Shown here piece after piece: positions 1 to 64,000 of a DNA stretch of 64,000 nt. The notes beneath the pieces were generated by a model. It did not search any database, was not told the DNA's origin, and worked only from the letters and a program-made list of their open reading frames with translations. Every line of letters starts with the position of its first letter. Position 1 is the first letter of the stretch. The position numbers and the translations under genes were made by a program. Where the stretch lies: assembly GCF_013623775.1 (NCBI RefSeq), contig NZ_JABFAM010000005.1, positions 186,001-250,000 on the forward strand, in the 5' to 3' direction. The DNA is from Rufibacter sp. XAAS-G3-1 (lineage in GTDB: Bacteria > Bacteroidota > Bacteroidia > Cytophagales > Hymenobacteraceae).

Positions 1-810
1 AATTCTGTGCTGCTGGAAAGCCAGCGCATCATGCAGTTCATGCTCAAGCTGGGCAAAGTCCGCTATCCTTATAACCAAAGTTCGCTGGGCAGTATCTACA
101 AGGCCGAAGGACGGTTGGCGGAAGTGGAGAACATGCTGGTGATGAACGACAGCGAGATCACTAGGATGAACATCCAGCTGAACCTGCTGATGAACCTGCC
201 GCCGGAAACCCGCTTCCGCATTGATACCACGGTTCAAACCTCGGTGCTGACGGTTCTGCCCGACACCGTCTCCTTAAGTGCCGCCCGCAGCGACATCCGC
301 CAACTAGACCGCACCATTGAATCCATGCAACTCAACCTACGGTTGGAGAACCTACAGCGGAAGCCCGATTTCGGGATACGGTTCGAGAACATGATGCCCC
401 GCGACAAGATGATGCCCCAGGTGTTCACCGTGATGGGGATGGTGTCTATTCCCATCGCGCCCTGGTCTTCCAAGATGTACAAGGCCAACGGCAAAGCCAT
501 GCACCTAGAGATACAGGGCATGCAGAAAGGGCGGGAGAACCTGATGAACGAGGCGCGCAACATGGTGGCCAGCATGGCTCTGGAACTGCAGACCAAGCGC
601 ATCCAAGTGCAGAACTACGAGCAGAAGATCATCCCGGCTTTGCGGCGCAACTATGAAACCACGCTCCTCAGCTATGAACAGAACACGGGGCAGCTGCCGC
701 TGGTGATTGATGCCTGGGAAGCCTTGAACATGGCGCAAATGGAATACCTCAACAACCTGGAGCAACTCTACCTGATAGGTGTCAATTATGAGAAAGAACT
801 GGAAAAATAA
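1..810 (+). CDS. TolC/CusC-like outer-membrane efflux protein (5' truncated)
   Basis: The reading frame is open from the first base, so the start lies upstream of the window; 269 residues are visible. The visible part is the long, helix-rich C-terminal half of an outer-membrane efflux protein (OEP/TolC family), with the Gln/Asn/Glu-rich heptad pattern of the periplasmic tunnel and a final segment ending in YEKELEK. These proteins form the outer-membrane duct of tripartite RND pumps. The adaptor gene that follows starts 23 nt before this stop, so they are translationally coupled. The neighbouring metal-binding adaptors suggest export of Cu, Ag, Co, Zn or Cd. The RND pump gene is presumably just upstream, outside the window. 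Confidence 0.85.
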   Translation, partial: NSVLLESQRIMQFMLKLGKVRYPYNQSSLGSIYKAEGRLAEVENMLVMNDSEITRMNIQLNLLMNLPPETRFRIDTTVQTSVLTVLPDTVSLSAARSDIRQLDRTIESMQLNLRLENLQRKPDFGIRFENMMPRDKMMPQVFTVMGMVSIPIAPWSSKMYKANGKAMHLEIQGMQKGRENLMNEARNMVASMALELQTKRIQVQNYEQKIIPALRRNYETTLLSYEQNTGQLPLVIDAWEALNMAQMEYLNNLEQLYLIGVNYEKELEK

Positions 811-2131
811 AGTAAGATGGCTGCTGGTTTTGCTGGTGCCACTCACTTTCTCCGCCTGCCAGGACAAAAGCCACGAAGAAGCCGAAGCTGCCCATGCCCT
901 GGAATACACCTGCCCCATGCACCCGCAGATTGGGCAGGACAAACCCGGTTCCTGCCCCATCTGTGGGATGGACTTGGTAGCCAAACAGCTGGCCAATGCC
1001 CCCACCGTGGCCGTCAGCTCAGACCTGGATTATCTGCTGCAACCCACCAACCAAGCGGTGGTCTCCTCCATTCAGACCACCCAGCCGGTGCAGCGGCAAG
1101 TAGAGAACGAGATTACCATGAGCGGGGTGGTAACCTATGACACGCGCCGCCAATACCTGATTCCGGCCCGTTTTGGGGGAAGAGTGGAAAAACTGTACGT
1201 ACAGTTCAACTACCAGCCGGTACGCAAAGGGCAGAAGTTGTACGATATCTACAGCCCAGAGCTGGTGACGGCGCAGAAAGAACTGCTGTACCTCCTGCAA
1301 AATGATGCTGGCAATTCAACCCTGATCGCCGGGGCGCGGCAGAAGCTTCGCTTGCTGGGTGCCACGGAAGCCCAGATCAAACAACTGACCCGGACGGGCC
1401 GGGAATCCTATACCTTCTCGGTGTACAGCCCTTACACGGGGTACGTGCTGGACCCTTCCGTGACGGCGGCTCCCACCCTTGCCCCTGCCAATGCTAGTAG
1501 TGGAGATGGAATGGGCGGCATGGGAAGCTCCTCCAGCCCGGGTGGTACTGCGGGCGGCGGAAGTATAACAGCGGCACCTGCGCAGGGTACGGGTTTTGCC
1601 ATCCGGGAAGGCATGTACGTGACCACCGGGCAGGCCCTGCTCAAAGTGGTAGACGCCTCGCAGGTGTGGGCCCAGTTCAACGTGCCCAGCGGCTTGGTGG
1701 GCCAGCTCCGGAAAGGAACCCCTATCACCATCACCTTCAACCAACAGCCCGGCGGCGACCCGGTGCAGTCCACCGTGAACCTGGTGGAGCCGGTCTATGA
1801 GGCCGGGCAGAACTTTGCCCAGGTTAGGGCTTCGCTCCCGGCGCGGGGAAAATCCATTTTGATCGGCCAACTCCTCACGGGCAAAACCGCTTACAGCACC
1901 GGCGCAGCCTTATGGGTTCCCCAAGAGGCGGTACTGGACTTAGGCACCCAGTCCGTCGCCTTCCTTAAAGTCAAGGGGGTATTCAAGCCAACGGCTGTCC
2001 AGGTGGGGCAGCGCGCCCACGGTCAGGTAGAGGTGCCCCAGGGCTTAACTGCTCAGGACGTAATTGCCGCCAATGCCCAGTTTCTGGTGGACAGCGAAAG
2101 TTTTATCAGGGTAACAGACAACGACAGATGA
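788..2131 (+). CDS. RND efflux periplasmic adaptor (CusB-like) with heavy-metal-binding domain
   Basis: A 447-residue lipoprotein: hydrophobic leader, lipobox ending LTFSAC with Cys24, then an HMBD of the form YTCPMHPQI...PGSCPICGMDL at about residues 40-64. The rest has the barrel-sandwich and beta-barrel architecture of HlyD/CusB membrane-fusion proteins, broken at about residues 235-260 by a Gly/Ser/Met-rich insert. The adaptor would bridge the inner-membrane RND pump and the TolC duct and may hand over metal through the HMBD. I chose ATG 788 over the in-frame GTG at 779 because it gives a clean signal peptide. It overlaps the upstream stop by 23 nt and the downstream start by 4 nt. Substrate is inferred, not seen. 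Confidence 0.88.
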   Translation: MRKNWKNKVRWLLVLLVPLTFSACQDKSHEEAEAAHALEYTCPMHPQIGQDKPGSCPICGMDLVAKQLANAPTVAVSSDLDYLLQPTNQAVVSSIQTTQPVQRQVENEITMSGVVTYDTRRQYLIPARFGGRVEKLYVQFNYQPVRKGQKLYDIYSPELVTAQKELLYLLQNDAGNSTLIAGARQKLRLLGATEAQIKQLTRTGRESYTFSVYSPYTGYVLDPSVTAAPTLAPANASSGDGMGGMGSSSSPGGTAGGGSITAAPAQGTGFAIREGMYVTTGQALLKVVDASQVWAQFNVPSGLVGQLRKGTPITITFNQQPGGDPVQSTVNLVEPVYEAGQNFAQVRASLPARGKSILIGQLLTGKTAYSTGAALWVPQEAVLDLGTQSVAFLKVKGVFKPTAVQVGQRAHGQVEVPQGLTAQDVIAANAQFLVDSESFIRVTDNDR

Positions 2132-3333
2132 AAAAGGCACAGAATACATTCCTCGTTTTCCTGGCGGCGCTCTTTTTGCTGTCCTGTGTTGAGCAGCACG
2201 AACACCACGAAACGGCAGAAGCGGGTACCACTTATACCTGTCCCATGCACCCCCAGATTGTTGAAGACGAACCGGGTTCCTGCCCCATCTGCAACATGGA
2301 CTTAGTACCGGTGAAAAAACAGGCCCCGGGAAGTACGGCGGCGAGCATCATGTTGAGTGATAACCAAATGAAGCTGGGGAACATAACGGCCCGGCCGGTT
2401 AGAATGGGGCAGGTGGGAAGCAGCACGATTCTTACGAGCCGGTTGGTGGTAGACCAAACCCAGGCTGACCTGATCAGTAGCCGGGCCACCGGCCGTATTG
2501 AGAGGCTGTACGTGAAGGAGACGGGCCAGCCCATCCGGAAGGGCCAGCCGCTGTATGACCTCTACAGCGAGTCCCTGCTCACCCTGGAACAGGAATACCT
2601 GCTGGCCTTAGATCAGGTGCAGGCATTCCCCGGGGAAACGCAGTTCGCCTCCATCCTGGAGGCCGCCAGAAGAAAGCTCTTGCTGACCGGGTTGACCAAT
2701 GCCCAGATCAACAGAATCGCCCGTTCCAAGCGCCTGGATGCCCGCATCACCTTTGCAGCCCCTGTCTCCGGCACGGTGACGGAGATAACCGCCGCCGAGG
2801 GAGTGTACGTGGCCGAGGGCAGCCCACTGTACCGGGTGAGCCGCCTCAACACCATCTGGGTAGAGGCCGAGCTGTACGCGCAGGAAACAAACCAAGTGAC
2901 GGTAGGCACTCCCGTGGAAGTAACCGTCCCCGGGGTATCCACCCCCTTGAAAACCAAAATCTCCTTCATCAACCCCGAGTTCCGGCAGAACAGCCAGGTG
3001 GTGGTGGCCAGGGCAGCGTTGCCTAACCCCAAAGGGACATTGATCCCCGGCACCCAGGCTACCATCCATCTGCCAGCCCCAGTAAACCGGGCCTTGACCC
3101 TTCCGCTGGATGCGGTAATCCGCAATTCCCAGGGAGCGCATGTCTGGGTGAGAACCGGGGAAAACACCTTCAGTCCCCGGATGGTGACCTTGGGCGAGGA
3201 AAGTGCCCACCAGGTGGCCATCGCCAGCGGACTGAGCACCAATGACACGGTTGTGGTCACGGGGGCTTACCTGCTTTACAGTGAGTTCGTCTTAAAGAAA
3301 GGCGCAGAACCTGTGGCGGGCCACAGCCATTGA
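2128..3333 (+). CDS. Second RND efflux adaptor (CusB-like) with heavy-metal-binding domain
   Basis: A 401-residue lipoprotein (LFLLSC lipobox, Cys20), followed by a His-rich linker (residues 24-27) and another HMBD at about residues 36-61 with CPMHPQI and PGSCPICNMDL. The remainder is a CusB-type membrane-fusion protein with lipoyl-like, barrel and membrane-proximal segments, ending in a His-containing tail (GHSH). It starts inside the stop of the preceding adaptor (ATGA overlap) and so is co-translated. The two adaptors are related but clearly diverged, and the second lacks the Gly/Ser insert. They could form a hetero-oligomeric adaptor ring or serve alternative pumps. Metal efflux is inferred from family. 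Confidence 0.87.
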   Translation: MKKAQNTFLVFLAALFLLSCVEQHEHHETAEAGTTYTCPMHPQIVEDEPGSCPICNMDLVPVKKQAPGSTAASIMLSDNQMKLGNITARPVRMGQVGSSTILTSRLVVDQTQADLISSRATGRIERLYVKETGQPIRKGQPLYDLYSESLLTLEQEYLLALDQVQAFPGETQFASILEAARRKLLLTGLTNAQINRIARSKRLDARITFAAPVSGTVTEITAAEGVYVAEGSPLYRVSRLNTIWVEAELYAQETNQVTVGTPVEVTVPGVSTPLKTKISFINPEFRQNSQVVVARAALPNPKGTLIPGTQATIHLPAPVNRALTLPLDAVIRNSQGAHVWVRTGENTFSPRMVTLGEESAHQVAIASGLSTNDTVVVTGAYLLYSEFVLKKGAEPVAGHSH

Positions 3334-3530
3334 CAAAGCAAGGGCCGCCAGTAGGTTAATTTGGCATGAAAGATTACAGCACTGATTACCAAGTTGGCCA
3401 GGATCTTCAACTTACTTCCATTCTCCTATAAGAATGATACGTGTGCAGGGCATTGGCAAACTTGCGGTAGGGTAATCTGACCTTCGCCGCGAGCCCTAGT
3501 CCCTCTCCTGGGGAGAGGAGCCCCGCTGAG

Positions 3531-3570
3531 GCGTTTTGGGGCTGCTTTTCAGAAAACAGGCTCAAAACGC
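3531..3570. repeat. Intergenic palindrome, copy 1
   Basis: Arms GCGTTTTGGGGCTGCTTTTC and GAAAACAGGCTCAAAACGC. About 200 nt after the second efflux adaptor. Confidence 0.8.
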
Positions 3571-3686
3571 GAACACCTGTGAGGTCTGTAAGACCTCACA
3601 GCAGTAGACCTACTATTATTGTTGTGCGCAGAGTTAGCGGGAGCGCTCTACGCACCCTTGGACAGCCAATCTCCTGATTGGCGAAC

Positions 3687-3848
3687 CATCGGCGCAGACG
3701 CTCGCAGGTCTAAAGACGCTACGAGGTCTTTTGAAGCGGGCGGCATCGCGGAAGCAGTCAGTTAGAAAGTACTGGCGCGAGACTCCAGTCTCGTGACCGG
3801 GGATGAAGCGAGTCTCCAGACTCGCTGGGAACCACCGGCAGGATGGTG
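3687..3848. repeat. Long intergenic repeat, family C, copy 1
   Basis: About 160 bp that matches 53571-53735 almost end to end, beginning CATCGGCGCAGACGCTCGCA and finishing CGGCAGGATG. Its centre differs: here it holds two short palindromes (GCGAGACTCCAGTCTCG and AGCGAGTCTCCAGACTCGCT). Partial copies lie at 16801-16850 and, inverted, at 26741-26773. Confidence 0.75.
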
Positions 3849-4215
3849 TAAAGTCAGGTTGGAGTAAAGTCAGGTTGGAGTACCATTCTAACAGCAGAAT
3901 GGAAGGAAATGATTGAAATTATGGTTCAGGGAAAGCTCACATTATCCATCCTGGCCACCATTGAACAAGCTACCGGCTACAACCTGCTTTAGGATCTTCC
4001 CGGGCGGCGGCAGACACTGGAGGTACGGGTGAATAATGAACCGGTTAGTTGATGGAGGAAATCCTGCCCAACAAAAATCTTTCTATAACGATGGGGCTAG
4101 GGACAATTCTTAGAAATTGGGTTGCTTCTTAAGGAGAGGCGCAAGCCAAGCCGGCCAAATGCCTTGGAGCTTATTGTGAAAGCTGCCCAAAAAGAAGTAA
4201 AATGTCTGTAAATGA

Positions 4216-4252
4216 AAAAAGCACTTACAAGTTTTACCTCGTAAGTGCTTTT
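4216..4252 (-). terminator. Rho-independent terminator of tRNA-Val
   Basis: On the minus strand an AGCACTTAC stem pairs with GTAAGTGCT and is followed by a T run. It lies just beyond the 3' end of the tRNA gene. Confidence 0.8.
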
Positions 4253-4260
4253 CTATGAAG

Positions 4261-4335
4261 TGGGGCGTGCTGGATTCGAACCAGCGACCCTCTGCTTGTA
4301 AGGCAGATGCTCTGAACCAGCTGAGCTAACACCCC
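4261..4335 (-). tRNA. tRNA-Val (anticodon TAC)
   Basis: Read on the minus strand, a 7-bp acceptor stem (GGGGTGT with GCGCCCC-type pairing), a D arm with AGCTCAGCTGG, an anticodon stem TCTGC/GCAGA around loop CTTACAA, and a T arm GCTGGTTCGAATCCAGC form a complete cloverleaf. The anticodon is TAC, which reads valine GTA codons. The discriminator base is A and CCA is not encoded, so it is added post-transcriptionally. It stands alone with its own terminator. Confidence 0.95.
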
Positions 4336-4508
4336 TTCTTTTTATTTTTGAAGACCTTTTGTTCCCGTTTGATGATGCAAATATGGGGGATGTTTTTTTA
4401 TCTACCAAATGATGTTCTCAAAAAATCGTTAAAATTTAGTAGAAACACTTCTTCATTGGAGACGTGCGTAGCTCAACGTATATTTAGCGGCTGAAAATCA
4501 GAAAGTTT

Positions 4509-7022
4509 GTGGGAAACAGGAAAAAGGTAACCCGATATTTTTTTTGGGGGGTAGCAGGAATTTTTTTGATCATGGCCTTGGCGGGTGGGGCGCTCGCTCT
4601 CTATCAAGATAAAATCATCCGGCTGTTTGTGGCCGAAGCCAACCAACACATCAAGACCAAAATTGCGGTAGAGAAGATAGAGGTGACCTGGTGGGAACAG
4701 TTTCCGCAGGTGGCCATTAGGCTGCAGAACGTAGAGGTGACGGAAGCCGTGCCCGGCAGTACCGCGCCTTTGGCCAAACTGAAGAACGTGTACGCCACCT
4801 TTTATCCCTGGGATCTCTTGGGCAGTTCTTACCGCATCAGGGAAATTCATTTAGAGGACGGGGAGGTACACGCCAGAATACTGGCCAACGGAAAGGTGAA
4901 TTACCGCTTCTTCCAAAGCGCAGATACGGTACAAAGTGAGACCATGCAGTTCCACCTGCAGCACATTGTCCTCAAGCATGTGCACGTCACGTACCAAGAC
5001 GCTCCCCGCAGGCAGGTGTATGACGTTCACGCGCGCGCGCTAAGGGCCGCGCTGGAAATGGAAGGATCAGTCCTGCAGCTGGAAGCCAGCGGGAACACGC
5101 GCATCAAGAACATCAGAATTGGGCTTAACGAGTTCCTGAATGGGAAAGAAGTGACTCTGGCTAGCAGGCTCAGCATTCATACAGAGCGGCAGACCATTAC
5201 CCTTCAGCCTTCAGAGGTACAGATAGGGAAAGCAGTGTACCAGTTGGGCGGCCAGATTGCGTACCGGCAGAAAACGCAGGTAAACTTAACCGTGAACGGC
5301 AAGAACACCCAGGTGCAGTCACTATTGGCTTTGTTGCCAGCCCGGTATTCAAACCAATTTGGCCAATACCAAAGCGACGGCGATGTCTACTTCAAAGGCA
5401 AGGTGAAAGGCGAGGTGTCTTCCCAAAAGAACCCGTTCCTGGATTTTGAGTTTGGGGCTAGGGATGCCTCTTTTTACCACCCAGGCTCCCGGGAGAAAGT
5501 GGAAGGGGTAACGCTGGTGGGCCGCTTCACGAACGGGGCGCAGCGGAACAGCCAGACCTCCCGGCTGGAGGTCCGCCAGATACAGGGCCGCCTGCGCGGG
5601 AAACCCTTCAGCGGAGAGGTCATCTACCAAAACTTCGTCAACCCAGACCTACACCTAAACGTAAATGCCCAGCTAGACGTGGCCAGCGTTTTGGGGCTGT
5701 TTCCGGGAAAACACCTTGAAAAGGGAAGCGGGCAGGCGCAGGTGCGATTCGCCTTTACGGGGAACCTGCGCACGTTCCGGGCGAACCCTGTTAGCCCCGC
5801 CATTAAAGCCCGCGGCGAAGCCACGCTACGGCAGGTGAGTCTACAGTTTCGGCAGCATCCCATCTTGTTTAAGGGCTTCAATGGTACCTTGTTGCTTAAG
5901 AAGAATGACGTAGCGGTTTCAAAGGTCAAGGGCAAAATAGGCGACTCAGACCTTCTGGTGAACGGGTATTTTAAGAATGCGCTGGCCTGGCTTTTCTTTA
6001 AAGGGCAAAAGCTTAGGATAGAGGCCGATGTGGCTTCCCGGTTCCTGAACGTAAACCAGATTCTGGCGGCTTCCGCCGAAATGGGCAGTAGTGCCACGGC
6101 GGCGCCTGGTGAAAAAGGCGGCTCTGGGGCGTATGCCTTCAACATGCCAGCCCAGTTGGAGCTAGACCTGAATACCTCCGTCCAGCGGTTGACGTTCCGG
6201 CGGTTTAGGGGCCGTCAGTTGTCCGGGCGCATCCAACTCAAGGACAAGGTGCTGACCACGCCGGGCATGGCCATGCAGGGCGTGGGTGGGCGCTTTAGAG
6301 TAGCTGGTCGCATGGACGCCCGCAGCCCCCTGATTAAGGTGACTTCCACGGCCCACCTGGAGAACATCAACGTAGATAGCCTTTTCTACGTGTTTGAAGA
6401 TTTTGGGCAGACGTTTATCATGCAGCGGCACCTGCGCGGTGAACTCACAGCCCAGATTACGTCAGACACCTACCTGGATCATCGCCTCAGGCCCCGCACA
6501 GACCTAGTGCGGGCCGAGGTCAAGACCACCCTCCGGAACGGGCAGTTGATCAACTTTGCCCCCATGCAGAAGCTCAGCCTTTTTGTAAAACGCGGGGAGT
6601 TGGCAAATCTTCGGTTCTCAGAGATGAAGAACAACTTTTACATCAAGAACCGCATCGTGTACATTCCAGAGATGGAGATCAAATCCAACACCAGCCGGTT
6701 GTCAACGATTACCGTCTCGGGCACGCACACTTTTGACCAACTCATGGATTACCGCGTGCGCATCCCGCTCAAAAGCCAGCGCCGCGACAAAGATGAGCGC
6801 TTTGGGGTAATCGCCACCAGTTCCGCCAACAACCCCAACCTTTTCCTCACCATCAAAGGCAAGGAGGGCAACTTCAAAGTGGCCTATGACCAGCAGAGAG
6901 TAAGGCAGAAAGTTGCCGCAGACCTGAAGCGAGAGAAAAAAGTAGTCAAGGATATCTTGCGGGGCAAGAAGAAAGAGGAAGAGAAAAGAGTAAAGCCTTC
7001 GGCGGAATACTTTGAGTTCTGA
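4509..7022 (+). CDS. AsmA family protein
   Basis: An 837-residue protein with one N-terminal membrane anchor (about residues 11-31) followed by a long beta-rich periplasmic region of the AsmA/TamB/YicH type. The N-terminal AsmA part has the typical IRLQNVEVTE and DLLGSSYRIREIHLEDGEV segments; the AsmA-like C-terminal region, at roughly residues 560-790, has FAPMQKLSLFV and STITVSGTHTFDQLMDYRV. These proteins are bridge-like lipid carriers or outer-membrane assembly factors; the exact role here is inferred. A Lys/Arg-rich tail ends the protein. The start is a GTG with no usable ATG upstream. A copy of the palindrome family falls inside the gene (5687-5723) and another follows 15 nt after the stop. 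Confidence 0.85.
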   Translation: MGNRKKVTRYFFWGVAGIFLIMALAGGALALYQDKIIRLFVAEANQHIKTKIAVEKIEVTWWEQFPQVAIRLQNVEVTEAVPGSTAPLAKLKNVYATFYPWDLLGSSYRIREIHLEDGEVHARILANGKVNYRFFQSADTVQSETMQFHLQHIVLKHVHVTYQDAPRRQVYDVHARALRAALEMEGSVLQLEASGNTRIKNIRIGLNEFLNGKEVTLASRLSIHTERQTITLQPSEVQIGKAVYQLGGQIAYRQKTQVNLTVNGKNTQVQSLLALLPARYSNQFGQYQSDGDVYFKGKVKGEVSSQKNPFLDFEFGARDASFYHPGSREKVEGVTLVGRFTNGAQRNSQTSRLEVRQIQGRLRGKPFSGEVIYQNFVNPDLHLNVNAQLDVASVLGLFPGKHLEKGSGQAQVRFAFTGNLRTFRANPVSPAIKARGEATLRQVSLQFRQHPILFKGFNGTLLLKKNDVAVSKVKGKIGDSDLLVNGYFKNALAWLFFKGQKLRIEADVASRFLNVNQILAASAEMGSSATAAPGEKGGSGAYAFNMPAQLELDLNTSVQRLTFRRFRGRQLSGRIQLKDKVLTTPGMAMQGVGGRFRVAGRMDARSPLIKVTSTAHLENINVDSLFYVFEDFGQTFIMQRHLRGELTAQITSDTYLDHRLRPRTDLVRAEVKTTLRNGQLINFAPMQKLSLFVKRGELANLRFSEMKNNFYIKNRIVYIPEMEIKSNTSRLSTITVSGTHTFDQLMDYRVRIPLKSQRRDKDERFGVIATSSANNPNLFLTIKGKEGNFKVAYDQQRVRQKVAADLKREKKVVKDILRGKKKEEEKRVKPSAEYFEF
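5687..5723. repeat. Palindrome-family match inside the AsmA-like gene
   Basis: Left arm CGTTTTGGGGCTGTTTCC and right arm GGGAAAACACCTTGAAAAG pair if one base is bulged and G-U pairs are allowed on the coding strand. It encodes VLGLFPGKHLEKG in frame. Chance resemblance is possible. Confidence 0.45.
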
Positions 7023-7037
7023 GAAAGAGGCAAGTGG

Positions 7038-7075
7038 CGTTTTAAGGCTTTTTTCTAGAAAGTAGGCTATAAACG
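7038..7075. repeat. Intergenic palindrome, copy 2
   Basis: Degenerate copy, CGTTTTAAGGCTTTTTTC and GAAAGTAGGCTATAAACG, 15 nt after the AsmA-like stop. Confidence 0.65.
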
Positions 7076-7297
7076 TTGACGCAACTTATACTTTGAGAGC
7101 TATATATTATATTCGGTAGTTCAGTTACGGTTATCTGTCAAAAACGGATGTAAACAGGATGTTTCAGTCTAACCATAGGGCTGATAACCGGAGTTGTTCC
7201 TTATACAAGGTAGTTGGTGGTAATAAATAACATGAAAGTTTTATGGAAATTAGGCAAATAATGAATCTATATCTGACAAGCTATTTCCTATAACTAA

Positions 7298-7954
7298 ATG
7301 AAAAAGATAATACTTACCATAGTCCTTCTACATCTTTATACATTCACTTTCGGTTGCATGTGTACTAAAGCTCCTGAAACTACCTTAGAAGACTGGGCGA
7401 AAAGTGATTTAATTCTTATAGGAAAAGCAACTGAAATAATTGAGAACTCAAGGTTATTCGACAAAGGTGGACAGCAACTAAGAATCATCAACTTCCAAAT
7501 ATTGGAGGGCTTTAAAAATATTGAGAAAGAGCAGAGAATAATTTCTTTTGACTATTCAGACAATTCCTGTCAGTATACTTTTGAGGTCGGTAAAACATAT
7601 GTTATTTACGGACATCAAATGCCCTCTGGACTAGCTTTTACAAATTCTTGCACAAACACTAGGAAACTTCCCGACAGCTTCGCACAACTTCCAGCGATAA
7701 AAGAGCTAAGGGAAATTTCTAAAGAAAAGGACATTAAACAGCCGAAGGGGCAAACTTTCGCAATGATTGAAACCTCGACTTTAGAAAAGCTCCAAAGAGA
7801 TGGTAGCGAACTTGCAGAGTCAAAGGATAGGATAAAGTATTTGTATTATGCTCTTGGCGTCTCAGCATTTTTTAATGTCATTTTAGGTATTCTGGCATAT
7901 AAAAAGAGAAAAATTACTACCACCAACATTGTGTTCTATGGTAAAAGCAAGTAA
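7298..7954 (+). CDS. Secreted NTR/TIMP-like domain protein with C-terminal membrane anchor
   Basis: 218 residues. A signal peptide runs to about residue 19, and the mature protein opens with Cys-Met-Cys. The pattern CMC...DLILIGKATEI, a later SCQYTFEVGKTYVIYG and a further SCTNTRKL resembles the netrin/tissue-inhibitor-of-metalloproteinase fold, in which an N-terminal Cys pair is disulfide-bonded to distant cysteines. A hydrophobic segment (about residues 184-204) followed by Lys/Arg suggests a C-terminal anchor. The gene is distinctly AT-rich compared with its neighbours, which suggests transfer. Function unknown; the fold call is by pattern only. The IS110 element begins shortly after its stop. 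Confidence 0.6.
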   Translation: MKKIILTIVLLHLYTFTFGCMCTKAPETTLEDWAKSDLILIGKATEIIENSRLFDKGGQQLRIINFQILEGFKNIEKEQRIISFDYSDNSCQYTFEVGKTYVIYGHQMPSGLAFTNSCTNTRKLPDSFAQLPAIKELREISKEKDIKQPKGQTFAMIETSTLEKLQRDGSELAESKDRIKYLYYALGVSAFFNVILGILAYKKRKITTTNIVFYGKSK

Positions 7955-7994
7955 AACCGCATAAATTTACCAAGAACCGATTCCTGAAGTCTTC

Positions 7995-8990
7995 TCACAC
8001 CTGTAGGCACACGTAGGGCGTGTTGCGCTGGATGACGGCGAACATGCGGCTCACTATTTTGTTCTTGATGGCGTTCAAGACGGCCATGGGGTGCTTGCCC
8101 TCCGCCGTTTTCCTCTCATAGTACTTCCGGTACTCGTTGCCCGCCTTGATGCTGGTCAAGGCGCCCATGGTCAGGAGGGCCTTTATCTTCTTGTTGGCGA
8201 TCTTGGACACCTTGGTCCTTCCTTTCACGCTGGTGCCTGAGCTGTACCTGAAGGGCGCAAGGCCTGCGTAGCAGGAGAACTTGCGCCAGCAGGGGAAGCG
8301 GGTGAAGCCCCTGGTGAGCACGAGCATCTGGTTGGCCGTCTGCTCACCCACGCCCGGCACCGTGCACAGAAGCTCCTTCTTCTCCCTCAGTTCCTGGCGC
8401 TCTGCGATCCTGCGGTTTATCTCCGCCTGCACCTCCTTCAGCTTCTTGTCCAGCAGCGCCACCATCTCCTTCTCGACCTTCAGCAGGAACCTCATGTCCA
8501 GGCAGCCCTCCAATACTTTCAATTCCTTGATTCGGGTCTTATGCGCCGACTTTTCCTTCAGCAGCCGCTCCCGCTGGGAGGAGAGCTGGCCCAACTCCAG
8601 AAGAAGGCATGGGGCGGCTTGGCCGAAGGTGAGCTCGTCCAGGTTCCTTTTCAGGTAGCGGGCGATCATCAGCGGGTCCGCCTGGTCGTCCTTGCCCCGG
8701 ACGATGCCCATGGAGCGCCTGATGCGGTAGGCGTTCTCCGAGACGAATCTGAGCCCCTTCTCCGAGAGGAATCTGCCCAGGCCGACGGAGTAGACGCCCG
8801 TGTCCTCGAAGCCGAGGATAAGGCCGTGGTCCGGGCCGGGGCAGAGCTTGGCGGCCCATCTGGCCAGTTGGCCGAAGCCAGCCTTTGTGTTCTTGAATTG
8901 GGAGTGGCAGTGCCCGTTGTCGGGGAAAAGGGCGGTGGCATCCAGCGTTAGCTTGCTGACGTCGATGCCGATGAAAAGGTTTTTTTCCAT
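7995..8990 (-). CDS. IS110-family transposase (DEDD/serine type)
   Basis: 331 residues, full length for the family. The N-terminal RuvC-like DEDD domain shows D10 in IGIDVSK, E62 in GFEDTGVY and D102/D105 in GKDDQADP; a coiled coil follows (about residues 125-210). The C-terminal domain carries LCTVPGVGEQTA and the conserved serine in YSSGTSVKGRTK (Ser250/251), then KAGNEYRKYYERK. These recombinases insert DNA through a composite active site and, in characterised members, are guided by an element-encoded bridge RNA. No frameshift or stop is seen, so it is probably intact. Confidence 0.93.
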   Translation of the reverse strand: MEKNLFIGIDVSKLTLDATALFPDNGHCHSQFKNTKAGFGQLARWAAKLCPGPDHGLILGFEDTGVYSVGLGRFLSEKGLRFVSENAYRIRRSMGIVRGKDDQADPLMIARYLKRNLDELTFGQAAPCLLLELGQLSSQRERLLKEKSAHKTRIKELKVLEGCLDMRFLLKVEKEMVALLDKKLKEVQAEINRRIAERQELREKKELLCTVPGVGEQTANQMLVLTRGFTRFPCWRKFSCYAGLAPFRYSSGTSVKGRTKVSKIANKKIKALLTMGALTSIKAGNEYRKYYERKTAEGKHPMAVLNAIKNKIVSRMFAVIQRNTPYVCLQV

Positions 8991-9000
8991 ATCTTTCTTC

Positions 9001-9160
9001 TAGGTTTAAAAGAAGGTCGGGCGACTGTCACCTTTAGCAGGCATGCAGGCCTAGTGTTCTATCTTGTCAGGGCCGACCGGAAGAAATGGGGAGAGGACTA
9101 ACACAATGTAGGGGCATGAAAACCCATATAAACGTTTAGTTCTCCTCTCCCATTTCAAAT
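9001..9160 (-). ncRNA. Candidate IS110 bridge RNA region
   Basis: Between the transposase start and the presumed IS end two stem-loops can be drawn. Stem A pairs 9083-9101 with 9136-9156 (GAAATGGG with CCCATTTC, then AGAGGA with TCCTCT, then CTAA with TTAG) around a loop of about 34 nt. Stem B pairs 9015-9020 (GGTCGG) with 9073-9078 (CCGACC) around about 52 nt. Read on the minus strand, A comes first, then B, then the transposase ATG. Two large-looped hairpins upstream of the CDS match the known bridge RNA layout of the IS110 group. RNA ends and guide sequences are not determined. Confidence 0.45.
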
Positions 9161-9198
9161 ATAGGAAATTGCACTCTCGCAGATGAGCAAATATAAAG

Positions 9199-9241
9199 GT
9201 ATAAACGCCAGCATCGGCCGACGGCCTCGCCGCCGTTTATA
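9199..9241. repeat. Inverted repeat GTATAAACG/CGTTTATAC
   Basis: Nine-base perfect arms with a GC-rich centre, directly outside the IS and 26 nt before the next start. It is followed by CCGTTAGCAGAAATTAA, a motif that resembles AGTTGGTGGTAATAAA before the gene at 7298. Confidence 0.55.
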
Positions 9242-9267
9242 CTAGTCCGTTAGCAGAAATTAAAAAA

Positions 9268-9564
9268 ATGAATATTAAATCTATCCGTATAATATGGACT
9301 TTCTACACAGCCTTTGCCGTACCCTCCATGGCGATAACATTGTCTTGCCTAAGCCTTAATATTGAGTCGGGTTTGCGGTTATACTCAATTATTTTCTGGT
9401 TCAAGGTAGCGACCCTTAGCTTGATGTTCCTTGCTGTGAACAGCTATAAAAAGCATGAGTATTTTTATTATTATAATTTAGGTGTATCTAAGGTGAAACT
9501 ATGGGCCTCAACCCTCTCATTTGACTTTTTTATTTTCCTATTCCTAAACTTTCTGCCCTACTAA
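9268..9564 (+). CDS. Small membrane protein (three predicted TM segments)
   Basis: 98 residues, mostly hydrophobic, with membrane segments at about residues 8-28, 36-57 and 78-97 and a short cytosolic stretch with YKKHEYFYYYNLGVSK. I recognise no family. The ABC ATPase gene begins 4 nt after the stop, so the pair is almost certainly one operon and this protein is the likely membrane partner. The AYYYNLGVSK-like cytosolic stretch could be the coupling surface; that is inference. The DNA is AT-rich like the rest of the patch. Confidence 0.65.
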   Translation: MNIKSIRIIWTFYTAFAVPSMAITLSCLSLNIESGLRLYSIIFWFKVATLSLMFLAVNSYKKHEYFYYYNLGVSKVKLWASTLSFDFFIFLFLNFLPY

Positions 9565-9568
9565 ACCG

Positions 9569-10222
9569 ATGATTCACAGACTAGAGGCAGACAGTATTCT
9601 TCTGGAATTGGGTGGCCGTAGAATTCTCTCGGATATCTACTTAAGTTGTGAGACAGGTAGAATAACAGGCCTGTTGGGCAGAAACGGGCAAGGGAAATCA
9701 TGTCTTATGAAGGTGATTTATGGCAGCCTGGAATGTAGTCAATCAGTCCGTTTTGACGGGAAGTTCCAATCAGCAGCGTTTAAGCGGCCTGATTTATTGC
9801 TTTACCTCCCACAGTTCAATTTCATACCCGCATGGCTCACGCTGAAACGGGTATTCAGTGACTTCGGTCTCGATTATGCACCGTTCGAAAATAGGTTTCC
9901 TGAGTTTGCTGGCAGACACAAATCATCTATGAAAAGCCTCTCAGGCGGCGCCCGTAGGCTGGTGGAAATATATGCCATTGTTAAATCAAAGTCGCAGTTC
10001 GCCATGCTCGATGAACCTTTCACGCATTTGAACCCCATTCAAATCGAGAAAGTAAAAGAGTTTTTACTCGAAGAGAAAAGCAACAAAGGGTTATTGCTCA
10101 CCGACCACATGTTCAGACACATTCTAGACATAAGTGATGATATGAATTTACTTACTGATGGCCGGATTCATTTGGTGAAAAGCATCGAAGAAATAGAAAC
10201 ACTTGGATATGCCAGAATATAA
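9569..10222 (+). CDS. ABC transporter ATP-binding protein (short)
   Basis: 217 residues, a single nucleotide-binding domain. Walker A GRNGQGKS at 37-44, Q-loop Gln82, signature LSGGA at 124-128, Walker B FAMLDEP at 144-150 with catalytic Glu149, and switch His180 in LLTDH. All catalytic residues are present. It is preceded by the 98-residue membrane protein and no other permease is nearby, so the complex would have very small membrane subunits. The substrate is unknown. Similar isolated pairs can act in lipid or peptide export or immunity; nothing here decides it. Confidence 0.85.
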   Translation: MIHRLEADSILLELGGRRILSDIYLSCETGRITGLLGRNGQGKSCLMKVIYGSLECSQSVRFDGKFQSAAFKRPDLLLYLPQFNFIPAWLTLKRVFSDFGLDYAPFENRFPEFAGRHKSSMKSLSGGARRLVEIYAIVKSKSQFAMLDEPFTHLNPIQIEKVKEFLLEEKSNKGLLLTDHMFRHILDISDDMNLLTDGRIHLVKSIEEIETLGYARI

Positions 10223-10436
10223 CATGAACTCTTTTAAAAGCTAAGGGAATCAGGCAGTGATTTTATGGAAGTCAGCTTGGTAGTAGATGCTGGATTTGAC
10301 GATAGCGAAAGCTTGTTTTAACAGCTTGCTACACCTAAACGTCAGCCCCGGCCTTCGCCCATCGTTTGGCATAGACGTAAACGAACATTTGACCTTGCTT
10401 GTTCAATGAACAAAAAATGGCACCAAGAAGAAAGCT

Positions 10437-11630
10437 GTGATACAAACCAAACCCATAAAAAAACTCCGCCACCAACTTCTTTCCTTCTTATGGCTGGGCC
10501 TCTTCGCCTGTCAAACCAACACAAGTACTACCTCCTCCCAAACCACTTCGGCGAACGCCAAGGTGTATTACCCAGCGAAAGGCGATAAGTGGGAGCAGAG
10601 AACCCCCGAGCAGGTAGGCATGGATCCGAAGCTGTTGGCAGAGGCGGTGGCGTATGCCCAAACCCAGGAAACCAAAATGCCCAAGGATTTCTCCACCCAG
10701 GAAGAAATTTTCGGGAAACTGCTGGGGCCAATTCCTAAAGACCGGGCGGGTACCAACGGCATCATCCTGCGGCACGGCTACATTGTGGCTGAGTGGGGCG
10801 ACACCAAACGCGTGGATCCTACCTACAGCATCGCGAAGAGTTTTCTGTCTACCATTCTGGGCGTGACGCTGGACAAAGGCATGATCAAAGACATCCATGA
10901 CCCGGTGGCTAACTACATCAAAGACGGCGGCTATGACTCAGGGCCCAACCGCAAAGTGACCTGGCGCCACCACGCCCAGCAGACCAGTGAGTGGGAGGGA
11001 GAACTCTTCGGGAAAACGCACACCTTTGTAGGCAAAGAGGAATTTGGCAACGGCGAACGCAAACCCCGTGGACTGAAGGAACCCGGTACTTTTTATGAGT
11101 ACAACGATGTGCGCATTAACCGGCTGTCTTTGTCATTGCTGCGGCTCTGGAAAAAGCCCTTGCCCCAGGTGCTGAAAGAGCAGATCATGAACCCCATTGG
11201 CGCCTCAGACACCTGGCAGTACCTCCCGTACAAAAATTCTTACGTGGAAGTAGAAGGAAAAAGGCTGCCCAGCGTAAGCGGCGGTACCCGCTGGGGCGGT
11301 GGCCTCTGGATCAATACCCGCGACGAGGCCCGCTTCGGCTACCTGTTCCTGCGGCAGGGCAAATGGAAAAACCAGCAGATTGTGTCTCAAGATTGGGTAC
11401 AGCAAGCGACTACGCCCGGCCCGCACGGCCCAGATTATGGCTACCTCTGGTGGCTGAACACGCAGAAAAAACAATGGCCCAATGCGCCAACTACCAGTTT
11501 TGCGGCCTTGGGCGCAGGTTCCAACACCATTTGGGTAGACCCTGAGCATGACCTGGTGGTGGTCTGGCGCTGGCACGGTACCAACGGAGACGAGTTTTTT
11601 AAGCGCATTCTGGCCTCGGTAAAAAAGTAA
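10437..11630 (+). CDS. Serine hydrolase of the beta-lactamase class C fold, lipoprotein
   Basis: 397 residues. An N-terminal lipobox (LGLFAC, Cys25) implies a membrane-anchored periplasmic protein. The SxxK nucleophile is Ser131 in YSIAKS with Lys134; Tyr222 in FYEYND fits the YxN-type tyrosine; GAGSN near the C-terminus takes the place of the KTG box. The pattern resembles 6-aminohexanoate-dimer hydrolase and EstB-like esterases rather than true AmpC, so amide or ester hydrolysis of unknown substrate is likely. The start is a GTG. It is not in an obvious operon. Confidence 0.85.
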
Positions 11631-11792
11631 GGGCTGGTTTCCATTTGAGGTTTGCCAGCGAAAACGGCACAAAAAGGTTCTGCGGAAGCGTTCTTGGAGC
11701 CGCGTAGCAACGCTACGGGGCGACGCGCAGGTTGTTTGCAGCACGAAAGACAACGTTTAAACATGCTCTAAAGAGGAATGTGAGTGGCAAGT

Positions 11793-11834
11793 GGCGTTTA
11801 GGGCCTGTTTTTAGAAAAACAGGCCCTAAACGCC
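11793..11834. repeat. Intergenic palindrome, copy 3 (perfect)
   Basis: Arms GGCGTTTAGGGCCTGTTTTT and AAAAACAGGCCCTAAACGCC are exactly complementary around AG. It is one of the two perfect copies. Confidence 0.9.
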
Positions 11835-11886
11835 AACCCGTTTTTAACCAGATCGTTTGTGTAATTCTACACCAACGCATTGAACT

Positions 11887-12729
11887 ATGGCTGAAGAAAC
11901 CACCACCCTTTTAAAGGATTACTCTGATCAGGAAAAAGGAGCTTACCTGGGCGCATTGGCCACCATTGCCTCGGCAGATGGGCATGTGTCTGAAGACGAG
12001 ATCACTTTTCTGCAACTCATGAGCGAGGCGGCAGAGTTACCAGAGAACTTGCAGCAGGAGGTTCTCTCCATCGCTAAAAATCCCTCGCAGATAAGCCTGC
12101 AACGGTGCCTGGATGTGCTCAAAGGCAGCCCGCTGCGGTTCTCTTTTGTCACCGATATCATCAGCTTCGCGAAGTCAGACGGACAATATACCCCAGATGA
12201 GCAGCAGCGCATTGCCGAGGTAAGCAACTACCTGGGCATTGACCAGAAGCAGTTCAGCATCCTGGATCAGTTTGTAGACAAAGCCAACCAAGCCCAGGAG
12301 CAGGGCGAAGACCCTACCTCCCCATCGTTCCTGAACAAAAGCGGCTTTGGCGACATGTTCAAGAAGTCTGGGATCTCACCAGGCATGGTAACCGGCATGC
12401 TGGGCATTTTGGCTCCTATTGTAATCAGCGGCATGATGAACCGCCGTCGGCCCCATGGATACGGTGGTGGTATGATGGGAGGAGGAATGATGGGCGGCGG
12501 CATGGGCGGAGGCCTAGGTGGTTTGCTGGGTGGCCTGTTAGGCGGCGGCATGATGAACCGCGGGGGCATGTACGGCGGCGGCCGAATGGGCGGCTTAGGT
12601 TCTATGGCCTCTATTCTGGGGGGCTTGGGTGGCCGAAGCGGTTACGGCCGGGGCATGGGCTCCGGCGGCTTAGGAGGCCTGCTAGGCGGTATTCTGGGCG
12701 GCGGTCGTAGAGGAGGATCAGGCTGGTAA
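11887..12729 (+). CDS. TerB-like protein with Gly/Met-rich C-terminal tail
   Basis: 280 residues. Residues about 12-140 form a helical TerB/tellurite-resistance-like domain with two acidic motifs, IASADGHVSEDE and FAKSDGQYTPDE, that may bind metal. A hydrophobic stretch (about residues 165-182, GMLGILAPIVISGMM) follows, then about 95 residues dominated by Gly, Met, Leu and Arg with repeats such as GGGMMGGG and GGLLGG. The tail could be low-complexity, membrane-associated or self-assembling. The partner and process are unknown. It stands alone, with a palindrome copy 11 nt after the stop that looks like its terminator. Confidence 0.7.
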   Translation: MAEETTTLLKDYSDQEKGAYLGALATIASADGHVSEDEITFLQLMSEAAELPENLQQEVLSIAKNPSQISLQRCLDVLKGSPLRFSFVTDIISFAKSDGQYTPDEQQRIAEVSNYLGIDQKQFSILDQFVDKANQAQEQGEDPTSPSFLNKSGFGDMFKKSGISPGMVTGMLGILAPIVISGMMNRRRPHGYGGGMMGGGMMGGGMGGGLGGLLGGLLGGGMMNRGGMYGGGRMGGLGSMASILGGLGGRSGYGRGMGSGGLGGLLGGILGGGRRGGSGW

Positions 12730-12740
12730 GAAGAGGAATT

Positions 12741-12782
12741 CCTGCTTTAGGCCTGGTTTTGTAAAACTAGCCCCAAAGCAGG
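12741..12782. repeat. Intergenic palindrome, copy 4
   Basis: Arms extended with CCTG/CAGG: CCTGCTTTAGGCCTGGTTTT and AAAACTAGCCCCAAAGCAGG. Eleven nt after the TerB-like stop; probable terminator. Confidence 0.8.
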
Positions 12783-12841
12783 AATCTCTCTTCGTATTCA
12801 CATCAGTTGATGGTGGCATTCTTATAGCCATACCAGCGGTA

Positions 12842-12993
12842 GGCGCAACCCTTGTGGTTGCCCTTTGCTGTTCACAAAAGCAGCACACAGGATGATACCG
12901 TCCTCTGTTTCTAAAGCTGTTGCTGTTACGCGTGTCAAACCAACGCCCATGTTTTTTTGCTACCGTGCGGGTAACCACAAGGGATTGCCCTAC
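12842..12993. repeat. Inverted repeat family B (GGCAATCCC type), copy 1
   Basis: Ends GCAACCCTTGTGGTTGCCCT (12845-12864) and AACCACAAGGGATTGCCC (12973-12990) face each other across about 105 bp. The same ends occur at 19611-19746 and 48314-48513. Confidence 0.7.
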
Positions 12994-13066
12994 CTCTGTC
13001 ATCCAATTCTTAACTCACAGGGAAGATCGAATACAAGAGAGGAATGCAAAACCGAAAGATTCATCT

Positions 13067-13150
13067 CCACATCTCCAAATCCCCACATCTCCAAATCTCC
13101 AAATCCCCACATCTCCAAATCTTCAAATTCCCACATCTCCAAATCCCCAC
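13067..13150. repeat. Low-complexity tandem repeat (CATCTCCAAAT)
   Basis: A run of variants of CATCTCCAAATCCCCA, ending just before the MscS stop codon on the opposite strand. Units of 8-9 and 15-16 bp alternate. Confidence 0.8.
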
Positions 13151-13151
13151 A

Positions 13152-14264
13152 TCACCCATTCTGCTTTACATACAGCGTTTGGGTGGGGTGCGCGAATTCA
13201 GCCCCGTGTTTCTCCACCATCCCCACAATCTGGTAATTGATTTCCTCTTTGATGTTGATGTACTCGTCCCAGTCAACGGTGTCTATGAAGTACAGCACCA
13301 TGATTTCTTTGGCGTGCGGGCTTAAGTTCATGAACCGTACGCGGCCCTCCTGGTTGGTGCGCGGGTAGTTGTCAATAAAGTGCTGGATGTCTGCGACAAT
13401 GGCCTTCAGCTGTTCAGAGGTGGTGCCGTAGGTAAGCATAATGTCAAACTTCACCCGCCGGAAGGTGCGCAGCGTGAGGTTATCCAGCGGTTTGTCAATC
13501 ATGCTTTTGTTGGGCAGCGTCACGTAACTTTTCTCCAGCGTTCTGATGCGGGTGCTCCGGAAACCTATTTTCTCAACGGTGCCGGTGATCTCGCCCACCT
13601 GTACCAGATCGCCTACCACAAACGGATGATCCAGGAAAATGGTAAATGAGGCCAGCAGGTTCTCCAGGCTTTCCTTGGCGGCAAACGCGATGGCCAGACC
13701 ACCCACTCCCAAACCCGCCACCATGCCCGCCACGTTCACCTTGAACACCGCGCCCAGAATAACGAAAAACCCAATAATGACGATGATCACCTTGGTGAAA
13801 TCCACGAAGAACGGCACCAGTTGGTCATCCAGTTTGGAAAGTGTTTTGGCCGCCCGCTTGGAGAACATCATCCCGAAGAAATCTACCAGGCGCATGGTTA
13901 CCCACGTAAGCGAGCAGATGAGGAAGATGCTGTAAATGCGCTGTAGAACCCGTTTTAGGCCCAGCTCCTCTTTGCCCGGCAACCCTAATTGGGGAGGGTA
14001 ATTCAGCTGTTCAAACGCAACGTAGAGGAACACCAGAAACGCCAGCACTTCCAGAGGAGTCACCAACAGACGCTTGAACTCCTCGTTGGTGACTTCCTGA
14101 TTGATGCGTTTAATGATCCCCTTAAAGAGAATGGTGGAAAGAAGCCCCGAAACAACCGTTTTAAACAGGAAGCCGCTCAGCATGATCCCCATGAAAATAA
14201 GGTACTGCTGCACCGTATTCCCCAGAAAAACAAAGCGTAGAATATCTGAAACCTGGTTCTGCAT
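13152..14264 (-). CDS. MscS-family mechanosensitive ion channel
   Basis: 370 residues. Four hydrophobic segments span about residues 18-190. The last one (NVAGMVAGLGVGGLAIAFAA, about residues 174-193) is the Gly/Ala-rich pore helix typical of MscS TM3. After it come FLDHPFVVGDLVQVGEITGTVEKIGFRSTRIRT, written here only as the beta domain, and a cytosolic alpha/beta domain to the C-terminus. Such channels release solutes on hypo-osmotic shock. It lies alone, convergent with the preceding gene. Confidence 0.93.
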   Translation of the reverse strand: MQNQVSDILRFVFLGNTVQQYLIFMGIMLSGFLFKTVVSGLLSTILFKGIIKRINQEVTNEEFKRLLVTPLEVLAFLVFLYVAFEQLNYPPQLGLPGKEELGLKRVLQRIYSIFLICSLTWVTMRLVDFFGMMFSKRAAKTLSKLDDQLVPFFVDFTKVIIVIIGFFVILGAVFKVNVAGMVAGLGVGGLAIAFAAKESLENLLASFTIFLDHPFVVGDLVQVGEITGTVEKIGFRSTRIRTLEKSYVTLPNKSMIDKPLDNLTLRTFRRVKFDIMLTYGTTSEQLKAIVADIQHFIDNYPRTNQEGRVRFMNLSPHAKEIMVLYFIDTVDWDEYINIKEEINYQIVGMVEKHGAEFAHPTQTLYVKQNG

Positions 14265-14335
14265 TCGTTAAATGTTTGCCCTCCTGCAACCAATGCGTGG
14301 GCGCAGGGGTCTTATAGGAAATGAAAGGCAAATCT

Positions 14336-14710
14336 ATGAAACGAAACTTCTTATTCCAGCTTTTCGCCGGACTGCTGTTCTTCAGCTTTTCGGCCTGCCA
14401 GATCATAGATTCTGAGGCCGCGGAAGAGGAAGTCCCGCTGACCGGCGCACAGTGGCTGGCCTATTCTGAAATCCAGTGCGGAGGTAACCCCTGGGGTTAC
14501 TGCAACACAAACCCAGACACAGAAGTCTGCGTGAAAAAGTATGTGCAAGACCAGGGTTTTACGGTGCTGGAGATGGCCATGGCACCAGCGCCTGCCGGTC
14601 TTATTGTCTGTGAAGCCTGTCACTGCCCCTCCGGCCGAACCTTCAACGTAAGGGTACAAGAGCAGGACGTGACCAAACTGTTGGCCGTGGGGTTTAAAAA
14701 GGTCGTCTAA
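14336..14710 (+). CDS. Small lipoprotein, unknown function
   Basis: 124 residues from ATG 14336 (an in-frame ATG at 14321 is also possible). Signal peptide with lipobox FSFSAC, Cys20. The mature part has six further cysteines in a recurring style: IQCGGNPWGYC, EVCVKKY, IVCEACHCPSG. This suggests disulfide bonding or metal binding. VQDQGFTVLEMAMAP and a C-terminal FKKVV look like a small compact domain. I recognise no family. It is divergently placed from the MscS channel. Confidence 0.65.
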   Translation: MKRNFLFQLFAGLLFFSFSACQIIDSEAAEEEVPLTGAQWLAYSEIQCGGNPWGYCNTNPDTEVCVKKYVQDQGFTVLEMAMAPAPAGLIVCEACHCPSGRTFNVRVQEQDVTKLLAVGFKKVV

Positions 14711-14927
14711 AAAAATAATGATTTCACTCGCTCGCGTCCCGCGAGTGTGAGATTAAGTATATTCTTAAAGTTTCAAGGACTTTCGCCTTTCTAACTGAGA
14801 TATTCGGCTCATTGGAGCACGGCATAACCGTAGTGATGAAAAGACGAAATCCTTCGTTTTTGCTTTGTTTTCCAGAAACTCGGCAAAAATGAAGGCTTTT
14901 ATTTTGGAGATAATTTAACGACAGGGA

Positions 14928-16154
14928 TTAAAGCAGTTGGCTCAACGCAATCTCAAAGCAGGTTTTGGCAATCTCGGTTTTCTGCGGATGTCGCTCATGG
15001 GCTTTCTCCAACGCTTGCCTAATGGTGCGGGAAATATCAGTGAAGATGGCCTCATCAGTGATTTCCACGTCTTGCTCCATCAGATACGCGAACACGCGGG
15101 CCATGCCGCAGTTGGCCACAAAGTCTGGGATGACGGAAACCTGCTGATCGGCGAACTCGCCGGTGGCTCCGAAGAAAATCTCTGGATCTTTGAACGGTAC
15201 GTTGGCCCCGCTGGAAATCACTTCCAGACCGGCCCGCTGCATACGCTCCACCTGATTGGTAGACACCAACCGCGAAGCCGCCGCCGGAATGAAGATTTCC
15301 GAAGGCAAATCCCAGATGCGGGCGTTCACTTCCTCAAAAGAGAGCAGGTCATTGGCGAGTAACGAATTGCCCACGCGGTTGAGGAACAATTGGGTGATTT
15401 CGTCAAAAGAGAGGCCTTCTTCCTTGATTAAACCACCGGCCCGGTCAATTATACCCACCACTTGCACGCCCTCAGAAGCCAGATAGTAAGCCGCCGCGGC
15501 GCCCACGTTTCCCCAGCCCTGGATAATGGCCCGTTTGCCCTCCAGTTCGCCGCCCCACAGTTCATAATAGTGCGAAACGGCTTTGGCTACGCCGTAACCG
15601 GTAATCATGTCGGCCACGGTGTATTTGCGGGCGAGGGAAGGGGAGTAGTGGGCATCTTCCAGCACTTTGCTCACGCCTTGGCGCAACTGGCCCAGTTTGT
15701 TTATTTTCTGTGGCTCAGTAGCCTTGAAGTGTCCGTTCACAATGCCTTCCTGCGGATGCCAGAGGCCGTATTCCTCGGTAATGGGAATTACCTCATGGAT
15801 TTCGTCCACGTTCAGGTCGCCGCCGGTGCCATAGTAGTTCTTGAGCAGCGGAAACACCACGCGGTACCAACGTTCCAACACGCCCTGCTTGCGAGGGTCT
15901 GCGGGGTCAAAGTTGATGCCTGATTTGGCGCCGCCAATGGCCGGGCCAGAGACCGTGAACTTCACTTCCATGGTTTTCGCCAGAGATTCTACCTCGCGTT
16001 TGTCCAGCCCTTTGCGCATGCGCGTGCCGCCCCCGGCCGCCCCACCCCGCAGCGAATTGATGACTACCCAGCCTTCGGCCTCTGTTTCAGAGTCTTTCCA
16101 CTCAAAGACAATTTCGGGGCGCTTGTTCTCAAATTTGGCCAGTAGGTCTTTCAT
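14928..16154 (-). CDS. Glu/Leu/Phe/Val family amino-acid dehydrogenase
   Basis: 408 residues. The N-terminal dimerisation/substrate domain includes GGGTRMRKGL and GPAIGGAKSGI with the substrate-binding Lys. The C-terminal Rossmann domain (about residues 200-380) has IQGWGNVGAAAAYYL for NAD(P). Oxidative deamination of glutamate or a branched-chain/aromatic amino acid is expected; the specificity is not determined by eye. It differs from the second family member at 29866 in the motif around the lysine (GGAKSGI against GGAKGGI). A TACCTTTG box precedes it at 16186-16193 on the minus strand. Confidence 0.88.
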   Translation of the reverse strand: MKDLLAKFENKRPEIVFEWKDSETEAEGWVVINSLRGGAAGGGTRMRKGLDKREVESLAKTMEVKFTVSGPAIGGAKSGINFDPADPRKQGVLERWYRVVFPLLKNYYGTGGDLNVDEIHEVIPITEEYGLWHPQEGIVNGHFKATEPQKINKLGQLRQGVSKVLEDAHYSPSLARKYTVADMITGYGVAKAVSHYYELWGGELEGKRAIIQGWGNVGAAAAYYLASEGVQVVGIIDRAGGLIKEEGLSFDEITQLFLNRVGNSLLANDLLSFEEVNARIWDLPSEIFIPAAASRLVSTNQVERMQRAGLEVISSGANVPFKDPEIFFGATGEFADQQVSVIPDFVANCGMARVFAYLMEQDVEITDEAIFTDISRTIRQALEKAHERHPQKTEIAKTCFEIALSQLL

Positions 16155-16185
16155 AGCAGCGTGCGGTGTTTTGGATGTCTGGGTT

Positions 16186-16193
16186 CAAAGGTA
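16186..16193 (-). promoter_or_regulatory. -7 promoter box TACCTTTG for the dehydrogenase at 14928
   Basis: Matches the Bacteroidota TAnnTTTG consensus, 32 nt before the start codon. No clear -33 box is seen. Confidence 0.5.
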
Positions 16194-16261
16194 CAGGATA
16201 ACGGTTGTTAGTTAAAAGCTGATGGCGGAAAAGATGCCGATTTGCTGGTAGGTGTAATTTT

Positions 16262-16300
16262 CGTTTCAAGGCTGTTTTTGGAAAAAGAGGTTTAAAATGC
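16262..16300. repeat. Intergenic palindrome, copy 5 (degenerate)
   Basis: CGTTTCAAGGCTGTTTTTGG then GAAAAAGAGGTTTAAAATGC; the right arm has decayed. Confidence 0.55.
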
Positions 16301-16362
16301 TCTTGCTGCCAGGACATCCTTGAGCCAGCGAAGAAGCTAATGCATGTTCTTTTTATGCACGG

Positions 16363-16514
16363 AATATGCTGTTCCCTTGGCCGTTTAGTGCTTAGATATT
16401 AGTTTGTGCATGCCGTTTGCTGTTCCCTTGGCTTGTCCGCATGGTGCGTGGGTGCAGGTGCACGGAATATGCTGTTCCCTTGGCTTGTCCGCATGGTGCG
16501 TGGGTGCAGGTGCG
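16363..16514. repeat. Tandem repeat, 51-52 bp unit, about 2.8 copies
   Basis: TGCTGTTCCCTTGGC recurs at 16367, 16418 and 16470. The last two copies also share CTTGTCCGCATGGTGCGTGG and GTGCAGGTGC. The first copy diverges after 18 bp. Confidence 0.85.
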
Positions 16515-16675
16515 GCTCTTTTCATAGCTTCCGCTAAGCGCTCACGGCCGCGGGGCCCCGTCTTCCCCTCTCGCACTGCCCTTTCGGCCTGGGAAGTCTG
16601 TCGCTCTTAGCTATTGTCTGTCCAGGGCCAAAAGCGAGGCGCGCTCGGGCAAGACTGGAACTGGGGAAAGTACTT

Positions 16676-16704
16676 GTAGAGACCAGGCGCTGCCTTGTCT
16701 CTAC
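16676..16704. repeat. GTAGAGAC inverted repeat (family D), copy 1
   Basis: GTAGAGACCAGGC faces GCCTTGTCTCTAC. Related copies at 44547-44574 and 53455-53480. Confidence 0.65.
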
Positions 16705-16800
16705 CACGCATTCCTATCTCCTCCAAAGGCGTATTCCCCTCCTCGGAGAGGTAGGGGTGGGTTTACACCAGCGTATCTACGCATTCCAGAAGCTACTGGT

Positions 16801-16850
16801 ACAGACGCTCGCAAGTCTTTCAGACGCTACGAGGTCTTTTGAGCCGCCGC
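16801..16850. repeat. Family C repeat, partial copy
   Basis: CAGACGCTCGCAAGTCT followed by AGACGCTACGAGGTCTTTTG, as in 3697-3735. Confidence 0.65.
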
Positions 16851-16923
16851 CATTACTGTGGGCATGCAAAAACTCCCCTCCTAGTTTTAGGAGGGGTGCC
16901 CGAAGGGTGGGGTGGTAAAATGC

Positions 16924-16960
16924 AGTTTGAGCCTCTTTTCAAGAAATCAGCCCTAAAACG
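16924..16960. repeat. Intergenic palindrome, copy 6
   Basis: AGTTTGAGCCTCTTTTC and GAAATCAGCCCTAAAACG. It ends at the base before the AnmK stop codon. Confidence 0.7.
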
Positions 16961-18034
16961 CTAGTTCCAGTAGATGGCCCCGCCGCAATTGTCGTGCCGG
17001 GCACCGGTGACGCTGCGGAGGCAGTTGGGTTCCTGCCGCCAACGCAGTACCCCCAGAAACGCAAAGATGAGGGCTTCTTTGAAGTTGACCAGTTCGGGCT
17101 CCGGCACTACTACGTCATAGGTGGGGCCTAGATAAGATCTGATCTGCTCTACCAGAAACGAATTGAACGCCCCGCCGCCGGTCAGCAGCAAGTTCCCTTT
17201 TCCTTGCGGGGTGTATTGGTGCACAGACTGTGCGATTTGCCAGGCAATGTGGTGGCAGGCGGTGTGCAGTTTGTCCTGCACGGAAGCCCTGGATTCCTGT
17301 AGGGTGCGCAAACTATGGGTATCGGCCCACTCCTTCCCGATGGATTTGGGAAAAGGAGCCGTGAAATACCTTGGTTCATTGAGCTGGTCGAACAGGGCTT
17401 GTTGGAACTGGCCGGAGCGGGCCATTTCCCCGCCTTTGTCATACGGCTGGCCCAGTTGCTCGGCCAGGGGGTTCAAGAGCATGTTGCAGCAGGAGATATC
17501 AAACGCCACCCGGTGGTCTTGGCCTTCCTGCGAGATGTTGGAGATGCCGCCCAGGTTCAGACAGAAATCATACTCAGAAAACAGAAGCCGGTCGCCAATG
17601 GGGACCAGGGGGGCGCCCTGTCCGCCCAAGGCGATGTCTAGCGTGCGAAAGTCACAGACCACGGGAAGGCTGGCGGCGGCGGCCAGGTACGCGCCACTGC
17701 CCACCTGAAACGTGATGTGCAGCTGGGGCTGGTGAAAAACCGTGTGGCCGTGTGAAGCCACAAAATCTACGGCTAACTGGTGGCGTTCAGTGAAGTTCTT
17801 CACCAACTCGCCCAGGTAATGGCCATAGGCCCGGTGGGTGGCAATTATTTCGGCGGCGCTCACCTCTGTGAGGCCCGCCAGACGCTGTTCCCAAATATTT
17901 GAATATGGAACTGTTTCAGTATTAAGTATTTTATATATCCAATTATCTTCTTTATACGTAAATCTGCAATAAGCCAAGTCAACTCCGTCTAACGAAGTGC
18001 CCGACATGATACCTATAACATGGTAAGTCGCCAT
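16961..18034 (-). CDS. anmK: Anhydro-N-acetylmuramic acid kinase
   Basis: 357 residues, the usual AnmK length. IGIMSGTSLDGVDLAY at residues 7-22 is the family's N-terminal ATP-binding signature; VASHGHTVFH, CDFRTLDIALGGQGAPLVP and FCLNLGGISNIS follow in the expected order. The enzyme hydrolyses and phosphorylates 1,6-anhydro-MurNAc to MurNAc-6-phosphate in cytosolic murein recycling. It is functionally linked to the NagZ-like and LD-carboxypeptidase genes at 48594-52839, though about 30 kb away. No MurQ etherase is seen in the window. Confidence 0.95.
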   Translation of the reverse strand: MATYHVIGIMSGTSLDGVDLAYCRFTYKEDNWIYKILNTETVPYSNIWEQRLAGLTEVSAAEIIATHRAYGHYLGELVKNFTERHQLAVDFVASHGHTVFHQPQLHITFQVGSGAYLAAAASLPVVCDFRTLDIALGGQGAPLVPIGDRLLFSEYDFCLNLGGISNISQEGQDHRVAFDISCCNMLLNPLAEQLGQPYDKGGEMARSGQFQQALFDQLNEPRYFTAPFPKSIGKEWADTHSLRTLQESRASVQDKLHTACHHIAWQIAQSVHQYTPQGKGNLLLTGGGAFNSFLVEQIRSYLGPTYDVVVPEPELVNFKEALIFAFLGVLRWRQEPNCLRSVTGARHDNCGGAIYWN

Positions 18035-18141
18035 GCGTTAAAGTAACGTAATGTTCCGGTCCTAAGCAAAACGGGTTTCCCGGCGGGTTTTAAAAGGCGC
18101 GGTGGACGCGTTTATTGTAGTACTGTTTTTTGTGTGTCCTT

Positions 18142-18450
18142 ATGAAAAGTTTATTATCCAGAGTGGAATCTAAGAAGATTGATAAGGCGGCGTCCATGCT
18201 GAAGGTATTGGCGCACCCCAAAAGGTTGGCCATCGTGGATCTTCTGGGTAAGGAAGACAAGATGACGGTGACGGAGATCTACCAGTACCTGGATCTGCCA
18301 CAGGCCATCGCCTCCCAGCATCTGATCACGCTCAAAGACAAGGGCGTGCTCTCGTCGTTCAAGGTGGGCACCAAAATCTATTATTCCTTATCTATCCCCA
18401 AGCTGATTGATGTGATAGACTGCCTGGAGGAGTGTTGCGGCGATCTGTAG
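18142..18450 (+). CDS. ArsR/SmtB-family winged-helix regulator
   Basis: 102 residues from ATG 18142; the in-frame TTG at 18130 seems less likely. Winged-helix pattern: LKVLAHPKRLAIVDLLG, a recognition helix in LPQAIASQHLITLKDKGV, and a wing in SSFKVGTKIYYSL. Dimeric repressors of this family respond to metals or redox. The metal site ELCVC of classical ArsR is absent; two adjacent cysteines occur near the C-terminus in LEECCGDL and could sense thiol or metal. It is monocistronic, so a target cannot be assigned from context. Confidence 0.85.
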   Translation: MKSLLSRVESKKIDKAASMLKVLAHPKRLAIVDLLGKEDKMTVTEIYQYLDLPQAIASQHLITLKDKGVLSSFKVGTKIYYSLSIPKLIDVIDCLEECCGDL

Positions 18451-18500
18451 CCTTCCTGTTTGCCTCGTAGTCTCCCCCGCGTCAAGTAAGTAGTCCCCGG

Positions 18501-18544
18501 AACCGTTTCCAGCCTGTTTTCAAGAAAGTAGGCCAGAAACGGTT
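18501..18544. repeat. Intergenic palindrome, copy 7
   Basis: AACCGTTTCCAGCCTGTTTT and AAAGTAGGCCAGAAACGGTT, midway between the convergent stops at 18450 and 18570. It probably ends transcription on both strands. Confidence 0.8.
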
Positions 18545-18569
18545 TTTATTTTTACCCAGGGGTAGGAAT

Positions 18570-19523
18570 TTACTCTTTGTACTTGAGTACCAACACCGCC
18601 GGCACCGGTCGCTGACCTTCTTTGTCTGAGGGTTTGATGGTGTCCTTTCCTTTCACGTACAGCGCACTGGAGCCGCCGCCATCTAAGTTCAAGGCTTCTT
18701 GGCAGCCTAAGTCCACCATCAGTTGGGCCAGCTGGTCTAGCGTGGCGCCTTCGGCGATGCCTTTGTTGCGGCCTTCCACCATCAGGATAATCAGTTTGTT
18801 GTCGGGTGTGTAGCCCATGACGGTACGGGGGTTGGGGCCTCTGAAACTGGCACCACCACGCATTTCCTCCTCGGCGGTGATGTGCACTTTGCCGTTTTGC
18901 ACCAGCACCGGGCCTCCGCCCACGGCGGTTTCCGGTTTCCAACGTCTTATGCCTTTAACCGTGCGTTTGGAGGGTTCCGGGGCGGGTTGGCCGTTGGCAG
19001 CTGTACCATAGGGCGCGGGCAGTTCCATGGTTTTCTTTTTCTTGCCCACGTTGTACGCCCAGGCCACATCGGCGGTGCGGTTCCGGAAGAACCCGATGGC
19101 CCCGGTGGTGGGGTGATACGTGAGCGTGTCAGGGCCTTTGGGGTTTTTGCGCTTTACAGAGGCTTGCGGGGCCAGCACGTTGCCGTTGTGGATGACCAGG
19201 TTGAGGTTGCTGTTATCGGCGAAGGAGAAGAACGTGGTGTTCACGACCGCTAGCACGTTGCCGGGTTCCTGGGTATAGTATTGCTGGGGCGTGTACCGCT
19301 GGCCGTTGCCTACTCTGGTGAGGACTTCCAGTTTGGGGTCTTTGAGGTCAGCTTCCAGGTAATAGGCTTTAAACGGTTTGCCGTCCAGCGAATCTGCCGT
19401 GGAGAACACTTTCACGGAGGCGGGCAGGCCTTGCTGGTGTTCTACGGACGGTGTCCATTTCACTTGGGCGAAACCGGTGCAGGAGAGAAGAACGGCGGTG
19501 AGGGAGAGAAGCAGCTTTTTCAT
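18570..19523 (-). CDS. Phosphodiester glycosidase family protein (NAGPA/DUF2233)
   Basis: 317 residues from ATG 19523, chosen because it gives a signal peptide (MKKLLLSLTAVLLSCTGFAQ); a longer in-frame extension upstream is unlikely. The C-terminal half has the family signatures AVGGGPVLVQNGK, PRTVMGYTPDNKLI and CQEALNLDGGGSSALY. Relatives of the uncovering enzyme NAGPA hydrolyse sugar-phosphodiester links, and bacterial members act on wall or capsule polymers. The N-terminal part with VVNTTFFSF fits as well. Secreted or periplasmic; the substrate is unknown. Confidence 0.88.
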   Translation of the reverse strand: MKKLLLSLTAVLLSCTGFAQVKWTPSVEHQQGLPASVKVFSTADSLDGKPFKAYYLEADLKDPKLEVLTRVGNGQRYTPQQYYTQEPGNVLAVVNTTFFSFADNSNLNLVIHNGNVLAPQASVKRKNPKGPDTLTYHPTTGAIGFFRNRTADVAWAYNVGKKKKTMELPAPYGTAANGQPAPEPSKRTVKGIRRWKPETAVGGGPVLVQNGKVHITAEEEMRGGASFRGPNPRTVMGYTPDNKLIILMVEGRNKGIAEGATLDQLAQLMVDLGCQEALNLDGGGSSALYVKGKDTIKPSDKEGQRPVPAVLVLKYKE

Positions 19524-19571
19524 GCCGCCAATATAAAGAGTTGGTTTGTGGTTTGGGTAAGGGTGCGGTAA

Positions 19572-19610
19572 CTGTTTTTGGCCTGTTTTCAAGGAATCAG
19601 GTCAAAAACG
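19572..19610. repeat. Intergenic palindrome, copy 8
   Basis: CTGTTTTTGGCCTGTTTTC and GGAATCAGGTCAAAAACG, joined directly to a family B repeat. Confidence 0.75.
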
Positions 19611-19746
19611 TAGGGGCAATCCCTGGTGGTTGCCCTGGCGTTTGCTGATTTCTGATATCGCAGGACAGGTCGCGACCTGTCCGTACATGCTCTGGGAGAT
19701 AAAATGGGGGAAGGAAAAGGGCAACCACCAGGGATTGCCCCTACAA
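19611..19746. repeat. Inverted repeat family B, copy 2
   Basis: Ends TAGGGGCAATCCCTGGTGGT and CACCAGGGATTGCCCCTACA face each other. The centre holds a perfect 20-bp palindrome, GGACAGGTCGCGACCTGTCC (19663-19682). Confidence 0.85.
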
Positions 19747-19751
19747 GACAC

Positions 19752-19792
19752 AAAAAAAGCGAGATGCTCCTTGAAAGAACATCTCGCTTTTA
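19752..19792 (-). terminator. Rho-independent terminator of hemA
   Basis: On the minus strand AAAGCGAGATG pairs with CATCTCGCTTT and is followed by a T run. It overlaps the start of a palindrome-family copy. Confidence 0.8.
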
Positions 19793-19823
19793 GGGCTGAT
19801 TTTATGAAAACAGGCGCTAAACG
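19785..19823. repeat. Intergenic palindrome, copy 9
   Basis: CGCTTTTAGGGCTGATTTT and AAAACAGGCGCTAAACG. It runs over the hemA stop codon. Confidence 0.65.
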
Positions 19824-21091
19824 GAGGCCTCAGAGGACTGTTTCTCTAAATCAAACAAATCAGTGAGGACGTCAATGAGGGTTTCGGCCTCGCCGCGTTT
19901 GCAGGCGGCTTTGAGTTGGAGTACCGGCAACTTGATGATTTTCTGCATCATGGATTTGGTGACATCGTCCATGTGCTTGGCTTCCTCCGGCGTAAGCTTT
20001 TTCATGAAGCGGGCCATCTCTTCCTGGCGGATGGTTTCCAGGGCGTTTTTGAGTTTCTGGATGGTAGGCGATACGTTCATCTCCTTGCTCCAGTCCTCAA
20101 ACCCAGCGATGGATTCCTTGATAATCTGCTTTACCTGCGGTACGGCATCCAGGCGGCGCTGTAGGGCTTCAGAGGCTTTGTTCTGGATGGTGTCAATGTT
20201 GTACACCAACACCCCCGGAATCTGCTCTATCTGTGGCTCTACGCTGCGCGGAACGCTTAAGTCAATGAAGAATTTGTAGGTTAACACGTTCAGGCGGCTC
20301 ACCATTTCTTTGGTGAAGAACGGTTCGTCACGGGCCACCGAGGAGATGATGACATCGGCCTCTTTCATGGCTTCTACCAGATTCTCAAACGGAACCATTT
20401 CCATGCCGCACTCCTCGGCCAGAATCTCGGCTTTGGCTTTGGTGCGGTTAGAGATTTTCACGTTCTGGAAATCTGAGTCATGCAAGTGGCGGCATACATC
20501 GGCCCCAATCTCGCCCAAGCCAACTACCAACACCTTCGGGTTAGGGATATCGGCCGTGAGGCTTTCTACCAATTCCAGGGCAGCGTACGAGGTAGAGGCG
20601 GCTCCGTCTCTGAAGGACGTTTCCTGTACCACGCGCTTGTTGGTGAAGAAGATGGTGTGCAGCAGGCGGTGCAGGAACGGGCCGGCGGCCTGGCTGTCCA
20701 CGCTCCACTGGTAGGCGTGTTTCACCTGGTTGGAAATCTGCATGTCGCCCACCACCTGCGCGTCAAGGCCCATGGCCACGTTGAACAGGTGCTGCACGGC
20801 ATCTGCGTGCTCATTCACGATGGTGAAGTAGTCCAGGTACTGGGAAATATTGGCAATGCCCTTGCTGATGCCCAACAGTTTCACGATGTCGTGGCTGTAG
20901 TCATCATCAGACGTATAATAGACCTCCGTGCGGTTGCACGTGGAAAGCACTAAAATGTCAGTTGCCTGAATGAATTCTTTGAGCGTTTGCAGGAACTGTC
21001 GGCACGACCCCTCATCCAAGGCGATAAGCTCTCTTATGTCTAAGGGAGCTTTTTTATGTGAAAGACTGACGGCTCTGAAGTTGTGAAGCAT
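19817..21091 (-). CDS. hemA: Glutamyl-tRNA reductase
   Basis: 424 residues. The catalytic Cys52 sits in LSTCNRTEVYY. The NADPH domain follows with VVGLGEIGADVCRHL, and the C-terminal dimerisation helices contain LKNALETIRQEEMARFMKKL. The enzyme reduces glutamyl-tRNA to glutamate-1-semialdehyde, the first committed step of C5 tetrapyrrole synthesis. Other hem genes are not in the window. It is divergent from the histidine kinase, 183 nt between starts, and has its own terminator. Confidence 0.95.
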   Translation of the reverse strand: MLHNFRAVSLSHKKAPLDIRELIALDEGSCRQFLQTLKEFIQATDILVLSTCNRTEVYYTSDDDYSHDIVKLLGISKGIANISQYLDYFTIVNEHADAVQHLFNVAMGLDAQVVGDMQISNQVKHAYQWSVDSQAAGPFLHRLLHTIFFTNKRVVQETSFRDGAASTSYAALELVESLTADIPNPKVLVVGLGEIGADVCRHLHDSDFQNVKISNRTKAKAEILAEECGMEMVPFENLVEAMKEADVIISSVARDEPFFTKEMVSRLNVLTYKFFIDLSVPRSVEPQIEQIPGVLVYNIDTIQNKASEALQRRLDAVPQVKQIIKESIAGFEDWSKEMNVSPTIQKLKNALETIRQEEMARFMKKLTPEEAKHMDDVTKSMMQKIIKLPVLQLKAACKRGEAETLIDVLTDLFDLEKQSSEASV

Positions 21092-21113
21092 ACGGCAGTT
21101 TAGAAATAGGATG

Positions 21114-21121
21114 CAAAATTA
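21114..21121 (-). promoter_or_regulatory. -7 promoter box TAATTTTG for hemA
   Basis: TAnnTTTG match on the minus strand, 22 nt before the hemA start. It implies a short leader. No convincing -33 box. Confidence 0.45.
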
Positions 21122-21210
21122 CGGTGCTTACTTTTAAGAATGAATAATATTCGTATCTTTCTTCTATTTATACACATTACAAATTACGGTACGTAGACGC
21201 TTCTTTCTGC

Positions 21211-21218
21211 TATCTTCG
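21211..21218 (+). promoter_or_regulatory. Possible -7 box TATCTTCG for the histidine kinase
   Basis: One mismatch to TAnnTTTG, 56 nt before ATG 21275. Confidence 0.35.
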
Positions 21219-21274
21219 TTTAGGGAGAACACCATCCTTAGACGGACGTATCTGTTCTAGCGTTGCCTTTGTAC

Positions 21275-22462
21275 ATGATTCCAACCTCCATTTATTCCAA
21301 GAAATCAAGGTTAAAGCTGCTCATCATCGCGATTGCGCTGTTCATTGGCGCGGCCACGGTCATTTACACCAACCTGCTGGTAGCCAAGCTGTCTGAGCGT
21401 GAGCAACAGTTGATTGACTTGTACGCCAAGGGGTTGCGCTACATGATTAACGCCGAGATTGACTCTGACAACCTGGTTTTCATTCAGGAGGAAATCATTG
21501 ACGCGAACCGCTCGGTGCCCGTGATTCAGACCGACGAGAAAGAGAATGTCATCGCCTATAAGAACCTTGATATCCCCGAAAAGATTTCAGAGAGCCGCAA
21601 AAAAAGGCTTTTGCAGCGCGAAATAGCCAAGATGAAGGCGCAGCACAAGCCCATTGAGGTCTCTTACCAGCAGGAGTTCAAGAACTACATTTTCTACAAA
21701 GATTCTGAGTTGCTCACCCAACTGCGCTACTACCCCTACGTGCAGCTCACGGTCATCGCCTGCCTTTCGGTGATTGCCTACTACGCCTTCAGTTACTCGC
21801 GCAAAGCCGAACAGAACCGCGTGTGGGTGGGTCTGGCCAAAGAAACTGCCCACCAGTTGGGCACACCGCTTTCTTCTTTGATGGCCTGGTACGAGTACCT
21901 GAAAAGCAGTCCCCGGTTTGAGAACGAGCCTATCATTGACGAACTGGGCAAAGACGTGCGCCGGCTGGAGATTATCACGGAGCGTTTCTCCAACATCGGC
22001 TCGGTGCCGGTGCTCAAGGACGAGCCGCTGCAACGCGTGGTAGAAAACGCCATCGGGTACCTGCGCAACCGGGTTTCCAACAAAGTCGCCTTCGCCATAG
22101 AGTCTGAGTTTCCGCCCGAGACCACGGCCAAGGTGAACATACCGCTATTTGAGTGGGTGATTGAGAACATCTGCAAAAACGCGGTAGATGCCATGGAAGG
22201 CAAAGGCAGCATCACCTTGCGCCTGGTGAAATCCAACATCAAAGACGCCATCGCACTGGACATCCAAGACACTGGCAAAGGCATCCCCAAGACCAAGCAG
22301 GAAGAAGTATTTGTGCCCGGCTACACCACCAAGAAACGCGGCTGGGGCTTAGGCTTGGCGCTGGCCAAACGCATTATTGAGAATTACCACCAGGGGCGGC
22401 TGTACGTAAAGTCCTCTGAGGTAGGGAAGGGCACCACGTTCAGGGTGGTGTTGAATAGGTAA
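21275..22462 (+). CDS. Membrane sensor histidine kinase (orphan)
   Basis: 395 residues from ATG 21275; the ORF also has a TTG 12 nt upstream. Two membrane segments (about residues 10-32 and 146-166) bracket a periplasmic domain of about 115 residues with no recognised fold. The HisKA part has His193 in AKETAHQLGTPLSSL, and the ATPase part shows N-box ENICKNAVDAM, G1 DTGKGI and G2 GWGLGLALAK. No response regulator is adjacent, so its partner is elsewhere. The QLGTPLSS H-box is a variant common in Bacteroidota kinases. Confidence 0.9.
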   Translation: MIPTSIYSKKSRLKLLIIAIALFIGAATVIYTNLLVAKLSEREQQLIDLYAKGLRYMINAEIDSDNLVFIQEEIIDANRSVPVIQTDEKENVIAYKNLDIPEKISESRKKRLLQREIAKMKAQHKPIEVSYQQEFKNYIFYKDSELLTQLRYYPYVQLTVIACLSVIAYYAFSYSRKAEQNRVWVGLAKETAHQLGTPLSSLMAWYEYLKSSPRFENEPIIDELGKDVRRLEIITERFSNIGSVPVLKDEPLQRVVENAIGYLRNRVSNKVAFAIESEFPPETTAKVNIPLFEWVIENICKNAVDAMEGKGSITLRLVKSNIKDAIALDIQDTGKGIPKTKQEEVFVPGYTTKKRGWGLGLALAKRIIENYHQGRLYVKSSEVGKGTTFRVVLNR

Positions 22463-22463
22463 G

Positions 22464-22502
22464 GCGTTTTGAGGCCGTTTACAGGGAAACAGGCTTGAAA
22501 CG
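22464..22502. repeat. Intergenic palindrome, copy 10
   Basis: GCGTTTTGAGGCCGTTTAC and GGAAACAGGCTTGAAACG, filling the 43-nt gap between convergent genes. Confidence 0.8.
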
Positions 22503-22505
22503 GGT

Positions 22506-23291
22506 TTAGGAGAATAAGCTTTTTATTCTTTGGATCAAGCCTGTCTTCTTGGAGGCCGGTGGTGCGCTTTTGAATTCACGTTTGGGAGAATCAAATCCTG
22601 TTACCATCACTTCGCCAATGGATATTGTGTTACTTGTGTTAGAAAATAGCCTGACAATTATGTTGCCGTGTTTAGGGAGGTCTTTTAGATGTATTTCCTG
22701 GTATAAATAACCAATATGAGAAAATATAAGGTTTAACTCGTTTTCTGGGAAGGTATCAGGAATAGGTAAGGTGAATTTGCCATCCTTGTCAGTGGAAGCG
22801 GCAATAGCTGTGCCTTTAAGAAAGACCGTCACCCCAGGTATGTGTCCTTTTGTGGAAACGTCCAGAACCACACCCTTTACTATTCTGCTACTGTCAATGG
22901 TTAACGGCAAGGCTATTTTTGCGAATGTTTTGTTCTTCATGGCTTGAGAACCTTGCTCCAACGCAGGGAAAGAGGTGGATTCCTTGGCCTCGGCGGTCTT
23001 TACGCTCAACCAGGCGGCCATACCCAATGCAAAAGCTTGCCAAGTCCAACGCTGCCGGGCTGTTGGTACTCCCCGCATTTCTTTTTCCTGTTGGTCGCTC
23101 CGCAGCCGGGCGCACACGCGGCTATCCGCCTTCTCTAGCCAATTTACCACTTCCGCATCAGACATCGCCGTGAAATCCACTACCGTTTTGGAGCAGTTTT
23201 GGCAGAAACGGCCCTGAAACGCAGGCGTCATCGCATTCCAATCCTCATGGCAGGGCTGGGGCACAGAAACGGTGAGGCGGCGGGTGGGCAT
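22506..23291 (-). CDS. CarboxypepD_reg-like protein with N-terminal C-x2-C motif
   Basis: 261 residues. Residues 14-44 contain CHEDWNAM and [15 protein letters not shown] (Cys30, Cys33), a conserved opening seen in many Bacteroidota proteins and possibly a small metal site; I know no assigned function. A hydrophobic stretch follows at about residues 84-100. The C-terminal part (about residues 138-230) is a carboxypeptidase regulatory-like beta-sandwich: [23 protein letters not shown] in split form, then [12 protein letters not shown]. The gene probably encodes a membrane-anchored envelope protein with a periplasmic sandwich domain. The segment coding for the C-x2-C motif coincides with a palindrome match. 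Confidence 0.7.
23184..23221. repeat. Palindrome-family match inside a coding region
   Basis: Plus-strand arms CGTTTTGGAGCAGTTTT and GAAACGGCCCTGAAACG. On the minus strand it encodes [12 protein letters not shown]. Most of 16 arm positions pair or wobble. Confidence 0.5.
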
Positions 23292-23384
23292 ACGGGAGGG
23301 GTTTGTCTAAATATACGGGCCTGGCGGCACATTCAGAATATTTTCCTTAACTTTTCCCCTGAATTTCTACACCCAACTATACAA

Positions 23385-25133
23385 GTGAGTCTAAAAAGTC
23401 TTTTCCGCCGCAAGAGTCTGAACGCTGTTTTGCATACCCCGCCCGCCGATGTGGCCGCCCACGTTGGAACGGTAGACGAGGGGCTGGAACGTAATTTAAC
23501 AGTCCGGGATTTGACCTCCCTGGGTATTGCCGCCATCATTGGGGCCGGTATTTTCAGCACCATCGGCAACGCAAGTTACGAGGGTGGGCCGGCGGTATCC
23601 ATGCTGTTCGTGTTCACGGCCATCGCGTGCGCGTTCTCGGCGTTGTGCTACGCCCAGTTTGCGGCCACCATTCCGGTGAGCGGCTCGGCGTACACGTACG
23701 CGTACACCTCGTTTGGCGAGTTGGCGGCCTGGATTATCGGTTGGGCGCTGATTATGGAATACACGGTGGGCAACATTGTGGTGGCCATCTCGTGGAGTGA
23801 CTATTTCACCGGCCTCATGAGCGGCATTGGCTGGGATATTCCGGCGTGGCTCACCATGGGCACGCAGAGTGCGCACAAAGGCTACGAAGAGGTAATGGCG
23901 CTCTTGCAATCCGGACAACCCTTGTCGGCGGCAGATCCGGTGCAGTTGGAAGCTTATAACACGTGGTTGGCCGCCCCTGACTTTCTGGGCGGGAAACTGG
24001 TGGTAGATTTGCCTGCTTTCATGATTAATGCCGTGATTACCGCTTTGGTGTACATTGGCATAAAAGAGTCTAAAAACGCCTCCAACCTGTTGGTGGTGCT
24101 CAAAATGATAGTGGTGTTGGTGGTGATTGCGGTGGGTGCTTTCTACGTGAACCCGGCTAACTGGAGTCCGTTTGCGCCCAACGGCATTGGTGGCGTGTTG
24201 AAAGGCGTATCAGCGGTATTTTTCGCCTACATCGGGTTTGACGCCATCAGTACCACTGCCGAGGAATGCAAGAATCCGCAGCGCGATTTGCCCCGCGCCA
24301 TGATTTACGCGCTCATTATCTGTACGGTCTTGTACGTGATTATCACCCTGGTGCTTACGGGTATGGTGCCGTACAAAGAACTAGCCGTGGGCGACCCGTT
24401 GGCGTACGTTTTCACGAAAGTAGGCGTAGACTGGTTGGCCGGCGTAGTGGCGGTGAGCGCGATTTTCGCGATGGCCTCGGTGTTGCTGGTGTTCCAGATT
24501 GGGCAGCCGCGTATCTGGATGACCATGTCCCGCGACGGTCTGTTGCCGCCCGTCTTCTCTAAAGTGCACCCGCGCTTCAGAACACCGTCTTTCTCCACCT
24601 TGGTGACCGGGTTCTTCGTGGGCGTGCCCGCCTTACTCCTGAACATGGATTTAGTGATTGACCTCACCAGCATCGGGACGCTGTTTGCCTTCGCGCTGGT
24701 GTGCGGCGGTATTCTGATGATTGACCCGCAGGGCACCTCAGATGCCCGCTTCAAGGTGCCGTACCTGAACGGCAAGTTTCTGGTGCCGCTCATTTTGGTG
24801 GTGGCCGGTGTGTTGGTGATGCTCTACAACCGGGTAGCCATAGATGCCTTCTGGGGTGCCGTGGCCTGGAACGGCGGGTATGAAGGGTTCCGACACGAGA
24901 TTCCTATGCTGTTTTTCCTGATTTCCTGTGTGCTCCTGGCCTGGGTTTCCTTCCGGAAAAACCTGTCTTTGTTGCCAGTGCTGGGCCTTTTGACCAACCT
25001 GTACCTCATGACGCAGTTGGGCGTGAATAACTGGATGCTGTTCACCGTCTGGTTGCTGATTGGTCTGGCTATCTACTTCGGGTACAGCTTCAAGCACAGT
25101 AAATTGGCCACCCGCACGCAAGCCGGGCAGTAA
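23385..25133 (+). CDS. APC-superfamily amino-acid permease
   Basis: 582 residues from GTG 23385. The open frame extends to 23199, but that overlaps the opposite gene's N-terminus and encodes no sensible extension; the protein from GTG begins [12 protein letters not shown] as in family members. About 12-13 membrane segments. TM1 has the unwound [16 protein letters not shown] motif that binds the substrate backbone, and [15 protein letters not shown] marks TM6 and the following loop. It is a cationic-amino-acid-type (CAT/YfnA) permease by pattern. The substrate is not certain. Confidence 0.9.
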
Positions 25134-25287
25134 TCCTGTCATCGGCTTTGCCGAAGCCAGTACGAAAAGGGGCTAAAAACGTTTGTAAATATTTCTTTCT
25201 TCCTGATCGGGTGGTATCTTGCGGATACTTCGGGCGAGGCGGCGAAAGCAGGCTAAGTGGTGGAGGTGTGTAAGAAAAGTTGAGGCC

Positions 25288-25710
25288 GTGGTTGAGAGAG
25301 ATGTTTTAGAAAGTAACCTGCACCTGACGTACCGCAGAGACCTGGACATCCTGTTTCTGCGTTGGTATAGATATCCCACCTCGGCGCAACTGCGCGAAGG
25401 CTACCTGTCGGCGTTGGAGATGGCCCGGGAGGTGAAGGCCACCTACTGGATGTTCGACCTGCGCAGCCGCGGCAAGATTTCCGAAGAAGATGAATCCTGG
25501 ATGCTCCAGACGTTCTTCCCTCAGATTGAAGAGGAGTTTGAGTACCAGGGCTATTTTGCCAACCTGGTCACGCCCACCCACTTTGCCCACATCCGGGATA
25601 CTATCGGGCTGGATTATCTGGAAAACTACGGCAAGCTGACCCAATTAGGCGTTTTCCAGTCTGAGCAGGAAGCCGTGGCCTGGCTCCTGAAAAGCCGCGC
25701 CGACCGCTGA
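25288..25710 (+). CDS. STAS/SpoIIAA-like cytosolic protein, unknown function
   Basis: About 140 residues from GTG 25288. Other in-frame starts exist (GTG 25267, 25219); a TATCTTGC box at 25211-25218 favours a downstream start. The alternating pattern LHLTYRRDLDILFLRWYRYPTS, written as strand-strand, then LEMAREVKATYWMFDLRSRG and a C-terminal VFQSEQEAVAWLL resembles proteins annotated as STAS/SpoIIAA-like in this phylum. It lacks an obvious catalytic motif. It is convergent with the DMT permease. Confidence 0.6.
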   Translation: MVERDVLESNLHLTYRRDLDILFLRWYRYPTSAQLREGYLSALEMAREVKATYWMFDLRSRGKISEEDESWMLQTFFPQIEEEFEYQGYFANLVTPTHFAHIRDTIGLDYLENYGKLTQLGVFQSEQEAVAWLLKSRADR

Positions 25711-25730
25711 ACTTCTCCGCTGTTTCAAGG

Positions 25731-26645
25731 CTATTTCGCCCGATTCACCAGTAAAACGCCCGCCAGAATCACGGCCATGCCCACGTAGTGCATCAGATGG
25801 ATGGTTTCGCCATCGGCTACGCCCCAAATCAAGGCCACAATGGGCATGAGGTACGTGGAGGTGCTCGCAAACAGCGTGTTGGTCATGTGGATGAGCTTGT
25901 TGTAGAACACCAACCCAATAGCCGTGCTGAACACCGCCAGCAGCGTGATGTAGCCCAACGCCTCCCAGGCCGCCGGTTGCGTGGCCAGTTTCTCAAACGC
26001 CGAGGTGGTGCACAGATAAACAAACGCGATAGGCCCCACCGTCAACAACGCCAGACTCGCCATGGTGAGTGGCTTGATGCCCGCCAGGCAGTGCTTGATG
26101 ACGTTCAGGCTGCCGCCATACAGCACCGTGGCCAGTACCACATACAGACCGTACAACGCATTGGACGAAGTTTCCTGGGCGCTGCCCGAAAATATCAGCA
26201 CCGCCGTACCCGCAATCCCAATCAAAATGCCTACTACCCGCAGCAGCGTAATCTTCTGCTGAAAGAAGATAGCCCCAATTATGAGGGTGAACAGCGCCGT
26301 CAAGGAGTTCAGGACACCCGCCAAGCCACTCGCCAACTGCGTCTCAGCGTAGGCAAACAGAAATGCCGGAATCAAGTTGCCAATCAGCCCGCTTAACAAC
26401 AGAAACTTCCACTGCCCCGAATTAGGCGCTTTCAGCCCCTTTAACGCGAAGGGCAGCAAGGCCAGCGTGGCAATCGTAATCCGGATAGCGCCCAGTTCAT
26501 CCGATGAAAAAACGGCCAATCCTTTCTTAATTAGAATAAACGAGGTGCCCCAGATAAGCGCCAGGCCAATCAATATCACCCACGCCAAGGGCGGAGTAGA
26601 AGTAGAACTTGTATTAGTAGGGGAAGTAGCAGTAGTGGTAGACAC
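25731..26645 (-). CDS. EamA/DMT-family permease
   Basis: 304 residues from GTG 26645. A longer frame to 26675 is excluded because a TACCTTTG promoter box lies at 26673-26680. Ten hydrophobic segments in two EamA repeats: LAWVILIGLALIWGTSFILI opens the first, and NALYGLYVVLATVLYG opens the second. A Ser/Thr-rich N-terminal stretch of about 20 residues precedes TM1. Members move metabolites or amino acids; the substrate is unknown. Confidence 0.88.
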   Translation of the reverse strand: MSTTTATSPTNTSSTSTPPLAWVILIGLALIWGTSFILIKKGLAVFSSDELGAIRITIATLALLPFALKGLKAPNSGQWKFLLLSGLIGNLIPAFLFAYAETQLASGLAGVLNSLTALFTLIIGAIFFQQKITLLRVVGILIGIAGTAVLIFSGSAQETSSNALYGLYVVLATVLYGGSLNVIKHCLAGIKPLTMASLALLTVGPIAFVYLCTTSAFEKLATQPAAWEALGYITLLAVFSTAIGLVFYNKLIHMTNTLFASTSTYLMPIVALIWGVADGETIHLMHYVGMAVILAGVLLVNRAK

Positions 26646-26672
26646 AGAAGTAGCGTACTGAAAATGAAAGGG

Positions 26673-26680
26673 CAAAGGTA
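26673..26680 (-). promoter_or_regulatory. -7 promoter box TACCTTTG of the DMT permease
   Basis: Matches TAnnTTTG and overlaps the most upstream potential start, so the translation start must lie further in. Confidence 0.5.
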
Positions 26681-26692
26681 AGGGATGTGCAG

Positions 26693-26731
26693 GCGTTTTA
26701 GCACTGTTTTACTTAAAACGGCTCTGAAACG
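26693..26731. repeat. Intergenic palindrome, copy 11
   Basis: GCGTTTTAGCACTGTTTTAC and AAAACGGCTCTGAAACG. Confidence 0.75.
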
Positions 26732-26740
26732 GGATTGGCA

Positions 26741-26773
26741 CAGACCTGCGAGCGTCTGCGCCAACGACTGATG
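26741..26773. repeat. Family C repeat, partial inverted copy
   Basis: CAGACCTGCGAGCGTCTGCG, the reverse complement of the first part of 3687-3710, lies between two palindrome copies. Confidence 0.65.
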
Positions 26774-26788
26774 CCCCGGAAAAACAAA

Positions 26789-26834
26789 AATCCGTTTCAG
26801 AGCCGATTCCCGAGAATCAACCCCGAAACGGATT
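26789..26834. repeat. Intergenic palindrome, copy 12
   Basis: AATCCGTTTCAGAGCCGATT and AATCAACCCCGAAACGGATT, 22 nt after the dusB stop. Its four A/C mismatches on the plus strand would be G-U pairs in the dusB transcript. Confidence 0.8.
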
Positions 26835-26855
26835 CCATAAAAAACTACAAAGACC

Positions 26856-27854
26856 TTACACCTCGGCGTACTCCATAGAATTCGCAATCTCGTCTAAGAT
26901 GGCGTAAATCTCCTGCGGGTCTTCGGTCTGCACCAGACGGGTGCGGTAGCTTTTTACATTAGGGAGGCCTCTGAAATAGTTGGCGTAATGGCGGCGCATC
27001 TCAAAAATGCCCAGGCGCGGGCCTTTCCACTCCAAACCTTTGTCAAAATGCATCTTGCACATGGCAATGCGTTCCTGGATGGTAGGCGGGGCCAGCAACT
27101 CGCCGGTTTGCATGTAGTGCTTGATTTCCCTGAAAATCCAGGGGTAACCAATAGAGGCGCGACCCACCATAATACCATCCACGCCGTAGCGCTCTTTGTA
27201 TTCTATCGCTTTCTCCGGCGTGTCAATATCCCCGTTCCCAAAGATGGGGATTTGGATGCGCGGGTTCTCTTTTATTTTCCGGATTAGCGTCCAGTCAGCC
27301 TCGCCTTTGTACATCTGCACGCGGGTGCGGCCGTGTACGGTGAGGGCTTTGATGCCGATGTCCTGCAAGCGTTCGGCCACTTCCTCCACGTTTTTGGTGG
27401 AATCATCCCAGCCCAGACGGGTTTTCACGGTCACCGGCAATCCGAACGGTTCTACCGCCTGCACAATGGCCGAGGTCATAGCCACCATCTTGGGGACGTC
27501 GCGCAGCAAAGCAGCTCCGGCCCCTTTGCAGGCTACATTTTTCACCGGACAACCGTAGTTGATGTCAATTAAATCAGGCCCTACTTGCGCTGAGATAATC
27601 GCCGATTCCCGCATGGAATCAATATCTGAGCCGAAAATCTGGATACCAATGGGTTGCTCGTAATCAAAGATGTCCAGTTTCTGGCGGCTTTTGGCGGCAT
27701 CCCTAATCAAACCTTCAGAGGAGATGAACTCTGTATACATTAAGTCGGCGCCGTTGGCCTTGCACACCGCCCGGAAGGGAGGGTCGCTGACGTCTTCCAT
27801 AGGGGCCAGCAGCAGCGGGAAGTCCGGAAGCTCTATCTTGCCGATTTTTACCAC
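26856..27854 (-). CDS. dusB: tRNA-dihydrouridine synthase
   Basis: 332 residues. FMN TIM barrel opening LPDFPLLLAPMEDVSDPPFR; the catalytic Cys109 sits in YGCPVKNVACKGAGAALL (written in two parts in the protein), followed by VKTRLGW, LTVHGRTR and IPIFGNGDI. The enzyme reduces specific uridines in the tRNA D-loop. The C-terminal helical domain includes EMRRHYANYFRG. The motif spread fits DusB best among Dus types. It is divergent from the CPBP protease, 56 nt between starts, with GTAAATTTAC (a self-complementary 10-mer) in the gap. Confidence 0.93.
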   Translation of the reverse strand: MVKIGKIELPDFPLLLAPMEDVSDPPFRAVCKANGADLMYTEFISSEGLIRDAAKSRQKLDIFDYEQPIGIQIFGSDIDSMRESAIISAQVGPDLIDINYGCPVKNVACKGAGAALLRDVPKMVAMTSAIVQAVEPFGLPVTVKTRLGWDDSTKNVEEVAERLQDIGIKALTVHGRTRVQMYKGEADWTLIRKIKENPRIQIPIFGNGDIDTPEKAIEYKERYGVDGIMVGRASIGYPWIFREIKHYMQTGELLAPPTIQERIAMCKMHFDKGLEWKGPRLGIFEMRRHYANYFRGLPNVKSYRTRLVQTEDPQEIYAILDEIANSMEYAEV

Positions 27855-27910
27855 GTGATTGAGTTTAAATATTTCGCGTAAATTTACCTCATTAAAACCA
27901 CTTCGCCTAT

Positions 27911-28858
27911 ATGAAAGGTTTCATCTCGCCTAGCCTGCATCCGTTTAAGTCACTTTTGCTGTTTACCGTGTTTGCCATGGCGGGCCTGTTCATCGGGAAT
28001 TTCCTGGCGATGCTGCTCATTAAACTCTTCTGGGGCTTCGGGCTGATGGACATCTCCAACATGCTGGCCCGTCCCGCAGATTACCCCCAGAGCCGCAGTG
28101 CGTTGGTGCTGTTTCAGGGCGTGGTGCACTTGGTGGGTTTTACCATTGCCTCGCTGATGTTCCTGCGCGTGAACGCCCATCGGCCCGCCGCTTTTCTTTC
28201 GCCCAGGGCTACGGTGCCGTTTCATCTGCTGTTGGGCAGTGCCGTGCTCATGCTGGTCATTTTGCCGGCTGCCTCCTGGCTGGTGTACTGGAATGCGAAT
28301 GTTGATTTCCCGCCGTTTTTAGATGCGTTTGAGCAATGGGCCAAGGCTAAGGAAGACCTTCTGCGCGAACTGACGCTGGAATTAACCAAGATAAACACCA
28401 TTCCGCAGTTGATATTGGGCATGGTGGTGTTTGCGGTGCTGCCCGCCATTGGTGAGGAACTGGCGTTCAGGGGCATTGTGCAAAACGAATTACACCGCTG
28501 GTGGAAGAACCCGCACGTCGCCATTTGGGGAGCGGCCATCATCTTCGGGGCCATTCACATGCAGTTCTACGGCGTGGTGCCGCGCATCATGTTGGGCGTG
28601 TTGTTTGGCTATCTGTACTGGTGGTCGGGCAATATTTGGGTGCCTATCATTGGACATTTTATGAACAACGGGTTCATGGTGCTCATGATGTTCCTGGCGC
28701 AGCGCCGGGCCGTATCCATCAACGTGGAGTCAACGGAGCCGGAGTCTTTGACCTTGTCCCTAATTTCTATGGTGCTGACGGCCGTTCTGCTGTACGGTCT
28801 GTACACGGCGTTCCGCCGATTACCGGCCCCGGTGGAAGAGGACACCTCCCGTTTCTAA
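27911..28858 (+). CDS. CPBP-family intramembrane metalloprotease
   Basis: 315 residues with about seven hydrophobic segments. The protease motifs are EELAFRG at residues 182-188 (Glu182, Glu183, Arg187), GAIHMQF near residue 217 and GHFMNN near residue 251, which together form the CAAX/Abi metalloprotease site in the membrane. A hydrophilic loop (DAFEQWAKAKEDLLRELTLE) lies between TM segments. The substrate is unknown. It may be co-transcribed with cdsA, 78 nt downstream. Confidence 0.9.
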   Translation: MKGFISPSLHPFKSLLLFTVFAMAGLFIGNFLAMLLIKLFWGFGLMDISNMLARPADYPQSRSALVLFQGVVHLVGFTIASLMFLRVNAHRPAAFLSPRATVPFHLLLGSAVLMLVILPAASWLVYWNANVDFPPFLDAFEQWAKAKEDLLRELTLELTKINTIPQLILGMVVFAVLPAIGEELAFRGIVQNELHRWWKNPHVAIWGAAIIFGAIHMQFYGVVPRIMLGVLFGYLYWWSGNIWVPIIGHFMNNGFMVLMMFLAQRRAVSINVESTEPESLTLSLISMVLTAVLLYGLYTAFRRLPAPVEEDTSRF

Positions 28859-28936
28859 GCCATTTTAAAGGAATCAGCCCCAAAACAGCCGCCGGAGGTT
28901 TTTCTCCGGCCACTAGCAACCTACCAAGCCTTGTCC

Positions 28937-29767
28937 ATGGAAGAAATCAGAAAACCATTGAATAACCTGCAACTGCGCCTATTAGCCGGGGTCATCGGTG
29001 GAGCCGTTTTCATTGGTGCCATTTACCTGAGCGAGTGGACGTTCTTCGTGCTGTTTCTGGCGCTCACGGTGCTGGGGTTGCTGGAGTTCTACCGGTTGCT
29101 CGCCGCCAAAGGGTTTCAGCCGAACCGGGTGATTGGCGCGTTGCTGGGCGTGGGGTTGTATGTGTTGGGTTTTCTGGTGAAGCGCGGCGATGTCTCCAGT
29201 GACTGGCTCTTTTTGCTGCCGCCGGTCATGCTGCTGGCCTTGGTGGCCGAGTTGTACCGCAAAAAAGAGCAGCCTTTCACCAATGTGGCGCTTACGCTGG
29301 TGGGTGTTTTTTACATAGCGGCTCCGTTTACCATGCTGCACGTACTGGCTTTTCTGCCAGGCAGATACAGTTGGCAGATTATTCTGGGCGTCATGTTCCT
29401 GATTTGGGCCTCAGACACGGGAGCCTACGCCGCCGGGAAAAGCTTTGGGAAAAATAAATTATTTCCGCGTATTTCGCCCGGCAAAACCTGGGAGGGCTGG
29501 GTAGGCGGTGTGCTGCTGTCTTTGGGCGTGGCCTGGCTGCTGTCTATGTTTTACCACGATTTAGCACTCTGGCACTGGCTGGGCGTGGCGGTGTTGGTGT
29601 CGGTGTTCGGGGTTTTAGGCGATTTGGTGGAATCCATGCTGAAAAGGAGCCTGGACGTGAAAGACTCCGGCACCTTGATTCCGGGCCACGGCGGTATTCT
29701 GGATAGGTTTGACAGCCTCATTCTGGTGGTTCCCTTTCTGGTGGCTTTTCTGGAATTGGTGAAATAA
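28937..29767 (+). CDS. cdsA: Phosphatidate cytidylyltransferase
   Basis: 276 residues from ATG 28937. Multi-pass membrane protein (about eight segments). The CDP-DAG synthase signature near the C-terminus is present as GDLVESMLKRSLDVKDSG and LIPGHGGILDRFDSL, with the conserved acidic residues. The enzyme makes CDP-diacylglycerol from phosphatidate and CTP. Psd, another enzyme of the same phospholipid pathway, lies 1.5 kb downstream; the linking phosphatidylserine synthase is not in the window. Confidence 0.94.
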   Translation: MEEIRKPLNNLQLRLLAGVIGGAVFIGAIYLSEWTFFVLFLALTVLGLLEFYRLLAAKGFQPNRVIGALLGVGLYVLGFLVKRGDVSSDWLFLLPPVMLLALVAELYRKKEQPFTNVALTLVGVFYIAAPFTMLHVLAFLPGRYSWQIILGVMFLIWASDTGAYAAGKSFGKNKLFPRISPGKTWEGWVGGVLLSLGVAWLLSMFYHDLALWHWLGVAVLVSVFGVLGDLVESMLKRSLDVKDSGTLIPGHGGILDRFDSLILVVPFLVAFLELVK

Positions 29768-29810
29768 ATATTACTTCGGGATAAAAAGGGCTAACGTTAG
29801 TTTCATGTTA

Positions 29811-29827
29811 TAAATTTGGTAATTTTG
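29811..29827 (+). promoter_or_regulatory. Two overlapping -7 boxes upstream of the dehydrogenase at 29866
   Basis: TAAATTTG (29811-29818) and TAATTTTG (29820-29827) both fit TAnnTTTG, 38-47 nt before the start. Confidence 0.45.
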
Positions 29828-29865
29828 CCGCCAATAAACCTCGCAGAATTATCAAATTTATAATT

Positions 29866-31161
29866 ATGGCAGCATACAATAGTAAGATGGCCTACAAAGA
29901 ACCCGCTCCCATTAAGGACAAGGAGAATCCGTTTGAGTCCATGATGTCCCGTTTCAACATTGCGGCGGAAGTGCTGGGCTTGGATGATGATACCTATGAA
30001 GTCCTGAAATCGCCTACCCGTCAGGTAATCGTGAACCTGCCCGTAACCATGGACGATGGCAGCGTGAAAGTTTTTGAAGGTTTCCGGGTAATCCACTCTA
30101 ATATATTAGGCCCCTCCAAAGGCGGTATCCGCTACGACAAAGGCGTTTTCCTGGACGAGGTGAAAGCCTTGGCCGCCTGGATGACCTGGAAATGTGCCGT
30201 GGTGGATATCCCGTACGGCGGTGCCAAAGGCGGTATCATCTGTGACCCTACCTCCATGTCGGCTGGGGAGTTGGAACGCCTGACCCGCGCCTATACCGTG
30301 GCTTTGATTGATACCTTCGGCCCAGACCAGGACATTCCGGCCCCCGACATGGGCACCGGGCCAAGAGAGATGGCCTGGCTCATGGATGAGTACTCCAAAA
30401 CCAAAGGCATGACCGTAAACTCCGTGGTAACCGGTAAACCGTTGGTGTTGGGTGGCTCATTGGGCCGCGTGGAAGCTACCGGTCGCGGCGTGATGGTATC
30501 GGCCATGGCCGCCATGGAAGTGCTGGGCATGAACCCTACCCAAACTACGGCGGCGGTACAAGGCTTCGGGAATGTAGGTTCCTGGGCCTCTAAGTTGCTG
30601 GCTGAGCGGGGCGTGAAAATCCTGGGCGTAAGTGATGTGAGCGGCGCGTACTGGAATGAGAACGGAATCAATATTGACGAGGCCATCGCTTACAAGAACG
30701 CCCACCACGGCCGTCTGGAAGGCTATGCCGGAGCAGAGCCCATCAGCAATGAAGAGATGTTGACCTCCAAGGTTGATTTGCTGGTGCCGGCGGCGGTGGA
30801 AGACGTGATCACTGCCCGTAACGCCGACCAGATCCAGGCCCGCCTGATCGTGGAAGGCGCGAACGGCCCAACGTCGGCGAACGCCGATACCATCATCAAC
30901 GAGAAAGGCATCATGGTGGTGCCGGACATTCTGGCCAACTCGGGCGGGGTGACGGTTTCCTACTTTGAGTGGGTGCAGAACCGCCTGGGTTACAAATGGA
31001 GCCTGGACATGGTGACCGAACGCTCTGACCGGATTATGACCGAGGCCTTCAAGAAAGTGTACGCCACCTCCCAGAAATACAACGTGCCCATGCGGATTGC
31101 CGCCTACATTGTGGCCATTGACAAAGTGGCCCAGACCTATAAATTCCGGGGCGGTTTTTAA
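29866..31161 (+). CDS. gdhA: Glutamate dehydrogenase (Glu/Leu/Phe/Val family)
   Basis: 431 residues, typical hexameric GDH of the shorter type. GPSKGGIRYDKGV and MTWKCAVVDIPYGGAKGGI carry the substrate- and catalysis-related lysines, and PAPDMGTGPREMAWLMDEY follows as in GDH. VQGFGNVGSWASKLL is the coenzyme Rossmann motif. The enzyme interconverts glutamate and 2-oxoglutarate. Its own promoter and strong terminator mark it as monocistronic. The paralogue at 14928 has diverged in the active-site motifs and probably has another substrate. Confidence 0.9.
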   Translation: MAAYNSKMAYKEPAPIKDKENPFESMMSRFNIAAEVLGLDDDTYEVLKSPTRQVIVNLPVTMDDGSVKVFEGFRVIHSNILGPSKGGIRYDKGVFLDEVKALAAWMTWKCAVVDIPYGGAKGGIICDPTSMSAGELERLTRAYTVALIDTFGPDQDIPAPDMGTGPREMAWLMDEYSKTKGMTVNSVVTGKPLVLGGSLGRVEATGRGVMVSAMAAMEVLGMNPTQTTAAVQGFGNVGSWASKLLAERGVKILGVSDVSGAYWNENGINIDEAIAYKNAHHGRLEGYAGAEPISNEEMLTSKVDLLVPAAVEDVITARNADQIQARLIVEGANGPTSANADTIINEKGIMVVPDILANSGGVTVSYFEWVQNRLGYKWSLDMVTERSDRIMTEAFKKVYATSQKYNVPMRIAAYIVAIDKVAQTYKFRGGF

Positions 31162-31204
31162 GCAGCGTTTCCCTTAGGAACGATTAATGACAACTAATCT
31201 TGCC

Positions 31205-31242
31205 GCCTCTCGTCTTTTTTTAGACAGGAGGCGGTTTTTTTT
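31205..31242 (+). terminator. Rho-independent terminator of gdhA
   Basis: GCCGCCTC pairs with GAGGCGGT-type sequence around TCGTC...AGACAG, followed by eight Ts. Confidence 0.85.
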
Positions 31243-31243
31243 A

Positions 31244-31251
31244 TATTTTTG
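31244..31251 (+). promoter_or_regulatory. -7 box TATTTTTG upstream of psd
   Basis: It directly follows the gdhA terminator, 23 nt before the psd start. Confidence 0.4.
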
Positions 31252-31274
31252 CTGTTCAGCCCAACGCGTGTCTA

Positions 31275-31961
31275 ATGAAGATTCATAAAGAAGGACGAAA
31301 GATTCTGTTTTTTACCCTGTTAGGATTGCTGGTCGTAAACATGGCGCTTTACTACTTCAACAGCGAGCACGTAACATTCAACAGAATCTTCTCCGGCGTT
31401 TCGTTTGTCGTTTTTCTGCTCATCCTGCAGTTTTTCCGCAGCCCTTACCGTAACCTGCTCCTGCATGAAGACCTGGTAGTGGCGCCCGCCGATGGCAAAG
31501 TGGTGGTGATTGAGAACGTGGAAGAGCCTGAGTACTTCAACGATGTACGCAAGCAGATTTCCATCTTCATGTCGCCCATCAACGTGCACATCACGCGGAA
31601 CCCGGTGTCTGGCGTGGTGAAATATTTCAAGTACCACCCGGGCAATTACCTGGTGGCCTGGCACCCCAAATCCAGCACCAAGAACGAGCGCACCACGGTG
31701 GTGGTAGAATCACTGGCCGGCCCCGAAGTGCTGTTCCGCCAGATTGCCGGCGCCATGGCCCGCCGCATTGTCTGGTACGTGACCGAGGGCGATGAAGTAA
31801 ACCAGGGCGAGGAGTTCGGGTTCATCAAGTTCGGTTCCCGCGTAGACATCTTTGTGCCCGTAGACACCGAAGTGAAAGTACAACTTGGTCAGAAAACCAA
31901 AGGCGGCCAAACCGTCATCGCGCAACTGAAAACGAAGCCTTCCGGGTCATTCTTCGGGTAG
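31275..31961 (+). CDS. psd: Phosphatidylserine decarboxylase
   Basis: 228 residues, the short PSD type. Two N-terminal hydrophobic segments (about residues 10-28 and 35-54). The pyruvoyl-forming site is FGSRVDIF with Gly187-Ser188, where the chain self-cleaves; upstream IFMSPINVHITRNPVSG carries the conserved His residues. The enzyme makes phosphatidylethanolamine in the membrane. Short-type PSDs often use GSR in place of LGST, as here. Confidence 0.93.
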   Translation: MKIHKEGRKILFFTLLGLLVVNMALYYFNSEHVTFNRIFSGVSFVVFLLILQFFRSPYRNLLLHEDLVVAPADGKVVVIENVEEPEYFNDVRKQISIFMSPINVHITRNPVSGVVKYFKYHPGNYLVAWHPKSSTKNERTTVVVESLAGPEVLFRQIAGAMARRIVWYVTEGDEVNQGEEFGFIKFGSRVDIFVPVDTEVKVQLGQKTKGGQTVIAQLKTKPSGSFFG

Positions 31962-32022
31962 CCTTTTAGTATCAAGTAGCACGTATCACGTAGCAAGACT
32001 TTTTTAAATTGATAAAAAACGA

Positions 32023-32053
32023 AGAAGCCTCCTCCGGTAAGGAAGAGGCTTCT
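32023..32053. other. Hairpin GAAGCCTC/GAGGCTTC, possible terminator
   Basis: GAAGCCTCCTCCGG faces AAGGAAGAGGCTTC, immediately before a palindrome copy. A related CCTCTTCC segment precedes the next copy at 32163. It lies between convergent genes; a U tract is lacking. Confidence 0.5.
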
Positions 32054-32092
32054 CTGTTTCAGGGCTGTTTTCAAGGAAACGGCCTCGAAACG
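32054..32092. repeat. Intergenic palindrome, copy 13
   Basis: CTGTTTCAGGGCTGTTTTC and GGAAACGGCCTCGAAACG, between convergent psd and msrC. Confidence 0.85.
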
Positions 32093-32162
32093 CAATGGCG
32101 CAACAAGCAAGTACTATTGATGTAAGCCCAATAAGCCTCTTCCGGTAGGAACGCGGCCTCTT

Positions 32163-32200
32163 CGTTTCAAGGTTGTTTCCCTTGAAACGGGCCTGAAACG
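32163..32200. repeat. Intergenic palindrome, copy 14
   Basis: CGTTTCAAGGTTGTTTCC and GAAACGGGCCTGAAACG, 70 nt from copy 13 in the same gap. Confidence 0.8.
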
Positions 32201-32240
32201 CAAATTCAGAAGTCATGCTAAGCACTACCTGATACTAGCC

Positions 32241-32723
32241 TCAGAACCAGTTCTCGGCCAGCTTCATGAGCTGCTCCAGGAACTTCCGGTCTACGGCATC
32301 GAAGTCATTGAGGCGGTCGCTGTCCACGTCCAGCACCATTTTCACTTCGCCGTCTTTGAGCACCGGCACCACAATCTCAGACTTGGAGGCGCTGCTGCAG
32401 GCAATGTGCCCCGGGAAAGCCTCCACGTCCGGGACCACAATGGTCTCGCGGCGGGTATAACAGGCCCCGCACACGCCCCGGCTGAACGGAATGCGGGTAC
32501 AGGCCACCGGCCCCTGGAACGGCCCCAGCACCAGTTGGTCTTCCTTCACCAGGTACACGCCCACCCAGAAAAACCCGAAGGTCTGCTTCAGGGCGGCCAT
32601 CACGTTGGCAAGGTTCGCGATTAAGTCGGTTTCTCCGGCTACCAGCGCTTCTATCTGGGGAAGCAATGCCTGGTATTTTTCTTCTTTGGAGAGGGTATCG
32701 TCAATGAATAGGTCTTCGGCCAT
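32241..32723 (-). CDS. msrC: Free methionine-(R)-sulfoxide reductase (GAF domain)
   Basis: 160 residues, a single GAF domain. Cys75 (VACTRI), Cys85 (GVCGACY) and Cys109 (HIACSSASKSEIV) keep exactly the spacing of the three redox cysteines of E. coli fRMsr (84, 94, 118). The enzyme reduces free Met-R-sulfoxide with thioredoxin. The promoter upstream is the best match in the window. Confidence 0.93.
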   Translation of the reverse strand: MAEDLFIDDTLSKEEKYQALLPQIEALVAGETDLIANLANVMAALKQTFGFFWVGVYLVKEDQLVLGPFQGPVACTRIPFSRGVCGACYTRRETIVVPDVEAFPGHIACSSASKSEIVVPVLKDGEVKMVLDVDSDRLNDFDAVDRKFLEQLMKLAENWF

Positions 32724-32794
32724 GGAGTAATGTGCTAATTTTTGGATGTGCTAAGGTGCTATTGCTCTATGCTGCGCACTATTTTCTAGAACCA

Positions 32795-32826
32795 CAAAGG
32801 TAGCGGAAGGAGTTTTGGGGAGCAAA
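32795..32826 (-). promoter_or_regulatory. Promoter of msrC, -33 TTTG and -7 TACCTTTG
   Basis: On the minus strand TTTG (32823-32826) and TACCTTTG (32795-32802) are 20 nt apart, the full Bacteroidota sigma-A consensus. Confidence 0.65.
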
Positions 32827-32830
32827 GTTT

Positions 32831-32869
32831 CTGTTTAAAGCCTGTTTCCCAGGAAACAGCCCCAAAACG
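32831..32869. repeat. Intergenic palindrome, copy 15
   Basis: CTGTTTAAAGCCTGTTTCCC and GGAAACAGCCCCAAAACG, downstream of ribD. Confidence 0.8.
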
Positions 32870-32920
32870 CAATCCCAGAAAGCTCCCCTCTCCGCGGGAG
32901 AGGGGCCGGGGGTGAGGTCC

Positions 32921-33952
32921 TTACGCATTCCGGTAAAACACCAGTTCATTGGTACCCACCATCCTTCGGGAAACGGACGGCAGAGCAGGCAACTGGGGGG
33001 CTTTGACGCCGTCGCCCAAGGTGACAGGACTTTTAATCACCCTGATCTCGTCCCACAGATCGCTTTGCAGCAGCGTCTCCAGCAGAGCCGTTCCCCCTTC
33101 CACCAGCACCGACTGCACGTTCCGCCGGTACAGGTCGGCCAGCATCCGCTCCAGGAAGATGCCCTCAGAAGACAGGGTGACAAACTCGGTCTGGGCCATC
33201 GGTTCCCTTTCCTGAAGGGTGTAGAGTAGCGTTGGGTGTGAATCGTCCAACAAATGATGGGTGGCGGGAAGCTGCAGTTGCTTGTCGATGGCGATTCTAA
33301 GCGGCGCCGGGCCGGGCCAGTGGCGCACGTTCAGTTGCGGGTTGTCGTGGAGGGCGGTGCGCGTGCCCACCAGAATGGCCTGCTCCTGGGTGCGCCATTT
33401 GTGCACCAGTTGCTTGGCCAGCGGGCCAGAAATCTGGCAGGATTGATAGTTGGGCAGCGCAATGAATCCATCGGCAGATTGCGCCCACTTCAGCACCAGG
33501 TAAGGACGTTTCTGGGTCTGGAAAGTGAAAAAGCGGCGGTTCAGTTCCTGGCCTTCCTGCTCCAGTACCCCTATATGCACTTTGCAACCCGCGTCTACCA
33601 GTTGCTGAATACCTCTACCCGCTACCAAGGGATTGGGATCGGTGTTGCAGATGACCACATCGCGCACGCCGTGCTGAAGCAGGAAATCGGCGCAGGGTGG
33701 GGTTTTGCCGTAGTGGGAGCAGGGTTCCAGCGTCACGTACACGCGGCTGTGGGGCAGCAGGCTTTTGTCTTGCACGCTGTTGAGGGCATTCACCTCGGCG
33801 TGCGGACCGCCGTATTGCTGGTGCCAGCCTTCCCCAATTATCTTCTTCTCGTGCACCACCACGCAGCCCACCATGGGGTTGGGGCGAGCCCAGCCTGTTC
33901 CCAGGGCTGCCAAGTCCAGCGCCCGCCGCATGTATTTCTGGTCTGTATTCAT
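32921..33952 (-). CDS. ribD: Bifunctional riboflavin deaminase/reductase
   Basis: 343 residues. The N-terminal zinc deaminase has His51 and Glu53 in HAEVNAL, and Cys78/Cys87 in EPCSHYGKTPPC. The C-terminal reductase (about residues 150-343) shows VLKWAQSADGFI, LVGTRTALHDNPQLN and VLVEGGTALLETLL. The protein carries out the second and third steps of riboflavin synthesis. No other rib genes are near. It is divergent from prmC. Confidence 0.95.
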   Translation of the reverse strand: MNTDQKYMRRALDLAALGTGWARPNPMVGCVVVHEKKIIGEGWHQQYGGPHAEVNALNSVQDKSLLPHSRVYVTLEPCSHYGKTPPCADFLLQHGVRDVVICNTDPNPLVAGRGIQQLVDAGCKVHIGVLEQEGQELNRRFFTFQTQKRPYLVLKWAQSADGFIALPNYQSCQISGPLAKQLVHKWRTQEQAILVGTRTALHDNPQLNVRHWPGPAPLRIAIDKQLQLPATHHLLDDSHPTLLYTLQEREPMAQTEFVTLSSEGIFLERMLADLYRRNVQSVLVEGGTALLETLLQSDLWDEIRVIKSPVTLGDGVKAPQLPALPSVSRRMVGTNELVFYRNA

Positions 33953-34029
33953 CTGCTGTATGTACGCACCACTTATTTTCCTTGCCCGAATATCGGGTGT
34001 TTTTTCAGAAATTGCCCAAAACTACGTGT

Positions 34030-34887
34030 ATGCTAACCCTTGATGCTGTTTTAGAGAACCTTTCCTCCCGGTTAGAAACCCTTTACGAGAAACCAGAAGC
34101 CCGCACCATCGCCGAATGGACGCTGGAGCACGCGCTAAAGGCAAGCCGTTTTGAACTTCTGCAGCGCCGCAAGGAAGAAGTCTCGCCTGAACTACAAAAG
34201 CAGCTGCAAACCTATCTGGAACGGCTGCTACAGCATGAACCCCTACAGTATGTGTTGGGAGAAGCCTCTTTCTACGGTAGGGAATTCTACGTGAACCCGG
34301 CGGTGCTCATTCCCCGTCCCGAGACCGAGGAACTGGTGCAGCGGGTCATCAAAACCTACCAACATCAGCCGGAAGTGAAATTATTGGACATCGGCACTGG
34401 CAGCGGCTGTATTCCTATCACCTTGGCCGCCGAACTGCCCACATCGCAGGTGTGGGGCCTGGATACTTCTCCAGAAGCCCTCACGGTAGCGAAATCAAAT
34501 GCGGAGAAGTTGGCTCAGAACGTGACTTGGTTGCAGCAGGATATTTTGCAGGAGATTCCCGTTCTAGAAACCCATTCCTTAGACGTGGTCATCAGTAATC
34601 CACCGTACGTGCTGGAAGAGGAGAAAAGCCTGATGCGGCAGAATGTGCTGGAATTTGAACCGCATCTGGCGTTATTTGTACCCAATGAAGATCCGCTGCT
34701 TTTTTACCGGAGAATCGCGGAGGTGGCGCAGCAACTGCTTAAACCCGGCGGGAAGCTGTTCTATGAAATAAATGAACGCTTCGCCCAGGAGACAAAAGCT
34801 ATGTTGCAGCAGTTAGACTATCAGGACGTACAGGTTCACCAAGATTTACGCGGGAAGGACAGAGTAGCGGAGGCGGTTTGGCGGTAA
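34030..34887 (+). CDS. prmC: Release factor glutamine methyltransferase
   Basis: 285 residues from ATG 34030; the frame is open further upstream but overlaps the ribD promoter side. N-terminal helical domain, LIPRPETEELV, SAM motif LLDIGTGSGCIPI and the catalytic NPPY at residues 190-193, followed by YRRIAEVAQQLLKPGGKLF. The enzyme methylates the GGQ glutamine of release factors RF1 and RF2. Confidence 0.94.
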   Translation: MLTLDAVLENLSSRLETLYEKPEARTIAEWTLEHALKASRFELLQRRKEEVSPELQKQLQTYLERLLQHEPLQYVLGEASFYGREFYVNPAVLIPRPETEELVQRVIKTYQHQPEVKLLDIGTGSGCIPITLAAELPTSQVWGLDTSPEALTVAKSNAEKLAQNVTWLQQDILQEIPVLETHSLDVVISNPPYVLEEEKSLMRQNVLEFEPHLALFVPNEDPLLFYRRIAEVAQQLLKPGGKLFYEINERFAQETKAMLQQLDYQDVQVHQDLRGKDRVAEAVWR

Positions 34888-35026
34888 ATTGTTTTTTGAG
34901 GCGAGATGAATACAGCCGCTTTACCGGAAATTGTTATAAAAACCCCTACATTTGCGGCGGCAAAACCTGATACCCAAGTAGAACGGTTATTCGTAAAGAG
35001 CTCGTCTCTTTCAAAGTCCTATTTCC

Positions 35027-35620
35027 ATGACAAATGCTTTTCTTCCGTACACTGCCCATGAAACCGCCGTCATTGACGAAGGCTGCCGCATTGGAGAGGG
35101 AACCAAAATATGGCATTTTTCGCATATTATGTCTGATTGCGTGATAGGTAAGCGGTGCAATATCGGGCAGAATGTGGTGATTTCCCCCGGCGTCATTTTG
35201 GGGGAGAATGTCAAAATACAAAATAACGTGTCGGTGTACACCGGCGTGGTGTGCGAGGACGATGTCTTTCTGGGCCCTTCCATGGTGTTTACCAACGTGC
35301 TGAACCCCAGAAGCGCCATCAACCGCCGGGGGGAGTACCTGAAGACCTTGGTGCAAAAAGGCGCCAGCATCGGGGCCAACGCCACCGTGGTATGCGGACA
35401 TACCATAGGGGCTTTCGCCCTCATTGGAGCCGGCGCGGTGGTCACCAAAGATGTGCCTCCTTACGCGCTGGTGTACGGCAATCCCTCCAAACAACACGGC
35501 TGGGTAAGTGAGGCCGGTCACAAGCTCGCCTTTGACCAGCAGAATGAAGCCATTTGCCCGGAAACGGGCGAAAAATACTTTTTAGACAACAACGTAGTAA
35601 CTAAATCATCCCTCAAATAG
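35027..35620 (+). CDS. Left-handed beta-helix acetyltransferase (WbpD-like)
   Basis: 197 residues. Repeated hexapeptides form the left-handed beta-helix: AVIDEGCRIGEGTKIWHFSHI, split over two turns, then IGKRCNIGQNVVISPGVILG and IGANATVVCGHTIGAFALIGAG. The opening with EGTKIWHFSHI and the NPRSAINRRGEYL loop are typical of the WbpD/WlbB group, which N-acetylates UDP-3-amino-2-acetamido-glucuronate. It is the first gene of a sugar-nucleotide operon, with 7 nt to the dehydrogenase. The oxidase and aminotransferase (WbpB/WbpE) needed before it are not in the window. Confidence 0.82.
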   Translation: MTNAFLPYTAHETAVIDEGCRIGEGTKIWHFSHIMSDCVIGKRCNIGQNVVISPGVILGENVKIQNNVSVYTGVVCEDDVFLGPSMVFTNVLNPRSAINRRGEYLKTLVQKGASIGANATVVCGHTIGAFALIGAGAVVTKDVPPYALVYGNPSKQHGWVSEAGHKLAFDQQNEAICPETGEKYFLDNNVVTKSSLK

Positions 35621-35627
35621 ATTAACT

Positions 35628-36917
35628 GTGTACCAACAACTCCTCAACAAAGAAGCCAAACTGGCGGTCATCGGATTAGGATATGTAGGGCTTCCTATTG
35701 CCCTGGAGTTCGCCAAAAAGATAAGTGTGATTGGGTTTGACATCAACGCCCAACGGGTAGAGTTGATGAAAAACAACGTAGACCCAAGCGGCGAGTTGGA
35801 GTCTTCGGCGTTTGAAGGATGTGATATCACCTTCACCCATGACCTGGAAATACTAAGAGAGGCCCGGTTCTTTATTGTAGCCGTTCCAACGCCAATAGAT
35901 GCGTATGCTTTACCAGACCTAAAGCCTCTCCTTGGGGCCTCTACTTCCGTAGGGAAAGTCTTGAAGAAAGGGGATTATGTAGTATTTGAATCTACCGTAT
36001 ACCCAGGCTGTACCGAGGAAGATTGTATTCCAGTATTGGAGCGCGAGTCTGGCTTGAAGTTCCCCGCTGATTTCAAAGTGGGGTACTCCCCGGAGCGCAT
36101 CAACCCCGGTGATAAGGAGCATACGCTTACCAAAATCGTGAAAGTGGTGTCCGGTTGTGACGAAGAGTCGCTGGATGTCATCGCCAAAACATACGAACTG
36201 GTCATTGAGGCTGGGGTGCACCGTGCTTCTTCCATTAAAGTAGCCGAGGCCGCCAAAATCATTGAGAATACCCAGCGTGATGTGAACATCGCTTTAATGA
36301 ACGAGCTTTCCATCATCTTTGACCGCATGGGCATCAACACCTATGAAGTGTTGGAAGCCTCTGGCACCAAGTGGAACTTCCTGAAATTCTTCCCGGGTCT
36401 GGTGGGTGGTCACTGCATTGGCGTAGACCCGTATTATCTGACCTACAAAGCCAAAGCGCTGGGCTATGATTCCAAAATCATCTTGAGCGGCCGTACCATC
36501 AATGACGGCATGGGCGCGTACGTGGCCAGCAAAGCCATCAAGATGATGATTAAAGAAGGCAAAGCCATTTCCAAAGCCAAAGTGCTGGTGATGGGCGCAA
36601 CCTTCAAAGAGAACGTAGAAGATATCCGGAACTCCAAGGTAGCCGACGTGATCAACGAACTGAAAAGCTTCGGGGTGCAGGTTGATGTGGTGGATCCGTA
36701 CGCGTCTTCTCAGGAACTGGAGCACGAATATGGTTTTGCCCTGACGGAGAACCCGAGCAACGACTACGATGCCGTGGTGGTGGCCGTGAACCACAGAGAT
36801 TACGTAGGCCTGGAGGAAAGCTACTTTAAGAGCATCTCTTCAGATAGCCCTATTGTGATTGACCTGAAAGGGATTTATCGCGGGAAAATAAATACCTTGC
36901 CGTATTGGAGCTTATAA
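35628..36917 (+). CDS. UDP-N-acetylhexosamine 6-dehydrogenase (TviB/WbpO-like)
   Basis: 429 residues from a GTG. NAD-binding AVIGLGYVGLPIALEF at about residues 13-28; STVYPGCTEEDCIP and VGYSPERINPGDKEH are characteristic of TviB/WbpO; the catalytic Cys263 is in GGHCIGVDPYYL; KVLVMGATFKENVEDIRNS leads the C-terminal domain. It oxidises UDP-GlcNAc or UDP-GalNAc to the uronic acid. Together with the TviC/WbpP-like epimerase at 39257 this is the Vi-antigen-like pair for GalNAcA. The WbpA type has a different motif (FSPER) and is less likely. Confidence 0.88.
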   Translation: MYQQLLNKEAKLAVIGLGYVGLPIALEFAKKISVIGFDINAQRVELMKNNVDPSGELESSAFEGCDITFTHDLEILREARFFIVAVPTPIDAYALPDLKPLLGASTSVGKVLKKGDYVVFESTVYPGCTEEDCIPVLERESGLKFPADFKVGYSPERINPGDKEHTLTKIVKVVSGCDEESLDVIAKTYELVIEAGVHRASSIKVAEAAKIIENTQRDVNIALMNELSIIFDRMGINTYEVLEASGTKWNFLKFFPGLVGGHCIGVDPYYLTYKAKALGYDSKIILSGRTINDGMGAYVASKAIKMMIKEGKAISKAKVLVMGATFKENVEDIRNSKVADVINELKSFGVQVDVVDPYASSQELEHEYGFALTENPSNDYDAVVVAVNHRDYVGLEESYFKSISSDSPIVIDLKGIYRGKINTLPYWSL

Positions 36918-36926
36918 ACGATTACT

Positions 36927-37949
36927 ATGAGTAAGATTCTTGTTACCGGCGGAGCAGGCTACATTGGCTCCCACACGGTGGTGGAGTTGGCGCAGGCTGG
37001 CTATACCCCCATCATTGTTGATAATTTCAGCAATTCAGAAGAGCGCGTGCTGCAGGGCATTAACCAGATTCTGGGCAAAGAAGTGACCTGCCACCGGGTA
37101 GACTGCACAGATGCCGTCGCTTTACAGGAAGTCTTCTCAAAAGAAGGCGATATTGCTGGGGTCATTCATTTCGCGGCGTACAAAGCGGTGGGTGAGTCGG
37201 TGAAAGAGCCGCTCAAGTATTACCATAATAACATAACCGGACTTATCACGCTGTTGCAGGTGATGGAAGCGAGCAAGGTAACGCAATTGGTTTTCTCTTC
37301 TTCCTGCACTGTGTATGGAGTTCCGGAGAAACTGCCAGTAACCGAAGAAACCCCTACCCAGAAAGCGAACTCGCCGTACGGCAATACCAAGAAAATTGAC
37401 GAGGAAATTCTCCAAGACGTAGCCAACAGCGGAAGCTATGCCGTGAAGTCCATTGCTTTGCGTTACTTTAACCCTGTGGGCGCGCATGAATCAGCGTTGA
37501 TTGGGGAGTTGCCTTTGGGAGTGCCCAGCAACCTGGTGCCTTTCATCACGCAAACGGCTGCCGGTATCCGGGAGAGTTTAACCGTGTTCGGAACGGACTA
37601 CGATACGCCTGACGGAAGTAATATCCGGGATTACGTGCACGTGGTGGATTTAGCGAAAGCACACTTGGCGGCCATCAAACGGTTGGAGAAATCAGACGCG
37701 GTGCCGTACGAGGTGTTCAACATCGGCACCGGAAATGGAAGCTCCGTGCTGGAGGTCATCAAAGCCTTCGAGAACGCCACCGGGCAGAAGTTCAACTACA
37801 AAATCGGGCCACGCCGGGCAGGTGACGTTCCGGCTATCTACGCCGATGTAACCAAAGCCACGCAGGAACTTGGGTTTAAGACCTCCTTGTCGCTGGAAGA
37901 CAGTCTGGGAAGCTCCTGGGCTTGGCAGCAGCAACTCACGAAGAAATAA
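36927..37949 (+). CDS. galE: UDP-glucose 4-epimerase
   Basis: 340 residues, extended SDR. GGAGYIGSHT binds NAD; FSSSCTVYG and Tyr151/Lys155 in YGNTK form the active site; PDGSNIRDYVHVVDLAKAH is the GalE-type signature. It interconverts UDP-glucose and UDP-galactose. The gap to the preceding stop is 9 nt and to rfbB 19 nt, so it is within the operon. Confidence 0.93.
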   Translation: MSKILVTGGAGYIGSHTVVELAQAGYTPIIVDNFSNSEERVLQGINQILGKEVTCHRVDCTDAVALQEVFSKEGDIAGVIHFAAYKAVGESVKEPLKYYHNNITGLITLLQVMEASKVTQLVFSSSCTVYGVPEKLPVTEETPTQKANSPYGNTKKIDEEILQDVANSGSYAVKSIALRYFNPVGAHESALIGELPLGVPSNLVPFITQTAAGIRESLTVFGTDYDTPDGSNIRDYVHVVDLAKAHLAAIKRLEKSDAVPYEVFNIGTGNGSSVLEVIKAFENATGQKFNYKIGPRRAGDVPAIYADVTKATQELGFKTSLSLEDSLGSSWAWQQQLTKK

Positions 37950-37968
37950 GAATTCAATACGTAATAGA

Positions 37969-39015
37969 ATGAAAATATTAATTACCGGAGGAGCCGGGTT
38001 CATCGGTTCGCACGTAGTTCGGTTGTTCGTCACCAAATACCCGAACTATCAAATCTTCAATCTGGATAAACTGACGTACGCGGGAAATCTTCAGAACCTG
38101 ACAGATATTGAAGACGCTCCCAACTACACCTTTATCAAAGGCGATATCACCGATCAGGAATACATCAACCACCTGTTCCAGGAATATCAGTTTGATGCCG
38201 TGATGCACTTGGCCGCTGAGTCGCACGTAGACCGTTCCATCACCGACCCGATGGCGTTTGTGCGCACCAACGTGAACGGAACCTGCAACCTGCTGCATGC
38301 CGCCAAAGAACTCTGGAAGTCGGATTTCACCGGAAAAATCTTCTACCACATCTCCACCGATGAGGTATATGGTTCACTGGGCGAGGAAGGCATGTTCACC
38401 GAGGAAACTGCCTATGACCCGCGGTCGCCTTACTCCGCTTCCAAAGCCAGCTCAGACCACTTCGTGCGGGCGTACTACCACACGTATGGCTTGCCGGTGA
38501 AAGTGTCTAACTGCTCTAACAACTACGGCCCCAACCACTTCCCCGAGAAACTGATTCCGTTGGCGCTAAACAACATCAAGAACAACAGACCGGTGCCGGT
38601 TTACGGTAAAGGCGAAAATATCAGAGACTGGTTGTACGTGATTGACCACGCCCGCGCCATTGATGATGTGTTCCACAAAGGCAAAGAAGGTGATACCTAT
38701 AACATTGGCGGCGTGAACGAGTGGCGCAACATCGACCTCATTCACCTGCTCTGCGACATCATGGATCAGAAACTGAACCGTGAACCCGGCACTTCCCGCC
38801 AACTCATCACCTTCGTTACTGACCGAGCCGGCCACGACCTACGCTACGCCATTGACTCTTCCAAAATCATGAACGAGCTGGGCTGGGCACCATCCGTAAC
38901 GTTTGAGGAAGGCTTGGAGAAAACGGTAGAGTGGTACTTGCAGAACGAAGAGTGGCTGAACAACGTGACCTCCGGCAGCTACCAGGAATATTACAACGAG
39001 CAGTATGCCCGCTAA
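37969..39015 (+). CDS. rfbB: dTDP-glucose 4,6-dehydratase
   Basis: 348 residues from ATG 37969 (the frame runs back into galE but has no sensible start). [14 protein letters not shown], then HLAAESHVDRSI, STDEVYGSLG, Tyr155/Lys159 in YSASKAS and NNYGPNHFPEKLIP: all standard RmlB motifs. It makes dTDP-4-keto-6-deoxyglucose, the precursor for rhamnose and other deoxysugars. RfbA is two genes downstream; RfbC and RfbD are absent from the window. Confidence 0.95.
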   Translation: MKILITGGAGFIGSHVVRLFVTKYPNYQIFNLDKLTYAGNLQNLTDIEDAPNYTFIKGDITDQEYINHLFQEYQFDAVMHLAAESHVDRSITDPMAFVRTNVNGTCNLLHAAKELWKSDFTGKIFYHISTDEVYGSLGEEGMFTEETAYDPRSPYSASKASSDHFVRAYYHTYGLPVKVSNCSNNYGPNHFPEKLIPLALNNIKNNRPVPVYGKGENIRDWLYVIDHARAIDDVFHKGKEGDTYNIGGVNEWRNIDLIHLLCDIMDQKLNREPGTSRQLITFVTDRAGHDLRYAIDSSKIMNELGWAPSVTFEEGLEKTVEWYLQNEEWLNNVTSGSYQEYYNEQYAR

Positions 39016-39026
39016 AATAAAATGAA

Positions 39027-39070
39027 AGGCGTTTCGGGGCTGTTTCCATGAAAACAGCCCTGAAACGCCT
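39027..39070. repeat. Intergenic palindrome, copy 16
   Basis: AGGCGTTTCGGGGCTGTTTC and GAAAACAGCCCTGAAACGCC, 11 nt after rfbB. The sole mismatch is G-U on the sense strand. Confidence 0.88.
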
Positions 39071-39174
39071 TTCCTGTTTTGCCACTTGTCGTTTAGAAGG
39101 AAGTCATCTTCCGCAAGTGGTTTAAGTTAAAGTATAAAAGAGTACGTAGGAGTAGGCATTGATAAATGAGAACA

Positions 39175-39214
39175 GCGTTTCAGAGCCGTTTTACTCAAAA
39201 CAGCCCTGAAACGC
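39175..39214. repeat. Intergenic palindrome, copy 17
   Basis: GCGTTTCAGAGCCGTTTTAC and CAAAACAGCCCTGAAACGC. Copies 16 and 17 lie in the only long gap of the sugar cluster. Confidence 0.85.
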
Positions 39215-39256
39215 CTCGATTCCTAATTCTTAATTCCAAATTCTTAATTATCAGCA

Positions 39257-40264
39257 GTGTACGAACATCCTTTTCATAGCGGCTCTCTGGAGCAAACGTC
39301 GTTTCTAATCACCGGCGGGGCCGGATTCATCGGCTCTAACTTGGTAGAATATCTGCTGAAGTACAACGCCAAGAAAGTACGCGTACTGGACGATTATTCC
39401 AACGGCTTCCACAAAAACCTGAGAGCTTTCCAGGATAACGAAAGACTGGAAGTACAAGAAGGCGACATCAGAGACCTAGAGGCTTGTATGAAAGCCTGCG
39501 AGGGCATGGACGTGGTATTGCACCAGGCGGCTTTAGGTTCTGTGCCTAGAAGCGTTAAAGACCCGGTGACATCCAACGCAGTCAACGTGGGGGGCTTCGT
39601 GAGCATGCTCATGGCCGCCAAGGAGCAGAATGTGAAACGTTTCGTCTACGCGGCTTCTTCCTCTACCTACGGCGACAGCAAGTCGCTGCCTAAAGTGGAA
39701 GACCAGATTGGCAAGCCGCTGTCTCCTTACGCGGTAACCAAATACGCTAATGAGCTCTATGCCGATGTTTTCGGGAAAACGTACGGCATGGAAATCATCG
39801 GGCTGCGGTACTTCAATATCTTCGGGCCGCGCCAAGACCCTAATGGGGCTTATGCGGCGGTGATTCCGTTGTTCATTGATGCCGTGCTGAATAACCGCGG
39901 ACCTAAAATGAACGGCGACGGCGAACAAACCCGTGACTTTACCTTCGTGGAAAACTGCGTGGAAGCGAACATTCGGGCGGCGTTAGTGGAGAACCCAGAG
40001 GCCATCAACCAGGTGTACAACATCGCCGTGGGCGATAGAACTTCTTTGAACGACTTGTTCAATATTTTGAAAGCGGAAGCCGGGGTTGACGTGCAGCCCG
40101 AATACGGGCCGGAACGCGCCGGAGACATCCGGGACAGCTTAGCCGATATTTCCAAGGCGCAGCGTTTATTGGGCTATAACCCGCAAATCAGAATCCAGGA
40201 AGGGCTGCAGAGAACCTTGGCCTGGTTCCGTGATAACCAAGATTTCATCTACAACCAGAAATAA
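39257..40264 (+). CDS. UDP-N-acetylhexosamine C4-epimerase (TviC/WbpP-like)
   Basis: 335 residues from a GTG. Extended SDR with [30 protein letters not shown] (a TviC/WbpP hallmark), AASSSTYGD and Tyr158/Lys162 in [26 protein letters not shown] matches the same group. It epimerises UDP-GlcNAc(A) to the galacto form. The 241-nt gap from rfbB with two palindromes suggests a new transcript; rfbA follows after 4 nt. Confidence 0.88.
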
Positions 40265-40268
40265 GAGC

Positions 40269-41144
40269 ATGAAAGGAATCGTCTTAGCCGGAGGCTCAGG
40301 AACAAGGTTACACCCGCTCACCTTGGCTGTTAGCAAGCAGTTGATGCCGGTGTACGACAAACCCATGATTTACTACCCGCTGTCCACCTTGATGCTGGCC
40401 GGGATAAAAGACATCTTAATCATTTCCACCCCGCACGACCTGCCCATGTTTGAGCGTCTGCTGGGCGATGGTAGCCAAATTGGCTGTAACTTCAGCTACC
40501 AAGTGCAGGAAGTCCCCAACGGACTGGCTCAAGCATTTGTGCTGGGCGCCGATTTCATCGGGAACGACAAAGCGGCCTTGATTCTGGGAGACAACATCTT
40601 CTACGGTTCGGGCATGAGCAAGCTGCTGCAAGCCAATAATGACCCCGAGGGTGGCGTGGTGTATGCCTACCACGTGCAAGACCCGGAGCGTTACGGCGTG
40701 GTGGAGTTTGATGAAAGCATGAAAGCCATCTCCATTGAAGAGAAGCCCAAGCAGCCGAAGTCCAGCTACGCGGTACCAGGCCTTTATTTCTACGACAATG
40801 ACGTGGTAGACATCGCCAAGAACCTAGAGCCCAGCCCCCGCGGTGAGTACGAGATTACCGATGTAAACAAAGAATACCTCCGTCAAGGCAAATTGAAAGT
40901 GGGCATCCTAGACCGTGGAACCGCTTGGTTAGATACGGGTACTATCCAGTCATTAATGCAAGCCGCTACGTTTGTACAGGTGATTGAAGAGCGCCAGGGA
41001 CTGAAAATCGGTTCCATTGAGGAAGTAGCCTACCGGATGGGCTTCATCAATGCCGAGCAACTACAGCGCGTAGCCGAGCCATTGCGCAAAAGCGGTTATG
41101 GGGATTACCTGCTGAGCGTCTTGAGAGAGCAGAACAGCTTGTAA
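40269..41144 (+). CDS. rfbA: Glucose-1-phosphate thymidylyltransferase
   Basis: 291 residues from ATG 40269. [11 protein letters not shown] at residues 8-18, [20 protein letters not shown] and [21 protein letters not shown] and [10 protein letters not shown] are the RmlA signatures. It makes dTDP-glucose, the RfbB substrate. It is followed by a clear terminator and ends the cluster. Confidence 0.95.
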
Positions 41145-41161
41145 CATTACTAAACCTAAAC

Positions 41162-41201
41162 GGAAAGCCCTGTGAGATTTAATCTTACAGGGCTTTCCGT
41201 T
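41162..41201 (+). terminator. Rho-independent terminator of rfbA
   Basis: GGAAAGCCCTGTGAGATT pairs with AATCTTACAGGGCTTTCC, followed by GTTTT. It runs straight into palindrome copy 18. Confidence 0.85.
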
Positions 41202-41234
41202 TTAAGGCTGTTTCCTTGTAAACGGCTTAAAAAC
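41198..41234. repeat. Intergenic palindrome, copy 18
   Basis: CGTTTTAAGGCTGTTTCC and TAAACGGCTTAAAAAC, between the convergent stops of rfbA and the chromate transporter. Confidence 0.75.
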
Positions 41235-41238
41235 ACCC

Positions 41239-42414
41239 TTACCCCGGAAACACCAGGCCCACCACCAACCCCGCCAAAATCAATGCAGGGGCAGGAATTT
41301 TCGTCCATTGCAAAAGCGCAAACGTGGCCACCACCAACCCGAAATTGTATGGCGTGTTCTCAATGGGATGGTACAGCATGATGGCCGCCGCGCATACCAT
41401 ACCGCAGCCTACAGCATTGACGCCTTCCAGTGAGGCTTGAATGACGCGGTACTTCCGGAGTTCTTCCCAGAACCGAATCACGAAGAAGATGAGGAAAGTG
41501 CCCGGCAGGAAAATGGCAATCGTGGTCACCACACCGCCCAGAATCTGCGCTCCCCAACCGTACGGCCGCATAGACAGGGTACCGATGTAGGAACAGAACG
41601 AGAAAACCGGGCCGGGCAACGCCTGCACCAACGCAAACCCCGACAGGAACTCCTTGGAATTAAGATAGCCCTTGAACTCCACAAACTCGGTGTACATGAC
41701 GGGAATCAAGACCTGGCCCCCGCCGAAGATAAGGCTGCCGTTCCGGTAGAAGTTCTCAAAGAGCAGCACGGCCCGCAATTGCGTAAATCGGCCGAGTAAG
41801 GCCGCTGCAATCAAAACACCCAGGAACAGCAGGAAATTGGCCCATTCCACCTTCATCGGTTTCTTCTCCAGTACGGGTTGGTTCTGGAACCGCAGGGCCG
41901 TCAAACTTCCGCCTATCAGCAACAGCAGCGGCAATACCCACGGCGACCGGAAAAAGAACGCCAGAATAGCCGAGATGACCATAATCACGATGCCGCCTTT
42001 GGTAAGCACCACCTTGGAACTGATGCGCCAGGCGGCAAAGGCCACAAAACCCACCGCCATGGGCTGGATAAAACGCGTGAAGCCCAACGGAGCGCCTCGG
42101 TCTTGCAGAAAGGAGATGATGAGGCCTGCGGCAATCATGATGACCGCGGCAGGCGCTATCCAGACCAGGAGCGTGAGGTAGGCCAGGTTAGGCCCGCCTA
42201 CTTTAAACCCGATGGCGGTAATGGTCTGAGTGGAGGAGGGGCCGGGCAGAATCTGGCAAAGCGCGTTCAGTTCCAGCAATTCTTTCTCCGTGATGTAGCC
42301 TCGTTTTTCCACCATCAGGCGCAGCATCATGGCAATATGCGCCTGAGGGCCGCCAAACGCCGTGAGCGAGAGCGAAGCCACATCCTTCAGGAAGAGATAG
42401 TTACGAGGGCGCAA
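41239..42414 (-). CDS. chrA: Chromate transporter (ChrA family, two-domain)
   Basis: 391 residues, the long fused CHR form. The N-terminal half has SLTAFGGPQAHIAMM and LPGPSSTQT; the second half repeats it with FGGGQVLIPVMY and PGPVFSFCSYIG. About ten membrane segments. Long ChrA proteins export chromate in exchange for or with protons; whether this copy acts on chromate or another anion is not shown. The start read here is TTG 42414. Confidence 0.88.
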   Translation of the reverse strand: MRPRNYLFLKDVASLSLTAFGGPQAHIAMMLRLMVEKRGYITEKELLELNALCQILPGPSSTQTITAIGFKVGGPNLAYLTLLVWIAPAAVIMIAAGLIISFLQDRGAPLGFTRFIQPMAVGFVAFAAWRISSKVVLTKGGIVIMVISAILAFFFRSPWVLPLLLLIGGSLTALRFQNQPVLEKKPMKVEWANFLLFLGVLIAAALLGRFTQLRAVLLFENFYRNGSLIFGGGQVLIPVMYTEFVEFKGYLNSKEFLSGFALVQALPGPVFSFCSYIGTLSMRPYGWGAQILGGVVTTIAIFLPGTFLIFFVIRFWEELRKYRVIQASLEGVNAVGCGMVCAAAIMLYHPIENTPYNFGLVVATFALLQWTKIPAPALILAGLVVGLVFPG

Positions 42415-42433
42415 TAGGCTAGTGGGTTGAGAA

Positions 42434-42472
42434 GCGTTTTAAGCCAGTTTTCTAAAAATAGGCATAAAAACG
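42434..42472. repeat. Intergenic palindrome, copy 19
   Basis: GCGTTTTAAGCCAGTTTTC and AAAATAGGCATAAAAACG. Confidence 0.7.
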
Positions 42473-42497
42473 AAAGGAGCCCCAAAGGCCCCTTTCT
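42470..42497 (-). terminator. Terminator downstream of the Fe(II)/2OG enzyme
   Basis: On the minus strand GAAAGGGGCC and GGCTCCTTTC form a stem followed by GTTTTTA. Confidence 0.7.
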
Positions 42498-42514
42498 ATG
42501 TTTCTGAAAACAGA

Positions 42515-43486
42515 TTATTTTTTTAATCCTAACTCTACCAAACGCTCGTTCAGGAACTCGCCGGCGGTGATGTCGGGGAATTGTTTCGGGTTCTGTTCGT
42601 CAATGCAGCCTTCCAGGCAGGTCAAGTCCATCTCAGAGCGCGGGTGCATGAAGAACGGGATAGAGAAGCGGGACGTGTGCATCAGCTCGCGCGGCGGGTT
42701 CACCACGCGGTGGATGGTAGACTTCAACTTGTTGTTGGTGTGGCGTGAGAGCATATCGCCTACGTTCACGATCACCTGCTCGGGCAGGGCCGTAATCGGA
42801 ATCCACTTGCCGTCGCGGCGAAGTACTTGCAGACCATCGGCGGAGGCACCCATCAACAAGGTGATGAGGTTGATGTCGCCGTGCTCGGCGGCGCGAACGG
42901 CATCGGCGGGAACCGCGTCTGGGTTCTCGATGGGGAAATAGTGGATGGCGCGCAGGATGCTGTTGCCGTTGTGTACTTTGGCATCAAAGTAATCTTCAGA
43001 CAAGCCTAAGTACAGCGCCAGGGCGCGGAGCACTTGCTTGCCGGCGGCTTCCAGGCGGCTGTACGCCTCCAGGGCTACTTCCTGGAACTCCGCTACTTCG
43101 GCGGGCCACACGTTGTCTGGGTATTCTTCTTTGATGGGGTCGTTGTCGGTTACTTCCTGGCCCACGTGGTAGAACTCCTTCAGGTCGCCGGTGTTGCGGC
43201 CTTTGGCGTGCTCTTTTCCTTTGCCCACGTACCCGCGTTGTCCGGCCAGACCGGGTATCTCATATTTCTGTTTTACGTCATCGGGCAGAGCGAAAAACTT
43301 CTTGATGGCCGCGTATAGTCTATCGGTCAGTTCATCGCTCAGGCCGTGGTTTTTCAACGCGGCAAAGCCGATGTTCTGGTGCGCATCGCCCATGCCCTGC
43401 ACAAAAGCCGCCTTGCGAACCGGGTCGCCGGAGGTGAAATCAGCTAAGTCTAACGAAGGGATTTCCTCTAATAATTTATCGTTCAT
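42515..43486 (-). CDS. Fe(II)/2-oxoglutarate oxygenase, isopenicillin-N-synthase-like
   Basis: 323 residues. The N-terminal DIOX_N region has IPSLDLADF and GFAALKNHGLS; the core has His202-x-Asp204 in EHGDINL and His259 in STIHRVV for iron, and SRFSIPFF (Arg near 275) for 2-oxoglutarate. It resembles plant-type 2OG dioxygenases and IPNS family members found widely in Bacteroidota. The substrate is unknown. It is monocistronic with its own terminator. Confidence 0.9.
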   Translation of the reverse strand: MNDKLLEEIPSLDLADFTSGDPVRKAAFVQGMGDAHQNIGFAALKNHGLSDELTDRLYAAIKKFFALPDDVKQKYEIPGLAGQRGYVGKGKEHAKGRNTGDLKEFYHVGQEVTDNDPIKEEYPDNVWPAEVAEFQEVALEAYSRLEAAGKQVLRALALYLGLSEDYFDAKVHNGNSILRAIHYFPIENPDAVPADAVRAAEHGDINLITLLMGASADGLQVLRRDGKWIPITALPEQVIVNVGDMLSRHTNNKLKSTIHRVVNPPRELMHTSRFSIPFFMHPRSEMDLTCLEGCIDEQNPKQFPDITAGEFLNERLVELGLKK

Positions 43487-43546
43487 AAACCTGTCTTGAC
43501 GTGTTTTTGAATGCCATTTAAAATATGCTGCAAGGTACGAAATTTC

Positions 43547-43554
43547 TATCTTTG
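43547..43554 (+). promoter_or_regulatory. -7 promoter box TATCTTTG for the lipoprotein at 43588
   Basis: Perfect TAnnTTTG match 33 nt before the ATG. Confidence 0.55.
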
Positions 43555-43587
43555 AAACATTCTGCGTATTTATACGAAAACCCTACT

Positions 43588-44457
43588 ATGAAAAAGAAAC
43601 ATCTATCTTTTATGGCAGTAGCCGTAACGCTCCTGGCTTCTGCCTGCGACGGAAAACGGTCTGTTGAAACCACTGAAACCAACCAAACCGCTACCGCAGA
43701 CACTGCGGCGATGGTGCATGACACCGCCGGGGTGCAGCACCAGGGCGCGATGGGCACGCCCATGGAAAAAGGCGGCCTGAAAGTGTATTCCTACAGCAAC
43801 TCGGTTGATTTCCCGGAGGCCGACCTGGACTTGAACCAACCCGAGGAGAACGGCAAAGTAACCGGCGACTCGGTGCAGTTTAACTACGAGGTGAAGAACT
43901 TCCAGCTAAGCCAGCAGACCACCGATGCGGGCACCCACGAGCACGCCAACTCCAAAGAAGGCCAGCACATCCACAACATCGTGGACAATGAGCCTTACAC
44001 CGCGCACTACAAGCCAACGTTCAAGAAAGCGATTAAGCCGGGCCAGCACGTGGTCTTGTCGTTCCTGTCCCGTTCGTACCACGAGAGCATCAAGCACGAC
44101 GATGCGTATGACCTGCGCGTCATCAACGTGGGCAACGTTCCGGCCAACACTGCCAAGTTCAACGAAGACGGCCAGCACCTTTTCTACAGTCGCCCAAAAG
44201 GCGAGTACAAAGGCGCTGATACCCGCAAAATCATGCTGGATTTCTACCTGGTGAACACCAAACTAGCCAAAGACGGAAACAAAGTACGCGCCACCATCAA
44301 CGGCAACGAGTTCCTCTTAGACCAGTGGCTGCCGTACTTGGTAGAAGGCCTGCCTATGGGCGAAAATACCTTCAAACTGGAATTGATTGACGACAAAGGC
44401 CAAGTGATTCCGGGCCCGTACAACACCGTAGAACGCAAAATCACGCTGGCGCAATAA
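43588..44457 (+). CDS. Lipoprotein of unknown function
   Basis: 289 residues from ATG 43588. Signal peptide with lipobox LLASAC (Cys18). A Thr/Ala-rich linker follows, then two beta-rich parts: YSYSNSVDFPEADLDLNQPE with VQFNYEVKNFQLSQQT, and VLSFLSRSYHESIKHDDAYD followed by IMLDFYLVNTKLAKDGNKVR. A His-rich loop HEHANSKEGQHIHNI lies between them. The last part looks like a cupin- or Ig-like domain that could bind a ligand. I do not recognise the family. Confidence 0.7.
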   Translation: MKKKHLSFMAVAVTLLASACDGKRSVETTETNQTATADTAAMVHDTAGVQHQGAMGTPMEKGGLKVYSYSNSVDFPEADLDLNQPEENGKVTGDSVQFNYEVKNFQLSQQTTDAGTHEHANSKEGQHIHNIVDNEPYTAHYKPTFKKAIKPGQHVVLSFLSRSYHESIKHDDAYDLRVINVGNVPANTAKFNEDGQHLFYSRPKGEYKGADTRKIMLDFYLVNTKLAKDGNKVRATINGNEFLLDQWLPYLVEGLPMGENTFKLELIDDKGQVIPGPYNTVERKITLAQ

Positions 44458-44463
44458 CCGTTT

Positions 44464-44519
44464 CCAGCCCCAGCAAAAAAGCCGCCCCTAAACAGGGGCG
44501 GCTTTTTTGCTGGGGCTGG
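44464..44519 (+). terminator. Terminator with 26-bp perfect arms
   Basis: CCAGCCCCAGCAAAAAAGCC continues to GCCCCT and pairs exactly with the mirror half ending GCTGGGGCTGG around a 4-nt loop. The A and T tracts inside make it work on both strands. Confidence 0.9.
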
Positions 44520-44546
44520 TTTGGGAATATGCGGGTGCAATGTGGT

Positions 44547-44574
44547 GTAGAGACAAGGCTTGTCTTGTTTCTAC
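44547..44574. repeat. GTAGAGAC inverted repeat (family D), copy 2
   Basis: GTAGAGACAAGGC and TTGTCTTGTTTCTAC. Confidence 0.6.
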
Positions 44575-44600
44575 TAAGTCTGCCTATAATGGTCTACCTA

Positions 44601-44665
44601 CTATGGCGCGGATTTACTTCCGTGACTTATGGAAACATGCAAGAAAGTCACTTCCGCGCCATAAG
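44601..44665. repeat. Inverted repeat CTATGGCGCGGA / TCCGCGCCATAAG
   Basis: CTATGGCGCGGA and GTGACTT on the left face AAGTCACTTCCGCGCCATA on the right. The left arm carries an extra TTTACTTCC. Confidence 0.7.
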
Positions 44666-44704
44666 CAAACAGAAGTCAAAAAAAGGTGGTTTTAGAGTTC
44701 CCTT

Positions 44705-44743
44705 CTGTTTTAAGCCTCATTTCTGGAAATGGGGCAAAAAGTG
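44705..44743. repeat. Intergenic palindrome, copy 20 (degenerate)
   Basis: CTGTTTTAAGCCTCATTTC and GGAAATGGGGCAAAAAGTG. Confidence 0.6.
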
Positions 44744-44771
44744 CTATCTTCCTTCTGCTAAATAGCTATCT

Positions 44772-45029
44772 ATGAAAAAAACAGCCGCTGGCGCCATGGT
44801 CTTGGTGCTTTTGTTCAGTTCGATGCCTTTGTATGCCCAAGAGATGGGAAACACTTACGTGAACAACCCCGTGGTGAAAAGCGGCGTCGGTTTGGGGTCT
44901 GTGTTGGCTGTCGTCACTTCCTGGACTAGAAACCGGTCTCTCTTGTGGGCCATTTTTCACGCTATCATTGGGTGGGTTTACGTGGGCTATTTCCAGATTA
45001 CCAGGAGGCCAGAAGAGCGAAGATTCTAA
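44772..45029 (+). CDS. Small exported/membrane protein
   Basis: 85 residues: signal peptide to about residue 22 (PLYAQ), then NNPVVKSGVGLGSVLAVVTSW and LLWAIFHAIIGWVYVGYFQI, one or two membrane-spanning stretches. I recognise no family, although short proteins with HAIIGWVYVGYF are typical of small inner-membrane proteins that follow a repeated xxAIIGWxYVxY pattern in this phylum. A TATCTTCC box at 44745 and AAATAG leader support it as a real gene. Confidence 0.6.
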   Translation: MKKTAAGAMVLVLLFSSMPLYAQEMGNTYVNNPVVKSGVGLGSVLAVVTSWTRNRSLLWAIFHAIIGWVYVGYFQITRRPEERRF

Positions 45030-45125
45030 GCACTGGCGCTACTTACCTCAAACATCACGTTGGTTGAGCCGCGCTTTTAATCGTATTAAATTCCCTAAGT
45101 AATTAGATAACGCACTGGTCTTTTC

Positions 45126-45163
45126 CGTTTCAAGGCTCTTTTACAGGAATGAGCCCCGAAACG
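45126..45163. repeat. Intergenic palindrome, copy 21
   Basis: CGTTTCAAGGCTCTTTTAC and GGAATGAGCCCCGAAACG, 36 nt before the next start. Its A/C mismatches would be G-U only on the minus strand, against the direction of the neighbours. Confidence 0.8.
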
Positions 45164-45198
45164 AAAACTTACTTTTGGGCGAGCATCGTATTTACAAC

Positions 45199-46305
45199 AT
45201 GACCATGAAGAACCCTGCCATTCCCCTGACACTTACCTTTGACTCCACTCATAGTATCACCGCCACCGGCAAACACGTCCGCGACGGCCTTTCTACCGTG
45301 CTGCGTACTGGCGATTATCTCTGGCTCAGTTGCGACGAGCAGACCACGCTGGAGCGCCTGAAGAAAACCGGCGATCACACCTTCGGGGAGCACGTGCACT
45401 TTGACCTGACGGAGTACCTGGACTTGCCCGACAGCAAGAATTCTGAGATTGACATTGAAGGGCTGGCCGTGAGTGGCGGTTATCTGTGGCTGGTGGGTTC
45501 GCACAGTCTCAAGCGCAAGAAGCCTCGCAAAGAAGACCCCGTGAAAAAGCAGATAGAGCGCCTGGCCAAAGTGAAAGGCGAAGCCAACCGTTACCTGCTG
45601 GCCCGTATTCCGCTGGTGCAGGATGTGACTACCGGCGAGTACACCCTGTGCAAAGAATGCACCGATGCCGATGACGCTTCCAAAACGCTGCGGGCCGCAC
45701 AACTGATAAGCGCCGGTGAAAAGAACCAACTCATGGAGGCCATCCAAAATGACATTCACCTCGCCCATTTCCTCCCGATTCCCGGGAAAGACAACGGATT
45801 CGACATAGAGGGCTTGTCCATTCACGAAGGACGTGTTTTTGTGGGCTTGCGCGGCCCAGTGCTGCGCGGTTGGGCCATGGTGCTGGAATTTGAGTTGGAA
45901 GACGCTGCCGAAGTAGGTTTCCTGCAACTGAAAACCAACGCCGAGGGCACGTTCTACAAAAAGCACTTCCTGCACTTGGCCGGACAGGGAATAAGAGAGC
46001 TTCGCGCCAAAGGCGATGACCTCTACATCTTGGCGGGCCCTTCCATGGATTTGGACGGCACCATTGCCGTATACCGCTGGCCCAAAGCCATGAGCAGTTC
46101 CCGCAGCGGCGAACAGGTGGTGCACCGGAAAGAACTGGAGCACCTGTTTGACGTGCCCCACGGCAGCGGCCCCACCTCGGGCCAGGACAAAGCCGAGGGT
46201 CTGGCCATCTATGATGATGAGCACCTGCTGGTCGTGTTTGACAGCCCCACCGATGCCCGCAAGCCCGACGAAAACAGCGTGGTGGCGGATGTGTATAAGA
46301 TATAG
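45199..46305 (+). CDS. DUF3616-domain protein
   Basis: 368 residues from ATG 45199. It carries the DUF3616 pattern: LRTGDYLWLSCDEQTTLERL, IDIEGLAVSGGYLWLVGSHS, FDIEGLSIHEGRVFVGLRGP, and DKAEGLAIYDDEHLLVVFDS. The repeated DIEGLxxxxGxxxVGxR units suggest a beta-propeller. There is no signal peptide, so it is probably cytosolic. Function unknown. Confidence 0.8.
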   Translation: MTMKNPAIPLTLTFDSTHSITATGKHVRDGLSTVLRTGDYLWLSCDEQTTLERLKKTGDHTFGEHVHFDLTEYLDLPDSKNSEIDIEGLAVSGGYLWLVGSHSLKRKKPRKEDPVKKQIERLAKVKGEANRYLLARIPLVQDVTTGEYTLCKECTDADDASKTLRAAQLISAGEKNQLMEAIQNDIHLAHFLPIPGKDNGFDIEGLSIHEGRVFVGLRGPVLRGWAMVLEFELEDAAEVGFLQLKTNAEGTFYKKHFLHLAGQGIRELRAKGDDLYILAGPSMDLDGTIAVYRWPKAMSSSRSGEQVVHRKELEHLFDVPHGSGPTSGQDKAEGLAIYDDEHLLVVFDSPTDARKPDENSVVADVYKI

Positions 46306-46381
46306 CGAAACAATAATATTAAGTTCAGCAAATAAGCGGCAGCAGTGTACGTTGAAGAAGATGATTCCTCTTTTCAACTCT

Positions 46382-46420
46382 TCTGTTTCGGGGCTGTTTC
46401 CCTGTAAACGGCCCCGAAAC
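46382..46420. repeat. Intergenic palindrome, copy 22
   Basis: CTGTTTCGGGGCTGTTTCCC and TAAACGGCCCCGAAACG. The one mismatch in the arms is U-G on the sense strand. Confidence 0.88.
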
Positions 46421-46449
46421 GGATTTCCTTTTCCACTTTTCCATCCGGC

Positions 46450-47340
46450 ATGAAACCAGCGATACTCCTGCTTTTTGTATTCCTTCTGTCTGTGGGCGTA
46501 GGGTTTGGTCAGGTGAAAGGCGTGGTCACTGATAAAGCCACGGGTAAGCCGGTGGCGTTTGCCAACATCTGGGTGGAAAATGAGAACCTGGGCACCACCT
46601 CCTCTGAGAAAGGCGAATTCAGCTTCAGCCAAACCAACCTATCAGGCAAGACGCTGGTGATTTCCTGTCTGGGATACGAAAAAACCAAAGTCACTATTCC
46701 GGCGGGAACGCTGCGGGTTTCGCTGGTGCCAACGGCCGTGGCCTTGGACGTGGTGACCGTGAAGAAAAGCACCAAGCGCCGCAAGTTTGTCATCAACCAG
46801 CTGGACGAGAACACTGAATACTCCTTCGGGAGCAACGGCACGCCCTGGATTGTGGCGCAATACATTCCGTACAAACCTGGGTATGCGGCCACACCTTTTC
46901 TGGACGAGATTTCCCTGGTGACTTTGAGCAATGTGAAGAACGCCACGTTCAAGCTGCATCTGCTGCGGGTAGGGGAAAACGGAGCGCCGGGTAAAGACTT
47001 GATTTCAGCACCACTGATAGGCGTGGCGCAGAAAGGCATCAAAACCGTGAAGCTGGATGTGAGCCAGTATGATGTACCGATGCCGGAGAACGGACTGTTC
47101 ATCGCCTTTGAATGGCTCATCCTCAAGCAGAACCGCTACGAAGCCGTAGACCCCGAAACCGGAGCCAAAGAAGTCCCCGCCAGAGTCTCCTATGAACCCA
47201 GCATCCGGAGTTATGGCCCAGATAACCGCAGTCCCAACGGGTGGATTTACCACCAGGGCAAATGGGTAAGCACGAACCAACGCGAAGGAGACGCCATCAC
47301 CTCGGCCACGCCGCACTTTCAACTCACGCTGAGTAATTGA
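46450..47340 (+). CDS. CarboxypepD_reg-like secreted protein, first of a tandem pair
   Basis: 296 residues. Signal peptide to about residue 20 (GVGFGQ). Residues 21-105 form the carboxypeptidase regulatory-like sandwich (VKGVVTDKATGKPVAFANIW, then LGTTSSEKGEFSFS and VISCLGYEK). The following 190 residues have PWIVAQYIPY, FKLHLLRVGENGAPGKDL and GLFIAFEWL and end in FQLTLSN. This C-terminal half is not a TonB barrel and is of unknown function. It is followed by a paralogue after 59 nt. Confidence 0.75.
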   Translation: MKPAILLLFVFLLSVGVGFGQVKGVVTDKATGKPVAFANIWVENENLGTTSSEKGEFSFSQTNLSGKTLVISCLGYEKTKVTIPAGTLRVSLVPTAVALDVVTVKKSTKRRKFVINQLDENTEYSFGSNGTPWIVAQYIPYKPGYAATPFLDEISLVTLSNVKNATFKLHLLRVGENGAPGKDLISAPLIGVAQKGIKTVKLDVSQYDVPMPENGLFIAFEWLILKQNRYEAVDPETGAKEVPARVSYEPSIRSYGPDNRSPNGWIYHQGKWVSTNQREGDAITSATPHFQLTLSN

Positions 47341-47353
47341 GGAGGAATTTGTT

Positions 47354-47392
47354 CTGCTTTTGGCCTTATTCCTGAAAATCACCTCATAAACG
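47354..47392. repeat. Intergenic palindrome, copy 23 (degenerate)
   Basis: CTGCTTTTGGCCTTATTCC and GAAAATCACCTCATAAACG, 13 nt after the first paralogue. Confidence 0.6.
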
Positions 47393-47399
47393 GAATCCA

Positions 47400-48305
47400 A
47401 TGAGAATACATCCCTGTGGGTTGGTTTTGTTGCTTATGCTTTTTGCCGAAACGGTTCTGGGCCAAGTTCAGGGAATCGTGGTGGATAAAGCCACGGGCAA
47501 GCCGGTAACCTACGCCAACATTTGGGTGGAGAACGAAAATCTGGGCACCACCTCTTCTGAGACCGGTGCTTTCTCTTTCGCAGATGCGTCTGCGGTGGGT
47601 AAAATGCTGGTGGTTTCCTGCCTGGGTTATGAGAAGGGCCGGTTTCCCATTAAGTCGGGTTCCATGACGGTGGAGTTAGTACCGGCAGCGGTGGCCTTGC
47701 AGGAGGTAACGGTAAAGCAAAGCGCTCAACGGCAGAAAGTGGTAGTAGGCAAGTTGGAGCGTACAAAGCCTGCGCACTGGTACGCCACTGGAGGTACCCC
47801 TTGGATTGTGGCAGATTTTGTTCCGTATGCGGCCCAGTATGAGGGAACGCCGTTTTTAGACCAAATTGCCTTTGTTCTGTGGAGCAAGGTAGACAAAGCC
47901 AAGTTTCAAATCAGGCTGTTAGAGGTCAGTGAGAATGGGCAGCCGGGCAAAGACTTGCTTCCTAAGCCGTTGATTGGTGTCGCTCCCAAAGGAATAAATA
48001 TGAATGTAGCGCTAGATGTAAGCGAGTATAATTTACAAGTTCCAAAGGACGGATTCTTCATTGCGTTTGAGTGGTTCATCATTCCAGAGAATGGCTATGA
48101 GCACACGTATACGATGAAAGGAAGCAAAAAGAAGCTTAAGCGAACTTCTTATGAACCGAGTATCCTAACGCACCAATTACTGCAGGAAGAACGCAACGGT
48201 TGGATTTACATGAAAGGTAACTGGAACAACGCGGGCGTGAAAGGACATGATGGAGAAATGCACATGAACCGGGCTCCGCAGTTCCAAATCACGTTGAGCG
48301 ATTGA
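47400..48305 (+). CDS. CarboxypepD_reg-like secreted protein, second of a tandem pair
   Basis: 301 residues. Same plan as the preceding gene: signal peptide (ETVLGQ), sandwich with VQGIVVDKATGKPVTYANIW and SCLGYEKG, then PWIVADFVPYAAQYEGTPF, FQIRLLEVSENGQPGKDLL and GFFIAFEWF, ending FQITLSD. The sequence match runs through the whole length, so it is a tandem duplication. The two have drifted in the middle (VKKSTKRRK against VKQSAQRQK). Confidence 0.75.
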   Translation: MRIHPCGLVLLLMLFAETVLGQVQGIVVDKATGKPVTYANIWVENENLGTTSSETGAFSFADASAVGKMLVVSCLGYEKGRFPIKSGSMTVELVPAAVALQEVTVKQSAQRQKVVVGKLERTKPAHWYATGGTPWIVADFVPYAAQYEGTPFLDQIAFVLWSKVDKAKFQIRLLEVSENGQPGKDLLPKPLIGVAPKGINMNVALDVSEYNLQVPKDGFFIAFEWFIIPENGYEHTYTMKGSKKKLKRTSYEPSILTHQLLQEERNGWIYMKGNWNNAGVKGHDGEMHMNRAPQFQITLSD

Positions 48306-48313
48306 GGATTTAG

Positions 48314-48513
48314 GTAGGGGCAATCCCTTGTGGTTGCCCTTTCAATTTGCAAAGTTAGGCCAACAAAGTTAAGGCCTATTTCCTCGGCAGAAGTACGCCG
48401 TTACAGGGTAACGAGGCTACATGGCTGGTCTGTAGCGACGTTACCCTGTAACGGCGTACGCATTGCTTCTTAACCCGATGATAAAAGGGCAACCACAAGG
48501 GATTGCCCCTACA
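48314..48513. repeat. Inverted repeat family B, copy 3, with nested inverted repeat
   Basis: Outer ends GTAGGGGCAATCCCTTGTGG and CCACAAGGGATTGCCCCTAC face each other. Inside, GTACGCCGTTACAGGGTAAC (48393-48412) pairs with GTTACCCTGTAACGGCGTAC (48440-48459). Confidence 0.88.
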
Positions 48514-48528
48514 AACCTCCTTTCAAAG

Positions 48529-48566
48529 CAAAAGGCCCGCTCTGTTAATTCAGAGCGGGCCTTTTG
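48529..48566 (-). terminator. Terminator of the GH3/serine hydrolase gene
   Basis: CAAAAGGCCCGCTCTG and CAGAGCGGGCCTTTTG form a perfect 16-bp stem around TTAATT, 28 nt beyond the minus-strand stop. Confidence 0.88.
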
Positions 48567-48593
48567 CCTTAATTAATTGTCTATAACTAAATC

Positions 48594-51500
48594 TTACCGT
48601 CCGGTAGTTGAAGTAGCCGAGGCAGGAGCTGTATTGCCATTCTTGGCTTTCGCCATGGCGTCATACACCACTTGCATCACCTGCGTGCGGGTGTTGAGTT
48701 TGCTTAGCACCGAGCTTTCGCGGGTGGGGTGCACGCGGTTGGACATGAAGATGTAGACAATTTGGTTCACCGGGTCTACCCAGCTGTAAATACCCGTAAA
48801 GCCGGTGTGGCCGAAGCTTTCTGCCGGGGCGCTTGGGGCGGCGTTTCCGTTGACGGTACCGGGTTTAGACGGACGGTCAAACCCGAGGGCGCGGTAGTTG
48901 TCTGGGCAGAACTGGCATTTGCTGAACGTGCTCACCGTTTTGTTGGCAATGTAGCGTTTACCAGCGTAGATACCGTCATTCAGGTACATCTGCATCACTT
49001 TGGCTAGGTCATTCGCGTTCCCGAACAAACCGGCGTGGCCGCTGACTCCGCCCAGCATGGCAGCTCCTTCGTCGTGCACGGTGCCATGCAACAGCTGCTT
49101 CCGGAACAGGGTGTCTACCTCGGTGGGCACGATGCGCGACAGCGGGTAGTGTTTGTAAGGATTGAACGTAAGGGTGGTAGCGCCCAGGGGCTCGTAGATG
49201 TTCTTCTTCAGGTAGGTTTCAAAGTCCTGGCCGGTGATGTTCTTTACTACCAACGGGGCCAGAATGAAAGACAAATCACTGTACACGTACCCCGGCTTCT
49301 CGTTCAGCGGCGACTCTTTGATTTGCTTGTAGATATCCTGGGCGTGGTCTTTGTGGATGAACAGGTTCTGGGCGACCCTGATCGGGAATTTGGCCGAGGA
49401 ATCTGGGCTGAAGACACTGCTTTTCAACTCGCCGTTCTTCTTCAGCTCCTCTCTCCAGAACGGAATCCAGGATTTCAGGCGGGCCTGGTGGGTGAGAATG
49501 TCGCGGTACTTCAGGCTTTCTTTGTTAGAGCCTTTCATCATGGGCAGGTACTCGCCCAAGGTTCTGTCCACGTCAAACTTGCCTTCGCCGTTCAGTTTCA
49601 TGTAGGCCGCCAGAGCCGTGGTGATTTTCGTCACGGAAGCCAAATCGTACAAATCGGTGTTCTTCACTGGCGTCTGGTTCTCGTAGGTATGGTACCCGAA
49701 CGACTTGGCGTAAATCACTTTCCCGTTTTTAGCGACCAGCACCTGCGCACCTGGCGTGGCTTTGGCCCGAATGGCCTGGTTCACCAGGGTGTCAATCTGC
49801 GCGAAATCCTGTGACCGCAGACCAAGGGCCTCTGGTTGCGTGTAGGCCAGACGTAAACCGCCTTCGGTCTTCAGACCATTGGTCATCCTAAAGTAGTTGG
49901 ACACGTTCACGGGCAGCTTGCCCTTGGCACCCACACCGCCAAAGATGATCTGGGCGGCTACGTCCTGGGTTAAGGCATTCTCCTGGTAGGTGGCCAACAC
50001 GCCGTGCGCTTTGTCAATGTCCTCAAAACGGTTAAGGCTGTACACGTTCCCGAACACGCTCACAATGGTTTGCTTGGAACGGATCAGGTCTTTGAGGAAC
50101 AGGTTCATCTCGGCGGTAATCCCGAAGGTTCCGTTGCCCGAGGCTTTCAGTTGCAGTCTGTGCACTCCTACCAGAATGGTGTTGTAGTCTTTCAGTTGTT
50201 CTTTCAGGGCCTGCAGATCGGCGATGGAGCTGGTAGGCGGCAGAAAGAAGTTGTCTACTTTGGCGTATTTGGCCAGGCTGCGCTGAAATTCAGTCTCGGT
50301 GCCGGTTCCCATGGCCAGCGCGGCAATCTTGAGCGTGTCCAGCGTTTTAATGGGCAGCACGTTGTCTTTGTTGCGGAGCAGCGTGAGGGAGGCCTCGGTT
50401 AACTGACGGTTGATGTAGCTTGCCGTGGGGTTGTTCAGGTCGGCGATGAGATTTTTGGTCTCAATGGGCTGCCACTTGTCCAGGCCCGCCCACTGTTTGG
50501 CGGCCAGCACTTTCTTGCAGCGGGCATCCACCTCGGCCTGCGTGATTTCCTTGTTCTTGATGGCTTTCTTCACCTCCTCAATGGTGGTTTTCACGTCCAT
50601 GGTGTTCAGGAGCACATCATTGCCGGCCAAAAGGGCTTTCACGTCCACCACGCCGGGCGGGTAGAATTTGGCCACGCCTTGCATGTTCAGGGCATCGGTG
50701 AACACCAGGCCTTTGAAGCCCATCTCTTTCTTAAGCAGATCACTCACAATGTTCTTGGAAAGGGTGGAGGCCAGGTCTTTGGTGTTGTCCAGCACCGGAA
50801 TGTTCATGTGCGCCACCATCAAACTACCCAGCCCGTTTTTCATCAATTCCCGGAACGGGTACAGCTCCGTGGAGTCAAGGCGCAGTTTAGAGAAATGTAG
50901 CACCGGCAAACCGTAGTGCGAGTCTACGTTGGTGTCGCCGTGGCCAGGGAAGTGTTTGGCGTTGGCCAGCACTTTGTTGTCTTGCATGCCTTTCACGTAC
51001 GCCAGGGATTTGCTGGTCACGTTGTATTTGTCTTCGCCGAACGAGCGGAACCCAATCACGGGGTTGTTTGCGTTGTTGTTCACATCCACCACCGGCGCGA
51101 AGTTCACGTGAATACCCAACCGGCGGCACTGGCGGGCGATCTCGGCGCCCATGTCATAGATCAATCTCTCGTCTTCAATACCACCCAAACTCATCTGGTA
51201 CGGGAACGACACGGTGCTGTCCAGGCGCATGCCCAAACCCCACTCGCCGTCAATGGAAATCATGAGCGGCACCTTACTTTCGCGCTGATAGCGGTTGGTC
51301 ATGTGCGCCTGCCGCACCGGCCCGCCCTGGAAGAAGATCAACCCGCCCACCTTGTAAGTGGTGATCAGCCGACTGATGGAGTCAATGTGCACCTGGTTTT
51401 TGTTGGAGTACACCGGAATCATGATCAGCTGCGCGATGCGCTCCTCGGGCGTCATGGTCTTGAACACCGAGTCAACCCAGCGCTGGTTCGCGCCCAGATG

Positions 51501-51698
51501 CGGGGGATCAGTCTTGGGGTTGAACACCGGAACGGCAGGTTTCTTAGGGGCCGCTTTTTTGGCGGCAGCGGTCTTCTTGGGAGTCGCTTTGGCGGATTTG
51601 CGCTTGCCGGTCTGCCCGTGCAAGGAAATGGCACCTACCAGGAAGAGGCAAACAAGGGCGAGGGAAAGGAAACGATGTTTTTTCAAGGCAATAGACAA
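48594..51698 (-). CDS. NagZ-like GH3 glycosidase fused to a serine hydrolase
   Basis: About 1034 residues. N-terminal signal peptide, then a Lys/Ala/Pro-rich linker (about residues 30-60). The GH3 domain (about 65-400) has the NagZ signature AKHFPGHGDTNVDSHYG near residue 249 and FTDALNMQGV; a GH3 C-terminal domain follows. The beta-lactamase-fold domain (about 640-1015) has Ser688-Val-Thr-Lys691 and YSDLSFILAPLV, GHTGFTGI. It likely cleaves GlcNAc-anhydroMurNAc in the periplasm, with a linked esterase or peptidase activity. The ORF starts at TTG, but a TATTTTTG promoter box (51696-51703) overlaps it, so TTG 51686 is a likelier start. Confidence 0.9.
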   Translation of the reverse strand: MSIALKKHRFLSLALVCLFLVGAISLHGQTGKRKSAKATPKKTAAAKKAAPKKPAVPVFNPKTDPPHLGANQRWVDSVFKTMTPEERIAQLIMIPVYSNKNQVHIDSISRLITTYKVGGLIFFQGGPVRQAHMTNRYQRESKVPLMISIDGEWGLGMRLDSTVSFPYQMSLGGIEDERLIYDMGAEIARQCRRLGIHVNFAPVVDVNNNANNPVIGFRSFGEDKYNVTSKSLAYVKGMQDNKVLANAKHFPGHGDTNVDSHYGLPVLHFSKLRLDSTELYPFRELMKNGLGSLMVAHMNIPVLDNTKDLASTLSKNIVSDLLKKEMGFKGLVFTDALNMQGVAKFYPPGVVDVKALLAGNDVLLNTMDVKTTIEEVKKAIKNKEITQAEVDARCKKVLAAKQWAGLDKWQPIETKNLIADLNNPTASYINRQLTEASLTLLRNKDNVLPIKTLDTLKIAALAMGTGTETEFQRSLAKYAKVDNFFLPPTSSIADLQALKEQLKDYNTILVGVHRLQLKASGNGTFGITAEMNLFLKDLIRSKQTIVSVFGNVYSLNRFEDIDKAHGVLATYQENALTQDVAAQIIFGGVGAKGKLPVNVSNYFRMTNGLKTEGGLRLAYTQPEALGLRSQDFAQIDTLVNQAIRAKATPGAQVLVAKNGKVIYAKSFGYHTYENQTPVKNTDLYDLASVTKITTALAAYMKLNGEGKFDVDRTLGEYLPMMKGSNKESLKYRDILTHQARLKSWIPFWREELKKNGELKSSVFSPDSSAKFPIRVAQNLFIHKDHAQDIYKQIKESPLNEKPGYVYSDLSFILAPLVVKNITGQDFETYLKKNIYEPLGATTLTFNPYKHYPLSRIVPTEVDTLFRKQLLHGTVHDEGAAMLGGVSGHAGLFGNANDLAKVMQMYLNDGIYAGKRYIANKTVSTFSKCQFCPDNYRALGFDRPSKPGTVNGNAAPSAPAESFGHTGFTGIYSWVDPVNQIVYIFMSNRVHPTRESSVLSKLNTRTQVMQVVYDAMAKAKNGNTAPASATSTTGR

Positions 51699-51783
51699 AA
51701 ATAAAGAAGTGTAGGTAGCGGAAGTAGCTGCAAATTACGGCAATTATATCAAAAACAGACCCAAAGTAAGTTAAAGTTCAGAA

Positions 51784-52839
51784 TCAAGCCACGGCACCCT
51801 GTAATAACCTGATGGTTCCGGCGGTGGCGTCTATTTCGGCCTCAGCCCCTATTGGAATCGTGAATTTATGCGTGATGTGCCCAATCATGGCGCCTGAGTA
51901 CACCGGAATCTTCAACGGCTGCAGGTGCTGTTCCAACACTTCTTCCAGCGTGAGCGAGCCATAATTGCCATTACCGGGCCCGCAGTCTGAGCACTTGCCA
52001 AACACCACGCCTTTCACCTGATCCAGCACACCGGCCAGTTTCAACTGCGTGAGCATGCGGTCTACCCGGTACACGGCCTCGTTGGTGTCTTCCAGAAACA
52101 AAATGGCTTCTTTCCAGTTGGGCAGGTAGTCAGAACCGATGATGCCCGTGAGCACCGTCAAATTGCCGCCCACCAGCTTGCCCTTGGCAGTGCCGGGCGT
52201 GATGGTGGTGATGCGGTCTTTGGTGAGGGCCAGGTTATCACCTAGTTCTTTGGGATTTTCAAACAGCACCGGGCGGCCGTCAAACAGCACCCGCCGGAAA
52301 GAATCTACCGAAAACTTGTTCCAGGTAGCCGAACCCACCGGGCCATGAAAGGTCACCAAGCCCGTTTTGGCGTTGATGGCCAGGTGCAGCGCCGTGATGT
52401 CTGAGTAGCCGATGAGCGGTTTCGGGTTCTTCTGGATAGTTTTGTAATCCAGCAAAGGCAGCAATCGGGCGCAGCCCCAACCGCCGTGGATGGCCAGAAT
52501 CCCCTGCACGCTTTTATCCGCGAACATGGCGTTCACGTCCTCGGCCCGCGCCTGGTCAGTACCGGCCAGATACCCGAACCGGTCGAACACGTGTTTCCCC
52601 AGCTTCACTTTCAGCCCCAGCGCCTCCATGGATTCCTTGGTAATCTGCACCACTTCTTTGCTGAACGCCGCCCCCGCCGGACAGATAAGGCCCACCGTAT
52701 CGCCGGGTTTCAGGCGCGGCGGGACAATGGTTTTAGGCGATTTCTCTGGAGAAGGGCTGGAAACGAAGCTCAGCAGGGGAAGCGAGGCGGCCGCCATGGA
52801 AAGGGAAGCCAGCACCTCGCGGCGGGTACGGTTAGTCAT
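51784..52839 (-). CDS. LD-carboxypeptidase (peptidase S66, LdcA/MccF-like)
   Basis: 351 residues. Twin-arginine leader (RTRREVLASLSMAAASLPLL) implies Tat export. Then GDTVGLICPAG, HGGWGCARLLPLLDY, the nucleophile Ser146 in GYSDITAL, FLEDTNEAVYRVDRML with the catalytic Glu and GAMIGHITHKFTIPIG with the catalytic His. LdcA removes the terminal D-Ala from tetrapeptides in murein recycling; here it appears to act outside the cytosol. Adjacent cell-wall enzymes support the role. The MccF self-immunity function is the main alternative. Confidence 0.9.
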   Translation of the reverse strand: MTNRTRREVLASLSMAAASLPLLSFVSSPSPEKSPKTIVPPRLKPGDTVGLICPAGAAFSKEVVQITKESMEALGLKVKLGKHVFDRFGYLAGTDQARAEDVNAMFADKSVQGILAIHGGWGCARLLPLLDYKTIQKNPKPLIGYSDITALHLAINAKTGLVTFHGPVGSATWNKFSVDSFRRVLFDGRPVLFENPKELGDNLALTKDRITTITPGTAKGKLVGGNLTVLTGIIGSDYLPNWKEAILFLEDTNEAVYRVDRMLTQLKLAGVLDQVKGVVFGKCSDCGPGNGNYGSLTLEEVLEQHLQPLKIPVYSGAMIGHITHKFTIPIGAEAEIDATAGTIRLLQGAVA

Positions 52840-52905
52840 GGTTGAACGGGTTTAGGGATGGCGGAATTCGTGCCGGTTAAAATAAAGAGATTGTTTCTGT
52901 TTCGA

Positions 52906-52944
52906 GCGTTTTCAAGCCGTTTTTTCAGGAACAGGCCTGAAACG
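52906..52944. repeat. Intergenic palindrome, copy 24
   Basis: GCGTTTTCAAGCCGTTTTT and AGGAACAGGCCTGAAACG, 66 nt before the LD-carboxypeptidase start. Confidence 0.75.
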
Positions 52945-53014
52945 TAAGTGGAGTGACGCATTCCGTCCCCTTTGAAGCTGATCTTGTAGGGGAAAATTGT
53001 TCTTTGCTGTTCGG

Positions 53015-53125
53015 GAGTTCTACTCTCGAACCTGCCTGGTGCGGAGTTCTACTCCGCTGGGAGCCACGGGCAGAAGAAGGGGAGTAGAACTCCCCGGCAG
53101 CTAGCTTCCGGAGTGGAACTCCGAA
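53015..53125. repeat. Cluster of short GAGT...ACTC palindromes
   Basis: TGCGGAGTTCTACTCCGCT, GGGGAGTAGAACTCCCC and TTCCGGAGTGGAACTCCGAA, similar in style to GCGAGACTCCAGTCTCG at 3776. Confidence 0.65.
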
Positions 53126-53137
53126 AGAGCGGTTGAG

Positions 53138-53176
53138 GCGTTTTGGGGCCGTTTTTCGGAAAGCGGCCCCAAAAGC
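53138..53176. repeat. Intergenic palindrome, copy 25
   Basis: GCGTTTTGGGGCCGTTTTTC and GGAAAGCGGCCCCAAAAGC. Confidence 0.82.
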
Positions 53177-53400
53177 ATGAGCGGAAGCACTTCTTGTTTT
53201 TCCCTACCAGATCAGCCTTGAAGGCCTAGAATGAGTACTCGTGCTGATGTTGGCGTTCCCTAATCGTTCTCCTTTGTTTCATTGTTGCCGCTGAAGGCTC
53301 TTCCTCCCGCTTTGTCATCCTAGGCCTTCAAAGGGGGACGGAATGTGCGCAAAAATTTTATGAGTACGATCAGCCAGTAGAAGGGAGGAACCCAATTGAT

Positions 53401-53440
53401 GCGTTTTGGGCCTGTTTCGCAGAAAACAGCCCCAAAACGC
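53401..53440. repeat. Intergenic palindrome, copy 26
   Basis: GCGTTTTGGGCCTGTTTCGC and AGAAAACAGCCCCAAAACGC. Confidence 0.85.
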
Positions 53441-53454
53441 GGTTATTTAGATGG

Positions 53455-53480
53455 GTAGAAACCAGGCACGGTCTTGTCTC
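53455..53480. repeat. GTAGAGAC-like repeat (family D), copy 3
   Basis: GTAGAAACCAGGCACGGTCT followed by TGTCTC; compare 16676-16704. Confidence 0.5.
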
Positions 53481-53530
53481 TTGCGCGCATTGCTTTCTGT
53501 CGTTAGACTTTTCTACGGATGTCCTCCCTC

Positions 53531-53570
53531 GCGTTTCGGGGCCGTTTTGCGGGAAACAGGCCGGAAACGG
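53531..53570. repeat. Intergenic palindrome, copy 27
   Basis: GCGTTTCGGGGCCGTTTTGC and GGGAAACAGGCCGGAAACGG. A family C repeat starts at the next base. Confidence 0.85.
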
Positions 53571-53735
53571 CATCGGCGCAGACGCTCGCAGGCCTGAAGA
53601 CGCTGCGAGGTCTTGGGAGCGGGCGGCAGCGCGGAAGCGGGGAGTTGGAAAGTTACTGGCGCGAGACGGTGGCCTCGGGGCAACGCACGGCCGCTTCATC
53701 CCCAGACTTGCCGGTAACCATCGGCAGGATGACGG
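53571..53735. repeat. Long intergenic repeat, family C, copy 2
   Basis: Aligns with 3687-3848 at both ends; the centre (53660-53715) differs and contains CCGCTTCATCCCCAGACTT. Confidence 0.75.
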
Positions 53736-53860
53736 GGCAGCAGGAAGCTAAGCGCTTGAGGAAGATCATCTACAGGAAGTGAAAACCCTAAAATTTTCTG
53801 GTAAATTCTTGACGATACCGAATTCTTACGCTAATTAGAGGTTCTAAACCAGTTCCTGCT

Positions 53861-55240
53861 ATGCACATCCAACTTTCCGGCTTCCGCTGGCTCCCGCTCC
53901 CGTGCCTTTTCCTGTTCTTTCTGTTAGGCTGCAGCACCGCCAGGCAAGCGCCGGCCGTTGTCACCGCGCCCACTCCGCCGCCCGTGCCGCCGTACGGCCC
54001 CCACGTCATCAGACGGCAAGTGCTGGAATCTGAGCTTGGGATAAACCGGTTCGTGGGTTTCGCTTTATATGACCCCGCTCTGGGCAAGATGGTGGTGGAA
54101 CACAACGCCGATAAATATTTCGTGCCGGCCTCCAACACCAAACTGTTCACGTTCTACGCCTGCCTGAAGATGCTGGGCGACTCTATCCCGGCGCTCAAGT
54201 ACGTGGTGCGTGGCGACTCGCTCATCTTCTGGGGCACCGGCGACCCTACCTTCACGCACATGGACCTGAAGAACACCAAGGCCTATGACTTCCTGAAGAA
54301 CCGCAAGGAGAAGCTGTTTTACCTGGAGGCACCCTTCGCCAGTACGCCCTTCGCCAACAACTGGGGTTGGGACGATTACAACTACTACTACCAACCCGAG
54401 CGCAGCATTTTCCCCATCCACGGCAACATTGTGAAGTTCGCCCGCAAAGGAGGCCCCACCCAACGCTACACCACCACCCCGGCCATCTTCAAACCCACCC
54501 TCAAAACCGACACCGCCCGCTACCCCCGCAAGGATGCCTTCGTGCGGGCCTGGCGCACCAACGAGCTCACCTATTACCCCAAGCACGCCGCCGCCGATTT
54601 CTCCGTGGAAGTACCGTTCATCCCGTCGCCAGACATGACCGTGCGGCTGCTCGCCGATACCCTCAAAAAGAAAGTGACGTTGCTGAAGAACCGGGCTTTG
54701 CCCACCGGGGCGCAGACCTTCTACGGCCTGCCGTCAGATACGGTGTACAAACGCATGCTGCAGGTGAGCGATAACCTGTTTGCCGAGCAGTTGATGGTGC
54801 TTTGCTCCGGTACTCTGTCAGACACCTTGTCGGTGGAGCGCGCCATCCGGCACGTGGTGAAAAACTATTTATCAGACTTGCCAGACGCGCCGGTGTGGGT
54901 AGACGGCTCCGGTTTGTCCAGCATGAACATGTTCACGCCCCGCAGCATCATTGCCCTGTTGCAGAAACTACAGCAGGAGCGCCCGGCCGACCGCCTGTTG
55001 CCCCTCATGGCCACCGGCGGGCGCCCCGGCACTTTCCGGGCCATCTACAAAGCCGAGCCGCCGTTTGTCTTCGGGAAATCCGGCACGCTGGGGCACGTGC
55101 ACAACCAGAGCGGCTACATCAGAACCAAAAGCGGGAAACTGCTGCTGTACAGCTTTATGAACAACAACTTCAAAGTAACTTCCGGCGACATCCGCAACGA
55201 GATGGTGCGCATCATGACCGAGGTGCACGAGAAGTATTAA
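53861..55240 (+). CDS. dacB: D-alanyl-D-alanine carboxypeptidase/endopeptidase (PBP4 type)
   Basis: 459 residues. Lipobox FFLLGC (Cys near residue 25), so membrane-anchored, followed by a Pro-rich linker. The S13 peptidase site has Ser91-x-x-Lys94 in PASNTKLF, the second box in DGSGLSSMN and FGKSGTLGH as the KTG-type box. It removes D-Ala or cuts cross-links in murein. Between it and the NlpC/P60 gene is an extended palindrome (convergent). Confidence 0.92.
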   Translation: MHIQLSGFRWLPLPCLFLFFLLGCSTARQAPAVVTAPTPPPVPPYGPHVIRRQVLESELGINRFVGFALYDPALGKMVVEHNADKYFVPASNTKLFTFYACLKMLGDSIPALKYVVRGDSLIFWGTGDPTFTHMDLKNTKAYDFLKNRKEKLFYLEAPFASTPFANNWGWDDYNYYYQPERSIFPIHGNIVKFARKGGPTQRYTTTPAIFKPTLKTDTARYPRKDAFVRAWRTNELTYYPKHAAADFSVEVPFIPSPDMTVRLLADTLKKKVTLLKNRALPTGAQTFYGLPSDTVYKRMLQVSDNLFAEQLMVLCSGTLSDTLSVERAIRHVVKNYLSDLPDAPVWVDGSGLSSMNMFTPRSIIALLQKLQQERPADRLLPLMATGGRPGTFRAIYKAEPPFVFGKSGTLGHVHNQSGYIRTKSGKLLLYSFMNNNFKVTSGDIRNEMVRIMTEVHEKY

Positions 55241-55260
55241 GAGAACGAATCTTAGATTGA

Positions 55261-55311
55261 AAGCCCTGCTTTAAGGCTGTTTCTATAAAAACGGCCTTAA
55301 AACAGGGCTTT
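55261..55311. terminator. Intergenic palindrome, copy 28, likely bidirectional terminator
   Basis: AAGCCCTGCTTTAAGGCTGT and AACGGCCTTAAAACAGGGCT extend the usual arms by eight base pairs and are followed by TTTT, between convergent stops at 55240 and 55333. Confidence 0.8.
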
Positions 55312-55332
55312 TGTATGAAGGAAAAGGAAATC

Positions 55333-56529
55333 CTACTGGAACAACGAAGCCGTGCGTAAATCTATGAGCGAGGCCTGGGGAGAGACCCGCTTGGCGCGCA
55401 GGAAGCGTTTGAGCTCAGAGGCGTCATGGTTGGGGGCGGCAGGATCCATGCTGTTGATGCGCACCCGGCCTGCCGAGTGGATGAACTCGTTGTTCCCGAT
55501 CCACATGCCCACGTGCACCACGCGCTCATTTTTGCCGTCTTTGGCCGGTGACCCGAAGAAAAGCAAATCGCCGGGGCGCAGGTTCTGGAAGCCGTCTTTG
55601 GTGTCAACCAATTCACCTACGTGTACCTGCTGGGAGGCATCGCGGGGGAGCACCAGGCCATTCATGAAATACACGGTTTTGGTGAAGCCGCTGCAATCCA
55701 CGCCTTTGAACGAGGTACCGCCCCACAGGTAAGGCAAGCCCAAAAGCCGTTTGCCGGTCTCCACCAAATTCTGTTCGGTAGGTTGGCGGGTGGCGGCCCA
55801 GTCAGTATATTTCTGCACTTCAGTAGAAGAGACAAACGCGGTACGGCCATCGGGAAAAGAAACCTCGTGGAATCCTTTGCCCTGGCTTTTCAGCACCATC
55901 ACATCGCCGTACACCAAGTCAGAAACGGTGGCACCTTGGGTGTTTGGTGCGGCGTAGGCAAACCCGTATGGATTGGTGTAGAGCAGTTTTTCGCCTTGCT
56001 GCCAGGTAGCAAAGGTGGTTTCGTCCATGAGTTTGATGCCGCTGCCGTCTACCCAGGACAGGTACTTGTCTGGGGTTTGCACCAGGTACCAGCCGCTTTT
56101 CTGTTTCCAGACGCGTAACGGGGTGCCCATGGTGGCTTGGGTGGCTAACTCGGCCGGATGCTGGGGTTCTGAGCGCAGGTTGGCCACGGACAGCGTCACT
56201 ACCGCAAAGTGGTTATCTTTCAGCCCGGCCTCTGGCAATACCTGAATCCTGTCCTGGAAAGAGATGCCGGCCGTCTGCAGCCGCTCCAGCAACGCGGTTT
56301 TGGCAGCGGGCATATTGGTCTCGCCGGTGAGTACAATTCCGTTGGTTTTCACGTCAAACAGCGCTACCCGTTTGTCAGGGGCAAACTGCTGGCGCACCGC
56401 TTCTACATGGGGCGCAAGCGCCGAAGGCACCACCGCAGGGGCGGCACCGGAGGAGATTTCTGAGGGTGTTTTGCTGCCCGCGCAGGACATCAGAAAGCCC
56501 AGGAATAAAACAGCGAGACTTTTTTTCAT
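55333..56529 (-). CDS. NlpC/P60 cysteine peptidase with SH3-like domains, lipoprotein
   Basis: 398 residues. Lipobox LGFLMSC (Cys near 16). Middle region has SH3b-like features (VANLRSEPQHPAEL, PLRVWKQKSGWYLVQ, then VMVLKSQGKGFHEVSFPDGR). The C40 catalytic domain has Cys279 in GVDCSGFTK and His339 in HVGMWIG, with NNEFIHSAGRV. Enzymes of this layout cleave gamma-D-Glu-diaminopimelate bonds in murein peptides. It belongs with the neighbouring murein genes. Confidence 0.92.
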   Translation of the reverse strand: MKKSLAVLFLGFLMSCAGSKTPSEISSGAAPAVVPSALAPHVEAVRQQFAPDKRVALFDVKTNGIVLTGETNMPAAKTALLERLQTAGISFQDRIQVLPEAGLKDNHFAVVTLSVANLRSEPQHPAELATQATMGTPLRVWKQKSGWYLVQTPDKYLSWVDGSGIKLMDETTFATWQQGEKLLYTNPYGFAYAAPNTQGATVSDLVYGDVMVLKSQGKGFHEVSFPDGRTAFVSSTEVQKYTDWAATRQPTEQNLVETGKRLLGLPYLWGGTSFKGVDCSGFTKTVYFMNGLVLPRDASQQVHVGELVDTKDGFQNLRPGDLLFFGSPAKDGKNERVVHVGMWIGNNEFIHSAGRVRINSMDPAAPNHDASELKRFLRAKRVSPQASLIDLRTASLFQ

Positions 56530-56870
56530 AGAAGTAGACCTAGAGGGCCAATATAAGCTTTTGGAGAACAGGTTGGCAAGTAATTCTTAATTAATTTTAA
56601 AAAGTGTTCTGCTCCATGTTGTTTCCGTCGCAGACAAGTCTTTCCAGCCTAGGGTACAAAGAAACTTTATAAGAAGGAGGCTATTTCCTGGTGAGTTGGT
56701 TGCCTGTATATCCGCGCGGCGGCAATCAACTTGTGTTTCTTCTTCTAAACCGGGAAAGAAGGCAAACGGTTCCTTAAGCGCACTTGCAGGCACTAGGGCA
56801 ATGAATACACATAGAAATGAGAAGCCTTCGGGCGGCGGCACAACCCAACAAACCCGCAGGGTGTTGTGCC

Positions 56871-56909
56871 CGTTTTCAGGCTGTTTTCTAGGAAAGGGCC
56901 TGAAAACGC
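56871..56909. repeat. Intergenic palindrome, copy 29
   Basis: CGTTTTCAGGCTGTTTTC and GGAAAGGGCCTGAAAACG. Confidence 0.82.
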
Positions 56910-56922
56910 AAGGCGCTTTGCG

Positions 56923-56930
56923 TACCTTTG
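56923..56930 (+). promoter_or_regulatory. -7 promoter box TACCTTTG of the GNAT gene
   Basis: Perfect TAnnTTTG, 22 nt before the start codon. Confidence 0.55.
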
Positions 56931-56952
56931 GGGCTTATATTGATTTAGTTTT

Positions 56953-57432
56953 ATGAATTCCGCCTCTACCATCGCCCCCGTTTTAATTATTGACTATACT
57001 CCCGCCCATGCCGCACGTTTTAGGGAACTCAACCAAGCCTGGATTGAGCGTTACTTTGAAATGGAGGAACTTGACCATAAATCCCTGGGTGACCCAGACG
57101 GCTACATCATTGCCAAAGGCGGCCATATTTTCATGGCCGAGTATAACGGCGAACTAGTAGGAACCTGCGCTCTGATCAAGGTAGATGACCAGACCTATGA
57201 ACTGGCCAAGATGGCCGTGACCGACAAAGCCCAGGGGCTGAAGATTGGGAAACGCCTGGGCGAGGCCGCCATTCAGAAAGCCAAAGAACTGGGAGCCGCC
57301 ACCCTCATACTACTCTCTAACCAAAAATTGGAAACAGCCCTGCACCTGTACCGCAAACTGGGTTTTGCGGAGGTGCCCGATGAACTGAAAGAATACAAAC
57401 GCGCCGACATCAAGATGGAACTGGCGCTCTAA
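56953..57432 (+). CDS. GNAT-family N-acetyltransferase
   Basis: 159 residues. GNAT fold: VLIIDYTPAHAARFRELNQA opens it, YELAKMAVTDKAQGLKIGKRL is the acetyl-CoA motif A (the Q/RxxGxG/A type reads QGLKIG), and HLYRKLGFAEV is motif B. It is close to regulators-associated GNATs that acetylate small molecules or proteins; the substrate is unknown. The TonB receptor gene follows after 37 nt. Confidence 0.88.
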   Translation: MNSASTIAPVLIIDYTPAHAARFRELNQAWIERYFEMEELDHKSLGDPDGYIIAKGGHIFMAEYNGELVGTCALIKVDDQTYELAKMAVTDKAQGLKIGKRLGEAAIQKAKELGAATLILLSNQKLETALHLYRKLGFAEVPDELKEYKRADIKMELAL

Positions 57433-57469
57433 CTCTTAGATATCCCTCTTATTTCTTATAGTTCTTTTT

Positions 57470-59872
57470 ATGAAATCTCTTCTATCTCTGTTGCTGGTGG
57501 CGGTACCTTTGGTGGCATCGGCGCAGAGTGCCGTGGTGCAAGACCGGGCGAATCTCCAGCCGCTGTCAGGCGTGCGGGTGGTGCCCACGCAGGGCGGTAG
57601 CGCCCTCCTCACAGATGCCAAAGGCCGGTTCAGCACCAGGGGGTTCCAGGAAACCGACAGCCTTCGGTTTGAGCGGACAGACTACCAGACCCGCACGTTG
57701 GCGGTAAGCCAATTGGCGGGCCTGCGGTACCAGGTTGGGCTCACAGAACGCAGCTATTCCCTGAACGAAGTGGTGGTGTCGGCCAGTAAATTTGAGGAGA
57801 AGCGCGCCGATGTGCCGCAGCAAATTCAGGTACTGAACGCGCGGGAACTAGCTTTCCAGAGCAACCAGACCACCGCCGATGTGCTGCAACAAACCGGGCA
57901 GATACTGGTGCAGAAAAGCCAGGCAGGCGGAGGCAGCCCCATTCTGCGCGGATTTGAAGCCAATAAGGTTCTGATGGTGATTGACGGAGTGCGCCTGAAT
58001 AACGCCATTTACCGCGGCGGGCACCTGCAGAACGTGATTACGGTAGACAATGCGGCACTGGAGAAAGTGGAGGTGGTGTTCGGGCCGGGTTCGGTGGTGT
58101 ACGGTTCAGATGCGTTGGGCGGCGTGGTGCATTTCTACACCAAGAACCCCGTGCTGGGTGACAGCTCGGGTACCCGCGTGACGGGCGGGGCCTTCACGCG
58201 TTACGCCACCGCCAATCAGGAGAAAACCGGGCACATGGATTTCTCAGTGGGCGGGCGCAGATGGGGAAGTTTTACCAGCTTCACCTATTCCGATTTCGAT
58301 GATTTGCGCCAGGGCGCAACCCGCAATCCTCTCTACGGCAACTGGGGGCTTCGGCCTTTCTACCAAACGTGGCAAGACGGGGAAGATGTGATGGTGCCCA
58401 ATAAAAACATCAACCTGCAAAGATTCTCCGGATACCAGCAGTACGATGTGTTGCAGAAAGTCTTGTTCCAGTCCTCGGCTACCACCTCGCATTTACTGAA
58501 CCTGCAGTTTTCCACTTCCTCAGACATTCCACGGTACGACCGCCTCACCGAGGTAGATGCCCGAGGCACTTTAAACCACGGTGAATGGTACTACGGCCCG
58601 CAGGAGCGTTGGCTGGCGGCGTATACATTTGCGGCCCAAGGCCGAGGCTGGCTGGAGGATGTGCGCGTGACTGCCGCCTACCAGAGGGTGGAGGAAAGCC
58701 GCCACAACCGCCGCTTCAACCGGGGGCCGCTGCAGAACCGCTTTGAGCACGTGGACGTCTACACCCTCAACGCTGATGCCAGCCGCCTGTTGGGCGAACA
58801 TGAACTGCGGTACGGCCTGGAAGGTACGTACAACAAAGTTTCTTCCCGCGCCTATGGTTCAGACCTTGTCACCGGTGCGCGCACGCCCTTGGATACCCGT
58901 TACCCCAGCGGCGGCTCAGACATGCGCACCGCGGCGGCGTATGTCACCCATACCTGGGAAATCACGCCGCGATGGATACTTTCTGATGGGATTAGGGTGA
59001 GCCGGGTAGAACTGAACGCCGATTTTAGGGACAAAAGCTTTTTCCCGTTTCCGTTTGATGAAGTAAGCCAAAAGAATACCGCCGTCAACGGCAACCTGGG
59101 CTTGGTGTATCAGCCGGGGCATGAGTGGCGGTTTGCCGCCGTGGCTTCCTCGGGCTTCAGGGCGCCCAACGTAGATGACCTGGCCAAGGTGTTTGAATCG
59201 GTGGCCGGGCAGTTGGTGGTGCCTAACCCCGACCTGAAACCAGAGTACACCTATAACGCTGAACTCACCATCGGGAAAACCGTGGCCCAAAGCGTGCGGG
59301 TGGAAGGCACCGGTTTCTACACCTGGTACCGCGATGCCATCACCACGCAGCCTTTCCTGTTCCAGGGACAACCCGAGTTGGCGTACAACGGGCAACGCAG
59401 CCGCGTGGTGGCCAGCGTGAACGCGAACAAGGCCTACGTGTACGGCTTCACCGGGTCTGTGAACGCAGACATTACCCAGGCCTTCCAATTAACCTCTACG
59501 CTCACCTACACCCGGGGCCGGATCAAGGCAGACCCGGTGAATACTCCCTTAGACCACATTCCGCCGGTATTCGGGAAAACGAGCCTATTTCTGACCTTGC
59601 CTAAGTTCCGCACAGAGTTCTTTGTGCAATACAACGGCTGGAAACAACTGGAGGACTACAATCCCGTGGGCGAAGACAACCTGCAATACGCCACGCCGCA
59701 GGGCGTGCCGGCTTGGTACACGCTGAACCTGCGGACTGCCTACCAATTTCACCCAAGACTGCAATTCCAGGCGGCACTGGAGAATATGCTGGATCAGTTT
59801 TACCGGGTGTATGCCTCGGGCGTGAGCGCGCCGGGAAGGAATCTGGTGTTGACTTTACGCGGAAATTTCTAA
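57470..59872 (+). CDS. TonB-dependent receptor
   Basis: 800 residues. Signal peptide to about residue 19 (ASAQ), then a carboxypeptidase-like sandwich (about 22-95), the plug (about 105-230; VVVSASKFEEKRADVPQQI, PILRGFEANKVLMVIDGVRL, VVFGPGSVVYGSDALGG) and a 22-strand barrel ending NLVLTLRGNF. FRAP with a later NPDL (about residues 563-585) resembles the FRAP/NPNL motifs of haem receptors, but the usual His between them is lacking, so iron/haem uptake is only a suggestion. Confidence 0.92.
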   Translation: MKSLLSLLLVAVPLVASAQSAVVQDRANLQPLSGVRVVPTQGGSALLTDAKGRFSTRGFQETDSLRFERTDYQTRTLAVSQLAGLRYQVGLTERSYSLNEVVVSASKFEEKRADVPQQIQVLNARELAFQSNQTTADVLQQTGQILVQKSQAGGGSPILRGFEANKVLMVIDGVRLNNAIYRGGHLQNVITVDNAALEKVEVVFGPGSVVYGSDALGGVVHFYTKNPVLGDSSGTRVTGGAFTRYATANQEKTGHMDFSVGGRRWGSFTSFTYSDFDDLRQGATRNPLYGNWGLRPFYQTWQDGEDVMVPNKNINLQRFSGYQQYDVLQKVLFQSSATTSHLLNLQFSTSSDIPRYDRLTEVDARGTLNHGEWYYGPQERWLAAYTFAAQGRGWLEDVRVTAAYQRVEESRHNRRFNRGPLQNRFEHVDVYTLNADASRLLGEHELRYGLEGTYNKVSSRAYGSDLVTGARTPLDTRYPSGGSDMRTAAAYVTHTWEITPRWILSDGIRVSRVELNADFRDKSFFPFPFDEVSQKNTAVNGNLGLVYQPGHEWRFAAVASSGFRAPNVDDLAKVFESVAGQLVVPNPDLKPEYTYNAELTIGKTVAQSVRVEGTGFYTWYRDAITTQPFLFQGQPELAYNGQRSRVVASVNANKAYVYGFTGSVNADITQAFQLTSTLTYTRGRIKADPVNTPLDHIPPVFGKTSLFLTLPKFRTEFFVQYNGWKQLEDYNPVGEDNLQYATPQGVPAWYTLNLRTAYQFHPRLQFQAALENMLDQFYRVYASGVSAPGRNLVLTLRGNF

Positions 59873-59886
59873 GCGGAAAAGCAGTT

Positions 59887-59926
59887 CTGTTTTGGGGCTG
59901 TTTTGCCAGAAACATGCTTGAAACAC
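59887..59926. repeat. Intergenic palindrome, copy 30
   Basis: CTGTTTTGGGGCTGTTTTG and AGAAACATGCTTGAAACAC, 14 nt after the TonB receptor stop. Three mismatches are G-U on the sense strand. Confidence 0.75.
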
Positions 59927-60013
59927 CCCTCCAAAAACATGCTTTCCAAGATGACAAAAGAGGAAGGAGTTTAACGAGAAAGCCTTGGCATCTCTTGCCA
60001 GGCAACCATGCAA

Positions 60014-60067
60014 CGAGGCTCCGTTTCAAGGCTGTTTAACTAAAAACAGCCTTGAAACGGAGCCTCG
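60014..60067. repeat. Intergenic palindrome, copy 31 (24-bp perfect arms)
   Basis: CGAGGCTCCGTTTCAAGGCT then GTTT, loop, AAAC and AGCCTTGAAACGGAGCCTCG, between convergent genes. It is the longest copy. Confidence 0.92.
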
Positions 60068-60129
60068 TCCTTTTACAGTCTCTTTCCCAGCGTCTAAAAT
60101 CTAACAACTGACAACTAACAACTAAAACC

Positions 60130-61422
60130 TTACTGCACCTGCGTTTTGTCTACGCGCTTAGGGGTTTTCTTGCCCTGCACAAAGTCTTTGGCACCCAGGG
60201 CGATGGCTTTGACCATGTTGGTCATGTGGGCCATGTCTAGGCTTTCCACTTCATCGTTCACGGAGTGGTAGAGTTTGTCCTGGTCAATCTGTACCGAGGA
60301 AATGGTGTGGGCCGGAACGCCCAGGCGGGCCAGGGTGGCATTGTCTGAGCGGTAGAACAGGTTCTGGCTGGGGTACGGGTCTGGGTGGAAGTTGTAGGCC
60401 GTGCCTTTCACGGCCTGCTGTAACAGCGTCCCGAAGTCTGATTTCTCAAAGCCGGTGATGTAGGCGCTGTTAGGCCCAAACTTGGAGCCTTTGCCAATCA
60501 TCTCAATGTTGAACATGGCCACAATCTCATCGGGGTTCAGTTGCTGGGAGAAGTACTGGGAACCAAAACCACCGATTTCCTCGGCCGTGAAGGCCACAAA
60601 AATAAGGGTGCGCTCTGGTTTGGGTTGCTTCTTGAAGTGTCTGGCCAGCGTAATCACCGCAGTTGTGCCAGAGGCATCGTCATCGGCCCCGTTGGCGATG
60701 GAGTCACCGGCTACGGGTTGCATCACGCCAATGTGGTCATAGTGGGCCGAGAAAACCACGAACTCATTCGCCCGCTTGCCCGGAATCATGCCCGCCACGT
60801 TCGCCAGGGGCATTTCCTCTGCGTCATTCTTGATTTCAATGTTGAAGGATGTTACTTCAGTAAGCGGAGAAAGCACGAAGATGAGCGTGTTGCCTTTTCC
60901 CAGTTCCATCACCGGTCTGGCCTGCCGGAACGACCCGGCATAGCGCTTGAATATTTCCTGATGTTTGGGGTGCACCACTACCAGCACGTCTTTGCCCAAC
61001 CTGCGGGCGGTGGTAAGGCCTTGCCTGAAATCATCGTTCTCGCCAATGAACACGGGCTTGGGGGCTTTTTCTTCCCACTCAAATTTGCGGTGCCCGGTGC
61101 TGTAAAAAAAATCCTCGGGGTTGAGGGACTGCTTGTTAAGGGTCACATCGGCTTTGCCGGGTTTTAAGGCGTACATTTTGAAGTCCTGCCGGAAATCTGT
61201 GTCGCCGGTTAAAGGCTTCAGCCCGATGGCTTTGAACTCATTGGAAATAAATTCGGCGGCTTTCTCAATGCCGGGCGTAAACGTCTGGCGGCCCATCATG
61301 TCATCGGCGGCCAGGGTACGGATGAGGCGGGTCACGTCTTTCTGCTGGATGCCTTTCTGCGCGAAAACCGCAGTGAGGGGCAGCAGGGCGAGGCAGAGGG
61401 CAAAGGCGTTCTTAAGAATCAT
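60130..61422 (-). CDS. M28-family zinc peptidase
   Basis: 430 residues. Signal peptide to about residue 21 (TAVFAQ). Metal ligands: FSAHYDHIG (His, Asp), NGADDDASGTTA (Asp), FTAEEIGGFGSQ (Glu, Glu), FNIEMIG and YHSVNDEV (His). An N-terminal region with LIRTLAADDMMGR precedes it, as in secreted aminopeptidase Y/S relatives. Probable aminopeptidase acting in the periplasm or outside. A PA-like insert is absent or reduced. Confidence 0.92.
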   Translation of the reverse strand: MILKNAFALCLALLPLTAVFAQKGIQQKDVTRLIRTLAADDMMGRQTFTPGIEKAAEFISNEFKAIGLKPLTGDTDFRQDFKMYALKPGKADVTLNKQSLNPEDFFYSTGHRKFEWEEKAPKPVFIGENDDFRQGLTTARRLGKDVLVVVHPKHQEIFKRYAGSFRQARPVMELGKGNTLIFVLSPLTEVTSFNIEIKNDAEEMPLANVAGMIPGKRANEFVVFSAHYDHIGVMQPVAGDSIANGADDDASGTTAVITLARHFKKQPKPERTLIFVAFTAEEIGGFGSQYFSQQLNPDEIVAMFNIEMIGKGSKFGPNSAYITGFEKSDFGTLLQQAVKGTAYNFHPDPYPSQNLFYRSDNATLARLGVPAHTISSVQIDQDKLYHSVNDEVESLDMAHMTNMVKAIALGAKDFVQGKKTPKRVDKTQVQ

Positions 61423-61562
61423 AGGTTTGGCGAAGGTGAGATGACAACTGGAAGACGGGGTAAAGATAGTCTCTTCTGTAGAATTTAGCCTATACGGCTG
61501 CCTTTTGGATAGAATCGTTTGTTTTATCCCCCCTTGGCTGGCTTTCTGAGAGGGTAGCCGTT

Positions 61563-61600
61563 GGTTTTAAGGCTGTTCTATCTAAACAAGGCGTAAACTG
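61563..61600. repeat. Intergenic palindrome, copy 32
   Basis: GGTTTTAAGGCTGTTCTATC and TAAACAAGGCGTAAACTG, 18 nt beyond the stop of the AI-2E gene. Confidence 0.65.
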
Positions 61601-61618
61601 GGGTTGAGGTAGGACGGT

Positions 61619-62776
61619 TTACGAGCCGGGTTCTGCTGGCATGTTTTGTGCATTGGTAGGGCGGTTTTCTTCCTGGGCAATGGCTTCTTCCTCGCCTTTC
61701 ACCTCAACGCCGTGATCCCCCAGCACATCTTCAATGTAGAGCATTTTCACCAGCACCATCAAAACCGCTACCAAGGGCACGGCTAAGAGCAATCCCCAGA
61801 AACCGGCTATAAGCCCCAGCACCAACTGGCCCATAATGGTCAAGATAGGCGGCAGGTCAATGATGCGTTTCTGCACCAAAGGCGTGAGCACGTACCCTTC
61901 CAGGCTCTGGAGCACCACAAAAAACAGAATCACGGCAAGGGCTTTGCCGGGGTCTTGCACCAAGGTCAGCGCCACGGCGGGTAGCCCGGCTATGAAAGGG
62001 CCAATGTTGGGAATGAACTCCATAAGCCCCGCAAACACCCCCAGCAGCAGAGGCATTGGCACACCAATGATCCACAAGCCCAGGGTGGTAAGCGTGCCAA
62101 TCACGGCCATGGCCAATAAGGTGCCTTTAAGCCAGCCCCACAGGGTGTACCGCAGCACATGGACGACCTCCCGGGCCCGGGGGCGGCGGGGCTTTGGCAC
62201 CAGCCGGACTAACCCATTGGCGGTTTCCTGCGGCGAGATGGCTAAATAAATGCCTATCACCAGCACAATCAAGATATTGGCTAATACCCCAAAAGTGGAG
62301 TAGAAAACCGAAAAGACGTTTTTCATGACAGTGCCAGAGCCTTGCCCTTTCAAAAGTTGCTCCGGCGGCGGAATCTGTCTCAGTAACTGCTCTCCGTAAG
62401 GCAAAGATGATATCTTCGCTTTTAGCCCCTCTAACGTAGCCGGAAGGTTCTGGCGCAACTCTTCCCCTTGCTTAGACAGGGTAGGGCCTAAATACATGAG
62501 AAACCCTGCCAACAAGGCCACCAACAACAGACAGACCACCCCCAAAGACCACTTGTACGGCAACTTCAGGTGCCGGTGCAGGAAACTGCTGAGACCGTGC
62601 AGAAGAATGCCAAACAAGATGGCGGCAAAGAAGACCAGAAACACCTGAAACGCCAGCTTGATTACGGTGTAACCCAGAAAGAGCACGATCACCAGGAGTG
62701 CCACAACTAATACTTTGCGGAGGAACACCTGCAGGTGGTCTCGCGAGCCTGGGGTGGGAGAGACAGGAAGCGGCAT
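61619..62776 (-). CDS. AI-2E family transporter
   Basis: 385 residues. Eight membrane segments in the family layout: three N-terminal (about 20-105), a loop, then the C-terminal group with FIPNIGPFIAGLPAVALTL, LEGYVLTPLVQKRIIDLPPI and AGFWGLLLAVPLVAVLMVL. An amphipathic loop (about 110-150) lies between. Family members export varied solutes, among them AI-2, Na+ or others. The substrate is unknown. Confidence 0.9.
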   Translation of the reverse strand: MPLPVSPTPGSRDHLQVFLRKVLVVALLVIVLFLGYTVIKLAFQVFLVFFAAILFGILLHGLSSFLHRHLKLPYKWSLGVVCLLLVALLAGFLMYLGPTLSKQGEELRQNLPATLEGLKAKISSLPYGEQLLRQIPPPEQLLKGQGSGTVMKNVFSVFYSTFGVLANILIVLVIGIYLAISPQETANGLVRLVPKPRRPRAREVVHVLRYTLWGWLKGTLLAMAVIGTLTTLGLWIIGVPMPLLLGVFAGLMEFIPNIGPFIAGLPAVALTLVQDPGKALAVILFFVVLQSLEGYVLTPLVQKRIIDLPPILTIMGQLVLGLIAGFWGLLLAVPLVAVLMVLVKMLYIEDVLGDHGVEVKGEEEAIAQEENRPTNAQNMPAEPGS

Positions 62777-62798
62777 AGGAATAGGGAATATGTATTTG

Positions 62799-62839
62799 GT
62801 TGTTTCTAAGGTCTTTTACGGAATAAAAGTCTAAAACGG
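62799..62839. repeat. Intergenic palindrome, copy 33
   Basis: GTTGTTTCTAAGGTCTTTTA and GGAATAAAAGTCTAAAACGG, 23 nt before the AI-2E start. Confidence 0.65.
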
Positions 62840-63045
62840 TATATACTATCTGTAATATATTAAGGCCGTTGGGCGGTGCCTTTCCAGAGAAGATGGATCT
62901 GAAAAAATATAAGAAAAGTTAGAGGGGAACGCAACTATTCGGGCGCGTTTGCGATAAAATGAATTCGCCGCTCAAGCAAGACGGCGAGCCAGGGCGGTTT
63001 GCTTTGGGAACGAAACGATCTAAACATCTAACATCTTAAAAAATT

Positions 63046-63420
63046 ATGGAAAATCAATTTAACAATCAGCCAGGTTCTGCAGCGCAAGATGCCACTTCTT
63101 ACTCACAAGATTCAGCGCAGAACTCATCCAGCAACCAAGGAAAAGGCGGCATGATGGGGGCCCTTAGCAACATCCAGATGCCACAGTCTGTGAAAGACCT
63201 GGGAACTACCGTTTCCCGTTCATACAGCGGCATGAGCACTACCCAAAAAGTATTAGGTGGTGCGGCTCTTCTGGGTGCTTCTTACTGGGTAGCCAGCAAC
63301 CAAGGCTGGATTGGACAAGCCAAAATGCCGAAGCTTGGCAAAGCTGGCAAGAAAAACAAAGCTTCTAAAAACCAGTATGCCTCTACTGACCAACATACTT
63401 CTGGCCAGTACGATTCTTAA
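63046..63420 (+). CDS. Small protein, Gln/Asn/Ser-rich N-terminus, one TM helix
   Basis: 124 residues. The first 40 residues are rich in Gln, Asn and Ser; MPQSVKDLGTTVSRSYSGMS is amphipathic; QKVLGGAALLGASYWVASNQGW (about residues 68-89) is a likely membrane or Gly-zipper helix; a Lys-rich stretch (KAGKKNKASKNQ) and a polar tail end it. I know no family. The TTAAAAAATT leader is Bacteroidota-like. It has its own terminator. Confidence 0.65.
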   Translation: MENQFNNQPGSAAQDATSYSQDSAQNSSSNQGKGGMMGALSNIQMPQSVKDLGTTVSRSYSGMSTTQKVLGGAALLGASYWVASNQGWIGQAKMPKLGKAGKKNKASKNQYASTDQHTSGQYDS

Positions 63421-63508
63421 TCTTTTTAAGAATAGCTGACAACTAGCTAGAAAGAGGAGCACCGCTCTGAGAGTGGTTAACTCTTCTTAGAAACTAGTGT
63501 ATCAGAAA

Positions 63509-63546
63509 CAGAAAAGCCGAGCACTTTTACGTGTTCGGCTTTTCTG
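63509..63546. terminator. Bidirectional terminator
   Basis: CAGAAAAGCCGAGCAC and GTGTTCGGCTTTTCTG form a stem between convergent genes, with T and A runs on both sides. Confidence 0.85.
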
Positions 63547-63562
63547 TTTTTAGAAGGAGCGT

Positions 63563-64000
63563 TTAGCTTCTGCCCCGGCCTCCGGATGGATTTCTGTTTC
63601 CGCCGCTGCTGCTCTGGCCGCCGGAAGAGGCCCGGCGCTGATCTGGGCGTCTGTTACCCTGGGCGCCGCCGCCTCTAGGGCCTCGGTTTTGCCCACCGTT
63701 GCCGCTGCCGTTTCGGGCTGCTTTATCCGTCGCTTTTCCGCCGGCCAGCGGAAGTTTGGCATAATCTACGTGGAAAGGCTGATCCTCTTCCACCGGAATC
63801 GTTTGTTTGGTGAGTCTCTCAATGTCCCGCAGGTAGGCCAGTTCGGTGTCATCGCAGAAAGAAAGGGCCATTCCCTCGGCACCCGCCCGCCCGGTACGGC
63901 CAATGCGGTGCACGTACGTCTCGGGTTCATTGGGTAGGTCTATGTTGATGACGTGCGTCAGGTCATCAACGTCAATGCCGCGGGCCGCAATGTCAGTGGC
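63563..64000 (-). CDS. DEAD-box RNA helicase, C-terminal part (runs off the window)
   Basis: The first 146 codons from the window edge are visible, reading out of the window at 64000. Motif V ([11 protein letters not shown]) and motif VI ([10 protein letters not shown]) are present, then PVEEDQPF and a Gly/Asn/Arg/Ser-rich tail (RGG-type) of about 70 residues ending GRGRS. It unwinds RNA in ribosome assembly or cold response. The N-terminal RecA domain lies outside. Confidence 0.93.

What the first reader, a model, noticed from the sequence alone, without database searches (positions are those of the whole stretch)
9001..9160. Candidate bridge RNA of the IS110 element
Two stem-loops with large loops sit between the IS end and the transposase start, in the position known for IS110 bridge RNAs, which specify donor and target. 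Bacteroidota IS110 guides are poorly described. Loop sequences at 9102-9135 and 9021-9072 would contain the target- and donor-binding parts.
Basis: partly seen in the sequence, partly recalled or inferred. Interest (0 to 1): 0.72.

Follow-up and report, generated by a model that had tools for sequence, protein, structure and literature searches.

The report
RNA-guided jumping element in integron site
A small jumping DNA element in a Rufibacter-type bacterium carries a guide RNA whose two loops match the element's own ends and the spot where it landed, which looks like a recombination site of an integron-like gene-cassette array; the machinery is of a known type, while the target and host group are the unusual part.

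Summary
Confirmed. The minus strand of about 9181-9010, upstream of an IS110 transposase (7995-8990, minus), encodes a bridge RNA. Its first loop holds the target guides (CGTTTATA, ACATTGT), its second the donor guides (ATAGAACAC, TAAAGGT); each matches a flank or an element end in the IS621 strand arrangement. Element 7933-9198 and core GT/AC are fixed by an uninterrupted homologue of the same site in another genome of the genus. In 30 related elements (window included) guides fit their own flanks better than swapped flanks (0 of 100,000 permutations). In 13 aligned RNAs 11 of 20 stem pairs show two-sided changes. What is unusual is the target: an attC-like site of cassette arrays, whose centre occurs in 16 of 16 genomes of the genus. 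A second IS110 lineage appears to enter at the opposite core of such sites, and one attC elsewhere in the genus carries an end of each. The right-left end junction would assemble a Bacteroidota-like promoter. So this is an ordinary bridge RNA with an unusual target. Expression and activity were not tested.

The parts
7933..9198 (-). IS110-type element, 1266 bp, without the shared core dinucleotide
   Evidence: Joined flanks match an uninterrupted homologue of the same cassette end, 91% identical over the cassette (L123), and empty attC-like copies
7995..8990 (-). tnpA, 331 aa, DEDD + Transposase_20
   Evidence: PF01548, PF02371, NF033542; PDB relatives ISCro4 and IS621
9010..9181 (-). predicted bridge RNA, about 170 nt; exact ends not mapped
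   Evidence: fold z -3.29, conserved structure, position after the -7 element
9083..9156 (-). target-binding hairpin
9127..9134 (-). left target guide CGTTTATA
   Evidence: identical to the left target next to the left end
9103..9109 (-). right target guide ACATTGT
   Evidence: complement of ACAATGT at the right-end junction
9015..9078 (-). donor-binding hairpin
9054..9062 (-). left donor guide ATAGAACAC
   Evidence: identical to the right end of the element plus core
9030..9036 (-). right donor guide TAAAGGT
   Evidence: complement of core plus left end ACCTTTA
9199..9200 (.). core dinucleotide (GT on +, AC on -), left-end side
7931..7932 (.). core dinucleotide, right-end side
9188..9195 (-). 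TATATTTG, -7-type element in the left end
7948..7950 (-). TTG in the right end; 20 nt from the -7 element only in the circle
7921..7932 (+). left part of the interrupted attC-like site, core CACCAAC at 7921-7927
9199..9255 (+). right part of the interrupted attC-like site, core GTTAGCA at 9249-9255
7298..7954 (+). cassette gene before the attC-like site; its reading frame now runs into the element
   Evidence: homologue followed by an uninterrupted site in L123; no Pfam match

Best explanation
About 9181-9010 (minus) encodes the bridge RNA of an IS110-group insertion sequence. Excision forms a circle. Joining right end to left end assembles a promoter that drives the bridge RNA and tnpA. The recombinase uses the donor loop to hold the right-left end junction and the target loop to choose CGTTTAT-AC-AATGT, which covers the outer core and inner arm of an attC-like cassette site, and exchanges strands at the AC core. 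Shown by sequence: ends, core, empty site, guide matches, conserved structure, guide-flank co-variation. Inferred: circle formation, transcription, the promoter, RNA binding, catalysis, and loss of attC function after insertion.
For: Window guides: LTG 8 nt, RTG 7 nt, LDG 9 nt, RDG 7 nt; base-shuffled loops reach these in 24, 57, 3 and 53 of 5000. The strand arrangement is that of IS621 (PMC11208160, passages). Guide versus own flank in 30 elements: left 5.63 of 8 against 4.39 (sd 0.16), right 5.53 against 4.68 (sd 0.12), 0 of 100,000 permutations each; with duplicate flanks removed, 28 elements, still 0. Structure. The same cassette with an uninterrupted site in L123. Three other elements of the lineage sit at the same position: L002 and L030 in clear attC-like copies, L031 where only the inner arm and the AAC core are recognisable. 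TTG-N20-TAnnTT[T/A]G across the end junction in 21 of 28 elements, shuffled mean 0.04, maximum 2.
Against: No RNA reads. The LTG has T where the core has C. Single guides are short; the set and the family make the case. Not every element fits: own flanks score below the mean of foreign flanks on the left in 7 of 30 (all group 2) and on the right in 2 of 30 (L085, L065). Within group 2 alone the left-guide test is weak (2712 of 100,000 permutations). Of 54 elements (window included), 11 gave no target loop by pattern and 3 more were mis-extracted and dropped. L002, the 89-91% copy, has a shortened left end and D105 changed to G; L031 has an in-frame stop and a changed RDG. A 5' stem-loop as in IS621 is only weakly predicted. 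The promoter motif is partly circular, since the left ends were found by a motif that includes its TA.
Confidence: 0.94

Rival explanations
1. The hairpins are a 5' leader (attenuator or translation control) of tnpA and not a guide.
For: They lie directly upstream of tnpA, and earlier work proposed that IS110 non-coding ends regulate the recombinase (passage).
Against: Loop sequences track the flanks of each element, which a leader does not need; the donor guides match both element ends.
Confidence: 0.03
2. The apparent guide matches are chance or reflect shared ancestry of element and flank.
For: Short matches; related elements share targets; 7 of 30 left and 2 of 30 right fits are below the mean of foreign flanks.
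Against: Permuting flanks between elements, also after removing duplicate flanks, never reaches the observed mean fit; 11 of 20 stem pairs show two-sided changes.
Confidence: 0.02
3. The flanking palindromes are REP-like repeats, not attC sites, so the cassette-array reading of the target is wrong while the bridge RNA stands.
For: Cores are often imperfect: an automatic scan of 27 own-genome contexts found cores in 21 and the GTTRR form in 13, and it often chose a wrong left core. No IntI model reaches its cut-off in the genome. Only 25 of 50 copies of the centre lie in the clusters on C7, C18, C19, C20 and the end of C25.
Against: Clustered copies follow ORFs at cassette spacing, each cluster on one strand; copies start downstream of a conserved tyrosine recombinase on its strand in 14 of 16 genomes; the same cassette gene has different neighbours in different genomes.
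Confidence: 0.15

Closest known systems
IS621 bridge RNA (IS110 group; PMC11208160, passages read)
   Same: RNA in the left end upstream of tnpA; target loop then donor loop; LTG/RTG and LDG/RDG pair with opposite strands; core shared; promoter re-formed at the end junction; about 170 nt predicted here against 177 nt
   Different: Target is an attC-like site, while IS621 targets were compared with REP elements in that paper; core AC and not CT; junction promoter looks Bacteroidota-like, not sigma-70; transposase only distantly similar (94.4 bits)
ISEc21 seekRNA (IS110 type; PMC11187229, passages read)
   Same: Guide RNA encoded upstream of tnp, matching each target strand
   Different: Different target and host group; this transposase has 331 aa, against 345-385 aa given there for the ISEc21 cluster
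IS1111 elements of attC sites, such as ISKpn4 and ISPst6 (named in PMC11187229, passages; Tetu and Holmes 2008 and Post and Hall 2009 seen only as references)
   Same: Also insert into attC sites of integron cassettes
   Different: In IS1111 elements the guide region lies downstream of tnp; here it lies upstream. Sub-terminal inverted repeats were not looked for

Membership tests
IS110-group bridge RNA system | DEDD + Transposase_20 recombinase | tested here: met
   PF01548, PF02371, NF033542 above cut-offs; D10, E62 and D102 invariant and D105 in 4 of 5 aligned proteins; that these are the catalytic residues is recalled
IS110-group bridge RNA system | Guide RNA region between left end and tnpA start | tested here: met
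   208 nt upstream (8991-9198) against 62 nt downstream (7933-7994), from the ends and the ORF
IS110-group bridge RNA system | Two internal-loop hairpins, conserved by compensatory change | tested here: met
   (13 of the 14 RNAs; L045 left out)
IS110-group bridge RNA system | LTG and RTG match the two target strands | tested here: met
IS110-group bridge RNA system | LDG and RDG match the element ends across the core | tested here: met
   9 nt and 7 nt in the window copy; not scored across relatives
IS110-group bridge RNA system | 5' stem-loop before the target loop | tested here: inconclusive
   only a small hairpin in the minimum-energy fold, nearly lost in the centroid
IS110-group bridge RNA system | Promoter formed at the right-left end junction | tested here: inconclusive
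   TTG-N20-TAnnTT[T/A]G in 21 of 28 elements; no transcription data
IS110-group bridge RNA system | RNA is transcribed and bound by the recombinase | not testable with these tools
   needs RNA-seq and a binding assay
IS1111-attC group | Guide region downstream of tnp | tested here: not met
   only 62 nt between tnpA and the right end
IS1111-attC group | Sub-terminal inverted repeats | not tested
   not searched for specifically
Integron attC site (target) | Outer cores ending AAC / beginning GTT, paired inner arms, following cassette ORFs in one-strand arrays | tested here: met
   cores imperfect or not found in several copies; recombination not testable
Canonical integron (IntI) | IntI-type integrase with its family-specific extra segment | tested here: not met
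   TIGR02249 198.7 bits, cut-off 265; 18 residues lie between the matches ending at profile position 180 and starting at 241

The most novel reading that the evidence does not exclude
Rufibacter-type genomes carry cassette arrays run by a Xer-like, non-IntI integrase, and two separate IS110 lineages have programmed their bridge RNAs to two different parts of the same attC hairpin (outer core plus inner arm; opposite core), so that RNA-guided elements act as specialised parasites of integrons and silence single recombination sites.
Probability: 0.6. Interest if true: 0.72.

Novelty: new member of a known kind. Interest (0 to 1): 0.56.

Why it matters
It gives a Bacteroidota bridge RNA whose element ends, core, target and empty site are all fixed by sequence, with a set of 30 elements in which guides and flanks vary together: material for reprogramming rules and for a recombinase suited to Bacteroidota. 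It also points to IS110 elements, and not only IS1111-attC elements, aimed at integron recombination sites, which makes the effect of RNA-guided elements on cassette shuffling testable.

Tried and rejected
Rfam at gathering thresholds found only a tRNA in the window. The viral collection gave no confirmed relative. Six loci with short transposase matches were skipped, and L086, at a contig end, was left out. A first permutation test counted bases of the element's right end as target and mis-placed the left end of L065; one search repeats it with those bases removed and L065 set by hand. L096, L039 and L103 were dropped as mis-extracted; 10 of 40 elements lacked one flank. L032 and L045 showed no clear flank match by eye. 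L045 was left out of the structure count (13 of 14 RNAs). One search omitted the core in the group-1 junctions (spacing 18; 19 of 29 elements with the motif at 17-23 nt); one search counts it once (spacing 20; 21 of 28, L086 counted as a miss though its left end is not held). Its control shuffles single bases and does not undo the use of a left-end motif. One search chose wrong left cores for the attC sites and its counts are not used; one search also mis-picks some. For group 2, inner arms right of the element reach a length seen in 10 or fewer of 300 shuffles in 8 of 16 elements, in 29-35 of 300 in 5, and look like shuffles in 3 (L038, L047, L095); the left flanks of L041 and L048 were mis-picked in that script. 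Part of the constant AAC before the group-2 left end could belong to the element; the bases before it vary. IntI-model hits under the cut-off occur in all 14 control genomes, so they carry little weight alone. Papers: 'IS110, bridge RNA, attC' 1 paper; 'IS110, attC, integron' 18, seen as a listing and mostly unread, so a prior report among them is possible; 'bridge RNA, IS110, Bacteroidetes' 0; 'Rufibacter, integron' 0. The library holds open-licence papers only, no preprints.

Full report
WHAT IS THERE. An IS110 transposase of 331 aa lies at 7995-8990 on the minus strand. The two solved relatives found are ISCro4 (1e-28) and IS621 (7.1e-26). Upstream of it, on its own strand, the non-coding stretch folds into two hairpins with large loops; the minus strand beats 200 of 200 shuffles, the plus strand 194 of 200. 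The host is placed in Rufibacter by inference: genome G008, of the same genus as the window, has a contig of the same length and the same element as a Rufibacter roseus record (L030 and L056).

ENDS AND EMPTY SITE. The same genome holds many uninterrupted copies of the repeat that flanks the element. Joining the window flanks with one GT gives CCAACATTGTATAAACGCC, the form seen in empty copies. In another genome of the genus (G014, L123) the same cassette, 91% identical, ends in an uninterrupted CCAACATTGTATAAACACC; in a third (L124, 87%) the site is uninterrupted as well but reads CCAACAACGTGTAAACGCC. The element is therefore 7933-9198 with a GT core (AC on the transposase strand) at 7931-7932 and 9199-9200.

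GUIDES. On the transposase strand the target is CGTTTAT-AC-AATGT. The first loop holds CGTTTATA, identical to left target plus the first core base, and ACATTGT, the complement of core plus right target. The second loop holds ATAGAACAC, identical to the right end plus core, and TAAAGGT, the complement of core plus left end. Base-shuffled loops reach these lengths in 24, 57, 3 and 53 of 5000. This is the arrangement described for IS621 (PMC11208160, passages).

RELATIVES. From, 54 distinct elements (window included) were examined; 43 gave a target loop by pattern, 3 of these were dropped as mis-extracted, and 30 of the remaining 40 had both flanks. With bases of the element removed, own flanks fit better than swapped flanks: left 5.63 against 4.39 (sd 0.16), right 5.53 against 4.68 (sd 0.12), 0 of 100,000 permutations each; the same for 28 elements without duplicate flanks. 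Group 1 alone (14): left 6.36 against 4.38, right 5.64 against 4.58, 0 of 100,000 each. Group 2 alone (16): right 94, left 2712 of 100,000; the left target hardly varies. Single elements do not always fit: own score lies below the mean of foreign flanks in 7 of 30 on the left and 2 of 30 on the right. In 13 RNAs, 95% of cells of 20 pairs are standard pairs and 11 pairs changed on both sides, beyond all 500 shuffles; the number of further pair types is not (80 of 500).

EXPRESSION (INFERRED). Across the circle junction, TTG in the right end and TAnnTT[T/A]G in the left end lie 20 nt apart in 21 of 28 elements (shuffled mean 0.04, maximum 2); 9 of 28 have the exact TAnnTTTG, the Bacteroides -7 consensus (PMC4747536, passages). 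The integrated window copy has no TTG at that distance. The left ends were located by a motif that includes the TA, so the -7 half is partly circular; the TTG and its constant spacing are not.

THE TARGET. The repeat has outer cores ending AAC and beginning GTT and paired inner arms around CGGCCGACGGCC. The centre occurs 50 times in the genome (38 forward, 12 reverse; reversed-pattern control 1); 25 of the 50 lie in clusters on C7, C18, C19, C20 and the end of C25, and some of the rest need not be attC. I read it as an integron attC. L002 and L030 are inserted at the same position of clear copies; at L031 only the inner arm and the AAC core remain. A second IS110 lineage (transposases 36-40% identical to the window's) has AAC before its left end in 14 of 16 elements and CGCTAAC at the start of its target loop in 13 of 16. 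At L043 and L085 its right side is an attC body, so it enters at the opposite core. In L042 (G010) one attC carries a left end of the first lineage and a right end of the second. Insertion should separate the two halves of the attC and disable it; that is inference.

COMPARISON. It meets the sequence features of an IS110-group bridge RNA that I could score; the 5' stem-loop and the promoter remain open. IS1111 elements hit attC sites too, but with the guide downstream of tnp (PMC11187229, passages); here it is upstream. I found no paper that joins bridge RNAs, IS110 and Bacteroidetes in the searches listed.

VERDICT. Observation confirmed, interpretation supported. Ordinary in mechanism; notable for its target, for two lineages on one family of sites, and for the resolved guide-flank set.

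Noticed in passing
G000 C17:44086-45537 and C20:24234-24955 (L021, L050); L105-L121: A 484-aa Xer-like tyrosine recombinase is found in 16 of 16 genomes of the genus, two of them by weaker matches. The attC centre lies within 1.5 kb downstream on the same strand in 12 of 16; G006 has 11 sites starting 1.8 kb downstream and G005 one at 2.5 kb; none was seen for G011 or for the window's own genome, where the contig ends about 220 nt after the gene. It lacks about 40 positions of the IntI profile and stays under the cut-off. It looks like an integron with a non-canonical integrase; the IntegronFinder 2.0 paper names Salinibacter ruber for a complete integron in Bacteroidetes (passage).
   Followed up: partly
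L064, L065, L066, L068 (Mucilaginibacter), about 100-270 nt upstream of tnpA: Four IS110 elements carry two target-loop hairpins in tandem; in three of the four (not L068) the right guides of the two copies differ (CTTCGTAT and GCCCGTAT), as if one element offered two targets.
   Followed up: partly
L008, L014/L085, L019 in the window's genome: Three attC-like sites of the same genome end in the right end of the second IS110 lineage.
   Followed up: partly
L042 (G010 contig C3): One attC-like site has a left end of the window's IS lineage on one side and a right end of the second lineage on the other.
   Followed up: partly
L002/L044 (G000 C17:3341-4645): Second copy, 89-91% identical, with a shortened left end and a D105G change, probably inactive.
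   Followed up: partly
L032, L045, L064, L073, downstream of tnpA: Long inverted repeat of the type GTCAAGGG...CCCTTGAC, seen by eye; in the Mucilaginibacter element it resembles its own left target guide.
   Followed up: no
window 9268-10222: After the attC-like site a 98-aa protein without Pfam match and an ABC transporter ATPase (PF00005) follow in tandem, possibly one two-gene cassette; no further exact copy of the attC centre lies there.
   Followed up: no
window 7167-7219: Possible diverged attC (GTCTAAC ... TTATACAAGGTAGTTGGTG) before the cassette gene at 7298, seen by eye only.
   Followed up: no
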